From: Prevotella sp.
GTDB lineage: Bacteria > Bacteroidota > Bacteroidia > Bacteroidales > Bacteroidaceae
DNA length: 64,000 nucleotides
Assembly: GCA_022781445.1 (NCBI GenBank)
Contig: JALETQ010000017.1
Span: 62,001 to 126,000 of the forward strand
Direction of reading: 5' to 3'
This document shows positions 1 to 64,000 of the stretch, in pieces. The notes beneath the pieces are model-generated. The model saw only the letters and a list, made by a program, of their open reading frames with translations. It was not told the origin of the DNA and made no database searches. Position 1 is the first letter of the stretch. Every line of letters begins with the position of its first letter. Made by a program: the position numbers and the translations under genes.

Positions 1-238
1 CGACAAGGCCGTTGAAGCATTCAGGAAGGCCGCAAGCCTTGCCGACAAAGCTGCCGAAGGAGGTCTTAACATGAGCGTTTCGCCGTTGGCGTTGAAAAAG
101 GCAGGCATCATCCTCAACGAACAAGGAAAGAAAGAAGATGCCCAAAAGACTTTTGAAGAAATCAAGACCAAGTATGTGAACGCCACTCTGACGACTTCGG
201 GAGAAATTGACAAATATATCGAATTTGTAAAGAAATAA
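1..238 (+). CDS. C-terminal part of a TPR-type protein, truncated by the window start
   Basis: Open frame from window start ending ...[11 protein letters not shown] at 236-238 overlapping the next ATG (TAATG); [20 protein letters not shown]-like TPR text. Confidence 0.6.
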
Positions 239-714
239 TGGCGACTTCACTACACAACCTGTCCGAATACGACCTCGAATCGGTTCCCGATGCCAGTAAT
301 ATGTGCTTTGGCGTCGTCGTTTCGGAATGGAATCCCGACGTGACCGGTGCATTGCTCGACGGCACCGTACAGACCTTGCAAAAGCATGGTGCCCTGCCTG
401 AGAACATCCATGTCAAGACCGTTCCGGGAAGTTTTGAGCTTGTCTACGGCGCTCACCGCATGACACTCAACGGCGGCTACGATGCCATCATCATCCTGGG
501 ATGTGTCATCAAAGGCGAAACGCCCCACTTCGACTACATCTGTCAAGGGGTGACCTACGGCATAGCACGTCTCAACGCCACTTCCGAAATTCCGATTATC
601 TACGGACTTCTCACCACCAACAACCTGCAGCAGGCCATCGACCGCAGCGGAGGCAAGTTGGGAAACAAAGGTGACGAATGTGCCATCGATGCCATCAAGA
701 TGGCAAAATTCTGA
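238..714 (+). CDS. ribH: 6,7-dimethyl-8-ribityllumazine synthase
   Basis: 158 aa; [53 protein letters not shown] are lumazine synthase motifs. Confidence 0.95.
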
Positions 715-830
715 TCCGTATCTTCACCCCCTCATGCCACAACACGTGAAACACGGACGGGGCAGACACCTCCGACGGCAATGAAAATCATTACCGTCAG
801 CTGGAAGTTTTTTTTCATTCACACAAATTA

Positions 831-865
831 GGCTGAAACCATCACGTAGGTTTTCAGCCTTTTTT
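831..865 (+). terminator. Rho-independent terminator downstream of ribH
   Basis: GGCTGAAACC-atcacgta-GGTTTTCAGCC followed by TTTTTT. Confidence 0.75.
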
Positions 866-991
866 GATTACCTGTGTCATTCGCCCAAGACAATGTAACC
901 GTGAACAAAGATTCGCATTATAAGTAAGTGTACAAAATTGACTTTTTGGAGAAAAATCCTCGGAAAAATTTGGTAGATTGAAATAATTTGC

Positions 992-1049
992 ATAATATTG
1001 CGCTTAGTAAAACAGAACGTTTATTCCGTCTTACTAAGCGCAATATTAT
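992..1049. promoter_or_regulatory. 58-bp palindrome upstream of the TetR gene, candidate operator
   Basis: Perfect 19-bp arms ATAATATTGCGCTTAGTAA (992-1010) / TTACTAAGCGCAATATTAT (1031-1049); the 20-bp centre is itself partly palindromic. Confidence 0.65.
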
Positions 1050-1055
1050 AAATTT

Positions 1056-1679
1056 ATGGAAAATCAAACAGATAAAGAAAGTATAAGCAAAAGGGACATT
1101 ATCCTTAATGAATCGTTCAGATTATTTCTGAAAAAAGGCTATGCGGCCGTATCTTTCTCTGACTTGGTCGAAGCAACCAACGTTTCTCGTGGGAATATGT
1201 TTCATCACTTCAAGAATAAAGAAGATATTTTCCATCATGCTGTTGACAGGTTTGTATTTCAATTCTTGACCAATGATACTCCTGAGTTTCTTGCGTTTAC
1301 AAGTTCAACACCATTAAAGGACTTCATCGACAATCGTGTGGAAAACATCGGTCGCCGTATGAAATCATTTTTTATGATGACAAAAGGTACCGTCACCCCT
1401 GCCAATTTCATGTCATTTATCCTGTATCTGAAAGACAACTACCCGGATTGGAAAGAAAAGTTTCAAGAATATGAGAAAAGAAAGAACCTTGAATGGAAAA
1501 AAGTGATAGAACTTGCCAAACAGAAAGGAGAGATTACCCAAACGGTAGAAACAGAAAAGATTATATTTTCCATTAGATGTATATATCTTGGATTGTCATA
1601 CAGAGGTGCATTGAGCAGCCAACTTCCCATTTCCGAATTGAAAGAGCAGATATACACAATATATAATTTAATAAAGTAA
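1056..1679 (+). CDS. TetR/AcrR-family transcriptional regulator
   Basis: N-terminal HTH: RDIILNESFRLFLKKGYAAVSFSDLVEATNVSRGNMFHHFKNKEDIFHHAVDRF. Confidence 0.9.
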   Translation: MENQTDKESISKRDIILNESFRLFLKKGYAAVSFSDLVEATNVSRGNMFHHFKNKEDIFHHAVDRFVFQFLTNDTPEFLAFTSSTPLKDFIDNRVENIGRRMKSFFMMTKGTVTPANFMSFILYLKDNYPDWKEKFQEYEKRKNLEWKKVIELAKQKGEITQTVETEKIIFSIRCIYLGLSYRGALSSQLPISELKEQIYTIYNLIK

Positions 1680-1688
1680 AATTTTGGA

Positions 1689-3134
1689 GTGATGACGAGA
1701 AGAATTTTTCTATTGTTCATGTCTTTGTTTCTTGTTTCCATTTTCTATCAAAAGGCGTGGGGACAAGTCGGTTTCTATGATGCAAGGGTGAACGAGTACG
1801 GTCAGCTGGAGCAAGTGTTGGGTGACAAGTGGAACACCATAGATTCATTGGTCGTACATGGACCTATCAATGCCACTGATTTCAAGACAATCGTTCGTTG
1901 TGCGAAAGATGGTTCTATGCGGATTGTCAATTTGCAATATGCACAGGTTGAGAACAATAAAATTCCAGATTACGGTTTTGTTGATGGGGATTTGTACACT
2001 TCCGGGCACTTTTTGGATATTCGCCGCATTATTCTTCCCGATGATATTACGGAGTTCGGTTTCTGTGCATTTTTAGGATTGACATTGAGAACCATCAATA
2101 TACCCTCTTCACTGAGAAAACTGGGAGAGAGCAGTTTTGAGGACAACAGATGGCTTCAAGTAAATCCTTTGATAATCCCAGAGGGTATTACGGAAATCCC
2201 AGTCCGATGTTTCCAATGGTGTGACAGCCTTAAAAAGATTGTTCTGCCGTCCACTCTCAAAACCATAGACATGCTCGCATTTTTCTATACCAGAGTAGAG
2301 GAGATGAATTTTCCCGAAGGCTTGGACAGCATCGGATTTTCTGCCATATATGGTACGCATCTTACTGAGATAGTAGTACCCAATACGGTAAAAAAGATAG
2401 GAAATGCGGCTTTTGCTGACAATAGGAGATTAAAGAAAGTTGTCTTGCCAGAAGGACTTACAGGGATTCCTCAAAGACTATGTTGTTTATGTCATAACTT
2501 AAACGAAATAGATATTCCTACATCTGTAACAAAAATAGGCAGAAATGCTTTTCAATTATGCTATAAACTTAAAACCGAACTTCCACAGAATTTGAGTTGG
2601 ATAGGATGGGACTCTTTTGATTATTGCGCTCTTGATTCGATAGTTTTCCCCTCTACTGTGGAATATATTGAAGGTGGGGCTTTTAGAGATTTGCGTTATC
2701 TGCAAAAGATATACTCCCTTGCTCAAACACCTCCTATTTGCACAGAAGACCATGCGAATTCCGGTCTTGGACCATTCCACGGCTTTACCCCCAACGATAT
2801 ACCAGTCTATGTCCCCATCGGCTCGGGCGAGAAGTACCGTCAGGCTTTCGGCTGGAACTACTTCACCAATATCATCGAGACGGACAAGTTCCCATCCGGG
2901 ATAGAAACACCTATGGCGGACGATGCAGGAGAATACAAAATATATGGAAGAGAGGGCATGCTTGTCATTGAGGTGGCGGAAAGCCTTTCTGCTCCTGTCC
3001 GTTATTCGGTTTATGCCATAGATGGCGAGATGATAGATCATGGAAGCCTAACTTCCTCCCATTCTATCCAAATACCATCAAGAGGCATTTATATTGTCCG
3101 TGTCGGCAACACTGTTCATAAAATATTGGTATAA
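1689..3134 (+). CDS. BspA-like leucine-rich-repeat secreted/surface protein with a T9SS-like C-terminal domain
   Basis: Signal peptide; repeated LRR_5-type units (IPSSLRKLGESSFEDN, LPSTLKTIDMLAFFYT, VPNTVKKIGNAAFADN); C-terminus VYAIDGEMIDHGSLTSSHSIQIPSRGIYIVRVGNTVHKILV resembles type-A CTDs. Confidence 0.85.
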   Translation: MMTRRIFLLFMSLFLVSIFYQKAWGQVGFYDARVNEYGQLEQVLGDKWNTIDSLVVHGPINATDFKTIVRCAKDGSMRIVNLQYAQVENNKIPDYGFVDGDLYTSGHFLDIRRIILPDDITEFGFCAFLGLTLRTINIPSSLRKLGESSFEDNRWLQVNPLIIPEGITEIPVRCFQWCDSLKKIVLPSTLKTIDMLAFFYTRVEEMNFPEGLDSIGFSAIYGTHLTEIVVPNTVKKIGNAAFADNRRLKKVVLPEGLTGIPQRLCCLCHNLNEIDIPTSVTKIGRNAFQLCYKLKTELPQNLSWIGWDSFDYCALDSIVFPSTVEYIEGGAFRDLRYLQKIYSLAQTPPICTEDHANSGLGPFHGFTPNDIPVYVPIGSGEKYRQAFGWNYFTNIIETDKFPSGIETPMADDAGEYKIYGREGMLVIEVAESLSAPVRYSVYAIDGEMIDHGSLTSSHSIQIPSRGIYIVRVGNTVHKILV

Positions 3135-3261
3135 AACCTATAAAATGATACTTGAACAGAAATAATGGTGGAGAACCGGACGGTGGACTTTCAGATAGTA
3201 CGTTCATCGGGCAATCTGCTGCAAGAAATGCTTGGGGGAATCTAATTCCATCGAACATTAC

Positions 3262-3600
3262 TTATCTCTCCCGATAGTCAATGGTTAAACTCACCGCCAT
3301 CTCTTGCAGGGCGGTGAGTTCTTTTGTCTGACGTATTAGTTCCTGCAACAATGCCTTTACGCTTTTCTCTGCCGTATAAAGGTGCATCAGTCGGACGACT
3401 TGATTATAGTTTGTGCCAATCTTATGTACTTGGGCTGTAAGTTCGGAGAGTTTGCGGTAATACTCCACGGCAGACTTGTCCACTGTTATCACTTTGAAAT
3501 GCTCACCCAAAAGCCTTGTACGCACGAATTCGGACTTGGACTTTGAACCAGAGGCTGTAAATTTTAACGGAGAGAGGACCAAGAAGCCTGACTCTTCTGG
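3262..3600 (-). pseudogene. Probable remnant of a MobC/relaxosome-type mobilization protein (3' part only)
   Basis: SKSEFVRTRLLGEHFKVITVDKSAVEYYRKLSELTAQVHKIGTNYNQVVRLMHLYTAEKSVKALLQELIRQTKELTALQEM resembles Bacteroidetes MobC-like proteins; the upstream N-terminus is not recognisable. Confidence 0.55.
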
Positions 3601-3618
3601 GAAACATAATATAAAAAT

Positions 3619-3930
3619 ATGAATAATCAAATAGAAAAGAATAAAATTTTTTACAGGGGAACAATCTTCACAATATCCTATTTTTGGGATAGAGAAGAAC
3701 GAGATTCTTTTGTACTTGCAGAATGCCAAGATGGTGGTTTCATATTTCAAATCATCTGTATATCAGGGTATAACTCAGGAACAATCATGGGATATATTAA
3801 AAGGGGCATTTTTAGGACAGAAAGAGGAATCACTTACAAAGAACTTGTTGAAGGGATAAAAGTAAATATCCCAAATCCAGATTTAAACAGTCTTAAAGTC
3901 GAAGATGAATACAACATTAAATTTGAGTAA
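3619..3930 (+). CDS. Small hypothetical protein (103 aa)
   Basis: Low-GC ORF MNNQIEKNKIFYRGTIFTISYFWDREERDSFVLAECQDGGFIFQIICISG...; codon usage looks coding. Confidence 0.5.
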   Translation: MNNQIEKNKIFYRGTIFTISYFWDREERDSFVLAECQDGGFIFQIICISGYNSGTIMGYIKRGIFRTERGITYKELVEGIKVNIPNPDLNSLKVEDEYNIKFE

Positions 3931-4098
3931 GATACATTGAATAATTTCTTGTTAACAGAGGAATGGATACCTATACCATTCGTTAGTGGTGAATGCTCTC
4001 TGTCAAGTATTGAATACAATGCAGCTGATTTATCAGTTGCATTGTGGAAAAGAAAGAATTACAAAAATGGTGGGAAGAAAATAACGGTTGATATAGAA

Positions 4099-4139
4099 GA
4101 GAGTGTAAAGTAGACTGACACCGTTTACTTTACACTCTC
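4099..4139. terminator. Strong hairpin, possible terminator
   Basis: 14-bp perfect arms GAGAGTGTAAAGTA (4099-4112) / TACTTTACACTCTC (4126-4139). Confidence 0.45.
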
Positions 4140-4261
4140 GTATAAACGCTCTAATGACCGATGTGGGTTCAATATCTTTCTTAATGGATATTGCGAAGAT
4201 GAAGACTCTGAAGAATACACTCCATTTTCAATGACCGATGAGCAAATCTTCGACCTGTAAA

Positions 4262-4345
4262 ACAATACCTGCCCTTTCATTAGGCAAAAGGGCAGGTATT
4301 GTGTGCTAAAAGGGCAGGTACCGGAAGACGAAAGGGCAACTTCGG
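4262..4345. repeat. 22-bp-period AAAAGGGCA array, copy A
   Basis: Units start at 4264 (inverted form), 4286, 4308 and 4330; 16-bp inverted arms ACAATACCTGCCCTTT / AAAGGGCAGGTATTGT (4262-4302). Confidence 0.8.
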
Positions 4346-4440
4346 ATTTTCAACCCAACGAGGTCTTAAACCGCAGCAAAAAACTTTCAAGTTGCTCTCG
4401 AAGTTTCCCGGGAGGACAACGGACGGAAAGCTTTATCTAT

Positions 4441-6768
4441 TTACCTCATTTCACGCTGGAAGAAGTCGACGATCTGCCTGAAGATATGGTTGCGCGTATT
4501 GCCGCCAAAGATGCTGTGATTGCGGTTGGTGTAGAGAACTTCCTTGAAATCCTTGTCTTCCTGAACGAGCTTTTCGGAATACTCGAAGACGTTTTGAGGA
4601 TGCACATTATCGTCGGCCAAGCCATGACAGAGCAGCAATGCTCCGTGCAGACGAGCAGCCCGTTCGATGGGATTGACGGTATAGCCGTCGGCATTCTCGG
4701 CAGGAGTGCGCATATAGCGTTCGGTATAGACGCTGTCATAATACTTCCAGTTGGTGGGAGGAGCAACCGCCACGCCGGCACGGAACACGTCCCTGCCCTC
4801 GCTCATGCTCATCAAGGTGCAGAAGCCTCCGAAACTCCATCCCCAGATACCGATGCGGGCAGCGTCGACATAAGGCAGTTTGCCGAGATAGAGAGCCGTT
4901 TCGACTTGGTCTTTCGACTCGAGGTCGCCCAACCTGAGATAGGTACACTTCTCGAAATCTTTACCGCGGGCTCCTGTTCCGCGTCCGTCGACACAGACAA
5001 CGATGAAACCGTTTTGGTTGAAATAATGGTCGAAGAGTGCGCCTTGTCCCATCGAACCGATGTTCCACCAGTTGACCACCTGCTGGCTGCCGGGCCCGCT
5101 GTACTGATACATCACGACAGGATATTTCTTGTTGGCATCAAAATCGGCAGGCTTCATCATCACACCGTTCAACGTGATGCCTTCGGAGGTGGTGAAGGTG
5201 AAGAATTCCTTATGCGGAATATTGTGAGAAGCAAGTTTGTCACGCAGGGATTTATTGTCGACCAATGTTTTCAGCACCTTGCCGTCATGATCGCGAAGGG
5301 TGTAAACAGGAGGCGTATCGGCATCGCTCCAAGTATTGAGGAAATATTTGAAATCAGTGCTGAAGAGCGCAGCATTGCATCCCTTGTCAAGGGTGAGGCT
5401 TCGCTCTTTGCCATCTTTACCGGCAACATAGACCTGACGATTCATGGCATCGGCAGCCGTGGCCTGAAAATAGGCCTGCTGACTTTTTTCGTCATAACCA
5501 TAAAAATCGAGGACGATATGTTTGCCCGAAGTGAGCTTGCGAACAAGATTACCCTGTAGGTCATAAAGATAGAGCTGCATACTGCCGTCGCGATCGCTTG
5601 GCAAAATAAAGTGTTTATCGGTGAATTGCAGGTTTTCTACCACTTCTTCTTTGATAAACTTATCGGCTTTCTCCTCAAACAGCAACTTGGCATTGCCGTT
5701 TGCAGGATCGGCCGAATAAATGCGTAGGCAATCCTGATGGCGATTGAGTGTAAGGACAACTATTTGCGAAGCGTCGCGCGTGGCTTTGATACGCGGCATA
5801 TAGCCTTCGTTTCCTTCGCCCGGAATATTCAGGTGAATGGTTTTCTTGGAACGGATGTCATAAGCCCACGCCGTCACCTTGGAGTTTTCCTGACCGGCCT
5901 TGGGATATTTGTATTGGTACTCGCCGGGATAGTCGGCATATTCTTCACGGGTGGGATTCATGCCCTGAAAGAGCTGCAAGGCATAGGTCTTGACTTCGGA
6001 TTCGTCGAAACGTACCCAACAGAGATGTGTACCGTCGGCATTGAAAGTCATGGCGGAGTTGTAGCCGAACTCTTCTTCATAAACCCAGTCGGGAATACCG
6101 TTGATGACGGCATTGCGTTTGCCATCGTGCGTAACCTGAACTTCCTGCCCGGGTTGGCCGGTATCGACCAGAAAGATATTGTTGTCACGAACGAAAGCGA
6201 TGCGGCGGCTGTCGGGCGACCAGATGGGTGTTTGTTGGGCGCCGTTGACCGACAGCGGACGTAACTTGCGAGAAGCAATTTCATAAATGTAATAGTCGGC
6301 GGTGAACGAACGACGATAGACCGACCGGGTATTTGTCTGAATCAGCAGACATTTGCCATCGGGACTGAAACTGTAGTTATCAAACGATTCGATGGTGGTT
6401 TGCTTTGTTTGGGCCACATCAAAGAGTACACCGGTGGGCTTGCCCGAACTGAAGGCGTGCATGATGACCTTGGTACGGTCGTTATCAATCTGTCCGTAAT
6501 TCTTTCCATCGGGTAACGGGGTGGCAGCTTTCACACTTTCATAGGCAAAAGTTCCGTTTGTAATTTCTTTCAAGGTAAGGCCCGATTGTGCGCCCACACA
6601 TAAAGAGAGCCACAAAAGGGTGGCGGTGAATACCGACTTGGTTCGTAAATGCAACATGATGTTTTTCTTTTTGATCGGCACAAAGTTAGTGTTTTTTCCG
6701 AAAATGTGCAACAGCACCGCCAAAAGGATGATAAACAAGATAACAGACACCATGGTGAGGTGTGGCAC
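4441..6768 (-). CDS. Dipeptidyl peptidase IV-type S9 prolyl oligopeptidase
   Basis: N-terminal beta-propeller plus GWSFGGFCTLMSM catalytic serine, LADDNVHPQN, NRNHSIFGGNTRNH; actual start may be the Met of MLHLRTKSVFTATLLWLSLCVGAQS. Confidence 0.93.
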   Translation of the reverse strand: MPHLTMVSVILFIILLAVLLHIFGKNTNFVPIKKKNIMLHLRTKSVFTATLLWLSLCVGAQSGLTLKEITNGTFAYESVKAATPLPDGKNYGQIDNDRTKVIMHAFSSGKPTGVLFDVAQTKQTTIESFDNYSFSPDGKCLLIQTNTRSVYRRSFTADYYIYEIASRKLRPLSVNGAQQTPIWSPDSRRIAFVRDNNIFLVDTGQPGQEVQVTHDGKRNAVINGIPDWVYEEEFGYNSAMTFNADGTHLCWVRFDESEVKTYALQLFQGMNPTREEYADYPGEYQYKYPKAGQENSKVTAWAYDIRSKKTIHLNIPGEGNEGYMPRIKATRDASQIVVLTLNRHQDCLRIYSADPANGNAKLLFEEKADKFIKEEVVENLQFTDKHFILPSDRDGSMQLYLYDLQGNLVRKLTSGKHIVLDFYGYDEKSQQAYFQATAADAMNRQVYVAGKDGKERSLTLDKGCNAALFSTDFKYFLNTWSDADTPPVYTLRDHDGKVLKTLVDNKSLRDKLASHNIPHKEFFTFTTSEGITLNGVMMKPADFDANKKYPVVMYQYSGPGSQQVVNWWNIGSMGQGALFDHYFNQNGFIVVCVDGRGTGARGKDFEKCTYLRLGDLESKDQVETALYLGKLPYVDAARIGIWGWSFGGFCTLMSMSEGRDVFRAGVAVAPPTNWKYYDSVYTERYMRTPAENADGYTVNPIERAARLHGALLLCHGLADDNVHPQNVFEYSEKLVQEDKDFKEVLYTNRNHSIFGGNTRNHIFRQIVDFFQREMR

Positions 6769-6837
6769 GAATATTGAAATCGGTATTGTGCGAAACGGTG
6801 AAAAGGAATCGAACTTATCAAAAAATCAAACAGGTTT

Positions 6838-7034
6838 ATCCCAAATCAGTCATCAGATTCGGACTTGGGGTCGTTTGATTGCCAAGCAAATGGACTGTCG
6901 CATTGTTACAGGCACGGCGGGATACGGCAAGACAAGACGACAAACCATTGCCGGACGGCAGACGAAACCGGACGGAAAGTGATATGAACAACAGCGAATG
7001 TATAAACAAACACTCTCATGACCGATTTGGGTTT
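6838..7034 (+). repeat. R1 intergenic repeat, near full-length copy
   Basis: CCCAAATCAGTCATCAGA ... ACGGCAAGACAAGACGACA ... ACGAAACCGGACGGAAAGTGATATGAACAACAG ... CTCTCATGACCGATTTGGGTTT. Confidence 0.85.
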
Positions 7035-7272
7035 AACAAGGATATATCGACAAATAAAGAAAAAAGGAGTCAAAATGATCTGTTTGATGTGTGGAAGGTG
7101 TGTTCGAAGCCTCGGCGAAGACGACTGCAAAAAGGCTGTACGCAAACGTACAAATTCATGAGAACCGAATGGTGAAAAGACACAATCAGGAGAAACATAG
7201 AGTATTAAGAATACAGAAAAGCATGGCAACCATGACAAGAGAAGTCAGGATTACCATGCTTGAGGACAGCCA

Positions 7273-7297
7273 TACGAAAAGTCTGCGACTTTTCGTA
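7273..7297. terminator. Hairpin downstream of the TPR gene
   Basis: TACGAAAAGTC-tgc-GACTTTTCGTA, 11-bp perfect stem; no strong U tract. Confidence 0.45.
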
Positions 7298-7312
7298 CAC
7301 CAAGGTCAGGCG

Positions 7313-8740
7313 TTATTGAGCGGGAGCAGTTTCTTCCTCCAGGCCGAGAGCCTTCTTGGCGAGCTTGTTGTCGGGATCTATCTTCAACAATTTCTCAAAA
7401 TAAGGTGTAGCCGTCTCGAGATCGTTCTTTGAACTCCAATAGATGTAACCGGCATTCTTATAAGCTGTGGCAAGATAGCCCAACTCGTCAGATTCCTTAT
7501 CGGCTTTGTTCTCCAATTCGCTGATGACCTGCTGATAGTAAGGAAGTGCCTTGTCATCCATCTCTGCCATGAACGCAGAATTGGCTTGTTGCAAATGAGC
7601 CCAACTTGCGATCTGGGGGAACTTGGCAGCCAAATCTTCATAAACCTTGATGGCCTTGCCGAAGTTGGCTTCCTTGTCTTCACCCTTCTTTACCTTAGCC
7701 ATATAAATCTCGGCCAGCTTTGTGTAGTCCGAAAGTTTGGCATTCGGGTCCAAAGAGAGATACTTTTGAGTGTATTGCAAAGCGTTATCTTCATCACCCA
7801 TGCCCATATATGCTTCGGAAATCAACTGGTAAGGACGAAAGTTCTTGGCATCAAGCTTCAATGCTTCTTCATATTGTTGGATGGCTTCGGCATACTGGTG
7901 AGAACCGGCCAAGGCCTGTCCGTAATAGGTAATGTCGCCGGCATTCTTATTGTTGCCGTTCTTCTGAATAAGTTGTTGGCCGTACTGAACGGCTTCATCA
8001 TACTTCTGAATGCCGATGGTATTGATGAGAGCCAGACGTAAGAAAGAAACATTTTCGGGGAAACGACGCATACCTATTTTGGCAATCTTCAAGCCTTCCT
8101 CCTGCTGTTGATTGTAAACTGCGGTCAAAGCATATTCAACCAAGTAGTTTTCGTCGATTTTTTCAGCGTTGCTTTGGCTGAAATACTCCATCGCTTTGTC
8201 ATAGCTGCCCATGGCATAATAGGAGTGACCGGCTTCGGCTTCCATCGGGAAATCCGGTACATTTTGGCGCAATTCCTTCAAAGCACGATCGGTTTCTTCA
8301 GGGCTTACCTTGCGGTTGACATTGGCATAGCGCATATATCCGTAAGGATTCTTGGGATCCATGCGCATAGCCTGCTGATACCACATGGCAGCTTCGCCTC
8401 CATTGTCTTTGATTGCGCCGATGTCTCCTTTCAAGATATAGGCGTCTCCGTAGTTCTTATCTTTCTTGATGGCCATGTCGGCCAACATGCCTGCTTGATC
8501 CAAACGCTTGTTGCTCAAGAACACATTCCCCAACTCAACGAGTGCTTGAGGATCTTTTTTGAACATCTTGGTGTAATTTTTGATCAAATCCTTGGCAGCA
8601 TTGGCATCACCGGGCTGAGCCTTCAACTCGTTTTGGATGGGCTCAAGCAAGGATTTGTAATTAGGCGTTTGGGCTAAAACTGTTACGGTTGACGAGCCGA
8701 ACATCAAGGCTCCGACAAAAAGATATTTGAATGTCTTCAT
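7313..8740 (-). CDS. Secreted TPR protein (475 aa), last gene of the Ton operon
   Basis: Signal peptide MKTFKYLFVGALMFGSSTVTVLAQ followed by many TPR units (YAEAIQQYEEALKLDAKNFRPYQL). Confidence 0.88.
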   Translation of the reverse strand: MKTFKYLFVGALMFGSSTVTVLAQTPNYKSLLEPIQNELKAQPGDANAAKDLIKNYTKMFKKDPQALVELGNVFLSNKRLDQAGMLADMAIKKDKNYGDAYILKGDIGAIKDNGGEAAMWYQQAMRMDPKNPYGYMRYANVNRKVSPEETDRALKELRQNVPDFPMEAEAGHSYYAMGSYDKAMEYFSQSNAEKIDENYLVEYALTAVYNQQQEEGLKIAKIGMRRFPENVSFLRLALINTIGIQKYDEAVQYGQQLIQKNGNNKNAGDITYYGQALAGSHQYAEAIQQYEEALKLDAKNFRPYQLISEAYMGMGDEDNALQYTQKYLSLDPNAKLSDYTKLAEIYMAKVKKGEDKEANFGKAIKVYEDLAAKFPQIASWAHLQQANSAFMAEMDDKALPYYQQVISELENKADKESDELGYLATAYKNAGYIYWSSKNDLETATPYFEKLLKIDPDNKLAKKALGLEEETAPAQ

Positions 8741-8907
8741 ATCTAATCTATATTTTGATGATTATTAATTTACAAATTGATGGTTGAAAGGTCTGTGCCA
8801 CGGGCGAGATGGTAAATCCTTGAAGAATAACCAAAACCACATCTGCCACAAGGAAATGTTCACCTATCTAAGAAACGACATCACGGATCAAGCGTTGAAT
8901 GCTATCG

Positions 8908-9870
8908 TCAGTTACGCTTCACATTCACTTTCTTGATAGTGATATCTCCACGCATGGGCAATAAACCGGCCTTAAACACTATCAGTTGTCCTTTGGGACC
9001 GGAAATAAATCGACCGAAACTCCAGGGCAAACCTTTCTGGGGATCGACAACTATAGCATAGATGGTGCGTACAAAAGGATAACGGCCATCCAACAAATAG
9101 GCTTGATAGGGTTGCCAACTGTTGTAAGGATAGGCTTTGTCTTTGACAGAAATGCGCATCACCTGAATATTCTTTCTAAAAGTAGTGTTGGTAGAATCAC
9201 GACGGTCGTTAAGCCAGTTTGAGCCGATAACCCCAATCGAATTAGGTGTCTTGTCAACATAATCAATCACCTCCTTACTGGTCTTTGCCGCAACAATATT
9301 GGGGCTGGTAATGGGCTTCCCGTCAAGAATCGAATCGACAACATACTGTAGAGTAGCAGATTGTTTGTTATCGAAAACAACCTCGATTTTTCCTTTTTGT
9401 GAAAGGGGATTGAGTTGTTTCCAATCAGTAATCTCACCTTTCATGATTCTTTTTACATCAGTCACCGTGATACAGGTATCTGTATTCTGTCTGTTGACAA
9501 TCAAGGCTAATCCGTCATAAGCTATCGGATACACCTCGGGCAACTGCTTCTTGGTCTTCAAATATGCCACCTCACTGGGGCGTAATGCACGTGAAGTAAT
9601 AAAAAGACAAGTCTTGAGATCTTGAATTTGTTGGAGACCATCCACGGCATTGGTATAAATCGGCTTGAGCCTGGCTTTGGGAAAATCAAACTCAAATTGC
9701 TCTCTAAGCTCTTCTACGATAGGACTAAAACTTTCGTCAGAGACAAACGAGATTGTCCCTGACGTCGGTGTATCGGTTCTTCCGTTCCGATCCTTCTTTG
9801 AATTGCAGGAGACGAAGACGCCTCCTACAATACAAAGGGATAAAAACGCATAGAAAAACGTTCTGTTCAT
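8908..9870 (-). CDS. PstS-like phosphate/substrate-binding protein
   Basis: Lipoprotein signal (GGVFVSCNSKKD); GTISFVSDESFSPIVEELREQFEFDFPKARL, GEITDWKQLNPLSQKGKIEVVFD. Confidence 0.8.
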   Translation of the reverse strand: MNRTFFYAFLSLCIVGGVFVSCNSKKDRNGRTDTPTSGTISFVSDESFSPIVEELREQFEFDFPKARLKPIYTNAVDGLQQIQDLKTCLFITSRALRPSEVAYLKTKKQLPEVYPIAYDGLALIVNRQNTDTCITVTDVKRIMKGEITDWKQLNPLSQKGKIEVVFDNKQSATLQYVVDSILDGKPITSPNIVAAKTSKEVIDYVDKTPNSIGVIGSNWLNDRRDSTNTTFRKNIQVMRISVKDKAYPYNSWQPYQAYLLDGRYPFVRTIYAIVVDPQKGLPWSFGRFISGPKGQLIVFKAGLLPMRGDITIKKVNVKRN

Positions 9871-9873
9871 AAT

Positions 9874-10719
9874 TTACTGAAGTTTGAAAACAACGGGCAC
9901 ATTGAAACGTGCACGCACAGCTTGTCCGTTTTGTTTACCGGGAGTCCACTTCGGCATGGAGCGTACTACGCGAGCAGCTTCTTTGTCCAAAGAGGGGTCA
10001 ACGCCACGAACCACATTTACATTGCTGACAGAGCCATCACGTTCTACGACGAACTGTACGATTACTCTACCTTGAATACCGTTATCTTCTGCCACAGGCG
10101 GATATTTGGTATTGGAAGCGAGCCATGCTCTCAACTGACCTTCACCTCCGGGGAAGGTAGGCGGAACTTCAACAACGTCGAAGATTTTTTCAACCACTTG
10201 TTGTTTTACTTCCTCTTTGGGAGGAGTATTTACGGCGATATCGTTGCGGATAGCCTCAACAGTACGGTCTTTCACACCTTCTTGGTCTTTCACACCTACA
10301 GCGACTTTCTTGTCAAGATCGTCCATCTGTTTAACTTGATTCTCTTCCTTCACCAATTCGTCTTTCTTGATGACGGGAGCTGTAAACTTCTGGGTTTCGC
10401 GTACTTCAGGAATTTCCTTTTTCGGCTCTACCTTCGGTTGTACCACAGGTTTGTCTTCTTTCTTCTCTTTCAATTGGTCTCTCAACTTGGCAAGCTCCTG
10501 CGCTTCCATGTACGCAAGCTTTTCCTCTTCCATCTTTTGCTGATGTACTTTGTAAGCCAAGAATCCACCGATAAGCAGTGCAGCAATGAGCAAGAAGACT
10601 ATAGATCTGATGTTGCGGGCAGAAGTTTGCTTGCGGAGTACATAGGCACCGTAGGCTTGATTCTTTTCGGCGAACACCATATCGACCCACTTAGGATCGT
10701 ACAAATCAATTTTAGCCAT
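9874..10719 (-). CDS. TonB-family energy transducer
   Basis: TM helix, Pro/Lys/Glu-rich linker, C-terminal YPPVAEDNGIQGRVIVQFVVERDGSVSNVNVVRGVDPSLDKEAARVVRSMPKWTPGKQNGQAVRARFNVPVVFKLQ. Confidence 0.95.
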   Translation of the reverse strand: MAKIDLYDPKWVDMVFAEKNQAYGAYVLRKQTSARNIRSIVFLLIAALLIGGFLAYKVHQQKMEEEKLAYMEAQELAKLRDQLKEKKEDKPVVQPKVEPKKEIPEVRETQKFTAPVIKKDELVKEENQVKQMDDLDKKVAVGVKDQEGVKDRTVEAIRNDIAVNTPPKEEVKQQVVEKIFDVVEVPPTFPGGEGQLRAWLASNTKYPPVAEDNGIQGRVIVQFVVERDGSVSNVNVVRGVDPSLDKEAARVVRSMPKWTPGKQNGQAVRARFNVPVVFKLQ

Positions 10720-10754
10720 TTCTTTTCTGTTTTAAGTTATTAGCCGAAACAAAA

Positions 10755-11432
10755 TTATTGAACAACTCCTTTAGCCGAGAGCAGTTTGCTGTCATCGGCA
10801 GAGATCTTATCAATAACGTATGTTCCGATACTCAAGATCTGCATTTCATCGAGTGCATCGACCATATTCTTATACGAAGCATTATCAGTCGGTTTGATGA
10901 CGATGGTAAGCGTTTCTATCTTACCGTCAGCCAATTCACCGGATTTGATTTTGCTCAGTTCCTTCGAGAAGATGCTATCGGGCCATTGTTTCGGATTTTC
11001 AGCCCTTTTAAGCTTGAGTTCTTTAACGGCAACTTCGATACGTTTAACCGGAGTTGTTCCGTCTGCAACGGCGTGGTTTCTGAGAGCTTCTCTGATACTG
11101 CCTTTGCCATTTCCCCATGTTGCTTCTTTCAACCAGTTGGGATTGTTGTATTGAGGAATACCTTCACCGTAGTAAATTTTATTGCCCGCAGCAAGATAAA
11201 CGGTAATGGTGGCCGATTCCTTGGCCTCACTTTTATCTTGTTCTTGGGTATTTTGGTCATTACTCGGCATGGTCAATTCCATCGTTTGAGGCTTGCTCAA
11301 CGTGGTACACAGCATGAAGAACGTAATCAAAAGCATCAGCATGTCCACCATCGGCGTAAAGTCTACGCGGACGTTGATTTTCTTCTGCTTGCTTCCGCCT
11401 TTGCCGGAACTTGATGATTGGGGCATATCCAT
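10755..11432 (-). CDS. exbD: ExbD-type biopolymer transporter (copy 1)
   Basis: INVRVDFTPMVDMLMLLITFFMLCTTL. Confidence 0.92.
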   Translation of the reverse strand: MDMPQSSSSGKGGSKQKKINVRVDFTPMVDMLMLLITFFMLCTTLSKPQTMELTMPSNDQNTQEQDKSEAKESATITVYLAAGNKIYYGEGIPQYNNPNWLKEATWGNGKGSIREALRNHAVADGTTPVKRIEVAVKELKLKRAENPKQWPDSIFSKELSKIKSGELADGKIETLTIVIKPTDNASYKNMVDALDEMQILSIGTYVIDKISADDSKLLSAKGVVQ

Positions 11433-12067
11433 TATCTTTCCTCCTCCTTCTTAAGCTGTGTGATCATATAATAGTGACTCTCGTCCATGTCTTGCAATTC
11501 ACTCATCACCTTTTTAACGGTTTTGTAGGGAGTGGCGGCGTCGGCTTTCAAGGCAATTTTAATGTCTTGGTTTACGTTACGTGCAGCATCAACCCACTGT
11601 TGGAATTCGCTCATGCCACCTTTGATACTGTCAAGAGGAATACCTCCTTGGGTAGAAAGATATTTGGCACGGTTTTGTGTTGACATAGAGAGATACTCAC
11701 TCAATTTTCCGACAGGCACACCAAATGCGGCTTCTGCCTTGAACGTTTCAATCTGTTTAGCATTCAGATTGGGTGCCATTGTATTGAGAGTTTTTCCTAA
11801 CTGATCGGTGTTGTCGATACTCATGAAGACCCGGCCTTCGCCTGTCGGTCTACCGGCCTTGTCCTTTTCAGGACTGACCAGAATCGTGAGGACACCATTC
11901 TCAGGCACCTTTATCTCTGATACCGACCCCGGGGTGACAACCTTCACCGGCTCGTTCTTAACGAACGTAGACGTAAGCATGAAGAAAGTCAACAAGAGGG
12001 TCATCACATCAGACATAGGTGTCATGTCGATCCAGATGTCACTTTTCTTAACTTTTACTTTACCCAT
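11432..12067 (-). CDS. exbD: ExbD-type biopolymer transporter (copy 2)
   Basis: KKSDIWIDMTPMSDVMTLLLTFFMLTSTF. Confidence 0.92.
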   Translation of the reverse strand: MGKVKVKKSDIWIDMTPMSDVMTLLLTFFMLTSTFVKNEPVKVVTPGSVSEIKVPENGVLTILVSPEKDKAGRPTGEGRVFMSIDNTDQLGKTLNTMAPNLNAKQIETFKAEAAFGVPVGKLSEYLSMSTQNRAKYLSTQGGIPLDSIKGGMSEFQQWVDAARNVNQDIKIALKADAATPYKTVKKVMSELQDMDESHYYMITQLKKEEER

Positions 12068-12098
12068 AGCGATAATCTTTTTAAGGGGTTAGCAAAAA

Positions 12099-12932
12099 TT
12101 AAGCCTCTTCGTTGTGGTTTGCTTCGTATGTCTGAGCGATAGAATAACCTACTTCATCGAGAGCAAATGTCAATTTGTCCACCTTGTTTGTATAGTAGTT
12201 GTAAGAAACTACAGCCAACCAAGATGTACCGATACCGAAAGCGGTATTGATCAAGGCTTCAGAGATACCTTGTGACAATGCAGCAGAGTCAGCACCACCA
12301 CCGGCAGAAAGAGCCGAGAACGAACGGATCATACCAACCACAGTACCGAGAAGACCGGTAAGAGTACCCAGCGTTACGATACTTGCAATGATAGGAAGGT
12401 TCATTGTCAAAGTAGGCATTTCCAATTGGGTAGCTTCTTCGTGAGCCTGTTGGATTTTAGCCACCTTCTGTGCTTTCTTGATTCCTGAAGTATTTTCCAT
12501 TTCTTTGTAAGCGTTCAAAGAAGCTGAAACCACGTTAGCCACAGAACCTCTTTGCTGCTGGCAAAGTTGTTGAGCTTTGGCAAAGTCGTTAGCATTCAAG
12601 GCAGCTTTGATGCTTGCGACGAATTTAGGAAGTGAACCCTTACCGAAAGCAGTGCTCATGGCGAGCCAACGTTCGATTGACATAGCCACCACGGTGAGCA
12701 ACAAGGAGTGGATCACGGGCACAATTACACCACCATGGAAGATGGTACCCCAAACGTTGATTGCGGTTTCTCTGGTGGCATCAGCGAAGTTTGCTTCTCT
12801 ACCGAACCATGTATAAAACGCGGTGAAACCGATAATAAAGCAGACGACGATAACCCAGAATGCGCCTCTTACTCCTTGGAAGCCCTGATTGTTCTTTTTA
12901 GGGCTTGCTGCTGTTTTTGTTGTTGTTGCCAT
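12099..12932 (-). CDS. exbB: MotA/TolQ/ExbB proton channel protein
   Basis: SLLLTVVAMSIERWLAM ... TLGTLTGLLGTVVGMIRSFSALS ... GISEALINTAFGIGTSWLAVVSYNYY. Confidence 0.93.
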   Translation of the reverse strand: MATTTKTAASPKKNNQGFQGVRGAFWVIVVCFIIGFTAFYTWFGREANFADATRETAINVWGTIFHGGVIVPVIHSLLLTVVAMSIERWLAMSTAFGKGSLPKFVASIKAALNANDFAKAQQLCQQQRGSVANVVSASLNAYKEMENTSGIKKAQKVAKIQQAHEEATQLEMPTLTMNLPIIASIVTLGTLTGLLGTVVGMIRSFSALSAGGGADSAALSQGISEALINTAFGIGTSWLAVVSYNYYTNKVDKLTFALDEVGYSIAQTYEANHNEEA

Positions 12933-13589
12933 AATTGATTTTTAATTAAATAATTTTGGTTATTAATAAATTTAAGTTTCTCCTAATTTTTATTGCCATC
13001 CAATATGTCTATGTACCTGTACCATTCATGGTACGACCATCGTTTTTGAACACCTTTTTTGAAAATATGCTCGCAAAGATAAGAAAATAGGAACAATCCG
13101 CGCACCGATTAATGTATTTTAACTGCACCAATTCCAATATACTTTTCTAACTATGTTGCTTTTGTTGCACGGCAATTCCAAATCTTTCTTTCAACGCTCT
13201 TTTCTATTCACAGATCTATTTTTCAAGGCAAAGGTTTATATTTTCCTGCAAAAATAGGACTTTTTATTTATTCAACGACAAAAAGCCGGGAATATTTCTT
13301 TTCTGTGACCGTTTTTTCTTTCGCGGCTCCATGGTTAATCCAACCTAAATTGCAGCAACAGAGCAAGTACGCCATTGAACTATGACAGACCATGGGAACG
13401 CCGAATAAACAGATGACTTCCTGACAATGCTTCCTACCCGATTCAGAAAGTTTATCGACATCTTGTCATCCCTTAACTAATATCGGCATGGGTCGCCACA
13501 CCTTCGACGAAATAATGACGACCAATCCGGTCGGCCATCAAGTAATCCCTATCCGGACTCTCAAAAACGATCCGGATTGAATCAATCAG

Positions 13590-13790
13590 CGCATGACGTA
13601 TAAACCCGAATTGGCCATCAAACCGCTTGATTCGATATTTATTACCGATCATGACACTTTCCGATTGCTTTCGTTTACTTGTCGACATTTTGTCCACAGG
13701 TTTTGTTTGACATGGCCTGCTACACTCGCAAGAAACCAATAATCCATCAACTTGACAATTGAACAAATCTTTCTTGGATTCTGACAACCG
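13590..13790 (-). repeat. Degenerate R1 copy
   Basis: Reverse complement reads GTGTAGCAGGCCATGTCAAACAAAACCTG..ACGAAAGCAATCGGAAAGTGTCATGATCGG, colinear with the R1 interior at 57775-57860. Confidence 0.5.
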
Positions 13791-14376
13791 TTCTGAATAG
13801 AACAGAACCTATGAACTATATAATTATGTATAATAAGAAGGCAATTACAACCTCACTTTCTGATTCACCAAAATACCGACAAAGGAATGTATTCGCTAAC
13901 AGTCAAGGAAACACAGCATCAGAAAGATGATTAAGTCATCATTCTTCTACAAAAGAAGAGAATACGCAAGAACATTCTATCCCAACTATAAGCGTCGCAC
14001 GTTGATGTTCTGAACTTAGGGAAGAGTCTGTGTTATTCTTCAGAAATCATCCTTCAAGCTAGCAAAAAGCACCAAACAGAAGAAATAGCGTAAAAAAAGA
14101 TGATTATTTCATGACCATATCAATAAAAAATTATAACTTTGCACAGACGAAAATAATCGTCAATTCTTTGGTTTACAATACCGAGAGAACTGCTCTTCTA
14201 TCACGACATAGAAAATAGGTTGTTTATCAGATTCACGAGAATCCTCCCATTTCCTCGTGCAAGTCATTCCTTGTTGTGTCATCAGGCATTTCGTTGTGAC
14301 AGATACACAAGCCAACCAACAGACCACAATAGTTCAAAACATCAAATTATCATCCCAAGACAAAATCAATAGTCGC

Positions 14377-15249
14377 ATGAAAGGTATCGTATTGGCAGGA
14401 GGATCCGGCACACGCCTGTATCCCATTACGAAAGGCATCAGCAAGCAACTGATTCCGATTTTTGACAAGCCCATGATTTATTATCCTGTATCTGTGTTGA
14501 TGCAAGCCGGAATCCGCGAGATCTTGATCATCTCGACCCCCCATGATTTACCGGGTTTCAAGCGCCTTCTGGGAGACGGTCAAGATATCGGAGTGCATTT
14601 TGAATATGCCGAGCAACCAAGTCCTGATGGGCTGGCGCAGGCTTTCATCATCGGAGAAGAGTTCATCGGCCATGACACGGCCTGCCTTGTTTTGGGAGAC
14701 AATATCTTCTGGGGTGCCGGTTTCACGGAACTTCTGCGGCGCGCGGTTGTCAATGCCGAAAGGCAAACGGCCACCGTTTTCGGTTATTATGTCAACGATC
14801 CCGAACGCTACGGAGTGGCCGAATTCGACGAAAGAGGCAACTGCCTGAGCATCGAAGAAAAACCGATGAATCCTAAAAGCAATTATGCCGTAGTGGGATT
14901 GTACTTCTATCCCAACAGCGTGGTTAAAATCGCCAAGGGCATCAAGCCCAGCGCAAGAGGAGAATTGGAAATCACAACAGTCAACCAAGCCTACCTTCAA
15001 CAGAAGAAATTGAAAGTCGAAACGCTACAACGCGGTTTTGCCTGGCTTGACACCGGTACCCACGACAGCCTCTCGGAAGCCAGTACGTTTATTGAGGTCA
15101 TCGAGAAACGACAAGGATTGAAAGTGGGTTGCCTGGAAGAAATCGCCCTTCGCCAGGGTTGGATTGACAAGCAACAGTTGAAAGCCTTGGCAGCTCCGAT
15201 GGCAAAAAACGATTATGGTAAATATCTTTTGCGCATAGCCGAAGACTGA
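14377..15249 (+). CDS. rfbA: Glucose-1-phosphate thymidylyltransferase
   Basis: [55 protein letters not shown]; track start 14257 is upstream of the likely start. Confidence 0.95.
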
Positions 15250-15287
15250 ACCGACATCAAAAAGAAAAGAAACATAATTCATACAAC

Positions 15288-17777
15288 ATGGAAGAGAAAA
15301 AAAAACAGGAAGCGACGGTGAACAAATCAAACGACTTTCTTTCGTTCTTCAATTTTCAAAAACTCTTTGAAACCGTCATCCTTAACTGGATGTGGTACTT
15401 ATTAAGTTTAGCAATCTGCTTGGGCGCGGTGTTTCTCTACCTGCGATATACCACGCCGCAGTATAAGGTCTTTGCCAACATGATGATCAAAGGTGATGAC
15501 AACGGACGCCGCAACAACGTCCGTACAACCAGCAATTTGGGTATCATCAGCAACTCGGAAGGCTTGGACAACGAGATGGAAATCCTCAAATCTCGCCAAT
15601 TGGCATCTGCTGCGGTACGTAATCTCAAACTTTACGTTTCCTACAAATCGGATGGAAGGGTAAAAAAGATTGATATGTATCGCAACCAACCAATTTCTGT
15701 TGATGTGGACTCCGCCCACCTCGAACGCCTGAATTCCCCCATCAATCTGGAAATCAAACGCGAGAACAACAAATATATCGTTACCGGCGATTATCGTGTT
15801 CCCACCGGAGAAAACTCCTACTCCGGCACTTACACCATCAACAAGACATTCAACAGTCTGCCTGCCAGTATCGGAACACGAGCAGGTATCATCATGATGC
15901 ACGCCAATACCGGTTCGCTTGCCAATGGTTCCACCCTCTTTGTAACAATCAAATCGCCGGCCATGACAGCCTATAAGTACGCCGGCAGTCTGCAAGTGAT
16001 ACAAACTTCGAAATCGACCGACATCGCCCGGCTTACACTTATTGACGAGATACCCGACAGAGCAACCGACTATCTGAAGGAATTGACCTATTGCTACAAC
16101 CAACAGGCCAATGAAGACAAAAATGAAGTGGCTCTCCGCACGGAGGAATTCATCAATAGTCGCTTGGAAAAAATCAATGTCGAATTGGGTAACACCGAAG
16201 GAGCACTTGAAACATACAAGAGAAGACAAGGCATGGTCAATATCAACATGAGTGGCGGACAAGCAGTTGGTAACTCCGATGAATTCGAGAAAAAGTTGGC
16301 GGATGCCAACACTCAGATTTCGTTGCTCAACGAGATTTCTTCCATCATGAACCAATCTGAAAACAAATATCAAACTCTTCCTGCCAATGTCGGCTTATCC
16401 GACGCAGCAACTGCCGGGCTCATCAACAGGTACAACGAAATCGTTCTCGAACGCAACCGCTTGTTGAGAAGTGCGTCGGAGAGCAGCCCGAGCGTATTGC
16501 CGCTCACCTCCCAGCTCGATGATCTGAGCAACAGTATCCGTCGTTCCATGTCGCAAAACAGACGTAACATGGAAATTCAGCGCAACGCCATTTCGTCACA
16601 ATATGGCAAATATGCCGGACAGGTCTTCGCAACTCCCGAACAAGAACGCATCCTTACACAGATTGGTCGTCAGCAGGAAGTGCGTTCCGGACTTTACCTG
16701 ATGCTGCTTCAAAAGCGTGAAGAGAACTCCATTTCATTGGCATCTACGGCAGATAAGGGTCGCTTGATTGACATGCCGGAATATGCCGGACAGGTTAGTC
16801 CCAACCCGAAGATGCTGTATACGGCTGCCGGTGCCATCGGATTGCTGATTCCCACTTTATTTATGTTCCTCATTGTCCTGCTCCGCTATAAAATCGAAGG
16901 TCACGAAGACGTTGTCAAACTCACCACCCTTCCTATCCTTGCGGACGTTGCCATTGCCAACGAATCGGCAAAGACAAAAGCCGACATCGTGGTTCACGAG
17001 AATGAGAACAACCAGATGGAGGAGATATTCCGCAGTATGCGTACCAATCTCCAGTTCATCTTGAAAGAAAAAGAGAAAGTCGTGATGTTCACATCCACGA
17101 CCTCCGGCGAGGGAAAGACATTCAACGCAGCCAACCTTTCGGTCAGCTTCGCTCTCCTTGGCAAGCGTGTCATCCTCGTTGGTTTGGACATTCGCAAGCC
17201 TCGTTTGGCAGAGTTGTTCGAAATTCATGACCACCATCATGGCATTACTCCCCTGCTCGCTATGGACAATCCTTCATTGCAGGATGTGCGTGCACAGATA
17301 CTTCCGTCGGGAATCAACGACAATCTCGATTTGCTGATGGCAGGTCCCATCCCTCCAAACCCTGCCGAATTGATTGCAAGACAAAGTCTCGAAATAATCT
17401 TCGACATACTTAAACAAGAGTATGACTACATACTTATAGACACCGCTCCTGTAGGTTTGGTAACCGATACTTTGCAAATCGGTCGGGTTTCCGATGCTAC
17501 AGTCTACATGTCTCGCGCCGATTATACACCCAAGTCGAGTTTCGGACTCATCAACGAACTGTCCGAAGAAGGAAAACTTCCCAAGATGTCTGTCGTCCTG
17601 AATGGTGTCGACATGTCGAAGAAGAAGTACGGCTACTACTACGGATATGGCAAATACGGCAAGTATGGCAGATATGGCAACAAGGGATCTTACAAATCTT
17701 ACGGAAGTTACGGCCAATATGGCCGTTACAACGACAGCCATTACGGCAACGCCAATGACAATTCCGTGAAATTATAA
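15288..17777 (+). CDS. Wzc-like polysaccharide co-polymerase / BY-kinase
   Basis: Wzz-type N-terminus; Walker A TSTTSGEGKTFNAANLS; Walker A' VILVGLDIRKPR; Walker B YILIDTAPVG; Tyr-rich C-tail. Confidence 0.93.
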   Translation: MEEKKKQEATVNKSNDFLSFFNFQKLFETVILNWMWYLLSLAICLGAVFLYLRYTTPQYKVFANMMIKGDDNGRRNNVRTTSNLGIISNSEGLDNEMEILKSRQLASAAVRNLKLYVSYKSDGRVKKIDMYRNQPISVDVDSAHLERLNSPINLEIKRENNKYIVTGDYRVPTGENSYSGTYTINKTFNSLPASIGTRAGIIMMHANTGSLANGSTLFVTIKSPAMTAYKYAGSLQVIQTSKSTDIARLTLIDEIPDRATDYLKELTYCYNQQANEDKNEVALRTEEFINSRLEKINVELGNTEGALETYKRRQGMVNINMSGGQAVGNSDEFEKKLADANTQISLLNEISSIMNQSENKYQTLPANVGLSDAATAGLINRYNEIVLERNRLLRSASESSPSVLPLTSQLDDLSNSIRRSMSQNRRNMEIQRNAISSQYGKYAGQVFATPEQERILTQIGRQQEVRSGLYLMLLQKREENSISLASTADKGRLIDMPEYAGQVSPNPKMLYTAAGAIGLLIPTLFMFLIVLLRYKIEGHEDVVKLTTLPILADVAIANESAKTKADIVVHENENNQMEEIFRSMRTNLQFILKEKEKVVMFTSTTSGEGKTFNAANLSVSFALLGKRVILVGLDIRKPRLAELFEIHDHHHGITPLLAMDNPSLQDVRAQILPSGINDNLDLLMAGPIPPNPAELIARQSLEIIFDILKQEYDYILIDTAPVGLVTDTLQIGRVSDATVYMSRADYTPKSSFGLINELSEEGKLPKMSVVLNGVDMSKKKYGYYYGYGKYGKYGRYGNKGSYKSYGSYGQYGRYNDSHYGNANDNSVKL

Positions 17778-18178
17778 TGCACATCAAGGTGGCTTTCCGG
17801 CTTGATCCGGGAGCCATCTTTTCAATATCCATCAACGGGTCCGACCGTTTTTCGATGCCATTCTTCGGTAGGAGCAGAAGAACGTATCAATTTCTTTTTC
17901 CATCTTCATGTCCGAAGGTATGTTCGTACCCTCAAGGCAAGGAGATGGAAAGAAAACTTTTAGGATGTAAAGGTTTTTTCGTCGCTCTTGACGACACACC
18001 TTTTCAACTTTCCGACCACAAGACAAAGATTCGCTTTCGAAGGCATGATACCGGCAAGAACATGCAAACTGCCGGATACAAAAAGACGAAAAACCAGCCT
18101 TTTCAGCCGATCGAAAGCAATAAAAGTGGCAGAAAATGCGATAAAGCACCAAATATGTAGTGATAAAAACAAAGAAAT

Positions 18179-18610
18179 ATGATCATAGCTGTAGATTTTG
18201 ACGGTACCATTGTTGAGCACAAATATCCGGAAATAGGACGAGAAATTCCTTTTGCCATCGACACCTTGAAGATGCTTATCAACGACCGGCATCGACTTAT
18301 CCTATGGAGTGTTCGCGAAGGCGAGCTGTTGGACGATGCCGTCAGATGGTGTCGGGAGCGCGGTGTCGAGTTTTATGCGGTCAACAAGGACTATCCCGAA
18401 GAACAGAAAGAGCACAACAAGCATTATTCCAGAAAATTAAAAGCCGACCTGTTCATTGACGATCGCAACCTCGGAGGCCTTCCCGATTGGGGCATGATTT
18501 ATCAGATGATCCGTGAAAAAAAATCGTTTCAGGATATGCTCTTGGAAAGGAGCAAAGGAAATTTCCCCGAGAAAGCACCTGACAAATCAAAAAAGTGGTG
18601 GCAGTTCTGA
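18179..18610 (+). CDS. HAD-like phosphatase (BT0820-type)
   Basis: MIIAVDFDGTIVEHKYPEIGREIPFAIDTLKML ... LFIDDRNLGGLPDWG. Confidence 0.85.
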   Translation: MIIAVDFDGTIVEHKYPEIGREIPFAIDTLKMLINDRHRLILWSVREGELLDDAVRWCRERGVEFYAVNKDYPEEQKEHNKHYSRKLKADLFIDDRNLGGLPDWGMIYQMIREKKSFQDMLLERSKGNFPEKAPDKSKKWWQF

Positions 18611-18699
18611 CAAATATCGTCAATCTATTCGGAATAGACAACCTTCAGTTATTCAACAGAGCCCTCGCAGCATCCTACTTTGACGATACACCCGATCAA

Positions 18700-18890
18700 C
18701 CCGAACGGTCATCAGAGACAGAGCCGGCAGTGCCAGATTGCCGACCGGTCTGATGAATGGTTTGTTGCAGGTGTAACGGGCTGTGGCAAGACAAGACGAC
18801 AGAAAAGAATGCCGAAAGACAACCGATATCCGGCCGGGAAGTTCTGAAACAACATGAAAGTCAAATCCTGCGGTCTGATGACCAATGGGA
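18700..18890 (+). repeat. Divergent R1 copy
   Basis: CGGTCATCAGAG...GGTTTGTTGCAGGTGTAACGGGCTGTGGCAAGACAAGACGACAG...GTCTGATGACCAATGGGA. Confidence 0.65.
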
Positions 18891-19091
18891 TTCAATAGGC
18901 AAAAAACATACCAAGAACAGTCATCAACACCGTACCGACCACCCGTCAAGTCATTCATTTCCAACATGTTCACCATCCTTACATCCATACGGGAGAGCAT
19001 CTGCCAAAGTATTGAATCATGACACGAACAGGACAATCAAAGTGAAAACCTCCATGGCCTTCCACCTTTCATTCTTTCAACAACAAACACG

Positions 19092-20960
19092 ATGAACAAG
19101 CAACATCGAATACTCGGCATCAGACACACCTTATTGGCCGGAACCTTTCTGATATGGTTGATGATTTTTATCATTCAGAAACCGCTCTTCTTGGCATACA
19201 ATCATGATTTGTATGTCGGTATCGGCTTTAAGGATATCCTTTCCATCATGTCTTACGGATTGTTCCATGATGTTTCTGTCGCTGCCTATCTCACTGTCAT
19301 TCCCGGTTTGTTGATCTTGTGCACCTTCTTTACAAGCCACAAGGTCATCTGTTGGTTCATGAGAGCCTATTTCATCCTCATTGCCCTGACGGCTTCGGCA
19401 GTCTTTGTCGTTCACACTTCGCTGTACGCTTACTGGCGATTTCCCCTCGATGCCACTCCCCTCTTCTATTTTCTTTCATCACCTGCCGATGCTTTTGCCA
19501 GCATCACACCGATGCAAATCCTGCTGTCCGTTGCGGCATGGCTTCTGTTTGCATCGCTCATCCTTGCATCATTTCTGCCAATCATCGTCCGACCGCTTGA
19601 CAATCGGTTGTCACACGCCACTGCCAAGCAACCGATCGGATTCATCATCTTGCTCGCCGCCCTGTTTCTGCCCATGCGTGGAAGTCTGACCGTGGCACCG
19701 GTGAATACGGGAAAAGTCTTCTTCAGTCAGGAAATGGCCTACAACCATGCGGCCGTCAACCCCATTTTCAGCGTGATGGAGTCGCTCAGCCGTACACAAA
19801 ACTTCGCCGAACAATACCGTTTCATGGACGATGCAACAGCTCATCGACATTTTCGGTCATTGACCGATGCCTCCCTTCGGGACAACAACACGGTCTCGAC
19901 TTTTGCCGATTCGCTTTTCAGAAACCGTCGTCCCGACATCCTGTTAGTGATTCTGGAGAGTTTCTCTTCCCATCTTTTTCCCTCTTTGGGAGGTGAGAAA
20001 ATAGCCATTAAACTCGATGCATTCGTGCCGGAAGGAATCCTCTTCACACGTTTTTACGCCAACAGTTTCCGCACAGACAGAGGGTTGCTTGCCATCTTGA
20101 GCGGCTATCCGGCACAACCCACGATGAGTTTGATGAAATACCCGTCCAAGACGGCCAAGCTCCCTTCCCTTGCCATGTCTCTCAAGCGAGCCGGTTACGG
20201 CACGGCATATTATTATGGAGGCGATGCCGATTTCACCAACATGCGTTCGTATCTCTATGCTTCAGGCATGGATAAAATCATAGAAGACGTTGATTTTCCC
20301 ATAGAAGAACGGCTCAGCAAATGGGGAGTTCACGACCATTTGGTGTTCGAACGTCTGCTGAAAGACATGAAGGAGGAGAATCCAAGCCGCCCCATGTTCC
20401 GCATCATACAGACCTCCAGCAGTCATGAGCCCTTTGAAGTGCCCTATCATGCATATTCCGACGAACGTGTCAATGCCTTTGCCTATACCGACAGCGTGGT
20501 CGCTTCGGCCCTGCAGAGGCTGCGCAACACTCCTCGATGGAAAAACCTTTTGGTGGTCATCGTGGCCGATCACCAAGGCTGTTATCCCACCAACCTGAGC
20601 AATTACTCCCCCCAACGTTACCACATACCATTACTGATGGTGGGAGGTGCGGTCAGGAAAGCCGCCAAAATCAACATCATCGGCTCACAGCAAGACCTTG
20701 CAGCCACCCTGCTGGCACAGCTCCACCTTCCACACAAGGCATTCAGGTTCAGCAAAAACATGCTCGGCCGCCGTTCTCCCCACTTTGCTTTTTTCACCGT
20801 TCCGGATGCCTTCGGTTTCCTTACCGACAGCACCGGCGTTGTTTACGACAACCCTTCAGGAAAAATCACCTATCGTCGCGGCCGGTCAAACATCCGCAAA
20901 GCCCTGATCAAGGGGCAGGCCTACCTGCAGTCTGTTTACGACGATATAGCCAACCGATAA
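19092..20960 (+). CDS. LTA-synthase-like sulfatase-fold phosphotransferase
   Basis: Multiple N-terminal TMs; RRPDILLVILESFSSHLF; NSFRTDRGLLAILSGYPAQP; VVIVADHQGCYP. Confidence 0.88.
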   Translation: MNKQHRILGIRHTLLAGTFLIWLMIFIIQKPLFLAYNHDLYVGIGFKDILSIMSYGLFHDVSVAAYLTVIPGLLILCTFFTSHKVICWFMRAYFILIALTASAVFVVHTSLYAYWRFPLDATPLFYFLSSPADAFASITPMQILLSVAAWLLFASLILASFLPIIVRPLDNRLSHATAKQPIGFIILLAALFLPMRGSLTVAPVNTGKVFFSQEMAYNHAAVNPIFSVMESLSRTQNFAEQYRFMDDATAHRHFRSLTDASLRDNNTVSTFADSLFRNRRPDILLVILESFSSHLFPSLGGEKIAIKLDAFVPEGILFTRFYANSFRTDRGLLAILSGYPAQPTMSLMKYPSKTAKLPSLAMSLKRAGYGTAYYYGGDADFTNMRSYLYASGMDKIIEDVDFPIEERLSKWGVHDHLVFERLLKDMKEENPSRPMFRIIQTSSSHEPFEVPYHAYSDERVNAFAYTDSVVASALQRLRNTPRWKNLLVVIVADHQGCYPTNLSNYSPQRYHIPLLMVGGAVRKAAKINIIGSQQDLAATLLAQLHLPHKAFRFSKNMLGRRSPHFAFFTVPDAFGFLTDSTGVVYDNPSGKITYRRGRSNIRKALIKGQAYLQSVYDDIANR

Positions 20961-20961
20961 T

Positions 20962-21645
20962 ATGCCCGACCTTCTTTTATACTCATTCCTGCAATTCCTG
21001 ATTGAGGCCGACACCCGGTTGTTTCTGCAACTGAATGCTTTTCACAGCACCTTTTGGGACTCGTTCATGTATCTGTATAGTTCCAAGGAGGTGTGGGTGC
21101 CGATGTATCTCACCATCGTGTACATGATTTTTCGCAACTTCTCGTTGCGCACCTCCCTTATCTGCATCATTGCCTGCATCATTGTCATCGTCCTTGCCGA
21201 CCAGATCACCGCTTCGTTGATACGTCCTTTGGTCGGCAGAATACGTCCGGGCAATACACAAAGTCCCATCTATCATTTCGTTCACGTAGTCAACAATTAT
21301 CGTGGCGGTAAGTTCAGTTTTCCCTCTGCCCATGCCTCCAACTCGTTCGGACTGGCATTTTTCGTGATCTTCCTTTTTAGAAAGAATCTCCTTTCCGGCG
21401 TCATCGCCTTTTGGGCCATCGTCAATTGCTATTCGCGCATTTATCTGGGGGTTCACTATTTCGGAGACTTGTTCTGTGGCATGTTCATCGGCATGTTCAT
21501 TGCATGGGGCATGTATTCCGTCATCCGCAGGCACGTCAAGAACGAATATCGGGGCTATATCCGTGCCTACCGCCTGCCACCGATGGTATGGGCAGCCACC
21601 ATCATGGCATTACTGATTTATTCATTTGTCAAGGTATATTTATGA
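20962..21645 (+). CDS. PAP2-superfamily membrane phosphatase
   Basis: PLVGRIRPG ... KFSFPSAHASNSFGLAFF ... RIYLGVHYFGDLFCG. Confidence 0.92.
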   Translation: MPDLLLYSFLQFLIEADTRLFLQLNAFHSTFWDSFMYLYSSKEVWVPMYLTIVYMIFRNFSLRTSLICIIACIIVIVLADQITASLIRPLVGRIRPGNTQSPIYHFVHVVNNYRGGKFSFPSAHASNSFGLAFFVIFLFRKNLLSGVIAFWAIVNCYSRIYLGVHYFGDLFCGMFIGMFIAWGMYSVIRRHVKNEYRGYIRAYRLPPMVWAATIMALLIYSFVKVYL

Positions 21646-22352
21646 TTTCCCTTCAACCCATCGCACATTTTCAATCACCTTTCTCGACAAAGTTCGGCAT
21701 TCCCAAACAAAGTGGCTTGGCTCGCACACTCGGCGGCCGCATCGTCTTCGAACCTCCGTTTCGCAATGCCGACTACCTTCGCGGTCTTGATGAGTTTGAT
21801 TTCCTGTGGATGATATGGGAGTTTTCAGCCAATCCGCATGCTCCCGCAAGTCCTTTGGTACGTCCTCCCCTTCTCGGAGGCAACGAAACGCGAGGTGTTT
21901 TTGCCACACGTTCACCGTTTCGTCCCAATCCGATAGGACTTTCATCGGTCAAAATTGAAAAAATAGAATGGGAAACTCCCGACGGACCGGTCATTCATGT
22001 GTCGGGAGCAGACCTCATGGACCGGACACCCATTTATGACATCAAGCCCTATATCGAATATGCCGACAGTCATACGAACATCCGAAACGGATTCGTCGAC
22101 GGCCACACCTCTACCTGTCTGAACGTACACATTCCCGAAACGCTGTGCGGTCAACTCTCCGAAAGACAACGGGCGGCACTCGAAGAAACGCTTTCACTCG
22201 ACCCGCGCCCTCGCTATCAGCATGACAACGAACGCATTTACGGCTTTGAAATGTTTGGACGCAACATACGATTCCGGGTGAATGAAACCGACCTTCATGT
22301 CATCAGCATCGACCGTTTGCAGTCCGTGAACTGCCTATCGGAAACAACTTGA
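21642..22352 (+). CDS. trmO: tRNA (N6-threonylcarbamoyladenosine37-N6)-methyltransferase TrmO
   Basis: PIAHFQSPFSTKFGIPKQSGL; GVFATRSPFRPNPIGLSSVKIEKI; GADLMDRTPIYDIKPYIEYAD; ATGA overlap with the PAP2 gene. Confidence 0.92.
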   Translation: MISLQPIAHFQSPFSTKFGIPKQSGLARTLGGRIVFEPPFRNADYLRGLDEFDFLWMIWEFSANPHAPASPLVRPPLLGGNETRGVFATRSPFRPNPIGLSSVKIEKIEWETPDGPVIHVSGADLMDRTPIYDIKPYIEYADSHTNIRNGFVDGHTSTCLNVHIPETLCGQLSERQRAALEETLSLDPRPRYQHDNERIYGFEMFGRNIRFRVNETDLHVISIDRLQSVNCLSETT

Positions 22353-22495
22353 CTGGCAAGAAAGACATCAAGGCAAACTGAAAGACGGACCATATCCTGC
22401 CGAACCGTCGAAATGCCAAGACAACAACAATCGGCCTACCCTATTCGACCGCCTCTTTCCATACCTCGACAGCTATTGTTCCTTCTTTTCTCAAA

Positions 22496-22690
22496 ACATT
22501 TCAAAGCCAAATCGTTCATGAGATCGTTTGTTCCTACCTTTCATGCCGTTCATGGCACTTTCCGTCAGGTATCTCGTTTGATTGTCGGTGTCCTAATTGC
22601 CGATTCGCTTTGCCTTAGTCAGCGATGGCTGCCACAAGCCGACAATCAGACCGATCGACAGTCAGATGAAAACAATTCGGAATCCAACAA
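22496..22690 (-). repeat. R1 copy
   Basis: TTCATGAGATCGTTTGTT...TTTCATGCCGTTCATGGCACTTTCCGTCAGG, as at 23645. Confidence 0.7.
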
Positions 22691-22773
22691 CAGATTTTAC
22701 ATAAATATCTGTTTTCCAATTATTTATAAAGCATTCCACAATCAAACAGACAGAACGTGAGGTTTTACATGAC

Positions 22774-22850
22774 GAAAGGGCACGAATTATGGAACAAAAG
22801 CTGCCCTTCTGTGAGGCAAAAGGGCAACTTCCGGAAATCAAGCATGTTCC
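22774..22850. repeat. 22-bp-period AAAAGGGCA array, copy B
   Basis: Units at 22774 (GAAAGGGCA), 22796 (AAAAGCTGCCC), 22818 (AAAAGGGCA). Confidence 0.75.
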
Positions 22851-22902
22851 GAAGGCGAAAACAACAATTGAAAGTTGATGAAAAAAAACACATGAAACAA
22901 AT

Positions 22903-23060
22903 CCCAATCGGTCATGTGAGTCCGAGTTGGTTCCGTTTGATCGCTGAACGGATGGAGTGTCGGCGTGTGGCAGGCGTAGCTGACCAAGGCAAAGCAAACC
23001 GGCAACCCATCCGGCCGACGTTCCGTCACGGATGTGCTTTCGCTCCGGCCTGATGCAGGA
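22903..23060 (+). repeat. R1 copy
   Basis: CAAATCCCAATCGGTCATGTGAGTCCGAGTTGGTTCCGTTTGATCGCTG...GCAGGCGTAGCTGACCAAGGCAAAGC. Confidence 0.65.
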
Positions 23061-23223
23061 TTTGACCGAAAGGCACAAAAAAAGGATGAGAAAACTCACC
23101 CTGTCTACGGTCGGTTTCAAAACAGCCTATGACATTTCACCCTTTACCGCTGAAATGTCAAGCTTCGGTATCCGGTCTTTTCGCATCGAAAATCTTACGA
23201 CCCAAGAAGACCGAGACCGCTTG

Positions 23224-23535
23224 TTATCTTACCGATATTTTTCTGACCACTTTACCGACCTTCACGATATAACAGCCCTTGGGAAGTCCAAGGTCGATAC
23301 GTTTGTCGGCACCTTCGATGCGAACACTCATGACGCGAACTCCGGCAACATTGTAAATGTGCAACATTTCGCCCGATGCACCCGTAATATGCAAGGTCGA
23401 TTCTATGAGCGAAATGGTGATATTTTGCTGCACGTCATTATCTATGATCTCGACAGACGGATTGGCACGCAATTCAAAAGGCATGGCCAATGACATCATT
23501 GCCACCATGAGGAGAAGGTATATTCGTTTCATCAT
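23224..23535 (-). CDS. Small secreted protein consisting mainly of a T9SS-CTD-like domain
   Basis: MMKRIYLLLMVAMMSLAMPFELRAN + LHITGASGEMLHIYNVAGVRVMSVRIEGADKRIDLGLPKGCYIVKVGKVVRKISVR. Confidence 0.7.
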   Translation of the reverse strand: MMKRIYLLLMVAMMSLAMPFELRANPSVEIIDNDVQQNITISLIESTLHITGASGEMLHIYNVAGVRVMSVRIEGADKRIDLGLPKGCYIVKVGKVVRKISVR

Positions 23536-23642
23536 ATCTCGGTTATATATATGGTTCTTTGCAAAGATAGGAAAAAATACCGGACGATGGTTCGCGCTTC
23601 ACCTGCTTTATTGTAGATTTTACGTTATTTAACCTAATTTCG

Positions 23643-23832
23643 TCACGAGAGTGTTTAATCCTGCATTTCATGCCTTTCATGGCACTTTCCGTCCGGTATC
23701 GTCTGCTGTTTCGGAATCTTGCCGGCCGAAAGCATCTTGCCGTTGGTCGCTACGTCTGTCACAAGCCGACAAAGAAGCCGTCGACAACCGGAACCATTCC
23801 GATCAGGGTTCTCATGATCGATTGGGGTTAAA
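23643..23832 (-). repeat. R1 copy
   Basis: GAGAGTGTTTAATCCTGCATTTCATGCCTTTCATGGCACTTTCCGTCCGG ... GGGTTCTCATGATCGATTGGGGTT. Confidence 0.75.
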
Positions 23833-24742
23833 CTTCAAATATCAGATTTTCGTCGGCCAGCTCCACACGAGGGAATACTTCTGAAGCTTCTTTCAAGAAG
23901 TCGGTCTCATCCTTGTATCTTCCGCTGTAATGCCCCAATATAAGCTTGCCTGCACCTGCGGCTTGTGCCACCAAGGCAGCCTGACGGGCGGTGGAATGGC
24001 CATATTTGCGGGCATTGTCGGCACGGTCGTCGAGGTAGGTCGATTCGTGATAAAGCATGTTGACACCCTTGATGGATTGGTGGAGCGACGGCATATAGGC
24101 CGTATCGGAACAGTAGGCATACGACCTCGGCGGTGCGGCAGGTGCGGTAAGACGTTCGTGCGGGACGATGGTTCCGTCCCCGGTTTCCCATCCGGCACCG
24201 TTCTTGATGGCGTTGATGTAGCACACCGGTATGCGATAAAAGTCAATCATGTCTCTGCGGATGTGTGGCAACGTGGGGGTTTCTTCAAACAAAAAGCCAC
24301 AACAAGGCACGCGATGGCGCAGCGGCAGCGTGGTGACCTTCACGCTTCGATCCTCGTATATGGTCCGGCTTGTCTTGGTTTCAAACGGATGTTCCACGAC
24401 TTCAAATTCCAAGTCATGGCAGAACATTTCCAATTGCAACCTCAAAAGCGGGAAAAGAGCTGAAGGCGCAAAGACATGAAAGGGTGACGTTCGTCCGAGC
24501 AATCCGAAGGAACATATCATGCCTATCAGCCCCAAACAGTGGTCGCCATGCAGGTGAGAGATGAAGACTCCCCTGAGTTTCATGAAGTTGATGTGGGTAC
24601 GATAGAGCTGTATCTGCGTTCCTTCGCCACAATCGATCATAAAGAATTTGCCTCTCACCTCCACAATTTGCGACGAAGTGTAATGTCGCGGATTGGGCGT
24701 CGCGCTTCCACATCCCAATATATGTATGCGAAAAGGCTCCAT
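23828..24742 (-). CDS. rnz: Ribonuclease Z
   Basis: LGCGSATPNPRHYTSSQIVEVRGKFFMIDCGEGTQIQLYRTHINFMKLRGVFISHLHGDHCLGL. Confidence 0.95.
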   Translation of the reverse strand: MEPFRIHILGCGSATPNPRHYTSSQIVEVRGKFFMIDCGEGTQIQLYRTHINFMKLRGVFISHLHGDHCLGLIGMICSFGLLGRTSPFHVFAPSALFPLLRLQLEMFCHDLEFEVVEHPFETKTSRTIYEDRSVKVTTLPLRHRVPCCGFLFEETPTLPHIRRDMIDFYRIPVCYINAIKNGAGWETGDGTIVPHERLTAPAAPPRSYAYCSDTAYMPSLHQSIKGVNMLYHESTYLDDRADNARKYGHSTARQAALVAQAAGAGKLILGHYSGRYKDETDFLKEASEVFPRVELADENLIFEV

Positions 24743-24745
24743 CCC

Positions 24746-25303
24746 TTATTTCTGTCGTTTGTAGACGTATATGCCTTTTTGGTTTTCCAAGACCAAAGAA
24801 TCGGGGCCGAGGTTGAGTACTTCAAACGTATCTCGCGACAAGAGGAGCTTGCCGTTGAATATTTTCCATGAAGTATAGGGTTTGGATTCGGCTGAAATAT
24901 GCGACACGACAACGCCGTCTTCCTTCATATCGAAGTTCTTGTCGAGGCTGGTCCATTTACCCATGAGCGAGGTGAGGTTGATGACTTTGCGGGCATAGAG
25001 GCTGCCGTCGGCATGAGTTCCGACAATCGCCATTTTGTCACCTTCGAAGATCCCGCCTTGAACGTCGGCCCGGACTTGTTCGCCTTCGAGCATCACTTGG
25101 ACGGTATCGCCGGCAGCATTGAGAATTTCCATTGAACTCATGGCACCTGCCACGCACTTGCCGTAGACGGTAGAGTCTGCCTCTGTCGGTTTTTTTTCTG
25201 TGTTATCAACGGCCGGCGACTTTTGATCGGTTGACTTTTTCTGACAACCGTACATGGTGACTAAGGTCGCGATAATCATCAGAAGGTAAGTTGCTTTTCT
25301 CAT
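24746..25303 (-). CDS. Lipocalin-like lipoprotein
   Basis: Lipobox MIIATLVTMYGCQKK; MGKWTSLDKNFDMKEDGVVVSHISAESKPYTSWKIFNGKLLLSRDTFEV. Confidence 0.7.
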   Translation of the reverse strand: MRKATYLLMIIATLVTMYGCQKKSTDQKSPAVDNTEKKPTEADSTVYGKCVAGAMSSMEILNAAGDTVQVMLEGEQVRADVQGGIFEGDKMAIVGTHADGSLYARKVINLTSLMGKWTSLDKNFDMKEDGVVVSHISAESKPYTSWKIFNGKLLLSRDTFEVLNLGPDSLVLENQKGIYVYKRQK

Positions 25304-25310
25304 ATTCAAG

Positions 25311-26099
25311 TTATTTTTTTTCGTTATTCTTGGCTTCATTCCACCATTGATCCATCTCTTCGAGCGTGGTTTCTTTCCATCCCTGCCCCTTTTCGATCAG
25401 CCGGTCTTCGACGTAGTTGAACCGACGGATGAACTTTTCGTTGGTCTCTTCGAGGGCATTGTCGGGATGGAGCTTATACAATCGAGCCGCATTGATGACA
25501 CTGAACAGAAAGTCACCCAGCTCGGCCGTCGACTTCCGGGGGTCGTTGTTTTCAAGTTCGGCTTCGAGTTCGGCCAACTCTTCCCTCACCTTTTTCCACA
25601 CATCGTGGCGTTCTTTCCAATCAAAACCCACATTCTGGGCTTTCTCCTGAATGCGGTAAGCCTTGATCATGGCAGGCAGGGACGTGGGGACGCCGGCAAG
25701 GACACGTTTGTTTCCGCCGGACTCCTTGAGCTTGATTTGCTCCCAGTTCTCGAGTACCTGACGGGTATTCCCGACCGTCACGTCACCGTAAATGTGGGGA
25801 TGACGCCTGATGAGCTTGTCGGCTTCGGCATGACAGACATCGGCTATATCGAAGGCCTTTTGCTCGTCGGCAATCCTGGCATAGAACATGACGTGCATGA
25901 TGACGTCGCCCAACTCCTTGCAGATGTTGGGTAAATCGTTGTGAAGAAGTGCATCACAGAGTTCGTAGACTTCCTCGATGGTATTGGGTCGGAGGCTCTC
26001 GAAGGTTTGCTTACGATCCCACGGACAGTTCACTCTCAGATTATCCAGAACATCAAGCAGGCGTCCGAACGCCTCCATTTTTTCTTCTCTCGTATGCAT
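25311..26099 (-). CDS. mazG: Nucleoside triphosphate pyrophosphohydrolase MazG
   Basis: LRVNCPWDRKQTFESLRPNTIEEVYELCDAL, KELGDVIMHVMFYARIA, ELGDFLFSVINAARLYKLHPDNALEETNEKFIRRF. Confidence 0.95.
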   Translation of the reverse strand: MHTREEKMEAFGRLLDVLDNLRVNCPWDRKQTFESLRPNTIEEVYELCDALLHNDLPNICKELGDVIMHVMFYARIADEQKAFDIADVCHAEADKLIRRHPHIYGDVTVGNTRQVLENWEQIKLKESGGNKRVLAGVPTSLPAMIKAYRIQEKAQNVGFDWKERHDVWKKVREELAELEAELENNDPRKSTAELGDFLFSVINAARLYKLHPDNALEETNEKFIRRFNYVEDRLIEKGQGWKETTLEEMDQWWNEAKNNEKK

Positions 26100-26190
26100 A
26101 AACTACTGATTTATGCTACAAATGTACGACTTTTTGATTGATATTTTGTACTTTTGCATCAATTTATTCATCACAGACACCAAGAAGCTT

Positions 26191-28854
26191 ATGGAATCTG
26201 AAAGCAAGTATAATCCGCATACCGTCGAGTCAAAATGGTACCAATATTGGCTCGACAACCATTTGTTCAGTTCAAAACCCGACGGCCGCCAGCCCTATAC
26301 CGTCGTCATTCCTCCTCCCAACGTGACGGGCGTTCTCCACATGGGGCACATGCTGAACAACACCATTCAGGACATTTTGGTGAGAAGGGCACGGATGGAA
26401 GGCAAGAATGCCTGCTGGGTGCCGGGCACCGACCATGCTTCCATCGCCACCGAAGCCAAAGTGGTGAACCGCCTGGCCCAACAGGGCGTGGACAAGCGCG
26501 ACCTGTCGCGCGAAGACTTCTTGAAACATGCGTGGGACTGGACACACGAACACGGAGGCATCATCCTGCAACAGCTCAAGAAGCTGGGTGCCGGCTGCGA
26601 CTGGGACCGCACGGCGTTCACGATGGACGACATCCGTTCGGAGAGCGTTCTCAAAGTGTTCTGCGACCTATACGACAAAGGGCTCATCTACCGCGGTGCC
26701 CGAATGGTCAACTGGGATCCGAAAGCCAAGACGGCACTCTCGGACGAGGAGGTGATTTATAAGGAAGAACACTCCAAGCTGTATTTCCTGAGATACCGCG
26801 TGGCGGGCGAGAACAAATATGCCATTGTGGCCACCACGCGCCCCGAGACCATCATGGGCGACACCGCCATGTGCATCAACCCGAACGACCCCAAGAACGA
26901 ATGGCTGAAAGGCAAGCGCGTCATCGTGCCGCTGGTGAACAGGGAGATTCCGGTCATCGAGGACGACTATGTGGACGTTGAGTTCGGCACAGGTTGTCTG
27001 AAGGTCACTCCGGCCCACGACATCAACGACCACGCCCTCGGATTGAAGCACCACCTGGCATCCATCGACATCTTCAACGACGACGGAACGTTGTCGGAAG
27101 AAGCCGGACTGTATGTCGGCATGGACAGGATGGACGTGCGGAAGCAAATCGAACAGGATCTCAAAGCCGCCGGTCTGATTGAGCGCATCGAAGACTACGA
27201 CAACAAAGTGGGCTATTCGGAAAGAACGAGCGTGCCCATCGAGCCGAAGCTCTCGACCCAATGGTTCCTGTCCATGCAGCATTTTGCCGACATCGCCCTG
27301 CCGCCGGTCGAGAACGGCGAGATTGTGTTCCACCCCAAGAAATACAAGAGCACCTACCGTCACTGGCTCGAGAACATCAAAGACTGGTGCATCAGCCGTC
27401 AGTTGTGGTGGGGACACCGCATACCCGCCTATTATATAAAGGTAGCCGATGCCACCGCCCGCGACATCCCCAACGGAGCCTTCGTGGTGGCTCTCGACGA
27501 AGAAGCTGCCCGCGCAAAGGCCGTGAAGCAGTATCCGGCACTTGCTTCGACAGCGTTCGAACTGGTACAGGATGACGACTGCCTCGACACATGGTTTTCC
27601 TCGTGGCTGTGGCCCATCTCGGTATTCGACGGCATCAACCATCCCGACAACGACGAAATCAACTACTACTATCCCACCGCCGACCTCGTGACCGCCCCCG
27701 ACATCATCTTCTTCTGGGTGGCAAGAATGATCATGGCAGGCTATGAATACCGCGGGCAGATGCCCTTCAAGAACGTGTATTTCACGGGCATCGTCCGCGA
27801 CAAGCAGGGCAGGAAGATGTCGAAGTCGCTCGGCAACTCGCCCGATCCCCTGGAACTCATCGACCGCTTCGGCGCGGACGGTGTCCGCATGGGCATGATG
27901 CTGTCGGCGCCGGCAGGCAACGACATCCTCTTCGACGAGAGCTTGTGCGAGCAGGGCAGGAACTTCAACAACAAGATATGGAACGCTTTCCGCCTCGTGC
28001 AGGGCTGGGAAGCAGGGAACGGTCTGGAACAACCGGATGTCAGCCGGAAAGCCGTGGAATGGTTTGAAGCCAAGCTCAAGCAGGTAAACGCCGAAGTAAA
28101 CAGACAATTTGCCGAATACCGCATCTCGGAGGCCCTGATGGCGGTTTACAAACTGTTCTGGGACGAGTTCTCGGGATGGTATCTCGAAATGGTGAAGCCC
28201 GCCTACGGCAAACCCGTCGACAGCACCACCCGACAGGCCACGCTCCGCTTCTTCGAGATACTGCTGAAGATGCTCCATCCTTTCATGCCTTTCATCACCG
28301 AAGAGTTGTGGCAGAACGCAGCCGAACGCCGTCCCGGCGACTCGATCATGAGGGAAAGCCTCTGTCTCGACGAACCCGATGCCGGCGAACAGACCCTGCT
28401 GGCACGCATGGAGAACATGAAACTGATCGTGAGCGGCGTGCGCATGGTTCGCAACCAGAAGAACATCGCACCCAAGGAACTCCTGCAGCTCACCGCCATC
28501 GGCAAGAACAACTACGAGGACCTGGCCGACATGGTGTGCAAAATGGGCAACCTCTCGTCGTTCGACACGGTCGGGACGAAGCCTGCCGACGCATCGGCCT
28601 TCATGGTGGGCACCGACGAATTTGCCGTGCCCGTAGGCGACCTCATCGACGTGGCTGCCGAGATTGCCAAACAAGAAGCGGCCCTGAAGCACCTGGAAGG
28701 TTTCCTCGAAAGCGTGAAGCGCAAGCTGTCCAACGAAAAGTTCGTTGCCAATGCGCCCCAAGCCGTAGTGGACACCGAACGCCGGAAGCAGAAGGACTCC
28801 GAAGAAAAGATTGCAGCCCTGCGCGAATCGCTGGCAGAACTGCGCAAGAAATAG
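26191..28854 (+). CDS. valS: Valyl-tRNA synthetase
   Basis: [51 protein letters not shown]. Confidence 0.97.
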
Positions 28855-28938
28855 CCTCCCCGACGTTTCCCTTCCGGCAGGCGACACCCACCCGTTGCCC
28901 GGAGTCTGAGAGGAAACGGTTCCTGATAAAGCCATTCG

Positions 28939-28971
28939 GGCTTGTTCGTGACTGACGGACAAGCCTTTTTT
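28939..28971 (+). terminator. Rho-independent terminator of valS
   Basis: GGCTTGT-tcgtgactgacgg-ACAAGCC-TTTTTT. Confidence 0.7.
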
Positions 28972-29150
28972 CATATATCCGCTCCGGTTTCGGCCGAAGA
29001 ACCTTTCCCCGCCCTGCAGCATGCCGCATCCGGAGCAGCGTGCCCGACGGTTCCGCGACTGGTGCCTGCCGGAACCTTCCGCGCTTCTTCCGCATCGCCC
29101 AGAAGCCTCCTTTGTTCCGGAAACAGACAAGAAAAGTCCAAGGACTTCTA

Positions 29151-29228
29151 TACACGTTTGTACAGCCTATTGTACACATTTGTATAGTCTGTTGTACACA
29201 TTTGTACAATAGGCTGTACAAACGTGTA
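29151..29228. repeat. 22-bp-period TTTGTACA array with a perfect 26-bp inverted repeat
   Basis: Units at 29157, 29179 and 29201; arms 29151-29176 TACACGTTTGTACAGCCTATTGTACA and 29203-29228, its exact reverse complement. Confidence 0.9.
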
Positions 29229-29459
29229 CAGATTTCTTGGGAGAATGATGTGCCGGAACCCGTTCACGTATCGCGTCCGCAAAGCCGTTTCCGCCCCGTT
29301 GACCGGTGGCAGGCATCGTGTTCCGGGACAGAAACGGACGGGTGTCCGCCCCAAGCGAGGGAGAAAGCGGAAGGACACGACCGACGGATTATTGCATCCA
29401 CGGCAAGGCAATTCCTTGTCTTTCCGGAAAAGAATTGCTATATTTGTGACCTCAACAGA

Positions 29460-32400
29460 ATGAAAAGGATGAAGGACAGAAGCAGCTTCCGGATATTGAA
29501 AGCATGGATGCCCGCGGTACTTTCCGCAATCATGCTGTGGTCGTGCGGCTCGCCGGGGTCGCCCGTCTTCGATGCGCTCAACGACCGGGCATACGACTTC
29601 CGCTACCGGAACCTCGACTCCACCGAACATGCCGCCCGACAGGTGACGGACAGCCGGGAAGCGGACAAGGATGCCAAAGCCGAAGCCTTCAACCACCTTG
29701 CCTTCGTCAGCGTGGCACGCATGGACTACAACCTCGCCCGGAGGCAGTTGGACACGGTCAACATGCTTACGCGCAACCAGATAGAACTGGCGGCAGCCGA
29801 CGTGCAGCGCATGAGGATTTGCCAACGGCAGGCGCAAAACAAAGACTTCTACAACTACCGCGAACAGGCGCGGCGGCGCATGAAACGCATCGGCGAGGAA
29901 ACCGACATGCTGACGAAACGCCAGCGTCTGCGCTTCGTCTATGTCAAGTCCGAATACGAGATCGTCACTTCCACCTACTTCTATTACATCGGCCTGGAGC
30001 AGAAGTCGGCCCTTGCCCTCGCCAACATCGACGAGACGGGCGACATTCTGCAGGATACCGCCCAATATCTGAACTACCTTTACAATATGGGTGCCGGCGG
30101 AATCGTCACACAGGGCACACAGGCAGAAATCAACCAGCGCGAGTTCGATGACCTTCTGGCATGCTACCGGCTGGCAGAAGAGTGCGGCTATCCCTACTGG
30201 GAGGCCAACTCGCTGCAGGCGTTGAGCGAACACCTGCAGGAAAAGAAGGCGCGCGGGCGACTCATCCGCGACAACCTGCCCGACATCAGATTCCTCAACA
30301 CCGACAACGTGCCCGACAGCCTGCTTGCCGGAAACTTCGCCCGGCGGGCTCTCGACATCTTCCTCCGGTATGGCGACGTGTACCAGACGGCAGGTGCCTA
30401 CCGGACTCTGGCGAAGTGCTATTGGGCAATCGGCGATTATGCGGCATCGCTCGACTGCCTCTACCGCGCGCTGGAAAACCGGCTCATCGAGCGGGCACCC
30501 GACCTCGTGGCATCCATCCGCGAACAACTGAGTGTGGTCTACTCCTCCATCGACGACAAGCCGCGCAGCGACTACAACCGCAACATCTACCTCGACATGC
30601 AGGAAAAGACGCGTCAGGACCGTTATCTGGAGTCGCGAGCCGAACAACTGGACCGGTCGGTCTTCCAACTCAACGTCATGATCGGCGCCGTTCTGTTCTC
30701 GATCGTGCTGCTTGTATGCCTCCTCATCGCCTTCGTCTATCTGAGAAGACACCGCAAGAACCTGTATTCCACCGAAACTCTGCTGCAACCCCTCGAACAG
30801 TGGAAAAAGGAAAACGAACAACAGGATCTCAGACAAAGGGAAATCAACGAGGAACTCGCCGAAGAAAAGCAGCTATACAGCCTGCGGTGGGAGAAGAACA
30901 TGAAGCAACACGTCGAACAGCGTGCCAAAGTGTCGGTGGTTTACGGCATCACGCCCTTCATCGACCGCATCGTCAACGAGCTGTATCTGCTCACCACCCG
31001 TAGCGACGAAAGCAAAGAACGACGCGAGGAACGCTACCAGTACATCCTCGAACTGACCGACAACATCAACCGTCTCAACAACTTCCTGACCGACTGGATC
31101 CAACTCCGGCAAGGCAAGCTCAACCTGCAGATCGTGAGTTTCAGGCTGCAGCCGCTGTTCGACATGGTGGCCAAGAGCCGGATGGCGTTCAGGCTGAAAG
31201 GCGTAACGCTCATCGTCGAACCGACAGACGACGTTGTGAAAGCCGACCCGGTGCTGACTTTGTTCATGATCAACACCATGGCAGACAATGCCCGCAAGTT
31301 CACGCCCGACGGAGGGAAGGTCGTCATCGGCAGCCGGGCGACCGATGACTATGTAGAAATCAGCATCACCGACACCGGACGCGGTATGAACCCCGAGGAG
31401 CAGTCCAGACTCTTCACGCTCAACGTCGACGTGGCTGCCCCCCACAAGGGCGAGACGGCGGGCGACAGCGACGAAGACAAACGCGGCGGCCGCAGGCACG
31501 GCTTCGGACTGCTCAACTGCCGGGGCATCATCGAGAAGTACCGCAAGCTCAGTCCACTCTTCAACGTGTGCCTGCTCAACGTCGAAAGCAGTCCGGGCAA
31601 GGGCAGCCGCTTCTTCTTCCGCCTGCCCAAAGGTATTACGAGAACCGTCGCGGCGACTTGTCTCGTGCTGTCGCAGGCATGGACACCACTCCAAGCCGCG
31701 ACCCAACCGACGGAGAAACCGCGCTACAAGGTACAGACACGCGCCAACCGCTATGCCGACAAGGTCTACTATGCCAACATCCGCCACGAATACGAGCAGG
31801 CGTTGCTCTATTCGGACAGTGCCATCCGCGTGCTCAACGACAGCTATCGCAAACTGCAACCCGGCGGAACGGACACCCTGAGAAGCCAAGGCAGCATATC
31901 GGTCATGCCTCCCGAAATCAAATGGTTCCACAAACACCTGAAGATGGAGTACGATGCCATCCTCGACATACGCAACGAGAGTGCCGTGGCAGCACTGGCC
32001 CTGCACCGATGGGATGCCTATCGCTACCACAACAAGGTTTATACGCAGCTCTACAAGGAGATGTCTGCCGACAACACGTTGGGCCGTTACGTGCAGATCA
32101 TGCAGCGGTCGGAAGCCAACAAGAACGTCGCCATCGTGATTCTTGCCCTCATCCTGTTTGCCATTTTCCCAGCCTACTACCTGCTGTACTACCGCCACAA
32201 GGTCTATTACCGCTTCTGCTACGAACAGGTGGGCCGCATCAACGACCTTTTGCTTTCGCCCAAGTCGGCACAAGAGAAGCTCGACACCATCGGCTCCATG
32301 ACGGACGAGCGTTTCCCGACGGAACTGCGCAACGTCGTGCAGCGCATCATAGCAGCCCTGCATCGTTCCGTCCGATCGACCATGAAAATGGAAACCGATA

Positions 32401-33074
32401 CCGAATTGGCAAAAGACGAACTGCGACGCGTGAAACATGAAAACGAAAAGCTCTATGTGTCCAACAGCGTTTTGGACAACTGCCTGAGCACGCTCAAGCA
32501 CGAAACGATGTACTATCCGGCACGTATCAGGCAGATGCTCGCCGACGGCAAATACGATTTCGAGGAGATTAGGGAAGTGGCGGTCTACTATAAGGAACTC
32601 TATTCGCTGCTCGGCCTTCAGGCACGCCGTCAGCTCGAAGGCATCAGGATGGAGGTTCGACCCGTGCAACTCGCCGAGGTGGTCGGCAACAAGTATGTCG
32701 CCACTTTCGAGAACGTGAATCCGGATATCACCATTCCGGCACCTCCCGTGACACTGACCCATCTCTATGACCTGCTTCACAAGCACGGACATACGCCGAA
32801 GGCCGCTGTCACGGTGTCACCGAAAGACCGTCGTTACATCGAGTGCCGCATACATTTTGACGGCCTCCGGTTATCCGCCGGCGAGTGCATGCAGCTGTTC
32901 ACGCCAGGCAACACCGACAACCTGCCCTATATCATCTGCCGGCAGATCGTGAGAGACATCGGCGAACTGTCCAATGCGCGGGGCTGCGGCATCGTGGCCG
33001 AACCGCTTGCCGGGGGCGGTGTTGTCGTGATCATCACCCTGCCCGTATACAATCATCGAGAAATACCTGAATAA
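29460..33074 (+). CDS. Large membrane sensor protein with two histidine-kinase-like modules (DUF5112/DUF5113-like)
   Basis: Lipoprotein signal, TPR-like periplasmic region, TM (VMIGAVLFSIVLLVCLLIAFVYL), HATPase (NTMADNARKFTPDGG, DTGRGM, HGFGLLNCRGII, SSPGKGSRFFF), second hydrophobic segment, periplasmic region, TM (VAIVILALILFAIFPAYYLLYY), LKHETMYYPARIRQML and a degenerate ATPase fold. Confidence 0.8.
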   Translation: MKRMKDRSSFRILKAWMPAVLSAIMLWSCGSPGSPVFDALNDRAYDFRYRNLDSTEHAARQVTDSREADKDAKAEAFNHLAFVSVARMDYNLARRQLDTVNMLTRNQIELAAADVQRMRICQRQAQNKDFYNYREQARRRMKRIGEETDMLTKRQRLRFVYVKSEYEIVTSTYFYYIGLEQKSALALANIDETGDILQDTAQYLNYLYNMGAGGIVTQGTQAEINQREFDDLLACYRLAEECGYPYWEANSLQALSEHLQEKKARGRLIRDNLPDIRFLNTDNVPDSLLAGNFARRALDIFLRYGDVYQTAGAYRTLAKCYWAIGDYAASLDCLYRALENRLIERAPDLVASIREQLSVVYSSIDDKPRSDYNRNIYLDMQEKTRQDRYLESRAEQLDRSVFQLNVMIGAVLFSIVLLVCLLIAFVYLRRHRKNLYSTETLLQPLEQWKKENEQQDLRQREINEELAEEKQLYSLRWEKNMKQHVEQRAKVSVVYGITPFIDRIVNELYLLTTRSDESKERREERYQYILELTDNINRLNNFLTDWIQLRQGKLNLQIVSFRLQPLFDMVAKSRMAFRLKGVTLIVEPTDDVVKADPVLTLFMINTMADNARKFTPDGGKVVIGSRATDDYVEISITDTGRGMNPEEQSRLFTLNVDVAAPHKGETAGDSDEDKRGGRRHGFGLLNCRGIIEKYRKLSPLFNVCLLNVESSPGKGSRFFFRLPKGITRTVAATCLVLSQAWTPLQAATQPTEKPRYKVQTRANRYADKVYYANIRHEYEQALLYSDSAIRVLNDSYRKLQPGGTDTLRSQGSISVMPPEIKWFHKHLKMEYDAILDIRNESAVAALALHRWDAYRYHNKVYTQLYKEMSADNTLGRYVQIMQRSEANKNVAIVILALILFAIFPAYYLLYYRHKVYYRFCYEQVGRINDLLLSPKSAQEKLDTIGSMTDERFPTELRNVVQRIIAALHRSVRSTMKMETDTELAKDELRRVKHENEKLYVSNSVLDNCLSTLKHETMYYPARIRQMLADGKYDFEEIREVAVYYKELYSLLGLQARRQLEGIRMEVRPVQLAEVVGNKYVATFENVNPDITIPAPPVTLTHLYDLLHKHGHTPKAAVTVSPKDRRYIECRIHFDGLRLSAGECMQLFTPGNTDNLPYIICRQIVRDIGELSNARGCGIVAEPLAGGGVVVIITLPVYNHREIPE

Positions 33075-33077
33075 ACC

Positions 33078-33803
33078 ATGGAAAGTTTCAAAGTTATCAT
33101 CGTCGAAGACGTACCCTTGGAGTTGAAGGGAACCGAAGGAATCCTGCGTCACGACATTCCCGAAGCCGTCATCATCGGCACCGCCGACAGCGAAGCCGCC
33201 TACCGGAAGCTGATGAAAAAGGAGTTGCCCGACCTCGTTTTGCTGGATCTCGGGCTGGGAGGCTCCACCACCATCGGTGTGGAACTATGCCGACAAACCA
33301 AGGAGATGTACCCTGCCATCAAGGTGTTGATATTCACCGGAGAGATTCTCAATGAAAAATTGTGGGTCGACGTACTGGATGCCGGATGCGACGGCATCAT
33401 CCTCAAGAGCGGAGAAATGCTCACCCGCAACGACGTGGCAAGCGTGATGGTGGGCAAGCGGATGGTGTTCAACCAACCCATTCTGGAGAAGATCGTGAGT
33501 CGTTTCAAGACGCTCGTCGGCAACAGCCTCCTCAAACAGGAAGCCCTCGTGGACTACGAGATCGACGAATACGACGAGCGATTCCTGCGCCACCTCGCCT
33601 TGGGCTACACCAAGGAGCAGATCACCAACCTGCGCGGCATGCCTTTCGGGGTCAAGAGTCTGGAGAAACGGCAGAACGAGCTGGTTCAGAAACTGTTTCC
33701 CAACGGAAACGGCGGAGCGGGCATCAACGCCACGAGGCTCGTCGTGAGAGCCATCGAACTGCGAATCATCGACATCGACAATCTCGTGCCCGATGAAGAA
33801 TGA
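33078..33803 (+). CDS. Response regulator with REC domain and divergent HTH C-terminus
   Basis: VIIVEDVPLELKGTEGIL, DLVLLDLGLGG, KVLIFTG, DGIILKSG; C-term FLRHLALGYTKEQITNLRGMPFGVKSLEKRQNEL. Confidence 0.88.
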   Translation: MESFKVIIVEDVPLELKGTEGILRHDIPEAVIIGTADSEAAYRKLMKKELPDLVLLDLGLGGSTTIGVELCRQTKEMYPAIKVLIFTGEILNEKLWVDVLDAGCDGIILKSGEMLTRNDVASVMVGKRMVFNQPILEKIVSRFKTLVGNSLLKQEALVDYEIDEYDERFLRHLALGYTKEQITNLRGMPFGVKSLEKRQNELVQKLFPNGNGGAGINATRLVVRAIELRIIDIDNLVPDEE

Positions 33804-33917
33804 AGCAGGGACTGCACGACTGACCCCTGCCGGCATCTTTTCACCACACCGACCGACGGGCCACATCCCCGCCACAGCGGCGACATCGTGCGCACCATCG
33901 ACGCAACCCATATCGAG

Positions 33918-34550
33918 ATGAAAGATAACAAGCAAGACAAGAAAAAGGAACTTCCCGGACGCATCCTGCTCGCAATGCTCTTATTCCAGCTGTTGCTCTT
34001 TCCGGCATCATGGCTCGTGACGGCCCTTTTCCCGGAGTTGGCAACCAATTCTCTGTTGTCCGACGAGGGCATCCGTCGCTTCTTGGGTTACTTCACGTCC
34101 AACCTGCAGTCGCCCTTCCTCATCTGGCTGCTTCTGCTGTCGATGGCCTACGGGCTGTATACCGGGAGCGGACTTTCGGAAGCCCTTTCCCGCAAACGCC
34201 ACGGCGGCAAGTTGGCCTACCTGCACAACTTCGCCCTCAAGGTGGTTGCAGCCGAAGCGGTGGTGTCTGTCATCATCCTGACACTTCTCCTTGCCCTGCC
34301 CTCCGGCCCGATGTTGAGCGTCACGGGACAGGTTTTCCCCAGCAGTTTCAGCCGCAGCGTCGTTCCGCTGCTGGCAATGGCCGTGAGTGCCTTCTCCATC
34401 ACCTTCGGCATCTTCAGCCGCACCATGCGGAAGGTATCCGAAATGTTTGAAGCCATGAAGAAAGGGCTCGCCGACTGCAGTCCTTTCATCATCTATTTCA
34501 TCGTGGTTGTCGAACTGTTTTATTCCTTGCGATTCATCTTCGGCTTCTGA
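33918..34550 (+). CDS. Integral membrane protein, function not recognised
   Basis: Several hydrophobic helices (ILLAMLLFQLLLFPASWLV, FLIWLLLLSMAYGLY, VVSVIILTLLLAL, FIIYFIVVVELFYSL). Confidence 0.65.
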   Translation: MKDNKQDKKKELPGRILLAMLLFQLLLFPASWLVTALFPELATNSLLSDEGIRRFLGYFTSNLQSPFLIWLLLLSMAYGLYTGSGLSEALSRKRHGGKLAYLHNFALKVVAAEAVVSVIILTLLLALPSGPMLSVTGQVFPSSFSRSVVPLLAMAVSAFSITFGIFSRTMRKVSEMFEAMKKGLADCSPFIIYFIVVVELFYSLRFIFGF

Positions 34551-34552
34551 AT

Positions 34553-34650
34553 GATGAAACCCAGATCGGTCATGAGAGCGTTTGTTAATACATTTCCTGT
34601 CGTTCACGTCACTTTCCAGCAGGTATCTCATGACCGGTTTGGGTAAAAAA
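34553..34650 (-). repeat. Internally deleted R1 copy retaining both termini
   Basis: AAACCCAGATCGGTCATGAGAGCGTTTGTTAATACATTTCCTGTCGTTCACGTCACTTTCC...TATCTCATGACCGGTTTGGGTAAA. Confidence 0.85.
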
Positions 34651-34687
34651 AAGAGAAGCCCGGGATGCGGAGAAAGAAAAAAAGAAA

Positions 34688-35129
34688 GCAGTGTCTCTGT
34701 AAGCCGGGTTCTGTTTCGCTGATGCCTCTCGACAACAGCGACGCCTGCCATTCATCTAATGCGCAAGTCACCCTGCGCCTTGAGCATTCCACCCTCCACC
34801 GTATGCCCGGAGACATTCGGACGGGCAGCCCTCAAACGGTGGTATACGCGAACTTGCAGCCTCCGGTTGGCACGGCCGGATGATCACCCATCCGCCGGTG
34901 GTCTCTTACACCACCTTCTCACCCTTACCTCCGTATTGCCCTCCGACACGCCCTCAACCGCGAACGGTTGCAGGCAGGCACGAATGGAAGACGAAACGCA
35001 GGCGGTTATTTTCTTCTGCCTTACCCTACTGTCGCCAATAGCTTCTATTTTCGGAAGCGGAGTACCCTGTGCTGCCCGGACTTTCCTCCCGCAGCCCTTT
35101 GGCTGCCGGCGGCAGAGCCGAGACACTGC
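34688..35129 (-). ncRNA. rnpB: RNase P RNA, bacterial type A-like
   Basis: On the minus strand: GAGGAAAGTCCGGGCAGCACAGGGTACTCC near the 5' end, AGTAGGGTAAGGCAGAAG, and ACAGAACCCGGCTTACAGAGACACTGC at the 3' end; P1 helix AGACACTGC/GCAGTGTCT closes the ends. Confidence 0.95.
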
Positions 35130-35279
35130 ATTCTGCCCGCAAAGGTACAACTTTTTTCAGTATGGCAGGCTTACTTCCATCATTATTATCCCGAAACAAT
35201 ACTCCGGCAACCGATCTCAGAAGAAGTAGGGGAAAAAGAAGTCGGAGCGTTTACCCCCATCGGCCACAGGAGCATCCGA

Positions 35280-35450
35280 TGCTTCATTCCATTCCCAAAC
35301 ATGACATTTTCCGGCCGGCACGGTTCACTTGCCGGCATCTTGCCTGCCGTTTTGTCTTGCCGCAGTCCGCTGCACCGGCAACAGGCCATCCATCAATCCG
35401 AACGACAACCAGACGGTACCGTCCCATAGCCTCATGACCGTACCGGGTCA
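35280..35450 (-). repeat. Divergent R1 copy
   Basis: CTTGCCTGCCGTTTTGTCTTGCCGCAGTCCGCTGCACC...CATCAATCCGAACGACAACC...CCTCATGACCGTACCGGGT. Confidence 0.6.
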
Positions 35451-35531
35451 GGTCAAGGGTTTCAACGGGCATCGGGTACATCTTTATCATCGTTTCACTA
35501 CACCTCTTCATCGACGTTTCGGTATCTTGAC

Positions 35532-35601
35532 CGAATTCCCAACCCGTTGAAAAATATTTCCCAACGGGTTGAGAAATATTTTTCAACGGGTTGGGAATTC
35601 G
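35532..35601. repeat. 22-bp-period CCAACGGGTTGA array with a perfect 28-bp inverted repeat
   Basis: CGAATTCCCAACCCGTTGAAAAATATTT / CCCAACGGGTTGAG / AAATATTTTTCAACGGGTTGGGAATTCG; units at 35538, 35560 and 35582. Confidence 0.92.
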
Positions 35602-35786
35602 ATAGTGTACCTGTTCCGTTCATTCAATCCCTACCGATCAGCATGACAATATGCCAGTCGTTGCCTGACAGGCGCGCTGCCTGACGGCCGATTTATCTGG
35701 ATGTAATCCGTTTCACCGTCAATGAAACGACAATCAATACGATACCGGAGGGCATCACAAGTCCAACGGTGAAGACTTCACACAAG

Positions 35787-35978
35787 CCCAAATCGGTCAT
35801 TAGCGTCCTTGGCTGATTTTGTCCGATTGTCGAGCAGATGTGCTGACATTACCACGAAGGCGTAGCGGGCTACGGCGAAAGGCAATGGCAGCACAGATGA
35901 CGGCAAGCGGACTAAAGCAGCAAGTAAGCATGACGGTATGGACAAATCCAAGTAATTGCGTCCGACCGATTTGGGATA
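35787..35978 (+). repeat. R1 copy
   Basis: CCCAAATCGGTCATTAGC ... GCGTAGCGGGCTACGGCGAAAGGC ... GACCGATTTGGGATAAA. Confidence 0.7.
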
Positions 35979-36035
35979 AAAGAAGCCAAGCGGCCCGTCG
36001 GCAACAGAGAGTTGCGCAACGGGCCGCTTGGCTTC
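35978..36035 (-). terminator. Long terminator hairpin downstream of lpxA
   Basis: 17-bp perfect arms GAAGCCAAGCGGCCCGT (35982-35998) / ACGGGCCGCTTGGCTTC (36019-36035), inner GCAAC/GTTGC stem, T tract on the minus strand. Confidence 0.8.
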
Positions 36036-36084
36036 AGCCCCTATCCGTTATCGGCCATAAGTGCCGTAACGAATCGGGTGAGGT

Positions 36085-36861
36085 TTATTGTTTTCCGATC
36101 AGGCCTTTCGACGACGACTCAAGGAAGGCAATGACCGAACGGATCTCTTCGCTGTCGGGCACTTGTTCCCTGATTTGGATGATGGCATCGAACAGACTCG
36201 TCTGGCTGTGAAACACCAGCCGGTAGGCATTGGCGATGTGCTTGATGACTTTGTCGCTGAATCCCAGCTTGCGGCACATCACCGCATTGACACCGTTGTA
36301 AGTGCCTTCGGGAGAAACCACGACATAAGGCGGTACATTCCGTCCGAACGATGTTCCCGACTGAATCATGACGGCATCGCCCACATTCGAGCCGCGATGC
36401 TGAATAACACCCGAAGAGAAGATGGTGTGGCTGCCGACGGTACAGTTTCCGGCAATTTTCACGCTGTAACCGAGTACGCTGCAGTCGCCCAACGTCGAGT
36501 CGTGGGAGATGTGCGAGCCTTCCATCAGTACGTTGTTGTTTCCCACAACGGTCTTTCCGTCGGCATGGGTGGCACGGTTGATGACCACGTTCTCGCGGAT
36601 GATGTTGTTGTCGCCGATGGTCAGCAACGACTCTTCGCCCGCAAACTCATAGTCCTGCGGCAGAGAAGCCAGTGCGGTGTATTGGAATACTTGGTTTCCC
36701 GACCCCATCCGCGTTCCGTTGAGGATGCTCACATAGGGGTAAATGATGCAGTTGTCGCCGATGACCACATCGTCTTCGATATATACGAAAGGATAAATCT
36801 TGCAATTGTCGCCGATGACTGCCTTTGGCGACACCTCGGCTCTGGGGCTTATATCGTTCAT
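36085..36861 (-). CDS. lpxA: LpxA-family acyl-ACP--UDP-N-acetylglucosamine O-acyltransferase
   Basis: Hexapeptide repeats and IGDNNIIRENVVINRATHADGKTVVGNNNVLMEGSHISHDSTLGD; track start 36900 probably too long. Confidence 0.85.
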   Translation of the reverse strand: MNDISPRAEVSPKAVIGDNCKIYPFVYIEDDVVIGDNCIIYPYVSILNGTRMGSGNQVFQYTALASLPQDYEFAGEESLLTIGDNNIIRENVVINRATHADGKTVVGNNNVLMEGSHISHDSTLGDCSVLGYSVKIAGNCTVGSHTIFSSGVIQHRGSNVGDAVMIQSGTSFGRNVPPYVVVSPEGTYNGVNAVMCRKLGFSDKVIKHIANAYRLVFHSQTSLFDAIIQIREQVPDSEEIRSVIAFLESSSKGLIGKQ

Positions 36862-36889
36862 TTTGTCTTCATTTTGAGGTTCGACATGC

Positions 36890-38281
36890 TTAGTTGGCAC
36901 CTCCTCCGAGTGCCTGATACAGGTTTACGACGGCTTGCATCTTCCTGAAGTCGTCGGTGATCTTCGACAATTTCACGTTGAGCAGGCTCTGTTGGGCGGT
37001 GATGATCTCAAGGTAGGTGCTGCCCGAGCTGTTGAAAAGCATGCGGGTGTCATCGACATTCTTTTCCAAGATGGCTATCTGCGCATCTTCGAGCTTGCTC
37101 TTCTCGTCCGACGAGTTGTAGAGGACAAGGGCGTTGCTCACCTCGTTTCCGGCTTTCAAAATGGCGTTCTGCCATGTGTTGTAAGCCTGTTGATACTGGG
37201 CTTCGGCCACTTTCAGTCCGGCAACGAGCTGTCCTTTCATGAAGATGGGCTGCACAAGGCTTCCCACTGCCGAGAGGAGCCACTTGCCGGGATTGACCAC
37301 TGCACCGCCGGCACTGTTGGTGAAGATGCCAGAAGCACTGATGTTGAGGTTGGGATAGAAGCGCGAGCGGGCGGTCTCTACACCGTAGAAGCACTGTGCA
37401 AGCTTCATTTCGGCAGCATGCACGTCGGCGCGGTTGGCCAGCAGGGCGATACCCACTCCCGTCGAGAACGACGAGGGCAGATGCTGTTCTTCGAGCTTAC
37501 CGCGGGCGATGGATTGCGCCGGCTGCCCCAGCAGGAGCGAGAGTGCATTTTCGGTTTCCCTGATTTGCCGTTTCATGTCTACCATCTGGGTCTGTACCGA
37601 GTAGTAATTGGACTCAGCCGTCTGCACACCGGTGGCACGGGCGCGGCCGAACTCCATCTGCAGCTTCATGGTTTCCCATGTGTCTTTGGTGAGTCTGCTC
37701 ATGTCCTCGAGTATCTCCTGTTGCTTGTCGAGCATCAAGAGCGTGTAATACATGTTGGCCACAGAGGCGATGACGTTGGTCTTCACCACCGTCTGATAAT
37801 CCTTCGTTGCCAGCAGAGCCACCTGCGACCCGCGTTTTTGCGACAGCAGGCTGCCAAAGAGGTCGACGTTCCACGAGGCATTGACAGGCAGCTGGTAGGT
37901 CTGCGTTGCCTTGCCGCCGTCCCACGAGGCGATGGTGCCCTGCGGGGTGAAGGTGAACTGGGGCAGGAAGGCCAGCTTGGCTGCCTTGAGTTGTGCCTCG
38001 GCCATCTGTACGTTGAGGGCGGCATTGAGCAGATCGACATTGTTGCCGAGCGCGGTCTCGATGTGTTCCACGAGGTGTGCATCGGTGAATACGCTGCGCC
38101 AAGGCAGGTTTCCGAAACCCGAATCGTTCACGTTGACCGAATCGACTGGCTCACTGACATCGCGCATCAGCCCTTGGGTATTTACTTCCGGACGCTCGTA
38201 AGTGCCGTAGAGGCTCTTACAGCCGGTCATCATCAGGCCCGCGAGTGCCACGAGCCCCATATTTTTCAGTTTCATTGTCAT
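36890..38281 (-). CDS. TolC/OprM-type outer membrane efflux lipoprotein
   Basis: Lipobox LAGLMMTGCKSL; LPWRSVFTDAHLVEHIETALGNNVDLLNAALNVQMAEAQLKAAKLAFLPQ. Confidence 0.93.
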   Translation of the reverse strand: MTMKLKNMGLVALAGLMMTGCKSLYGTYERPEVNTQGLMRDVSEPVDSVNVNDSGFGNLPWRSVFTDAHLVEHIETALGNNVDLLNAALNVQMAEAQLKAAKLAFLPQFTFTPQGTIASWDGGKATQTYQLPVNASWNVDLFGSLLSQKRGSQVALLATKDYQTVVKTNVIASVANMYYTLLMLDKQQEILEDMSRLTKDTWETMKLQMEFGRARATGVQTAESNYYSVQTQMVDMKRQIRETENALSLLLGQPAQSIARGKLEEQHLPSSFSTGVGIALLANRADVHAAEMKLAQCFYGVETARSRFYPNLNISASGIFTNSAGGAVVNPGKWLLSAVGSLVQPIFMKGQLVAGLKVAEAQYQQAYNTWQNAILKAGNEVSNALVLYNSSDEKSKLEDAQIAILEKNVDDTRMLFNSSGSTYLEIITAQQSLLNVKLSKITDDFRKMQAVVNLYQALGGGAN

Positions 38282-41200
38282 TGTTCCTCCTTTTGTTGCA
38301 CACCCGCTTTCATGTCGGGGCATTGGGTGAATTGTTCCATTTCGTCAGCCACATCGGTATTTTCGTCGTCGAAGGCGAGCGGCTTGAATCGTTCCTGCAG
38401 TGACTGGAAGGCCACGAATAGTGCCGGGACGACGAATATCTGGCACAATGTTCCGATTAACATACCTCCGATGGCGGCAGCACCGAGCGTACTGTTGCCG
38501 TTTTTGCCGACGCCCGAGGCAAACATCATCGGCAACAGGCCGATAATCATGGCAAACGAGGTCATCAGGATGGGTCGCAGACGGGCACCGGCACCAAGAA
38601 TGGCCGCCCATGTGATTGCCATGCCGGTGGAACGGCGTTCGAGAGCGAACTGAACAATCAGGATGGCGTTCTTCGCCAGCAGACCGATCAGCATGATGAG
38701 CGAAATCTGCATGTAAATATCGTTCTGGTGACCGAACATCTGTGTGAACAGGAAGGCACCTGCCAAGCCGAAAGGAACGGACAGAATGACCGAGAGAGGC
38801 AACAGGTAGCTTTCGTACTGGGCACTCAGAATGAGATAAATGAAGATGATACACAGCACGAAGATCAACGCCGTGGCATTGCTCGACTCGGCTTCCGAAC
38901 GGGTCAATCCCGAATATTCGTAGGTATAACCGGCAGGCAACACCTCGTCGGCCACCTCCGAAATGGCCTTCATGGCTTCACCCGAAGAGTAGCCGTCGGC
39001 AGGACTGACGTTCACGCTGATACTCGTAAAGAGGTTGAAGCGGTTGATGTTCGACGGCCCGTACACACGTTCGAGCGAGCAATACTCGGTGATGGGTGCC
39101 ATGCCGTTGGGTGTTCTGACATAGATGTTCTTCAATCCGTCGGGCGACATGCGGCTCGCCGGGTCGGCCTGGATCATCACGCGGAACAGTTTGTCGTAGG
39201 CATTGAAGTTTGATGCATACAATCCTCCGTAATAACCCTGCAACGTCGTGAGTACGGTAGCGGGCGAAATGCCCGATTGCTTGCACTTGGCGACATCGAC
39301 ACCGACCATGTATTGCGGATAGTTGGGATTCCAAGAAGTCTGCGCTGTCTGAATTTCGGGACGCTCATTGAGCTTCCGGAGATAGTCTTGGGTGATGTTG
39401 AAGAACTTGTTGATGTCGCCACCGGTACGGTCTTCCATCGACAGGGTAATCGAATTGGTGAGCGAGTAACCCATGATCATCGGCGGTGCAAAGGCGAGGA
39501 CCTGCGCATCTTTGATATTGGCGGTCTGTTTGTAGATCATGCCCAACACAGACATGTTCGACATCGGGTCGACGAAGAAGCGCATGATGCCGTCGCCTTC
39601 CCACAAACCGGCCACCTTGTGGAAGAAACCGTTTGAACGTTCGGAGAAGGGTTTGAGCTTGATGATGAAGGTTGCCTGATCCGAACCCTGTCCGGCGATA
39701 AAGTTATAACCCTTGATTTGCTCGCGCGACTGAATGGCGGGATTGGCCGCGAGCATGGAGTCCACTTGGTTGATGACCTTCTGCGTGCGCTCGGCACTGG
39801 TGGCAGGGGGCATCGAAATGGTACAGAACAGCACGCCCGTATCTTCATCGGGCACCAAACCCGTGCGGGTGGTCTTCATCGTGACAACGAGGAGGGCGAT
39901 ACCCACCACCACCAGCGCACCCGTGAGAACGGGCTTATTGATGAAATGACGCACGCCACCCTTATATTTATTGATGGTTTTGTCGAAAGCGGTGTTGAAG
40001 GCAGTGTGGAATCGCGCAATGCCGCTCATCTTCCGGGCATTGCCGTGTTCGTCTTTGGGTTTGAGGAAGATGGCACAAAGGGCGGGCGACAGTGTCAAGG
40101 CGTTGACAGCCGATATGAAAATGGAAATGGCCATCGTCACGCCGAACTCACGATAGAACGTACCCGACGTTCCACCGAGGAACGACACCGGTATGAAAAC
40201 CGAGGCCATGACGAGCGTGATGGAGATGATGGCACCCGAAATCTCGTTCATCGCGTCGATGCTTGCCCGCAGCGAACTCTTATAACCCAGATCGAGCTTG
40301 GCATGAACAGCCTCGACGACCACGATGGCATCATCGACCACAATCGCGATGGCGAGCAGCAAAGCCGACAGCGTGAGCAGGTTGATGGAGAATCCGAACA
40401 CATTGAGGAAGAAGAACGTACCGACGAGCGACACCGGAACGGCAATCATCGGGATGAGCGTCGAACGGAAGTCCTGCAGGAAGATGTAAACCACGAAGAA
40501 AACCAGCACCAAAGTGATGAACAACGTGAAGATCACCTCCTCGATCGACGCATACAGGAAGTCGGTCACGTCGTAGTTGATCTTGTATTCCATGCCCGGC
40601 GGAAAGTTTCTGGAAGCCTCTTCCAGCACCTTCTTGGCGTTTTGGGCAATTTCGTTGGCGTTGGATCCGGCCACCTGCTGCACCATACCCATGACCGAAG
40701 GCAGGTTGTTGTTGCGCATCGCCACAGCATACGACTGTTCACCCAGCTCGATCTTTGCCACGTCCTTGAGCAGAAGTGTCTGACCTCCCTGTCCGCTGGA
40801 GATGATGATGTTGCCGAATTCCTCGGCACTCTTCAGCCTTCCTTTGTAACGCATGGAGTATTCGTAGGCAACATTCGACTGTTCGCCGAACGAACCGGGC
40901 GCAGCCTCGATATTTTGTTCGGCAAGTACCGCCGTAATGTCGCTCGGCATCAAGCCATACTGCTTCATCACTTCGGGCTTGAGCCATATACGCATGGTAT
41001 AAATACTGGTACTGAAACTGTTTACATCGCCGACACCCTGCACACGTTTCAGGGCCGGCATGATGTTGATGTTGTTGTAGTTCGTCAGGAACTGCGCATC
41101 ATATCGTCCTCCCTTCGAGGTGAGCGAGTACATGAGTACCTGCGACGACTGTCGCTTGGTCACCGTCACACCCACACGGGTCACTTCGGCAGGCAATTGG

Positions 41201-41550
41201 CTTTGAGCCTGCGTCACACGGTTTTGCACATTGACGGCGGCCATGTCGGGATCGGTTCCCTGTTTGAAGTAAACCGTGATTTGCGCCATACCCGCATTGT
41301 TGGTTTGCGACTGAATGTAATTCATTCCTTCCACACCGTTGATGCTCTCTTCCAAAGGAGCCACCACCGCATTTTTCACGGTTTCGGCATCGGCACCCGA
41401 GTAAAAAGCCTGCACCGAGATGGTGGGCGGAGCGATGTCGGGATATTGTTCAACGGGCAGGGAAACCAGTCCGATGATACCCAATATCACGATCAGGATA
41501 GAGATAACGGTCGAAAGAACAGGCCGTTTTATAAAATTGGAGAATGTCAT
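38278..41550 (-). CDS. RND-family (HAE1-type) multidrug efflux permease
   Basis: FIKRPVLSTVISILIVILGIIGLVSLPVEQYPDIAPPTISVQAFYSGADAETVKNAVVAPLEE... Confidence 0.97.
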   Translation of the reverse strand: MTFSNFIKRPVLSTVISILIVILGIIGLVSLPVEQYPDIAPPTISVQAFYSGADAETVKNAVVAPLEESINGVEGMNYIQSQTNNAGMAQITVYFKQGTDPDMAAVNVQNRVTQAQSQLPAEVTRVGVTVTKRQSSQVLMYSLTSKGGRYDAQFLTNYNNINIMPALKRVQGVGDVNSFSTSIYTMRIWLKPEVMKQYGLMPSDITAVLAEQNIEAAPGSFGEQSNVAYEYSMRYKGRLKSAEEFGNIIISSGQGGQTLLLKDVAKIELGEQSYAVAMRNNNLPSVMGMVQQVAGSNANEIAQNAKKVLEEASRNFPPGMEYKINYDVTDFLYASIEEVIFTLFITLVLVFFVVYIFLQDFRSTLIPMIAVPVSLVGTFFFLNVFGFSINLLTLSALLLAIAIVVDDAIVVVEAVHAKLDLGYKSSLRASIDAMNEISGAIISITLVMASVFIPVSFLGGTSGTFYREFGVTMAISIFISAVNALTLSPALCAIFLKPKDEHGNARKMSGIARFHTAFNTAFDKTINKYKGGVRHFINKPVLTGALVVVGIALLVVTMKTTRTGLVPDEDTGVLFCTISMPPATSAERTQKVINQVDSMLAANPAIQSREQIKGYNFIAGQGSDQATFIIKLKPFSERSNGFFHKVAGLWEGDGIMRFFVDPMSNMSVLGMIYKQTANIKDAQVLAFAPPMIMGYSLTNSITLSMEDRTGGDINKFFNITQDYLRKLNERPEIQTAQTSWNPNYPQYMVGVDVAKCKQSGISPATVLTTLQGYYGGLYASNFNAYDKLFRVMIQADPASRMSPDGLKNIYVRTPNGMAPITEYCSLERVYGPSNINRFNLFTSISVNVSPADGYSSGEAMKAISEVADEVLPAGYTYEYSGLTRSEAESSNATALIFVLCIIFIYLILSAQYESYLLPLSVILSVPFGLAGAFLFTQMFGHQNDIYMQISLIMLIGLLAKNAILIVQFALERRSTGMAITWAAILGAGARLRPILMTSFAMIIGLLPMMFASGVGKNGNSTLGAAAIGGMLIGTLCQIFVVPALFVAFQSLQERFKPLAFDDENTDVADEMEQFTQCPDMKAGVQQKEEQ

Positions 41551-41640
41551 TGTCTGAGTTATTATATCGTTTGTATGATGCCGGCGGCTTCATCCTCGAC
41601 CGTTCGTGTCGAAGGGAGCCTGCGTCGACCGGTTGATGGC

Positions 41641-42846
41641 TTATTTCTTGTCGCCTTTCATGGCCTCCACGAAGCCGCCGGCACTGCTCTGTTTCTCACC
41701 GAGCTTGGTGGCATCGCTGATTTTCTTGGCATACTGCGCTTCGGTGATAGGCTTGATTTCCATGCCGTCATTGAGCTTGGTCAGTCCGTTGGTCACGATT
41801 TTGTCACCGGGCTTCAATCCTTCGGTGATGATATAGTTCAGGCCGTCGTTCTCCGGAGCCACCTTGACCTCGGTGTATTTCACCTTGTTGTCTTTGCCCA
41901 GCACATAAACGAAGATCTTATCCTGCACCTCCACAGTCGAATTTTGTGCCACGATGATGGCGTTGCCGTTGTTGCGCGGCACCACAATCGAACCCGACGA
42001 TCCGCTCTTCAACAGATGTTGAGGATTGGGAAAGCGTGCAATCATCGACACCGAACCGGTGTTGGGATCGATCACACCGCTGATTTTCGATACGTGTCCG
42101 GCCTGATTGAAGCGTGTTCCGTCCGACAGTTGGAGATACACTTCGGGGAATCGGGCTATCGCATTGCTCATGCTGCCGGCAGCCTTGGTCATCTCGAGCA
42201 GATCTTTCTCGGTCAGCGAGAAGTACACTTCAACCGTGTTGATGTTCGACACCGTCGTCAACGGCATCTGGCTCGTTGCACTCACCAACGCTCCTTCCTT
42301 GAAGGGCAGGCTGCCAACGACACCGTTCGTCGGACTCTTCACATAGCAGAACGACAGCGTTTCGCGGGCTGCTGCCAGAGCGGCCTGTGCCTGTGCCAGC
42401 GCAGCTTTGGCAGCGTCGTAGGAGTTGCGTGCCGTTTGCAGTTCATAAGTACCGATGACATTGTTTTTATGAAGTTGAACACTGTTGTCGTAAGTCAATT
42501 TGGTGGTGTTCACTTGTGCAGAGGCTGTGCTGACAGCCGCTTGTGCCTGACGCACCTGTGCCTGATAGGTGGCATTGTCGATGACGAACAACAACTGGCC
42601 GGCCTGCACATTCTGACCTTCCTGCACGCACACTTTGGTGAGAAATCCCGATATCTTCGGACGTATCTCCACATCCTGAACACCTTTTATGGTAGCAGGA
42701 TAAGAAGTCTCGGTCTTGGCGGTTTGCATCCCGATAGTCTTCACCGGATACTCGTTATCGCCGAAGTTCATGCCTCCTTTTTTGCCGCATGACACAGGCA
42801 GCAGCGTCAAAACAATCGCCACAACCATGATAAAGTTTTTCTTCAT
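41641..42846 (-). CDS. RND efflux periplasmic adaptor lipoprotein
   Basis: Lipobox VLTLLPVSCGKK; VEIRPKISGFLTKVCVQEGQNVQAGQLLFVIDNATYQAQ; GLKPGDKIVTNGLTKLNDGMEI. Confidence 0.95.
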   Translation of the reverse strand: MKKNFIMVVAIVLTLLPVSCGKKGGMNFGDNEYPVKTIGMQTAKTETSYPATIKGVQDVEIRPKISGFLTKVCVQEGQNVQAGQLLFVIDNATYQAQVRQAQAAVSTASAQVNTTKLTYDNSVQLHKNNVIGTYELQTARNSYDAAKAALAQAQAALAAARETLSFCYVKSPTNGVVGSLPFKEGALVSATSQMPLTTVSNINTVEVYFSLTEKDLLEMTKAAGSMSNAIARFPEVYLQLSDGTRFNQAGHVSKISGVIDPNTGSVSMIARFPNPQHLLKSGSSGSIVVPRNNGNAIIVAQNSTVEVQDKIFVYVLGKDNKVKYTEVKVAPENDGLNYIITEGLKPGDKIVTNGLTKLNDGMEIKPITEAQYAKKISDATKLGEKQSSAGGFVEAMKGDKK

Positions 42847-43058
42847 ACCTATTTCTTTTTTTGTTGATTGTATCTGAATGGACAGAAAACCCAAAAGACA
42901 TTGTAAGTTTTCTCCGTGCAAAGATAATGAACAATAAGTGATAAAGCTCATCATTCCTCGATTATTTAAGAATTATTGGCATGTGCAAATGCGCGATTAC
43001 CGTCTTTCCTGATGCTTGACGACGGCTCACAATCCGTTGCCGGCAGATTCTTTTCGTC

Positions 43059-43316
43059 GGAAGGAAAGCGGCTCGGGAACCATGGAATGCAGGGTTAAAC
43101 GGTCTGATGAACGATTGAAGATTGCTTCCGGTTTCCTACCGGCATCGTGCCGACATGTTCCGCTCATGCTGCAAAAGGGCAGCTTCCGGAAGGCAAAAGG
43201 GCAAGAACTGTCTTATAAAAGGGCAAGAATGACAATCCAAAAGCTGCCCTTTTACAAGACCACTCATAAACGATTGATATACAATGCCGACAAGAAGTAC
43301 GGACTACTCCCTTCAA
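43059..43316 (+). repeat. Long direct repeat, copy 1 (contains 22-bp array C)
   Basis: About 258 bp, near-identical to 47892-48149, with about 7 mismatches by eye and no internal indel. Confidence 0.9.
43173..43260. repeat. 22-bp-period AAAAGGGCA array, copy C
   Basis: Units at 43173, 43195, 43217 (AAAAGGGCA) and 43239 (AAAAGCTGCCC). Confidence 0.88.
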
Positions 43317-43857
43317 AGAAGCATGAAAGAACCGCTTCTGTAGCGACATCATCGCCGGAGGCCTGCTCCCGAAGGGTCATCAGAGCCGAAACCGGTATCG
43401 GCAGATTACCGGCCGGATGGGGTGTCGGCTTGCGGAAGGCATGGCCGGCCACGGCAAGACAAAACGGCTCTCCGGATGAAGGAAAACGGACAATATACAG
43501 TCGGAAAGCCTCGAAAACGACATGAAAGCCAAAATACCGGACTGACAGCCGACAGGGGGATAAGCACAACAATCGGAATCAGACATACGGATATACGACC
43601 CATGACGGGTAAGCAGATATTCCCGGGGAGGACATGGCTCGGGAGTTGTATGAACGGATTGGGATATATTATATATGGCAACGATGATAATTGCAAATGC
43701 TTCTCATAACAAAGAATCAGTCAATTGGCAAGAGAGATTTATGATTTGCTTACAGATACAGAAATATACAAAAAAAATTTGCTGCATGAACAAAAACTTT
43801 TATATTTGCAGGACTAATAAACATAATTTGTCAACAACGTAAATCAATTTACGCAAC

Positions 43858-44115
43858 ATGAATAAATTTATTTTAGTAGTAGGGTTGGCATTAAGTTTTT
43901 ACTCTTTGATGCCGTTAACAACATATGCAAACGGATCCGGAAAAATTGATCCGAGATATTTTGAACAAGGTCATTTGTTTGATGTAAAGAAAGTAGGCTT
44001 AATTACTGTTGACGGAGTAGAGCATATACTTTATGAAGCAGTAACTCGTGAAGGAGTTGTTATAACGTATTGGGTCAACGACAAAGGAGAGGCTGTTACT
44101 GTACCAAATAAATAG
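43858..44115 (+). CDS. Small secreted protein (85 aa), unknown family
   Basis: Signal peptide MNKFILVVGLALSFYSLMPLTTYAN then GSGKIDPRYFEQGHLFDVKKVGLITVDGVEHILYEAVTREGVVITYWVNDKGEAVTVPNK; followed by a terminator. Confidence 0.7.
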   Translation: MNKFILVVGLALSFYSLMPLTTYANGSGKIDPRYFEQGHLFDVKKVGLITVDGVEHILYEAVTREGVVITYWVNDKGEAVTVPNK

Positions 44116-44123
44116 TAGACGAT

Positions 44124-44172
44124 ATTACCAACCTTGCTAAATTATAAAAACAGGGTTGGTAATGTTGTTTTT
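44124..44172 (+). terminator. Terminator after the 85-aa gene
   Basis: ATTACCAACC...GGTTGGTAAT followed by GTTGTTTTTA. Confidence 0.7.
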
Positions 44173-44281
44173 ATTCAACTACTTCATTCACTACAACAAA
44201 TCATTTGGAGTTTTCAAATTGTGACACTTTAAGAACCAATAGTATCCAATTAATTACCGACAGTTATTTCAATACGACAAC

Positions 44282-45133
44282 ATGAAACCATTCAAATCAA
44301 TCTGTCTGACATTCGTCTGTCTTTTGATGATAAGCCTTGCTGCCCATGCCCAACAGCCGCAGGGGAAGTATCTCCGCATCGTTTATAATACCAAATACAA
44401 CACTCGTAAGAATATTAAACCTAAATACGACCTGCAATACCTTGAAATAACCGACAGCATATCCTACTTTTACAGCTATTATGATTGGCGAACAAGAGAA
44501 GTTGAAGACAGTTTGAACCGGAGAGGGAACTTCGATATCAGCCTGAGAGCAAAATTGAGTCAGCCTTATGCCACGGGACAATTATATAGGATTCACAAAG
44601 GAGAGCCCCGGAGAAACTTTCTCACCGGTCTGGTTATAGACATTGACGCCTTTAAATATGTCGAAGAACTACCCGATTTCAAATGGAAAATTCTGAACAG
44701 GGACTCGACCATCGCCGGCTATCCGTGCCAACAGGCCACCACCCGATTCAGAGGACGCACATGGAACGTGTGGTTCACGCCCGACATTCCCGTCTCAGAC
44801 GGGCCGTGGAAGTTCTGCGGACTGCCGGGACTCATCCTGAAAGCCGAAGACACCGACCATTATTTCGACTTCGAATGTGCAGGCATCCAGCACATCGACC
44901 ATTGCAACGCGAAATCAAATTCCCGATTCAAGTATCAGGAATGCACACCGCAAGAGTACTTCAAGACGCTCAAAGAAATCAAAAGTAACCCCATCGGCTA
45001 TATCCGGATGAGGAATTCCGGACAAAGCGGAGAAGAGGATGATATTCAAAGAAAAACCGATATCCGGAACAAACCCGAGGAACTGGCGAAAATCATCTAC
45101 ATCGAAGACTACGATGCGGCAGAGGAAAAATGA
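44282..45133 (+). CDS. GLPGLI-family protein
   Basis: Signal peptide; diagnostic PWKFCGLPGLILKAEDTDHYFDFECAGIQ. Confidence 0.93.
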   Translation: MKPFKSICLTFVCLLMISLAAHAQQPQGKYLRIVYNTKYNTRKNIKPKYDLQYLEITDSISYFYSYYDWRTREVEDSLNRRGNFDISLRAKLSQPYATGQLYRIHKGEPRRNFLTGLVIDIDAFKYVEELPDFKWKILNRDSTIAGYPCQQATTRFRGRTWNVWFTPDIPVSDGPWKFCGLPGLILKAEDTDHYFDFECAGIQHIDHCNAKSNSRFKYQECTPQEYFKTLKEIKSNPIGYIRMRNSGQSGEEDDIQRKTDIRNKPEELAKIIYIEDYDAAEEK

Positions 45134-45137
45134 CCCC

Positions 45138-47693
45138 ATGAAACACATCATCTCCATGCTCATAGGGTTGTTGCTGGGCACGTTGACGGCAGAAGCCCAG
45201 CACTTCAACGGCATCGTGAAAGATACCGAAGGCAACAAGCTGGCGCGAGTATCTGTGGTTTTGCTCGACAAGAAGAATCTCATCTTGTCTTACACCATCA
45301 CGAAAGACAACGGTGCCTTCAGCGTGGACGTCCCCGAAGGGAAAGAAGCCGCCAAGATCAAGTTCAGTTCGGTGGGATATGCCGCCGACACCACCGCCGT
45401 TTCGGACTTCAAGAACAATCAAGTGGTCGTGATGAACCCGGGCGTGACGATGATCAAAGAAGTGAAAGTGCAGGCCAGAGCCATCAAACAACGGGGCGAC
45501 ACCATCGACTATCTGGTGAGTTCGTTCAAGAAAGAACAAGACCGTTCCATCGCCGACGTGATAGCAAGGATGGCAGGAATGGAAGTCAAAAAAGACGGAA
45601 CCATCCTCTATCAAGGCAAAGCCATCAACAAGTTTTATGTGGAAGGAATGGACATGATGGGCGGAAAGTACTCGATGATCAGCGAGAACCTCACGCCCGA
45701 CAAGGTGAGAAAGGTGCAGGTTTTTGAAAATCATCAGCCCATCAAGACCCTCAAGAACGTGGACTTCAGCGAGAACGCGGCTCTCAACATCGTCTTGAAA
45801 GAAGATGCAAAGAACGTGTGGCAGACTTTGTTTGAGGCGGGATCGGGCATCACCTTGCAGGATGATGCCAAGGCCCTGTTCGACATCAGGCTGCTCGGCA
45901 TGCTGTTTTCCAAGAAGAAACAGAGCTTGTCGATGTATAAATTCAACAACACGGGCAAGGACATCCGACACGAGATGACAACCCATTCCATCTTCGAAGG
46001 ACAAGTAAGGACGGAGTATTCCTTGTTGTCGGACATCTCTTTGGGAGGCAGTTCGCTCGACGACAACCGCACCTTGTTCAACAATACCCATCTGCTGGCC
46101 AACAACTGGCTCTTCAAACTGAACGACGACTGCGAGTTGAGGACACAGGTTTCGACACAGTTCGACAAGACAACGGCGGAAAGTTACAGCCATACCGTCT
46201 ATACGAGCCTCATCGGCGACTCGGTGATAGCCCAACAGAGGGATGCCCGACGCTACAATTCCGAATACACGGGAGAGCTGCTGTTCAGATACAACAACGA
46301 CAAACTCTATCTCAACAACACCCTGAACGGCTATATGGACTTCGACCGAAGCATGAGTCACACGCTCTTGAACGGCACGACGAAAGCCGAGAAAGTGAAA
46401 CCGAGACAACGATACCTCACCGACAAGCTACGCCTCATCAAGAACATCAACAACAAAAAATCGTTCGAACTGGATGCCTATTTCTCCTACAACTACCTGC
46501 CGGGCACCCTCCTGATTTCCAACGGAAGTGTCGAAGAGCTCAACCTCAGGACAGTGATGTGGGGTGCTTCGACCAACTTCCGGCATCCTTTATGGGGTCT
46601 TGATGTCTGCTACCGGATAGAAACAGAGGGCAAGAGTCAAAAGCTGCAGGTCAATAATTTCATGGTCAATGACGAAGACTCGTTTACCGAACAGAAGTTG
46701 ACTGTCGAGCCTTCCGTCACCTATTTTACCCCCGCTTTGAATATCTCGGCTTTCATCCCGCTGAACTTGCGCTATCAGTCGTTTAACGGCAAGCAGCAGA
46801 CAAAGCTGAAGGCAGAACCCGGAATCTCCCTGCGCTTCACCCCGTTTAACCGATGGACGTTCATGACTTTCTACAATCTGAGCTGGACTCCTTCGGATAT
46901 CAGGATGACAAGCATGATGCCTTTCTTCTCCGACTACATCGTCATGCGAAGAGGATACGGCAAGCCTGTCTATCAGAAGTATCAGACACTGAACGGAAGC
47001 GTCGAATACAAAGACATCTTTCACAAGCTGTTTGCACGGATGCAGGCATATTTCAGCCGGTCGGACAATAATATTTTATACCGCAGCGCGATAAACCCCG
47101 AGTTCTTTTTTTACCAAAGCGAACCCACCGACCGGTTCACCTTCAACAAGAGTTTCTCGATCAATGCTTCGCTGAGCAAGAACTTCGACTGGCTGAAAAG
47201 CGGCGTGACGCTCTCCGCCCGAAAAGGAACAACGAAGACCGAACTGCTGTACGGCGAGGAACTTCAACCCATCCGTCTCGACAACGGCGGCATATCTCTC
47301 AGCTGTTCGGTAGACCCTGTGGCTTGGCTTTCGGTCGACGCAGCATTGAATTTCAATTATACCAAACAGAAAAACGAATATAGAACCGGCACGCCAAGCC
47401 CCACGCTGACTTACTTCAACCATTCGCTGAGAGCCTCACTGACCTTCGGGAAATGGCTGATACAAACACGAAACGAACTCTATCACAGCAACAACGAAAG
47501 CGTATCGACGACATTCTTCTCGGATCTCAAGGTGAGATATTCGAGGAAGAAAATAGAAATCGCCCTGGCGCTCAACAACATCTTCGGCAAGAATAAGTTT
47601 GAAAGACGAGTCGTCACCGAGACAACAAACGCCTACTACATGCAGAAGCTGCGTCCGAGAGAGGTGTTGCTGAGCTTTGCTTACGGCATCTGA
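45138..47693 (+). CDS. TonB-dependent receptor-like outer membrane protein with N-terminal carboxypeptidase-regulatory-like domain
   Basis: EAQHFNGIVKDTEGNKLARVSVVLLDKKNLILSYTITKDNGAFSVDVPEG; DYLVSSFKKEQDRSIADVIARMAGMEVKKDGTILYQGKAINKFYVEGMDM. Confidence 0.88.
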   Translation: MKHIISMLIGLLLGTLTAEAQHFNGIVKDTEGNKLARVSVVLLDKKNLILSYTITKDNGAFSVDVPEGKEAAKIKFSSVGYAADTTAVSDFKNNQVVVMNPGVTMIKEVKVQARAIKQRGDTIDYLVSSFKKEQDRSIADVIARMAGMEVKKDGTILYQGKAINKFYVEGMDMMGGKYSMISENLTPDKVRKVQVFENHQPIKTLKNVDFSENAALNIVLKEDAKNVWQTLFEAGSGITLQDDAKALFDIRLLGMLFSKKKQSLSMYKFNNTGKDIRHEMTTHSIFEGQVRTEYSLLSDISLGGSSLDDNRTLFNNTHLLANNWLFKLNDDCELRTQVSTQFDKTTAESYSHTVYTSLIGDSVIAQQRDARRYNSEYTGELLFRYNNDKLYLNNTLNGYMDFDRSMSHTLLNGTTKAEKVKPRQRYLTDKLRLIKNINNKKSFELDAYFSYNYLPGTLLISNGSVEELNLRTVMWGASTNFRHPLWGLDVCYRIETEGKSQKLQVNNFMVNDEDSFTEQKLTVEPSVTYFTPALNISAFIPLNLRYQSFNGKQQTKLKAEPGISLRFTPFNRWTFMTFYNLSWTPSDIRMTSMMPFFSDYIVMRRGYGKPVYQKYQTLNGSVEYKDIFHKLFARMQAYFSRSDNNILYRSAINPEFFFYQSEPTDRFTFNKSFSINASLSKNFDWLKSGVTLSARKGTTKTELLYGEELQPIRLDNGGISLSCSVDPVAWLSVDAALNFNYTKQKNEYRTGTPSPTLTYFNHSLRASLTFGKWLIQTRNELYHSNNESVSTTFFSDLKVRYSRKKIEIALALNNIFGKNKFERRVVTETTNAYYMQKLRPREVLLSFAYGI

Positions 47694-47891
47694 CGGTCGG
47701 AAATTCCGGCTGCCCACATTTGGTTGCAGCCCTTTTCCATGACCATACACGACGTTTTTCACATGTCTTCATCCCAATTGTTCATCCGACTCCAAGCAAT
47801 TTCATCCGACTGGCGACGGCTTGAGTGAAGGCATGACCGGCGATGTCAAGACAAAACGGATCTTCGGATACCGCAACAAGCGGACGAAAAC

Positions 47892-48149
47892 GGAAGGAAA
47901 GCGGCTCGGGAACCATGAAATGCAGGGTTAAACGGTCTGATGAACGATTGAAGATTGCTTCCGGTTTCCTACCGGCATCGTGCCGACATGTTCCGCTCAT
48001 GCTGCAAAAGGGCAGCTTCCGGAAGGCAAAAGGGCAAGAACTGTCTTGTAAAAGGGCAAGAATGACAAGCCAAAAGCTGCCCTTTTACAAGACCACTCAT
48101 AAGCGGTTGATATACAATGCCGACATGAAGTACGGACTACTCCCTTCAA
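47892..48149 (+). repeat. Long direct repeat, copy 2 (contains 22-bp array D)
   Basis: Near-identical to 43059-43316; AAAAGGGCA units from 48006 at 22-bp spacing. Confidence 0.9.
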
Positions 48150-48179
48150 GTACCGGCATCATCGCCAAAGGCCTGCTCC

Positions 48180-48362
48180 CCGACGGGGCATCAGAGCCGA
48201 AACCGGTATCGGCGGATTACAGACCGGACGGGACGTCGGCTTGCGGCAGACATGGCCGCCACGGCAAGACAAAACGGCTCTCCGGATGACGGCAAGCGGA
48301 CGAAATCGGACGGGAAGTGCCATAAACGGCAGGAAAGGCAGGACCGGCGGTCTGATGACCGT
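48180..48362 (+). repeat. R1 copy
   Basis: GGCATCAGAGCCGAAACCGG...CAGACATGGCCGCCACGGCAAGACAAAACGGC...GACGAAATCGGACGGGAAGTGCCATAAACGGCAG. Confidence 0.65.
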
Positions 48363-48369
48363 CCGGAAT

Positions 48370-48732
48370 TTATTGTTCGGCCGTGATCGAACGAAGGAGT
48401 TCGGGCAGTTCGATGGAATCGCAATTCATTCGGCCGAGACGTTCTTCTCCCATCTTCGTGAGCGAGAAGTGCATTTGTCGCTTATCGTTCTTGTCCAGTC
48501 TTCGACGCACCAGCTTTTTCTTTTCTACCGATGCTATCACCTTCGAGGCATTCGAACACGTCAGCTGTAGGGATTCGGCAATCTCCCCCGAGGTGATGTC
48601 GGCATGGTCTTTGAGGTGGCAGAGCAGCATGGCTTCGTTGATGTTGAGGTCGTACTGCTTCTCGAAAAGGCTTTCGAGTGCAGTGATGGCACGATATATT
48701 TCTCTGATTTTGCAGATCTTTGTCTTTTCCAT
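48370..48732 (-). CDS. MarR-family transcriptional regulator
   Basis: LNINEAMLLCHLKDHADITSGEIAESLQLTCSNASKVIASVEKKKLVRRRLDKNDKRQMHFSLTKMGEERL. Confidence 0.9.
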   Translation of the reverse strand: MEKTKICKIREIYRAITALESLFEKQYDLNINEAMLLCHLKDHADITSGEIAESLQLTCSNASKVIASVEKKKLVRRRLDKNDKRQMHFSLTKMGEERLGRMNCDSIELPELLRSITAEQ

Positions 48733-48738
48733 ACTCCA

Positions 48739-51171
48739 TTAAATGAATAGGTTTACATTGGCATCCTCGGCACGGTTCATGTAGGTTGCCACGCCCCCCA
48801 CATTGACTCCGTCGATGAGTTCTTCCTTTTTGATGCCCATCATGTCCATCGACATTTGGCAGGCAATGAACTCCACCCCGTTGTCGAGAGCCTGTTGGCG
48901 TAAGGATTCGAGCGAATCGATATTCTTTTGTTTCATGATGTGGCGCATCAGGCGATCGCCCATACCCATGAAACTCATTTGCGAGAGCTTGAGTTTCTTG
49001 GAATGCGACGGCATCATCATGCCGAACATCTTGCCGAAGAAGTCTTTCCTGACAGACGGCTTGTGTTCTTTCTTGATGACATTCAGTCCCCAGAAGGTGA
49101 AGAAAATCGACACCTTGTGACCCGTGGCGGCGGCACCGTTGGCCAAGACGAAGGTTGCCAAGGCACGGTCGAGGTCATCACTGAACATGATGAGGGTTTT
49201 GTTTTTGGCCGCAACAGCGTGTGCATCCTCGACTGGGCGTTTACCTTTTTCGATGGTTACAACGTATCGGCCGTCTTCAGTGTGGCTCGACAACAATCGG
49301 TTGCCGGTGGTTTGGCACCATGCCGAAGCATCATTTGGGAAACCGGGGTCGGTGGCCACCACTCTGACGGCTTCGCCTTCGGTCATGGCATCGACGGTTT
49401 TCTTGAGTTGCAGGATGGGGCCGGGACACTGCAATCCGCAGGCATCGACAATTTTCAGCGTACCGGGTTCGGGACGGAAAGGCTGCAGCCTGTTCGTCAC
49501 ATCGGCTGTCGGCGTGTGTCTTTGAGGCTTCATGGTGGCAAGACGGTAGGTGTTGTAGCCTCCGGAAAGGTTGCGCAACCCGGTGAAGCCTCTGCCTTGG
49601 AGGATGCGGAGAGCCAGATAACCGCGCAGACCGACCGCGCAGAAAATGATGATTTCCTTGTCTTTAGGCAGTTCGTCGATGCGTTCGCGCAAGTCATCGA
49701 GGGGAATATTGACGGCTCCGGGTATGCTTCCCAAGGCATGTTCCTCGACAGTACGCACATCAAGCAACACCTTGTCGGCAAAGTTTCCTTCGGCAAGCTC
49801 ACGCCATGTGATGACGGGCATGTCGCCGGTAAGTACGTTCTTGGCAGTGTAACCGGCTATGGCGATGGGGTCTTTGGCCGATGAGAAAGGAGGTGCATAG
49901 GTGTGTTCCAACCGGATGAGGTCATCAATGGTACCTCCGGTCTTGATCAGCAGCGCAATCTGATCGATACGTTTGTCTACACCTTCGTGTCCCACACACT
50001 GCGCCCCCCATATCTTTCCGCTCTCGGGATGGAACGTGAGCTTGATGACAAGCGGCGTTGCACCGGGATAATAGCCGGCATGGGAACTGCTGATGGTAGT
50101 AGAACTGCAGTAAGGCAGCTGCAGTTGTTTGAGGCGTTTGGCCGCCAGTCCGGTAGAACCGACGGTGAGATCGAAGACCTTGGCGATGGAAGTGCCGACA
50201 GCCCCTTCGTATTTCACGTGGTTGCCCCTGACCATATTGTCGGCAACGATGCGTCCCTGACGATTGGCAGGGTTGGCCAGATAGTTGAGCCAAGGCTCTC
50301 CGGTGAGCGGATGGGGGTATTCGACGACATCGCCTACGGCATAAATATCGGGTACCGAGGTTTGCAAGTACTCGTCGACCTTGATGCCCCGGCCACCCAA
50401 AGCGATACCGGCAGCAGTGGCAAGTTCGGTCGACGGGCGCACGCCGATAGACAATAACACGAGATCGGCAACGATTTCCTCACCGCCGGCCAAACAAACA
50501 CGCAGCCGGCCGCCGGCCTTCTCGAATCGTTCTACACCTTTCTCCAAGTACAAGTCCACTCCCCGGTCCGTGAGATGGCGATGGACATGCGCGGCGATGG
50601 TGAAATCGACAGGTGCCATCACCTGATTGGCCATCTCGACCACCGACACGCGGGCACCGGCATGGTGCAGATTCTCCGCCATCTCAAGTCCGATGAAACC
50701 GCCACCGACCACAACGGCATCGTTCACCCGATGGGTTTGCAGATACTTTTTGATGTTATCGGTGTCATCGACATTGCGCAGCGTGAAGATGCCTTCGTTA
50801 TCAATGCCCGGAAGGGGTGGTCTGACAGGCATCGAGCCGGGCGACAGCAACAACTTGTCAAACGACTCTTCATATATGCTTCCGTTTCTTTTTCTGATGG
50901 TGACACTTTTCTTTTGTACGTCGATGGCGGTCACTTCCTGACGATTGCGTACATCGATGGCAAACCTGCGGCCGAACGATTCGGGAGTTTGCACGAAAAG
51001 TTTGTCACGGTCTTTGATGACATCACCGATGTAATAAGGCAGGCCGCAGTTGGCATAAGAGATGTAATCGCCTTTCTCGACAAGGATGATTTCGGCCTGT
51101 TCGTCTATTCTTCTGATACGTGCGGCTGCCGTTGCTCCACCGGCCACGCCGCCAATGATGATATGCTTCAT
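48739..51171 (-). CDS. Fusion: CoA-disulfide-reductase-like FAD/NAD oxidoreductase, rhodanese, TusA, DsrE-like
   Basis: GGVAGGATAAARIRR and CGLPYYIGDVI; rhodanese IIIFCAVGLRGYLALRIL; TusA VDACGLQCPGPILQLKKTVD; DsrE-like TLIMFSDDLDRALATFVLANGAAATGHKVSIFFTFWGL. Confidence 0.93.
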   Translation of the reverse strand: MKHIIIGGVAGGATAAARIRRIDEQAEIILVEKGDYISYANCGLPYYIGDVIKDRDKLFVQTPESFGRRFAIDVRNRQEVTAIDVQKKSVTIRKRNGSIYEESFDKLLLSPGSMPVRPPLPGIDNEGIFTLRNVDDTDNIKKYLQTHRVNDAVVVGGGFIGLEMAENLHHAGARVSVVEMANQVMAPVDFTIAAHVHRHLTDRGVDLYLEKGVERFEKAGGRLRVCLAGGEEIVADLVLLSIGVRPSTELATAAGIALGGRGIKVDEYLQTSVPDIYAVGDVVEYPHPLTGEPWLNYLANPANRQGRIVADNMVRGNHVKYEGAVGTSIAKVFDLTVGSTGLAAKRLKQLQLPYCSSTTISSSHAGYYPGATPLVIKLTFHPESGKIWGAQCVGHEGVDKRIDQIALLIKTGGTIDDLIRLEHTYAPPFSSAKDPIAIAGYTAKNVLTGDMPVITWRELAEGNFADKVLLDVRTVEEHALGSIPGAVNIPLDDLRERIDELPKDKEIIIFCAVGLRGYLALRILQGRGFTGLRNLSGGYNTYRLATMKPQRHTPTADVTNRLQPFRPEPGTLKIVDACGLQCPGPILQLKKTVDAMTEGEAVRVVATDPGFPNDASAWCQTTGNRLLSSHTEDGRYVVTIEKGKRPVEDAHAVAAKNKTLIMFSDDLDRALATFVLANGAAATGHKVSIFFTFWGLNVIKKEHKPSVRKDFFGKMFGMMMPSHSKKLKLSQMSFMGMGDRLMRHIMKQKNIDSLESLRQQALDNGVEFIACQMSMDMMGIKKEELIDGVNVGGVATYMNRAEDANVNLFI

Positions 51172-51600
51172 GATGATTGATGTATTAACACGGATGTTCT
51201 TCGCGTCGTCATGCGCGGCTGTTGATGCCGTTCATGCCACTTTTCCCATTCGTTATCGGTTAGTCATTTGAGGTCACTGCAACACCGGACGCCACCCTTT
51301 AGACAACAAACCGACCGTCGATACCTTCTTGATTACTAAACAAAAACAACAGAGAGTGCAGAAAGGGTGTGCAAATTGATGACCGTTTCATGCACTTAAC
51401 GTCGTACACACCTAACGGATGGCAGCATTCGAAGGGATGGAATGACCGATGCCGCTTCAATGTCAAACTCTCCGTACAGGGCCGGCTGACGATGGGATAC
51501 AAAACAAATGCAGACTTTATGCCCGCACCATCGAACACATTTCCCCACTACAAAAGAAACCGTCGACATGGTCTGACATAAAGCCTGCATCCTTGTCAAT

Positions 51601-52095
51601 TTATTTTTTGAACACGTCGCCGATTACTTTCTTGAAGTCCTGATAACCCAAAGCACCTGACATCATTTGCGGTTTGCCATCTTTGGGAGCGAAAAGCAAG
51701 GTCGGAACCGAGCGAATACCGAAGATCTGCGAGAGTTCGGGCTCTTTATCGACATCCACTTTGTAGACATCAATTTGTCCTTCATACTCGTTGGCAATCT
51801 CTTCCAGCACGGGACTCATCTGCTTACACGGCCCACACCATGTCGCATAGAAATCGACGATGGCAGGCTTGTCGCCCAAAAACTTCCACTCGGTGGCGTT
51901 TGTACTGACATCTGCCACACGTTTCATAAACTCAGCTGTTGTTAAATGTACTACATTCATCTTTTTATTTCCTTCCTTTTTGGGGGTTACTACTTCATGA
52001 TTGGTATTATCTCGGTTTCCTTGCGCTTTCGAACAAGAAGTCACAACAAAAACTGCCGCGAACAATAAAATAACACTTTTGGAAATACGTTTCAT
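51601..52095 (-). CDS. Thioredoxin-domain lipoprotein
   Basis: Lipobox FVVTSCSKA; VDFYATWCGPCKQMSPVLEEIANEYEG. Confidence 0.95.
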   Translation of the reverse strand: MKRISKSVILLFAAVFVVTSCSKAQGNRDNTNHEVVTPKKEGNKKMNVVHLTTAEFMKRVADVSTNATEWKFLGDKPAIVDFYATWCGPCKQMSPVLEEIANEYEGQIDVYKVDVDKEPELSQIFGIRSVPTLLFAPKDGKPQMMSGALGYQDFKKVIGDVFKK

Positions 52096-52380
52096 AAATT
52101 CTTTTTGTTAAACGGTTTATATTATTTTCTATCGGAAACTTTTGCAAATATAAAACGCAAATGTTTACCGTACAAATTTTCCAACGGAAAAATTATCAGA
52201 CAAAGAAATATTTAACGCATCCGAAGCAAAAATACGTTCCAATTAAAGAGTTTTTACAGATTCATCGGCTCCATCCCACCTCAGGCAGACTGCCCTCTTC
52301 CACCATCATCGTGATGTGGCGGCAACGCGAATTGCGCATACAAAAAAAACGGAACATGAGCCGGCATCGGAAAGAATGTC

Positions 52381-52466
52381 TGAAGAAAGAACATGAAAGA
52401 CCGAAGAAAGAAACATAAATCCCTGAAGAAGATACCCGAATCCCTAAAGAAGAGACTTAAAGACCA
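52381..52466. repeat. Degenerate ~21-bp tandem repeat (about 4 units)
   Basis: TGAAGAAAGAACATGAAAGAC / CGAAGAAAGAAACATAAATCCC / TGAAGAAGATACCCGAATCCC / TAAAGAAGAGACTTAAAGACC. Confidence 0.7.
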
Positions 52467-52470
52467 AAAC

Positions 52471-52507
52471 AAAAAAAAACGAGAACGATGCCTGTTCATC
52501 ATTCTCG
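52471..52507 (-). terminator. Terminator of the response-regulator/kinase operon, probably bidirectional
   Basis: AAAAAAAAAC-GAGAACGATG-cctgtt-CATCATTCTC; U9 tract on the minus strand. Confidence 0.75.
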
Positions 52508-52605
52508 CCTTTTATTTTCATGCGTGATCTGCTGGATTCAAAAAACCGACAATGGCGTGTTTGGAACTTTTTCCACACAGCCGAATCCCACAGATGTCAC
52601 CCGGA

Positions 52606-53310
52606 TCAGTTTTCTTCGGGGGCAATGAGTTTGTAACCCTTGCCGTGAATGTTGATGATTTCGATTTGATCGTCGTCCTTCAGATGCTTGCGGAGCTTGG
52701 TGATATACACGTCCATCGAGCGGGCATTGAAGTAGTTGTCATCAATCCAGATGGTCTTGAGGGCGAAATCGCGTTGCAGAATCTCGTTGGCATGTGCGCA
52801 AAGCAATGCAAGGAGTTCGTTTTCCTTGGTGGTAAGTTTGGTTTGCTTGTCACCGATGGTGAGCAGTTGCTTTTGCGTATCGAAAGTGAAGCGTCCGATT
52901 TTATACATGGTAGCTTCCTTGGTTTTCTTGCCGCGCACGCGACGCAGGATGGCTTCGATACGGAAAACGAGTTCTTCCATCGAGAAAGGTTTGGTGATAT
53001 AGTCGTCGGCACCAATCTTGAAGCCTTCCAGAATATCTTCCTTGAGCTGCTTGGCGGTAAGGAAGATGATGGGTACTTCGGCATTGGACTGTCTGATTTC
53101 CTGTGCCAAGGTGAATCCATCCTTTTTGGGCATCATCACATCGAGTACGCAAATGTCGTAGGAACTCTTGAGAAACTCTCTGTAACCAACCTCGCCATCG
53201 GGGCATAATGTAGCTGAATAGCCTTTGGCCTGCAGATACTCACGAAGCAACATTCCGAGGTTTTCGTCGTCTTCGCACAATAAAATTTTCAAATTCTCGT
53301 CCATAATCAT
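52606..53310 (-). CDS. OmpR-family response regulator
   Basis: ILLCEDDENLGMLLREYLQAKGY; CVLDVMMPKKDGFTLAQEIR; winged-helix C-terminus DDNYFNARSMDVYITKLRKHLKDD. Confidence 0.95.
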   Translation of the reverse strand: MIMDENLKILLCEDDENLGMLLREYLQAKGYSATLCPDGEVGYREFLKSSYDICVLDVMMPKKDGFTLAQEIRQSNAEVPIIFLTAKQLKEDILEGFKIGADDYITKPFSMEELVFRIEAILRRVRGKKTKEATMYKIGRFTFDTQKQLLTIGDKQTKLTTKENELLALLCAHANEILQRDFALKTIWIDDNYFNARSMDVYITKLRKHLKDDDQIEIINIHGKGYKLIAPEEN

Positions 53311-53350
53311 ACTATTTAAAGTGTTAATATTCTTGTTGTCTCTTTTGTTA

Positions 53351-54913
53351 TTATTCTTCTTTGATCATCGGCAACGAAATGGTAAAGAGGGTTCCCTTGT
53401 CCCATTCGCTTTCGATCTTGATCTCACCATCATGCAAATCAATGATTTTCTTGACGTAGGCGAGTCCCAAGCCGAATCCTTTCACATCGTGAACATTGCC
53501 CGTATGTACCCTGTAGAACTTCTCAAAGACTTTCTTGAGGTTTTCTTTCTTGATGCCCATGCCATCGTCTTCGATGGAAAACATCAGCCTGTCCTTGTCA
53601 TTCCATGTACGAATCATAAGATTGATGGGCATGTCGGGCTTTTTGTATTTGATGGCATTGTCTATCAAATTGTTGATGGTATTGGTGAAATGCACCTCGT
53701 CCACGTATATTTTTGAATAGAGTGCCTCGATATCGAGTTGAATTTTTCCTCCGGTATGTTCCACTCTCAGCTTGAAAGAGTGGGCGGCGTTTTCGAGCAA
53801 TTCGTTCAGATCGAGCTCTTTTCGCTTAAAGACGGCCTTCTTGCGGTCGAACATCGACATCTGCAAAACCTTTTCGACCAGAAATCTCAAGCGTTTGGCT
53901 TCGTCTTGCACAACGCCACCGAGATGCCTCATTCGTTCGGGTGTGGTCGATATACTTTGGTCGTTGAGCATCTGAGCCGCCAGCGAAATGCTCGAAATAG
54001 GCGTCTTCAGTTCGTGCGTCATGTTGTTGATGAAGTCGTTTTTCATCTCGGTATATCGCTTCTGACGGAAGATGACGACGATGGTAAAGATGAAGGTCAC
54101 CAAGAGGATCAGCGTGAACATAATCGACGGAATCATGAATCTGACCGAAGAAAAGATATACCTGTTCATATCCGGGAAGTGGATATGCACCACTCCCATC
54201 TTATTGGGCGGGTCGTTGTGGAACAGCAATTGGCTGTAGGTATAGGCATCGCCCACCTCCTCATAGTCGGGACAGCGATACACTTCCCTGCCGTCGTGGG
54301 TTGTGACGGTGAAGTGATAGGGAATGTTGATGCCGTTGTTTACGAGTTCGGCTTTAAGATCCTGATCGAGCAATTTGAAGTTGATGCGTTCACGAAGTGA
54401 TTTATCCGAAGCCGAATAAAGGATATTCATGATGACCTCATCGAGCAAAGCCTTCTGATAAACGTAGCGATTGCGTACCATCTGCTGCATGGACTTGTTG
54501 GTTTCGGAAATCGAATTCCTGTCGTTTCTGACAATCATGGCCTTGGGCATCGTGGCAGGCCGGGTTGCAAGTGTCTTCGCCTCGAACGACGAATAGACCG
54601 CCCGTTCTTCCGGAAGACTGCCAATGTAGTGACTCGACGAACCGGTATTGACTTTAAGGCTGTCGATGTTTTTCTGTTTTCGGGTGGCAGAAGCCTGCTT
54701 GCTTTTCCTGTTCACATCGGTCTCGAGATAACGCAATGTTTCGTTAAGTTCCAGATTTCGCGAGGCTTGATAAAGCGAACGATTCACAGACTCATCGAAT
54801 TGCTCCCTCTTCATGTCTACCATCTCGTCAATGTATTTCAGCTGAAGCAGGAGCAAAGCCAGGAAAGAAACTCCCATGATGATGGCTATTGTCCAAATCG
54901 TTTTCTTCTTCAT
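53351..54913 (-). CDS. Sensor histidine kinase
   Basis: DFINNMTHELKTPISSISLAAQML; NNLIDNAIKYKK; DDGMGIKKENLKKVFEKFYRV; GFGLGLAYVKKIIDLHDGEI. Confidence 0.96.
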   Translation of the reverse strand: MKKKTIWTIAIIMGVSFLALLLLQLKYIDEMVDMKREQFDESVNRSLYQASRNLELNETLRYLETDVNRKSKQASATRKQKNIDSLKVNTGSSSHYIGSLPEERAVYSSFEAKTLATRPATMPKAMIVRNDRNSISETNKSMQQMVRNRYVYQKALLDEVIMNILYSASDKSLRERINFKLLDQDLKAELVNNGINIPYHFTVTTHDGREVYRCPDYEEVGDAYTYSQLLFHNDPPNKMGVVHIHFPDMNRYIFSSVRFMIPSIMFTLILLVTFIFTIVVIFRQKRYTEMKNDFINNMTHELKTPISSISLAAQMLNDQSISTTPERMRHLGGVVQDEAKRLRFLVEKVLQMSMFDRKKAVFKRKELDLNELLENAAHSFKLRVEHTGGKIQLDIEALYSKIYVDEVHFTNTINNLIDNAIKYKKPDMPINLMIRTWNDKDRLMFSIEDDGMGIKKENLKKVFEKFYRVHTGNVHDVKGFGLGLAYVKKIIDLHDGEIKIESEWDKGTLFTISLPMIKEE

Positions 54914-55319
54914 ATCCGCAAAGATAGCCGAAAAAGGGTGTCTTAAAAAACTTCTCGAAAATTAAATCCAAGAGTTTTAACTATATTAACTCAAATAAAA
55001 CGATTAGTTGATAATTATCAAGTATTAGACAAAATACAAATAAGCGGAAAGTAAAATAGAGCGATCTGATTGGCGAAAATTATAAAAAAGATACGAGGTT
55101 ATTCGTTTTTACACGCACAAATCGGCCGAGATGCGAGTACGGAGCAGACCGGTTCATCGCCTACAATGATGATAGAGGCAAGAATACGCCCCACGGAAAA
55201 TCACCGACAAAGCCGCCGGAACATCCGGACAAGTACCAATCTGCCATGAACAAAGACACCATCAGGCAAGAAAACTGCAACTGTCTGACAATCTGTAAAT
55301 TGTCATTTCAACAGCAAAA

Positions 55320-55405
55320 CAGGTCCTTTTATAAAACAAAACCAGCCCTTTTGCCTCTCAAACCCTGCCCTTTTGCCGCATGAAACCTGCCCTTCGGCAA
55401 AACCG
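55320..55405. repeat. 22-bp-period AAAAGGGCA array, copy E (inverted)
   Basis: TGCCCTTTT-type units at 55323, 55345, 55367 and 55389, exactly 22 bp apart. Confidence 0.88.
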
Positions 55406-55483
55406 TTCACGAAGATACGTCCGATACCGTGCAGATATGTCTTTCGAATTCATCATCCATATCACAGAAAAGGATACTTTTAT

Positions 55484-55675
55484 CCCCAATCTGCCATGAG
55501 AGCGTCCGGTTCTACATTTCATGACATTCATGTCACTTTCCGTCCGATTCCGTTCGTTTGCCGGCAGCCTGTCTGTCGGTTTGTCTTGTCATGAACCGCC
55601 ACGACCGTGAAAACCGACAATCAACCGGCCCGGCAATGAAACGATACCGACCTGGAATCATAACCGACCGGGGGT
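55484..55675 (-). repeat. R1 copy
   Basis: CCCAATCTGCCATGAGAGCGTCCGGTTCTACATTTCATGACATTCATGTCACTTTCCGTCCGATTCC. Confidence 0.65.
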
Positions 55676-56032
55676 AATATATATTATTATGGTATATAAC
55701 TGCACACAGAAAGCAGAAAAAAACATCCGAGAATCAGCGAGACCGCCAAACAAAAGACCGGCAGGCCGCCTACAGAACGGCTTGCCACCTGAATTGCGAC
55801 AAGCCATCAATCGCAGAGAGAGAACAACAGATGCCCCACTCGGAAAGCACTGCCTGAAGACACTTTCTCCACAGCAACAGGAACAATCGTCGGACAAACA
55901 CCCGACCGTCACCCGATGTCAAGACCGATCCCGTCAAGGTTCACTTTCCATCCGTCATCCTTACATTCGCAACAGTTTGTACCGGCTGAAAACCGAAAAC
56001 GGCCAATGACGATTGAAAAGAATGCCCGAATG

Positions 56033-56653
56033 TCACTCAACCAGCCCCATGATATAATCAACGGCACCATTGATACCGAACTTGCTCACATCAAGCGTCA
56101 AGTCATAGTTGCGGGCATCATACCATTCCGTGCCGGTAAACATCTTGGTGTAAAGCTCGCGGGTGTAGTCATTGTCGACAATAAGCACCTTGGCATCTGC
56201 CGAAGACACGCCGTAACGGTCGACGATGCGCTTCACGCGCGTATCCATCGGACTATGAACGAAGATTTTCAAGGCATTGGGATGATCCCGGAAAATATCG
56301 AAAGCACAGCGACCGATGATGACACACGACTCGTCTTCGGCGATATAACGGATGATGTCCGCCTGCTCGTCAAACAACCGACGCGAAGTCAATTCGCGAT
56401 CACCGACATGATACTCGTGGGCTTTCATATAGTTTCTATAGAAAGCCGTGAAATCGTCTTTCCATGACTTGTCCCTTATCTCGAGCCTTTCGATGGCTTC
56501 GTCCGATAATCCCCTGCACTTCGCCACGGAGTCGAGGATTTGCTTGTCCAGTACTTTCACATTCAGCCGACGCGCAATTTCGACGCCGATCTCGTGACCA
56601 CCCGTTCCAAACTGCCGGTTAATCGTAATAACAAATTTATCATTCTTATCCAT
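56033..56653 (-). CDS. Cytidylate kinase-like protein
   Basis: FVITINRQFGTGGHEIGVEIARRLNVKVLDKQIL; CVIIGRCAFDIFRDHPNALKIFVHSPMDTRVKRI. Confidence 0.85.
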   Translation of the reverse strand: MDKNDKFVITINRQFGTGGHEIGVEIARRLNVKVLDKQILDSVAKCRGLSDEAIERLEIRDKSWKDDFTAFYRNYMKAHEYHVGDRELTSRRLFDEQADIIRYIAEDESCVIIGRCAFDIFRDHPNALKIFVHSPMDTRVKRIVDRYGVSSADAKVLIVDNDYTRELYTKMFTGTEWYDARNYDLTLDVSKFGINGAVDYIMGLVE

Positions 56654-56751
56654 AGCGCAAAATGTTTTGGTTCTACTCTGATATCTGCAAATATATAGTT
56701 TTTCAGGCTATTCTACAAACAAAATGTCACTTATTTTACAATATTCCAACA

Positions 56752-56839
56752 ATCCCGAATCACCTGCCCTATCCTCATGCTTCATATTTCATGACAATCA
56801 TGCGGCCTGCCGACCGGCCGCACGCGACCGATTCGGGAT
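56752..56839. repeat. Probable short R1 derivative with inverted ends
   Basis: ATCCCGAATC (56752-56761) / GATTCGGGAT (56830-56839) enclosing TTTCATGACAATCATG, which matches the R1 interior. Confidence 0.45.
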
Positions 56840-56921
56840 GACAGCCGCCACAACACATCACCGGCGGACGGCAGCCGGACTATCTCGCGACATGACCTTA
56901 TGGATTCATGATACCCGCCGG

Positions 56922-56968
56922 AAAAAAAAAACGACTCATGGCACCACCAAGAAACGGGTCGCCATGAG
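56922..56968 (-). terminator. Terminator near the end of the Fer4-GNAT gene
   Basis: Minus strand: GCTCATGGC...GCCATGAGTC followed by U10. Confidence 0.75.
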
Positions 56969-56978
56969 CTTCGGCAGG

Positions 56979-57482
56979 TCATCCGTCGGACAAAACGTCT
57001 TCATATTCGGAATGTTTTCCAAATTCGCGTTTGGCAAATGGGCAGAGCGGCACGATCTTCACACCTTTATCGCGGGCAAAATCAACACCGGCCTTGACCA
57101 GCACGGCACCATAACCCTTGCCGGCAAAGGCCTTGTCCACCATCGTATGGTCGATGATAAAAAAGTGGCCATCAGCCCAAGTGTAGGTCATTTCACCGGC
57201 CTGTTCGCTGTTTTCAAAGAGCGTAAACCGCCCTTTCTTCTCATCGCCGCACCACCTGACATCGACAACGGGCATTTCTTTGATACTCAAAGCACCCGAA
57301 GGACACCGTTGCACCTGTTCGACAATCGACTGCGAAGAAGCACCATCCATTTTGACCCACGGCGTTTCACCGGGTTGAAACACCGACGGCAGCTGACCGG
57401 CACACAAGCCGGCATGGACACATTTTCGGGGATTCCACACCACGGTGATCTCCCCATTTGAATATTCTTTCTTGATTTGCAT
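56979..57482 (-). CDS. Fusion of a divergent 4Fe-4S mono-cluster domain and a GNAT-like acetyltransferase
   Basis: VVWNPRKCVHAGLCAGQLPSVFQPGETPWV...VQRCPSGALSI; FFIIDHTMVDKAFAGKGYGAVLVKAGVDFARDKGVKIVPLCPFAKREF. Confidence 0.88.
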   Translation of the reverse strand: MQIKKEYSNGEITVVWNPRKCVHAGLCAGQLPSVFQPGETPWVKMDGASSQSIVEQVQRCPSGALSIKEMPVVDVRWCGDEKKGRFTLFENSEQAGEMTYTWADGHFFIIDHTMVDKAFAGKGYGAVLVKAGVDFARDKGVKIVPLCPFAKREFGKHSEYEDVLSDG

Positions 57483-57707
57483 GATACAAAAATATATTTT
57501 AATGTTATTGTATGAGGTTATGACAAAACGGCAACACGATAACAGTCTTCACTTTTCGAAGAATGCCGGTTTCTTTGTTGCCAAGCAAACCGGCACTCTC
57601 GGGTAAACCGGTCGGCATCACCGACATTCGTCATGGCAAAGATAGCGAATGTTTTGCAAAAAAACGACGTGAAGCAGTAACACACACATAGATCTGATGA
57701 AATAAAC

Positions 57708-57895
57708 CCAAATCGGTCATTAGATTCCGAATCGGTTTCGTTTGATGGTCGGCAGATGGTTTGTCGGTTTGTTGCAGGCGTAGCGGGCCACCAAAACAAA
57801 CCGACAGCAAGATGTCGGCCGACGGACGAAACCGGCCGGAAAGTGACATGAACGACAGGAGATGTATAAACAAACGCTCTCATGACCGATTAGGA
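57708..57895 (+). repeat. R1 intergenic repeat, near full-length copy
   Basis: AACCCAAATCGGTCATTAGATTCCGAATCGGTTTCGTTTGATGGTCGGCAG...GGAAAGTGACATGAACGACAGGAGATGTATAAACAAACGCTCTCATGACCGATTAGG. Confidence 0.85.
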
Positions 57896-58389
57896 AGCAA
57901 TCGGAGGCAACTCGCAAGAGACAAAAGAATCCGGGCAGGATGGCATGAAGGAAATGCGCACGGTTTGCGACAGGCAAAAACCGAAAGCGAACAAAAATTT
58001 TGATTGAAAAGAGACAAGAATTACCAAGTGGGAATTTATAGGAAATGCCTATAACGAACATTAAACGACAGGGTATGCGACGACGTGCCTCAAATCATTG
58101 CCAGCAAGCATCAATACCACATTTCTCCATGACAGGCACATGGAAGTCACAACAGGCGATTATAAACTTGTAATAGATTCATGTGCAATATTTTTATAAT
58201 CTTTCAGCCAAAGAAGTTAGACGATGCAAACATTTTGGCAGCATCACCCGACAAGTGTGGAATTGAAAGTCGAAAAAATATGGTGTTTCATCTTTCGATT
58301 TCCATTTTTTTTCTTACCTTTGCGCAAATAATATCGGTATGCAGACCAAATAGCTGCGAATTGAAAGATACAACAGAAACTATCGAAAA

Positions 58390-59736
58390 ATGTTTGAAAA
58401 TCTAAGTGACAGACTTGAACGCTCCTTCAAACTCTTAAAAGGAGAGGGCAAGATAACCGAGATAAACGTAGCAGAAACATTGAAAGATGTCCGCCGGGCC
58501 TTGTTGGATGCCGACGTCAACTACAAAGTCGCCAAGACATTTACCGACAAAGTGAAAGACAAGGCACTGGGTATGGACGTACTGACTTCCGTCAAGCCGG
58601 GACAACTGATGGTGAAACTCGTCCACGACGAGCTGGCCGAACTGATGGGAGGTGAAACCGTTGGACTGAAATTGGAAAACCGGCCGGCAATCATTCTGAT
58701 GTCGGGTCTGCAAGGTTCGGGCAAGACCACCTTCAGCGGCAAGCTCGCCAACATGCTCAAAACAAAGCAGCGGAAGAACCCGATACTCGTGGCATGCGAC
58801 GTATATCGTCCGGCTGCCATCGAGCAGCTCAAGGTTGTCGGCTCGCAAGTGGGCGTTCCTGTCTATACGGAAGAAGGCAACAAAGATGTCGTTGCCATCG
58901 CCGCACACGCCCTTGCCGAGGCCAAATCCAAAGGTAACGATGTGGTCATCGTCGATACTGCCGGCCGTCTTGCCATCGACGAGGAGATGATGAACGAAAT
59001 CGAAACCCTCAAGCGTTCGCTCAACCCGGACGAAACGCTCTTCGTTGTCGACTCCATGACCGGCCAGGATGCCGTCAACACGGCCAAAGAATTCAACGAC
59101 CGTCTCGACTTCGACGGTGTGGTACTCACCAAGTTGGACGGCGACACCCGCGGTGGTGCAGCCCTCTCCATTCGCACTGTGGTGACAAAACCCATCAAAT
59201 TTGTGGGCACCGGCGAAAAGATGGAAGCCATCGACGCTTTCCATCCCTCGCGAATGGCGGATCGCATCTTGGGTATGGGCGACATCATCTCGCTCGTCGA
59301 AAGAGCACAAGAACAATATGACGAGGAAGAAGCCAGGCGACTTCAGAAGAAGATCCAGAAGAATCAGTTCGACTTCGACGACTTCCTCAAACAGATACAG
59401 CAAATCAAGAAGATGGGTAATCTGAAAGATTTGGCCGCCATGATTCCCGGAGTCGGCAAAGCCATCAAAGACGTTGATATCGACGACAATGCCTTCAAAG
59501 GAATCGAAGCCATCATTCAAAGCATGACACCCAAAGAACGTTCGAACCCCGAGATTCTCAACAATTCGAGAAAAATGCGTATCGCCAAAGGTTCAGGCAC
59601 CGACATTCAGGAGGTCAACCGACTGATGAAACAGTTCGACCAGACACGCAAAATGATGAAAATGGTGACCGGCGGTTCAAAAATGGGCATGATGAAGAAC
59701 ATGATGAACATGAAAGGCAAGATGCCGAAATTCTAA
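58390..59736 (+). CDS. ffh: Signal recognition particle protein Ffh
   Basis: [48 protein letters not shown]; Met-rich M domain. Confidence 0.97.
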
Positions 59737-59755
59737 TTTATTCAATCAAACAACC

Positions 59756-60640
59756 ATGAACACAACATTCATAGACGGCAAAGCAGTTGCCGCCACCATC
59801 AAAGAAGAGATTTCGAAAGAAGTGGAATCGCTCGTGCAACAAGGCAGGAAGCGTCCGCATCTGGCAGCCATCCTCGTCGGACACGACGGAGGTTCGGAGA
59901 CATATATGAGAAATAAGGTGAAAGCCTGCGAGGCTTGCGGTTTCAAATCAACCCTCGTTCGCTTTGAGGATGATGTGACGGAAGAAGTGCTTCTGAAACA
60001 AATCAAAGCCTTCAACGAAGATGCCGACATCGACGGTTTCATCGTTCAACTGCCGTTGCCCAAACATATCGACGAACAAAAAGTCATCATGGCAATCGAC
60101 TATCGCAAGGATGTGGATGGTTTCCACCCTGTGAATGTGGGGCGAATGGCCATTGGTCTGCCTTGCTTCGTATCGGCAACACCCATGGGAATCCTCACGT
60201 TGCTCAAGCGTTACAACATTCCCACATCGGGCAAGAAATGCGTCATCCTCGGCCGATCCAACATTGTTGGCAAGCCAATGGCGCAACTGATGATGCAAAA
60301 ACAATATGGCGATGCCACCGTAACGGTGTGTCATAGTCGATCGACGACCTTGAAAAAAGAATGCCAGGAAGCCGACATCATCATCGCAGCCATCGGCCAA
60401 CCCGGCTTTGTCACGGCCGACATGGTGAAAGAAGGTGCGACAGTCATCGACGTTGGAACCACCCGTGTTGCCGACCCGAGTACCAAGAGCGGCTTCAGAA
60501 TACAGGGAGACGTTGACTTTGAAAACGTGAAAGGTCACTGTTCGTACATCAGTCCGGTACCGGGCGGCGTGGGTCCCATGACCATCTGTTCGCTCATGGA
60601 AAACACATTAGCCGCCGGCTTGAAGAAATATTATCGATAA
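59756..60640 (+). CDS. folD: Bifunctional methylene-THF dehydrogenase/cyclohydrolase
   Basis: [48 protein letters not shown]. Confidence 0.97.
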
Positions 60641-60801
60641 ACGCGATTCGACGAGTTTGCCTACGTGCTTCAACAATTTGTAGATAGGGCTATTCAAGTC
60701 CATCCGTGCAATGCAAGAATTCTACAAAGCAAGATGCAAGAAGCCGGCAAGTGCGAGTCTGTTGATCGTCAATCACTAACCCCTTCGAATGTTATCGGAC
60801 A

Positions 60802-60981
60802 ATGACAGCACAAGAATATTATGAGAAAGGTAACGAGTTTCGCCAAAAACAGATGTGGCATGAAGCTCTCAACCATTATATGGCTGCCATCGAATTAGAT
60901 CCCGACAGTCCGGCTGTTCAGGCAAAAGAGATGGTGGAAAACATATTAAACTACTATTGTAAAGAGATGTATAATCCTTAA
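60802..60981 (+). CDS. Short TPR protein (59 aa) ahead of the ferredoxin oxidoreductase operon
   Basis: MTAQEYYEKGNEFRQKQMWHEALNHYMAAIELDPDSPAVQAKEMVENILNYYCKEMYNP*; below the ORF-track size cutoff. Confidence 0.75.
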   Translation: MTAQEYYEKGNEFRQKQMWHEALNHYMAAIELDPDSPAVQAKEMVENILNYYCKEMYNP

Positions 60982-61079
60982 TAACCAATGACTTTTCTGT
61001 TATCAGGAAGTATATGCATTGCCAAAAGCCCTACAGCAGCAGACAGCAAGTGTGACGAATGATGACGGGAGGTCGCAAA

Positions 61080-61322
61080 ATGAAAAGCATTATGAGTAAA
61101 ATTAAAGGAGCCATCGTGATCAACACCGAAAGGTGTAAGGGATGCCTGTTATGCGCCATCGCTTGCCCGAAAGACGTGATTGCGGTAGGAAAGAAGGTGA
61201 ACGTGAACGGCTACGCCTACGTACAGCCTGTTAGAATGGATGATTGTATCGGATGCGCTTCGTGCGGGATAGTTTGTCCCGACGGATGTATTACCGTTTA
61301 CAAGAAAAAAATGGAGGACTAA
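61080..61322 (+). CDS. 2x[4Fe-4S] ferredoxin subunit of 2-oxoacid:ferredoxin oxidoreductase
   Basis: CKGCLLCAIACPKDVI ... CIGCASCGIVCPDGCI; start could also be 61059. Confidence 0.92.
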   Translation: MKSIMSKIKGAIVINTERCKGCLLCAIACPKDVIAVGKKVNVNGYAYVQPVRMDDCIGCASCGIVCPDGCITVYKKKMED

Positions 61323-61325
61323 GAC

Positions 61326-62411
61326 ATGGCAGAAAAAGAAGTAACTTTGATGAAAGGCAACGAGGCCATCGCCCACGCTGCCATCCGCTGTGGAACTGAC
61401 GGATATTTCGGATATCCCATTACACCACAAAGTGAAGTGATTGAATCGTTGGCAGAACTCAAACCATGGGAAACCACAGGTATGGTTGTGCTGCAGGCTG
61501 AGAGCGAAGTGGCATCCATCAACATGGTTTATGGTGCTGCCGGTGCCGGAAAGCGTGCGCTTACTTCATCGTCGAGTCCCGGTGTGGCTCTCATGCAAGA
61601 AGGTATTTCCTACTTGGCAGGTGCCGAATTGCCCGGTGTATTTGTGAACGTACAACGTGGCGGTCCCGGTTTGGGAACCATTCAGCCTTCTCAAGGCGAC
61701 TATTTCCAAGCGACCCGCGGTGGTGGCAATGGCGACTATTATGTCATTACATTGGCTCCTGCATCGGTTCAGGAAATGGCCGACTTCGTTGATCTGGCTT
61801 TTGAACTTGCTTTCAAATATCGTAACCCTGCCTGCATCCTCAGCGACGGAATCATCGGACAGATGATGGAAAAAGTTGTTTTGCCTCCTTTCAAGCCCCG
61901 TCGTACTGAAGAGGAGATCAAGAAAGAATGCCCGTGGGCCACTTTCGGAAGATCTGCCAAACGCGATCCCAACATCATTACGTCACTGGAACTGCAACCC
62001 GAAGTGATGGAAACCCGCAACATCGCATTGCAAAAGAAATATGATGAAATCCGCGCCAATGAGGTTCGTTATGAAACAACTCTCTGCGACGATGCCGATT
62101 ACATCATCGTAGCTTTCGGCAGTGCTGCCCGTATTTCAGAGAAAGCCATCGAAAATGCACGCGAAGAAGGAATCAAAGTAGGTCTGTTCCGTCCTATCAC
62201 CGTATGGCCTTTCCCCACAAATGAAATCGCAGAGATGGCTCGCGGAAAGAAAGGTGTGCTCGTAGCTGAAATCAATGCCGGACAGATGGTTGAAGATGTG
62301 AAGCTGGCTATCAACGGCGAAGTTCCCGTTGAGTACTACGGACGCTTGGGCGGTATGGTGCCTGAGCCCGAAGAAATTGTGAACGCATTGAAAACTAAAT
62401 TGATGAAGTAA
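61326..62411 (+). CDS. 2-oxoacid:ferredoxin oxidoreductase subunit alpha (VorB/KorA-like)
   Basis: KGNEAIAHAAIRCGTDGYFGYPITPQSEVIESLAEL. Confidence 0.94.
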   Translation: MAEKEVTLMKGNEAIAHAAIRCGTDGYFGYPITPQSEVIESLAELKPWETTGMVVLQAESEVASINMVYGAAGAGKRALTSSSSPGVALMQEGISYLAGAELPGVFVNVQRGGPGLGTIQPSQGDYFQATRGGGNGDYYVITLAPASVQEMADFVDLAFELAFKYRNPACILSDGIIGQMMEKVVLPPFKPRRTEEEIKKECPWATFGRSAKRDPNIITSLELQPEVMETRNIALQKKYDEIRANEVRYETTLCDDADYIIVAFGSAARISEKAIENAREEGIKVGLFRPITVWPFPTNEIAEMARGKKGVLVAEINAGQMVEDVKLAINGEVPVEYYGRLGGMVPEPEEIVNALKTKLMK

Positions 62412-62412
62412 G

Positions 62413-63183
62413 ATGGAAGACAACAAGATAATTGCACCGGAAAACCTGGTGTATGAGAAACCGAAGTTGATGAACGATGTGAACATGCACTATTGCCCGG
62501 GCTGTTCCCACGGTGTCGTTCACAAACTCGTTGCAGAAGTAATCGAAGAAATGGGCATGAGCGACAAAGCCGTCGGCGTATCACCTGTTGGTTGTGCCGT
62601 ATTTGCTTATCGCTATATCGACATCGACTGGCAAGAAGCTGCTCACGGACGTGCTCCTGCCGTAGCCACCGGTATCAAACGCGTATGGCCCGACCGCCTC
62701 GTTTTCACCTACCAAGGTGACGGTGACTTGGCCTGTATCGGTACTGCCGAGTCCATCCACGCCCTCAACCGTGGCGAAAACATTGTCATCATCTTCATCA
62801 ACAACGCCATTTATGGCATGACCGGTGGACAGATGGCTCCTACCACACTGCTCGGACAAAAGACCGCCACCTGTCCTTATGGCCGCGATCCCCAACTCCA
62901 CGGCTATCCTTTGAAGTTCTCCGAAATCGCAGCAAACCTCCAAGGAACCTGCTATGTGACACGCCAAAGCGTTGAAAGCGTTCCTTCCATCCGTAAGGCC
63001 AAGAAAGCTCTCCGAAAAGCATTCGAAGCTTCGATGGCAGGCAAAGGCTCTTGCTTGGTTGAATTCGTGGCAACTTGCAACAGCGGTTGGAAACTTACTC
63101 CGGGCAAGGCCAATGAATGGATGAAGGAAAATATGTTCCCATTCTACGAGAAGAATGACCTCAAGGACGAAACCGGTATGTAA
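62413..63183 (+). CDS. 2-oxoacid:ferredoxin oxidoreductase subunit beta (TPP-binding)
   Basis: MHYCPGCSHGVVHKLVAEVIEEMG; YQGDGDLACIGTAESIHALNRGENIVIIFINNAIYGMTGGQMAPTT. Confidence 0.95.
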   Translation: MEDNKIIAPENLVYEKPKLMNDVNMHYCPGCSHGVVHKLVAEVIEEMGMSDKAVGVSPVGCAVFAYRYIDIDWQEAAHGRAPAVATGIKRVWPDRLVFTYQGDGDLACIGTAESIHALNRGENIVIIFINNAIYGMTGGQMAPTTLLGQKTATCPYGRDPQLHGYPLKFSEIAANLQGTCYVTRQSVESVPSIRKAKKALRKAFEASMAGKGSCLVEFVATCNSGWKLTPGKANEWMKENMFPFYEKNDLKDETGM

Positions 63184-63212
63184 TCTCATCGATAATCTTA
63201 AAAGTAGAAACA

Positions 63213-63755
63213 ATGAAAAAAGAAATAATCATCAGTGGCTTCGGAGGACAAGGTGTTCTCTCGATGGGAAAGATTCTGGCATATTCCGGATTGATGGAAG
63301 ATAAAGAAGTTACGTGGATGCCGGCTTACGGTCCCGAACAACGTGGCGGTACTGCCAACGTTACCGTGATTGTCAGCGACGAAAGAGTTTCTTCTCCCAT
63401 CTTGAGCAAATACGATATCGCCATCGTTCTCAATCAACCGTCATTGAACAAGTTCGAACCCAAAATCAAACCCGGCGGTATCCTTATCTACGACGGAAAC
63501 GGTATCATCAATCCTCCCACCCGTAAGGACATTGAAGTATATCGCATCAATGCAATGGACAAAGCCGTAGAGATGAAGAACACCAAGATTTTCAACATGA
63601 TTGTCTTGGGCGGACTGCTCGGTGTATGTCCCATCGTGAGTGATGCCGGTTTGGAAAAGGCTCTCTATAAGACACTTCCCGAACGTCACCACGGACTGAT
63701 TCCCCTGAATATGGAAGCTGTGGCCGAAGGAAAGAAAATCATGGAAAAACAATAA
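63213..63755 (+). CDS. 2-oxoacid:ferredoxin oxidoreductase subunit gamma
   Basis: IIISGFGGQGVLSMGKILAYSGLMEDKEVTWMPAYGPEQRGGTANVTVIVS. Confidence 0.95.
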   Translation: MKKEIIISGFGGQGVLSMGKILAYSGLMEDKEVTWMPAYGPEQRGGTANVTVIVSDERVSSPILSKYDIAIVLNQPSLNKFEPKIKPGGILIYDGNGIINPPTRKDIEVYRINAMDKAVEMKNTKIFNMIVLGGLLGVCPIVSDAGLEKALYKTLPERHHGLIPLNMEAVAEGKKIMEKQ

Positions 63756-63776
63756 TTGTTTTTCAAACAATCTCAG

Positions 63777-63811
63777 AAGGGATGTATCACACCAGGATAC
63801 ATCCCTTTTTT
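63777..63811 (+). terminator. Rho-independent terminator of the oxidoreductase operon
   Basis: AAGGGATGTATC-acaccag-GATACATCCCTT-TTTT. Confidence 0.9.
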
Positions 63812-63917
63812 AGTGCGGTTCACTTACGAAAACGGGAAAGACACGAAGACGGAAGTATCCACTTTCAAAGGAACATCCCTTCAAAAAAGTAACGTCACCA
63901 CAGCACATCTTTTACCC

Positions 63918-64000
63918 AAGCCGGTCATCAGAAACCGGGCTGGTCTGCTCTATTGTCGGGCAGATTGCTTGTAGGATTTGTCGAAGACATAGCAGAAATG
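63918..64000 (+). repeat. R1 copy truncated by the window end
   Basis: CCCAAGCCGGTCATCAGAAACCGGGCTGGTCTGCTCTATTGTCGGGCAGATTGCTTGTAGG. Confidence 0.5.

Follow-up and report, generated by a model that had tools for sequence, protein, structure and literature searches.

A duplicated sensor-kinase gene of Bacteroidaceae encodes two complementary half-kinases joined by a signal-peptide-like segment

How can a sensor kinase signal when its phosphoacceptor and its ATP site lie in different modules? The question is raised by a gene of Prevotella sp. in the window, the whole 64,000-nucleotide stretch of DNA that was analyzed. The ORF encodes 1204 aa from an ATG start, occupies window positions 29460-33074 exactly, and comprises two homologous sensor-kinase modules, M1 and M2. 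The protein is a member of the DUF5112/DUF5113 Pfam families (PF17139, PF17140); both domains score above the Pfam cut-off and a DUF5932 regulator adjoins, placing the locus in the group that combines DUF5112/DUF5113 sensors with DUF5932 regulators. The features, in window coordinates, are as follows.

29460..29546, + strand: N-terminal lipoprotein-type signal peptide, ending at lipobox Cys29 (LWSC), from the sequence
29571..30362, + strand: M1 sensor DUF5112, aa 38-301 (Pfam, 350.3 bits)
30333..30743, + strand: TPR-like part of the M1 sensor, aa 292-428, a shortened first copy of DUF5113 leading into TM1 (aa 408-426); DUF5113 and TPR_12 matches, hydropathy
30771..31103, + strand: DHp1, aa 438-548, with an H-box lacking His (V494-Y495, codons 30939-30944); alignment, AlphaFold
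31152..31631, + strand: CA1, intact ATPase, aa 565-724, with N610, D638, G640, G642 and GFGLLNC at 681-687; Pfam, alignment
31632..31697, + strand: inter-module signal-peptide-like segment, aa 725-746, with predicted cleavage LQA/A after A746; hydropathy, motif counts
31737..32195, + strand: M2 sensor, the second copy of DUF5113, aa 760-912, including TM3 (aa 890-908); Pfam, 197.4 bits (protein), hydropathy
32319..32639, + strand: DHp2, aa 954-1060, with the putative acceptor His1014 at 32499-32501 in STLKHETMYYP; alignment, model
32661..33047, + strand: CA2, degenerate ATPase domain, aa 1068-1196, with N-box, G1 and G2 lost; profile alignment, fold
33078..33803, + strand: response regulator, a receiver (acceptor D57) with a DUF5932 output domain, the likely phosphate recipient; Pfam

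Conservation was read from an alignment of 133 homologous Bacteroidaceae proteins, 20 of them from other parts of the family, with pairwise identities of 24-99% (median 49%). The N-terminal lipobox recurs in 116 of 130 homologue N-termini. The first DUF5113 copy, in M1, scores 69.7 bits at window positions 30483-30743.

A preliminary description of this DNA had credited M1 with an intact ATPase and an H-box without His, and both features are borne out. The N-box (N610), G1 (DTGRGM), G2 (GFGLLNC) and the C-terminal motif are all present; HATPase_c is matched at aa 603-724 with 65.4 bits against a Pfam cut-off of 26.4, and N610 and D638 are kept in 133/133 homologues. The H-box reads V494-Y495. 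With the alignment anchored on the conserved Pro, position 494 is V, A, I, L or M in every one of the 133 proteins and never His, and residues 488-505 are entirely free of His in 125 of them. Where ordinary M1-related Bacteroidales kinases carry, for example, SIIAHDLKNPF, the M1 homologues carry KISLVNSITPF. A search for another acceptor in the M1 DHp domain found no conserved His; the residue occurs at position 484 in 16/133 proteins and at 495 in 4/133.

In M2, the same description had noted an H-box-like motif followed by an ATPase-like end lacking the N-box Asn and G1. The motif, STLKHETMYYP, holds H1014, and both H1014 and E1015 are present in all 132 homologues that cover the site. It matches the S-x-x-x-H-(E/D) half of an ordinary kinase H-box and has one residue more before the Pro. 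The box is therefore non-canonical, with Pro at H+6 rather than H+5 and Tyr at H+4, which counts against the explanation favored below. In HisKA kinases, Thr or Asn at H+4 is tied to phosphatase activity, so dephosphorylation may differ in mechanism here. The ATPase-like end proves to be a genuine CA domain that has degenerated but preserves its fold. A profile alignment of M1 with M2 sets NTMADNARKF against DLLHKHGHT, DTGRGM against FDGLRL, and GFGLLNC against LPYIICR. Across the homologues, the NA motif of the N-box occurs in 131 of 133 CA1 domains and in none of the CA2 domains, and DxGxG in 133 and 3, respectively.

AlphaFold2 models were obtained for aa 396-1204 (mean pLDDT 86.7, pTM 0.62) and for the cytoplasmic part of M2 (mean pLDDT 92.9). 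In the M2 model, H1014 lies mid-helix in DHp alpha1 (954-1028); alpha2 (1034-1060) comes next, and then an ATPase-type fold. Foldseek searches of the PDB returned DivL and HK853 at the top for the long model, and LvrB, HK853 and CpxA among the best for the M2 model; by this comparison, both models have the HisKA-type DHp-CA fold. The models indicate that M2 is a real DHp-CA fold. A kinase likeness arising by chance is ruled out by the profile alignment together with the fold.

M2 might nevertheless be the decaying remnant of a duplicated kinase, its His kept just for structure or regulator docking. CA2 has lost its ATP site and is poorly conserved (mean conservation 0.27), as decay would have it. 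No segment of the protein is better conserved than the DHp2 helix, however (0.71, with CA1 at 0.52); the H and E of its acceptor site are invariant, and M1 alone, having no acceptor, would leave the system without output. We consider decay very improbable. The distribution of near-invariant positions is informative in the same respect. The whole protein has 43, of which 25 fall in CA1 (593-723) and 9 in DHp2 (1002-1044); across the 133 homologues, none falls in the DHp1 H-box and none in CA2. This pattern is expected from selection on a divided kinase, whereas simple decay of one copy would not give it. The H-box His and the ATP site, found together within one module of a HisKA kinase, are here divided between M1 and M2: one part has an ATP site and no acceptor His, the other an acceptor and no working ATPase. 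The presence of two complementary half-kinases in one gene is thus confirmed as real and conserved. Two outcomes had been named in advance as contrary to the preliminary description, an unconserved His in M2 and a conserved acceptor His elsewhere in M1. Instead, H1014 is invariant and the M1 DHp domain has no conserved acceptor His, and complementary half-kinases acting in trans are consequently the best reading.

The best explanation, and in our judgment a probable one, is a split histidine kinase in which H1014 of M2 would receive its phosphate from the M1 ATPase and hand it on to the regulator. M1 would bind ATP through CA1 without a phosphoacceptor, and M2 would offer His1014 on DHp2 without an ATP site. 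CA1 would phosphorylate H1014 across modules, and H1014~P would in turn supply Asp57 of the downstream receiver-DUF5932 regulator.

The principal challenge to this transfer comes from DivL of Caulobacter crescentus (PMC4211667; PDB 4q20), which has a transmitter fold without the H-box His. DivL heads both the structural matches to the long model and the PDB sequence matches, and it has been repurposed as a sensor without kinase activity (PMC4211667). By analogy, M1 could be a regulatory pseudokinase whose transmitter has ceased to phosphorylate, and which responds to a partner or nucleotide and controls M2 allosterically. H1014 would then be phosphorylated by another kinase, or would serve only in phosphotransfer or dephosphorylation of the regulator. 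The genome does hold other HisKA kinases that might act on H1014, and CA1 could serve as a nucleotide sensor only, which counts against trans-phosphorylation. However, DivL is a poor ATP binder that can do without kinase activity (PMC4211667), whereas the ATP-site residues of M1 are invariant and the most strictly kept, which is not the signature of a His-less transmitter with a dispensable ATP site. Moreover, M1, unlike DivL, has an acceptor module fused behind it, and when a dedicated ATPase and a dedicated acceptor are joined in one protein, no outside kinase is required. A DivL-like role for M1 therefore seems unlikely.

Division of labor between an ATP half and a phosphoacceptor half is itself known. 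In CheA3/CheA4 of Rhodobacter sphaeroides, the two halves likewise lie on different parts and serve one regulator, and by one estimate as many as 1.7% of kinases could be both split and bifunctional (PMC3591291). The CheA3/CheA4 pair differs in being of the CheA type, cytoplasmic, encoded by two genes, and missing other domains. In the Prevotella protein, both halves are full HisKA-like modules that stem from a single duplicated gene, and each module carries its own periplasmic sensor. Two-transmitter proteins have also been surveyed. A 2010 survey counted two transmitters in 2 of 15704 non-hybrid kinases, most other two-transmitter proteins being hybrid kinases with receivers (PMC3018481); the likeness lies in having two transmitters per protein, but that survey describes no complementary loss. 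In the literature we searched, with subscription papers outside the search, we found no mention of DUF5112/DUF5113, no fused, duplicated, membrane-bound split kinase with two sensors, and no description of a signal-peptide-like junction in a split kinase. Split kinases being already known, the new point here is the signal-peptide character of the junction.

Split kinases consist of separate polypeptides, and here there is one ORF with a signal-peptide-like junction. The preliminary description had treated the product as one chain with a hydrophobic, signal-like segment between the modules. That segment is present, and its signal-peptide character is stronger than had been supposed. The single ORF stands, but a single chain is doubtful because the linker resembles a cleavable signal peptide in nearly all homologues. 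Most linkers open with a basic stretch (KGxxR or similar), run through a short core and close on an AxA-type end. Examples of such ends are SVKA/QT in L010 and AQA/AD in L121, with LQA/AT predicted after A746 in the window protein. A lipobox Cys ends the linker in L052, L053, L054, L088, L178 and L188, and possibly in L144. A strict [AVST]xA motif is found in 77 of 132 linkers, compared with 12 at TM1 and 13 at TM3 as controls; a second scoring, blind to the +1 residue, gives 77, 11 and 23. Most homologues thus have [AVST]xA or a lipobox at the linker, unlike at TM1 and TM3, as expected of an internal signal peptide in a polyprotein processed by signal peptidase.

These features bear on whether the linker could instead be a signal-anchor TM helix in one uncut chain, with DHp1 and DHp2 pairing within the chain or across a homodimer and the same phosphotransfer chemistry. 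Direct pairing is compatible with the long DHp helices, which are nearly equal in length in the AlphaFold model (aa 438-513 and 954-1028). The preference for Gln at +1, a position at which Bacteroidetes signal peptidase sites favor this residue (PMC5837995), is weak, at 20/130 versus about 9 per neighboring position once site choice ignores the +1 residue, and this too suits an uncut chain. On the other hand, the linker core is short and weakly hydrophobic, with a mean peak hydropathy of 1.71 versus 3.14 for TM1 and 2.77 for TM3. A mere TM helix needs neither the AxA end of most homologues nor the lipobox Cys of several. This pattern also sits in a linker that, apart from it, is the least conserved segment of the protein. 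We regard an uncut chain as rather doubtful, though with a sizable share of the probability. Cleavage of the precursor at the linker into two chains is predicted and seems fairly likely. As a general source of a separate M2, an internal start codon was rejected, a suitably placed Met being present in only 56/133 homologues.

Given the resemblance of the linker to a signal peptide, the product may be a split kinase made as a polyprotein. The precursor would probably be cut by signal peptidase I, or by signal peptidase II where a lipobox is present, and the two chains would be made 1:1 and assemble as a heteromer. The cytochrome b/c1 precursor FbcH of Bradyrhizobium is a membrane precursor whose internal signal peptide is cut to give two subunits. 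It resembles the present case as a bacterial membrane precursor with an internal signal peptide; it differs in that its products are respiratory subunits rather than a signalling kinase, and cleavage here is predicted. Each module carries a periplasmic sensor, DUF5112/TPR on M1 and DUF5113 on M2, and both may therefore influence the output. Two-input logic may follow from this arrangement; one sensor could act as a NOT or a tuning input just as well as in the AND gate that the preliminary description proposed.

The likely recipient of the phosphate is also conserved. The downstream regulator was located by tblastn, and a receiver-DUF5932 homologue lies directly downstream in 127/131 loci. In L059, L154, L161 and L190, no DUF5932-type regulator was recognized within 1.6 kb downstream, owing to divergence or relocation. 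Receiver residues E10, D11, D57, T87 and K110 are more than 97% conserved among 119 aligned regulators. By eye, DUF5932 looks like a LuxR-type helix-turn-helix.

An hhalign comparison finds M1 and M2 homologous through the module, at E 6e-12 across 370 columns. In L180, from another genus of the family, blastp of M1 against M2 after masking aligns 535 residues (E 6e-11), and in L052 and L053, from other genera, Pfam finds both DUF5113 and HATPase_c twice per protein. From these similarities we infer that a complete sensor-kinase gene was duplicated in tandem and the copies fused in frame. The system is found at E < 1e-100 in about 164 of 199 Bacteroidaceae genomes. Among the same-genus genomes sampled, 34 of 35 have a match, a few being only weak general kinase matches. 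In the Bacteroidaceae genera g380, g381 and g383, the only matches, if any, are weak ones to kinases in general, which suggests that the system was lost there or was never present. No strong full-length DUF5113 and DUF5932 matches were found outside Bacteroidaceae among 393 Bacteroidales and 396 Bacteroidota genomes. Candidates for a stand-alone or ancestral M2 outside the family were discarded: the weak DUF5113 matches inspected are TPR proteins or an ordinary kinase, and two matches to the KHE[TS]xYYP DNA pattern in another family lie in no ORF longer than 130 aa with the motif and were judged to be chance. In named genomes there are at least 589 relatives, and the 80 retained from these are nearly all labeled Prevotella, Prevotellaceae or Prevotella-split genera.

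Taken as a whole, these results allow a fuller proposal, which we advance tentatively as a serious possibility. At a conserved internal signal peptide, signal peptidase I or II would split a signalling precursor into two half-kinases. Both would be membrane-bound and equipped with a periplasmic sensor of their own, and together they would form an obligate heteromeric histidine kinase. The gene would have been duplicated in tandem and fused in frame, and its copies would have lost catalytic residues reciprocally, before the sampled Bacteroidaceae diverged. If true, this would be a widely conserved, natural case of reciprocal subfunctionalization within a single gene, yielding a sensor kinase that is an obligate heteromer and can depend on two signals; confirmation would establish a natural sensor in which neither half works without the other. 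Bacteroidaceae are abundant in human and ruminant guts, and the system is present in most of those sampled. Trans-phosphorylation can be tested directly in it, with no need for engineered mutants, as can the integration of signals by a sensor kinase and the processing of a signalling precursor by signal peptidase.

Several smaller observations accompany these results. In L180, L052, L054, L177, L179, L182, L183 and L185, Bacteroidaceae loci outside the genus of the window, both modules are extended by a long cytoplasmic insert between TM and DHp that most Prevotella-type homologues do not have. A GAF domain in this juxtamembrane insert was considered and set aside, the match being too weak (E 0.09) and confined to the M2 insert. 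Elsewhere in the window, a HisKA-type kinase is matched at 53846-54046 on the - strand within a 536-aa frame. It is one of only four HisKA matches genome-wide, which points to an organism with few sensor kinases. In L017 (G017:C91:72082-75554), the kinase gene lies in two frames with a break near aa 195-198, reflecting either a real frameshift or a sequencing error.

Follow-up and report, generated by a model that had tools for sequence, protein, structure and literature searches.

The array of short repeats at 55323-55398 raises the question of what keeps a motif at exactly 22-bp spacing while much of the sequence between its copies varies. The locus lies in a window of 64,000 nucleotides (G000:C12:62001-126000) from a Prevotella sp. 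genome of 2.39 Mb in 65 contigs. A preliminary description of the window had reported this spacing at five loci, with about 13 variable bases per unit and usually one inverted unit per array, and had proposed either protein binding to one DNA face or a structured RNA. Units of the AAAAGGGC type were found in 22-bp register at all five loci, and the same-strand AAAAGGGCA/AAAGGGCA pairs lying within 150 bp of each other in the window were all 22 or 44 bp apart. The five loci are not the full set, since two further 22-bp arrays of other sequences are present at 29150-29232 and 35533-35600. The arrays of the window, family A being that of the five loci, are the following:

4263-4350, plus strand: family-A array of four 22-bp units in the orientation - + + +, intergenic
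22774-22840, plus strand: family-A array of three units in the orientation + - +, intergenic
29150-29232, no strand assigned: family-C array of TGTACA palindromes spaced alternately by 10 and 12 bp (22-bp period), as a whole an inverted repeat, intergenic
35533-35600, no strand assigned: family-B array of three CAACNNGTTG units at 22 bp, in a convergent gap
43172-43255, plus strand: family-A array of four units in the orientation + + + -, intergenic
48005-48088, plus strand: family-A array of four units (+ + + -), a near-duplicate of 43172-43255, at a convergent gene pair
55323-55398, minus strand: family-A array of three to four minus-strand units, the outer ones degenerate

The near-identity of the arrays at 43173 and 48006 results from a duplication that includes their surroundings (98 bp at 99%). 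With identical flanks, these two arrays bracket (43172-48095) a gene with a Porph_ging domain and a gene with a CarboxypepD_reg-like domain. An ORF that overlaps the first of them (43016-43525) has no family match and falls below the coding score. The entire 68 bp of 35533-35600 form a near-perfect palindrome (GAATTCCCAAC...GTTGGGAATTC). The gene neighbours of the window arrays are varied and ordinary, with no replication initiator setting. As for the unit positions first listed, the register was correct but the identity of the units was not always so: 22774 and 4330 carry GAAAGGGCA, with one mismatch, 22796 is an inverted unit and 55389 is a degenerate CCTGCCCTTCGG.

The spacing proved to be equally sharp on the scale of the genome, as had been anticipated. 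The pattern AAAAGGGCA-N(0-30)-AAAAGGGCA gave 35 matches, all 35 of them at 22 bp, and the reversed-motif control gave none; the single 9-mer AAAAGGGCA occurs 175 times in the whole genome vs 31 times for its reversed control. The unit is a quasi-palindrome, AAAAGGGCAGSTTTT, whose centre repeats every 22 bp. The consensus over 141 units is AAAAGGGCA[GA][GC]TTT[TC], with the arms AAAAG/STTTT and with neither a GTAG nor a CGTC tag. When the arrays are printed in register, a 5-bp core appears in either orientation about one centre, which explains the inverted CTGCCCTTTT previously seen in register. Most arrays have 3-5 units, and degenerate units still keep the register at 44 or 66 bp. Only about 9-15 of each 22 bp are conserved; the filler is thus variable, as had been stated, but not unconstrained, its positions 10-15 tending to GGTTTT/ACTTTC. 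One family-A array, L161:19292-19424 (G000:C6:64890-64986), consists of five perfect tandem copies of AAAAGGGCAGGTTTGATACGAT, which is a recent local expansion.

The choice of AAAAGGGCA as the key to these loci had to be abandoned. Many 22-bp arrays share nothing with it, and the general feature is the period together with the palindromic build, AAAAGGGCA being one sequence among many. Family B (CAACNNGTTG with AAATATTT linkers) was found at six sites including 35533-35600, and further 22-bp palindrome families are built on TGTACA, AGTACT, TGACGTCA, ATATGACGTCATAT, CTTATAAG and others. Autocorrelation of 683 kb of the genome, a sample partly picked around family A, detected 43 loci with period 22, and no other period between 15 and 39 exceeded 4 loci. 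In 144 kb comprising the window and four stretches picked regardless of arrays, 10 loci had period 22 and 0-3 had each other period. In this genome the array alone is conserved, its flanks having no common sequence and forming no larger element; such shared flanks as occur come from a separate MITE-like repeat of ~203 bp.

With one genome scanned per species, real 22-bp family-A arrays were found, among the matches listed, in at least P. histicola, Segatella baroniae, Xylanibacter caecicola and uncultured Prevotella, all of them Prevotella in the broad sense. The pattern test for family A gave an all-or-none result in the same GTDB genus: three of ten genomes have 49-71 pairs and seven have none. 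Four other members of the genus, represented by small unselected samples, have 22-bp palindrome arrays of their own, e.g. AAAAGCTATGCTTTT and TGGGTAAT..ATTACCCA, and autocorrelation gave 15 loci at period 22, the next highest value being 8 at period 21.

In P. histicola and in a P. melaninogenica-like genome (G056, its species name being inferred), family A is contained in a fixed element of about 245-260 bp with sharp ends. The element has five 22-bp units with position-specific linkers and, on one side, an inverted pair TTTGTAAC...GTTAYAAA; its ends are similar direct repeats, GAAAATN2TTACAAA, and not terminal inverted repeats. In 800 kb, 39 of 44 family-A elements are identical in length and one is shorter by exactly 22 bp, with a mean pairwise identity of the 44 of about 69%. 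The identity to the nearest paralogue does not exceed 93% for A, 83% for the family designated fam3 and 94% for fam2. The lack of near-identical paralogues means that there is no sign of recent copying, and the old copies, which are not shortened, keep their structure. In the P. histicola family-A elements inspected, the core orientation switches at most once over the five units (---++, -++++).

The placement of the arrays was analysed with genes predicted by a codon-score caller, not with curated annotation. None of 43 family-A arrays examined in the window's genome lies in a predicted gene; an equal frequency inside coding sequences would have spoken against the preliminary description. Similarly, the 205 arrays of three families in 1.6 Mb of G056 (70 of family A, 105 of fam3, CGCACCATTGGTGCG, and 30 of fam2, TTTTCATGAAAA) are all outside predicted genes. 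An occupied gap nearly always has a single array, and the families avoid each other: 10 gaps in G056 are multiply occupied, vs about 44 expected from length-weighted random placement (minimum 33 in 1000 draws). When profiles from the first 800 kb were applied to the held-out second 800 kb, 6 gaps were multiply occupied vs 20 expected.

Convergent gaps are preferred. Among G056 gaps of more than 300 bp, 64 of 94 convergent ones (68%) are occupied vs 120 of 321 others (37%; p=1.6e-7), and the excess is greatest in the shorter gaps once element length is subtracted. The window's genome gave a similar result (17/30 convergent gaps vs 34/126 others, p=0.004). About two thirds of the arrays are outside convergent gaps. 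The distance is typically 100-400 bp to the nearest 3' end and usually more than 200 bp to gene starts. Orientation relative to genes, which the preliminary description had proposed to examine, followed no rule for family A, and the arrays keep no set distance from either end of a gene. On these grounds, and because the arrays are not consistently close to promoters, a transcription-factor operator and a 5' RNA (5'-UTR) element were rejected. A profile search hinted at a replication polarity of fam3; orientation of the elements by an unsupervised procedure using flanks only showed no relation to the replichore (p=0.53), and the signal is treated as a composition or training artefact.

The same gaps could be compared between species at a few sites. 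Nine P. histicola family-A sites were matched on both sides to G056, where seven of the gaps hold an array: fam3 in six, and A plus fam2 in one; the other two are short and empty. At three sites of a further genome of the same genus (G092), family A is common to G056 at the same place. These data are only suggestive that a gap tends to stay occupied although the family that occupies it can change, as if the families were exchangeable. The seven of nine shared sites are weak evidence for a conserved position because general gap occupancy is about 44%. A few array-flanking genes are shared between species, a number not clearly above chance. At two P. histicola loci (L040 and L058), synteny with G056 breaks at arrays, fam3 near 572.3 kb and fam2 near 214.8 kb, as would be expected if inversions took place at the arrays or at the gaps that hold them.

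The exact period, the dyads, the single geometry common to unrelated sequences, the rigid length, the intergenic location and the mutual avoidance are most simply accounted for by lined-up protein dimers, and the preference for convergent gaps suggests that adjacent transcription units are insulated from each other, either by a roadblock or by control of supercoiling. We therefore favour, tentatively, the reading that the arrays are sites for oligomerising protein dimers which mark boundaries between transcription units; the binding, the oligomerisation and the boundary role are all three deductions, and the last of them is drawn from placement statistics based on codon-score gene calls. Several dimers would sit side by side along the same face of the helix at intervals of two turns (22 bp), and contacts between neighbours would produce a short nucleoprotein assembly, 3-5 units long. 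Every sequence family may have a dedicated protein, the proteins of the different families being paralogues. Such an assembly would separate adjacent transcription units, especially those of convergent genes. It would do so by blocking read-through transcription or by retaining or relaxing the supercoils that accumulate there, and one assembly per gap would satisfy the function. We consider a stronger form of the idea doubtful, namely that such boundaries are a class set by geometry (dyads every 11 bp, a 22-bp period and 3-5 units) and not by sequence, with fast-diverging paralogous proteins and with unrelated families replacing each other at the same gene boundary. A protein on one DNA face is thus the better of the two options offered at the outset, but no protein was identified. 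Two candidates were rejected as the cognate protein, HU-HIG (PF18291), with 6-65 copies per genome, and Lrp/AsnC, with 2-3 copies per genome, neither of which showed a link to the arrays. The highest HU-HIG number was found in G092, with 65 matches vs 6-19 in the seven other genomes searched.

The main rival is that these are old miniature mobile elements kept in safe places. Several families, now inactive, would have spread in trans and survived chiefly in convergent gaps, and the 22-bp repeats would be binding sites of the mobilising enzyme. We regard this as rather unlikely, yet much is in keeping with it: the high copy number, the patchiness between species (3 of 10 same-genus genomes), the stereotyped, sharp-ended 245-260-bp element of P. 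melaninogenica and P. histicola, the occurrence of one family in one species and another family in the next at a shared gap, and the two short, empty gaps among the nine orthologous ones. Convergent gaps are also the safest location for any inert insertion, and a MITE containing a tandem repeat, BrickBuilt, is known from P. gingivalis (PMC4596501). Against mobile elements, the ends are similar direct repeats and not terminal inverted repeats, the copies are neither near-identical nor truncated with age, and the window's genome conserves the array only, with no larger element. Moreover, the Y1/RAYT transposase (PF01797) is absent from all four array-bearing genomes tested (G000, G056, G092 and P. 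histicola), so that a RAYT/REP origin was rejected; no matches to plasmid or phage records were found with the few sequences compared; and avoidance of gaps that hold an unrelated family would not be expected of such elements.

An improbable alternative places the function at the RNA level, with tandem 3'-UTR hairpins ending transcription from both sides or protecting transcript ends. The convergent bias would agree with it, and folding is somewhat more stable than that of shuffled sequences on both strands (z about -2 to -4), but palindromes give such stability anyway. Against it, the usual distance to the nearest 3' end is 100-400 bp, the loop-less and AT-only palindromes of some families make poor hairpins, and the element keeps its length even where its sequence is weakly conserved. 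RNase P was the only Rfam family matched in the window. Loop-less perfect palindromes (TGACGTCA, TGTACA) together with the constant length favour a DNA-protein assembly over an RNA fold. It is very improbable that the arrays are iterons or decoys for replication initiators of phages or plasmids. Phage contigs do carry AAAAGGGCA arrays with the 22-bp period, which puts the same geometry in a known initiator-binding context, and the two examined lie within O-like replication initiation genes. The chromosomal arrays, however, number hundreds of copies per chromosome, dispersed in more than 100 gaps. In 2.9 million viral contigs, the patterns of four Prevotella families gave no arrays, the single matches being due to chance, and phage and plasmid records do not contain the P. 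melaninogenica element, an absence established with few sequences; a plasmid or phage origin was rejected on these grounds. The viral contigs with 22-bp AAAAGGGCA arrays are L142, L144, L145, L147, L149, L153, L155 and L156, and those in the O-like genes of L149 and L142 are apparently lambda-type origin iterons.

Several known systems resemble the arrays in part. Like the REP and BIME elements of Escherichia and Pseudomonas, they are high-copy, intergenic, placed in gene gaps and made of palindromic units that flip orientation; unlike them, they come without RAYT, lack the GTAG/CGTC tag in the family-A consensus and keep a strict 22-bp period common to unrelated families. Gyrase and IHF are among the proteins that bind BIMEs and REPs. 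Binding of several proteins to these elements is reported (PMC2817692). BrickBuilt likewise comes from the Bacteroidales and is a dispersed intergenic element with short tandem repeats. It has 23-nt repeats of one sequence in up to about 23 near-identical copies and IS-type terminal inverted repeats (PMC4596501), unlike the 22-bp Prevotella arrays with their 3-5 diverged palindromic units, several families and no terminal inverted repeats; earlier work cited in that paper described 22-nt tandem repeats in P. gingivalis W83. The initiator sites of phage and plasmid origins (lambda-O type) are also repeated about two helical turns apart, but iterons belong to one origin per replicon, in or next to the initiator gene, and the Prevotella arrays are dispersed in hundreds. 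Lrp/AsnC proteins act as oligomers that wrap DNA and occupy several palindromes an integral number of helical turns apart. The arrays differ from Lrp/AsnC operators in that 2-3 such genes per genome stand against many array families and in that they are not at promoters. The long identical repeats, unique spacers and many units of CRISPR-type loci were not found, the arrays having 3-5 units and a core that flips.

No report of such arrays in Prevotella was found in the open-access literature searched, and they look like an undescribed protein-bound boundary system and not like a chance repeat. If this is true, a major human-associated genus has unrecognised chromosome-wide protein-binding boundaries at a density of roughly one per 8 kb, with a fast-changing sequence but a lasting geometry and placement. 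They would then allow a direct test of transcription-unit insulation in bacteria and of the divergence of DNA-binding specificity. Even as mobile relics, unrelated families with one exact period and mutual avoidance would need a common mechanism, and none was described in the open-access literature searched.

The dispersed MITE-like repeat of ~203 bp, which is separate from the arrays, has the terminal inverted repeats AACCCAAATCGGTCAT/ATGACCGATTTGGGTT and occurs in the window at 6835-7036, 22503-22697, 55484-55667 and 57705-57894. With 75 matches in 683 kb, it is abundant in the intergenic gaps of the window's genome. A 21-bp tandem array with ~4 copies of CTGAAGAAGAAACATAAATCC lies between genes at 52380-52461.
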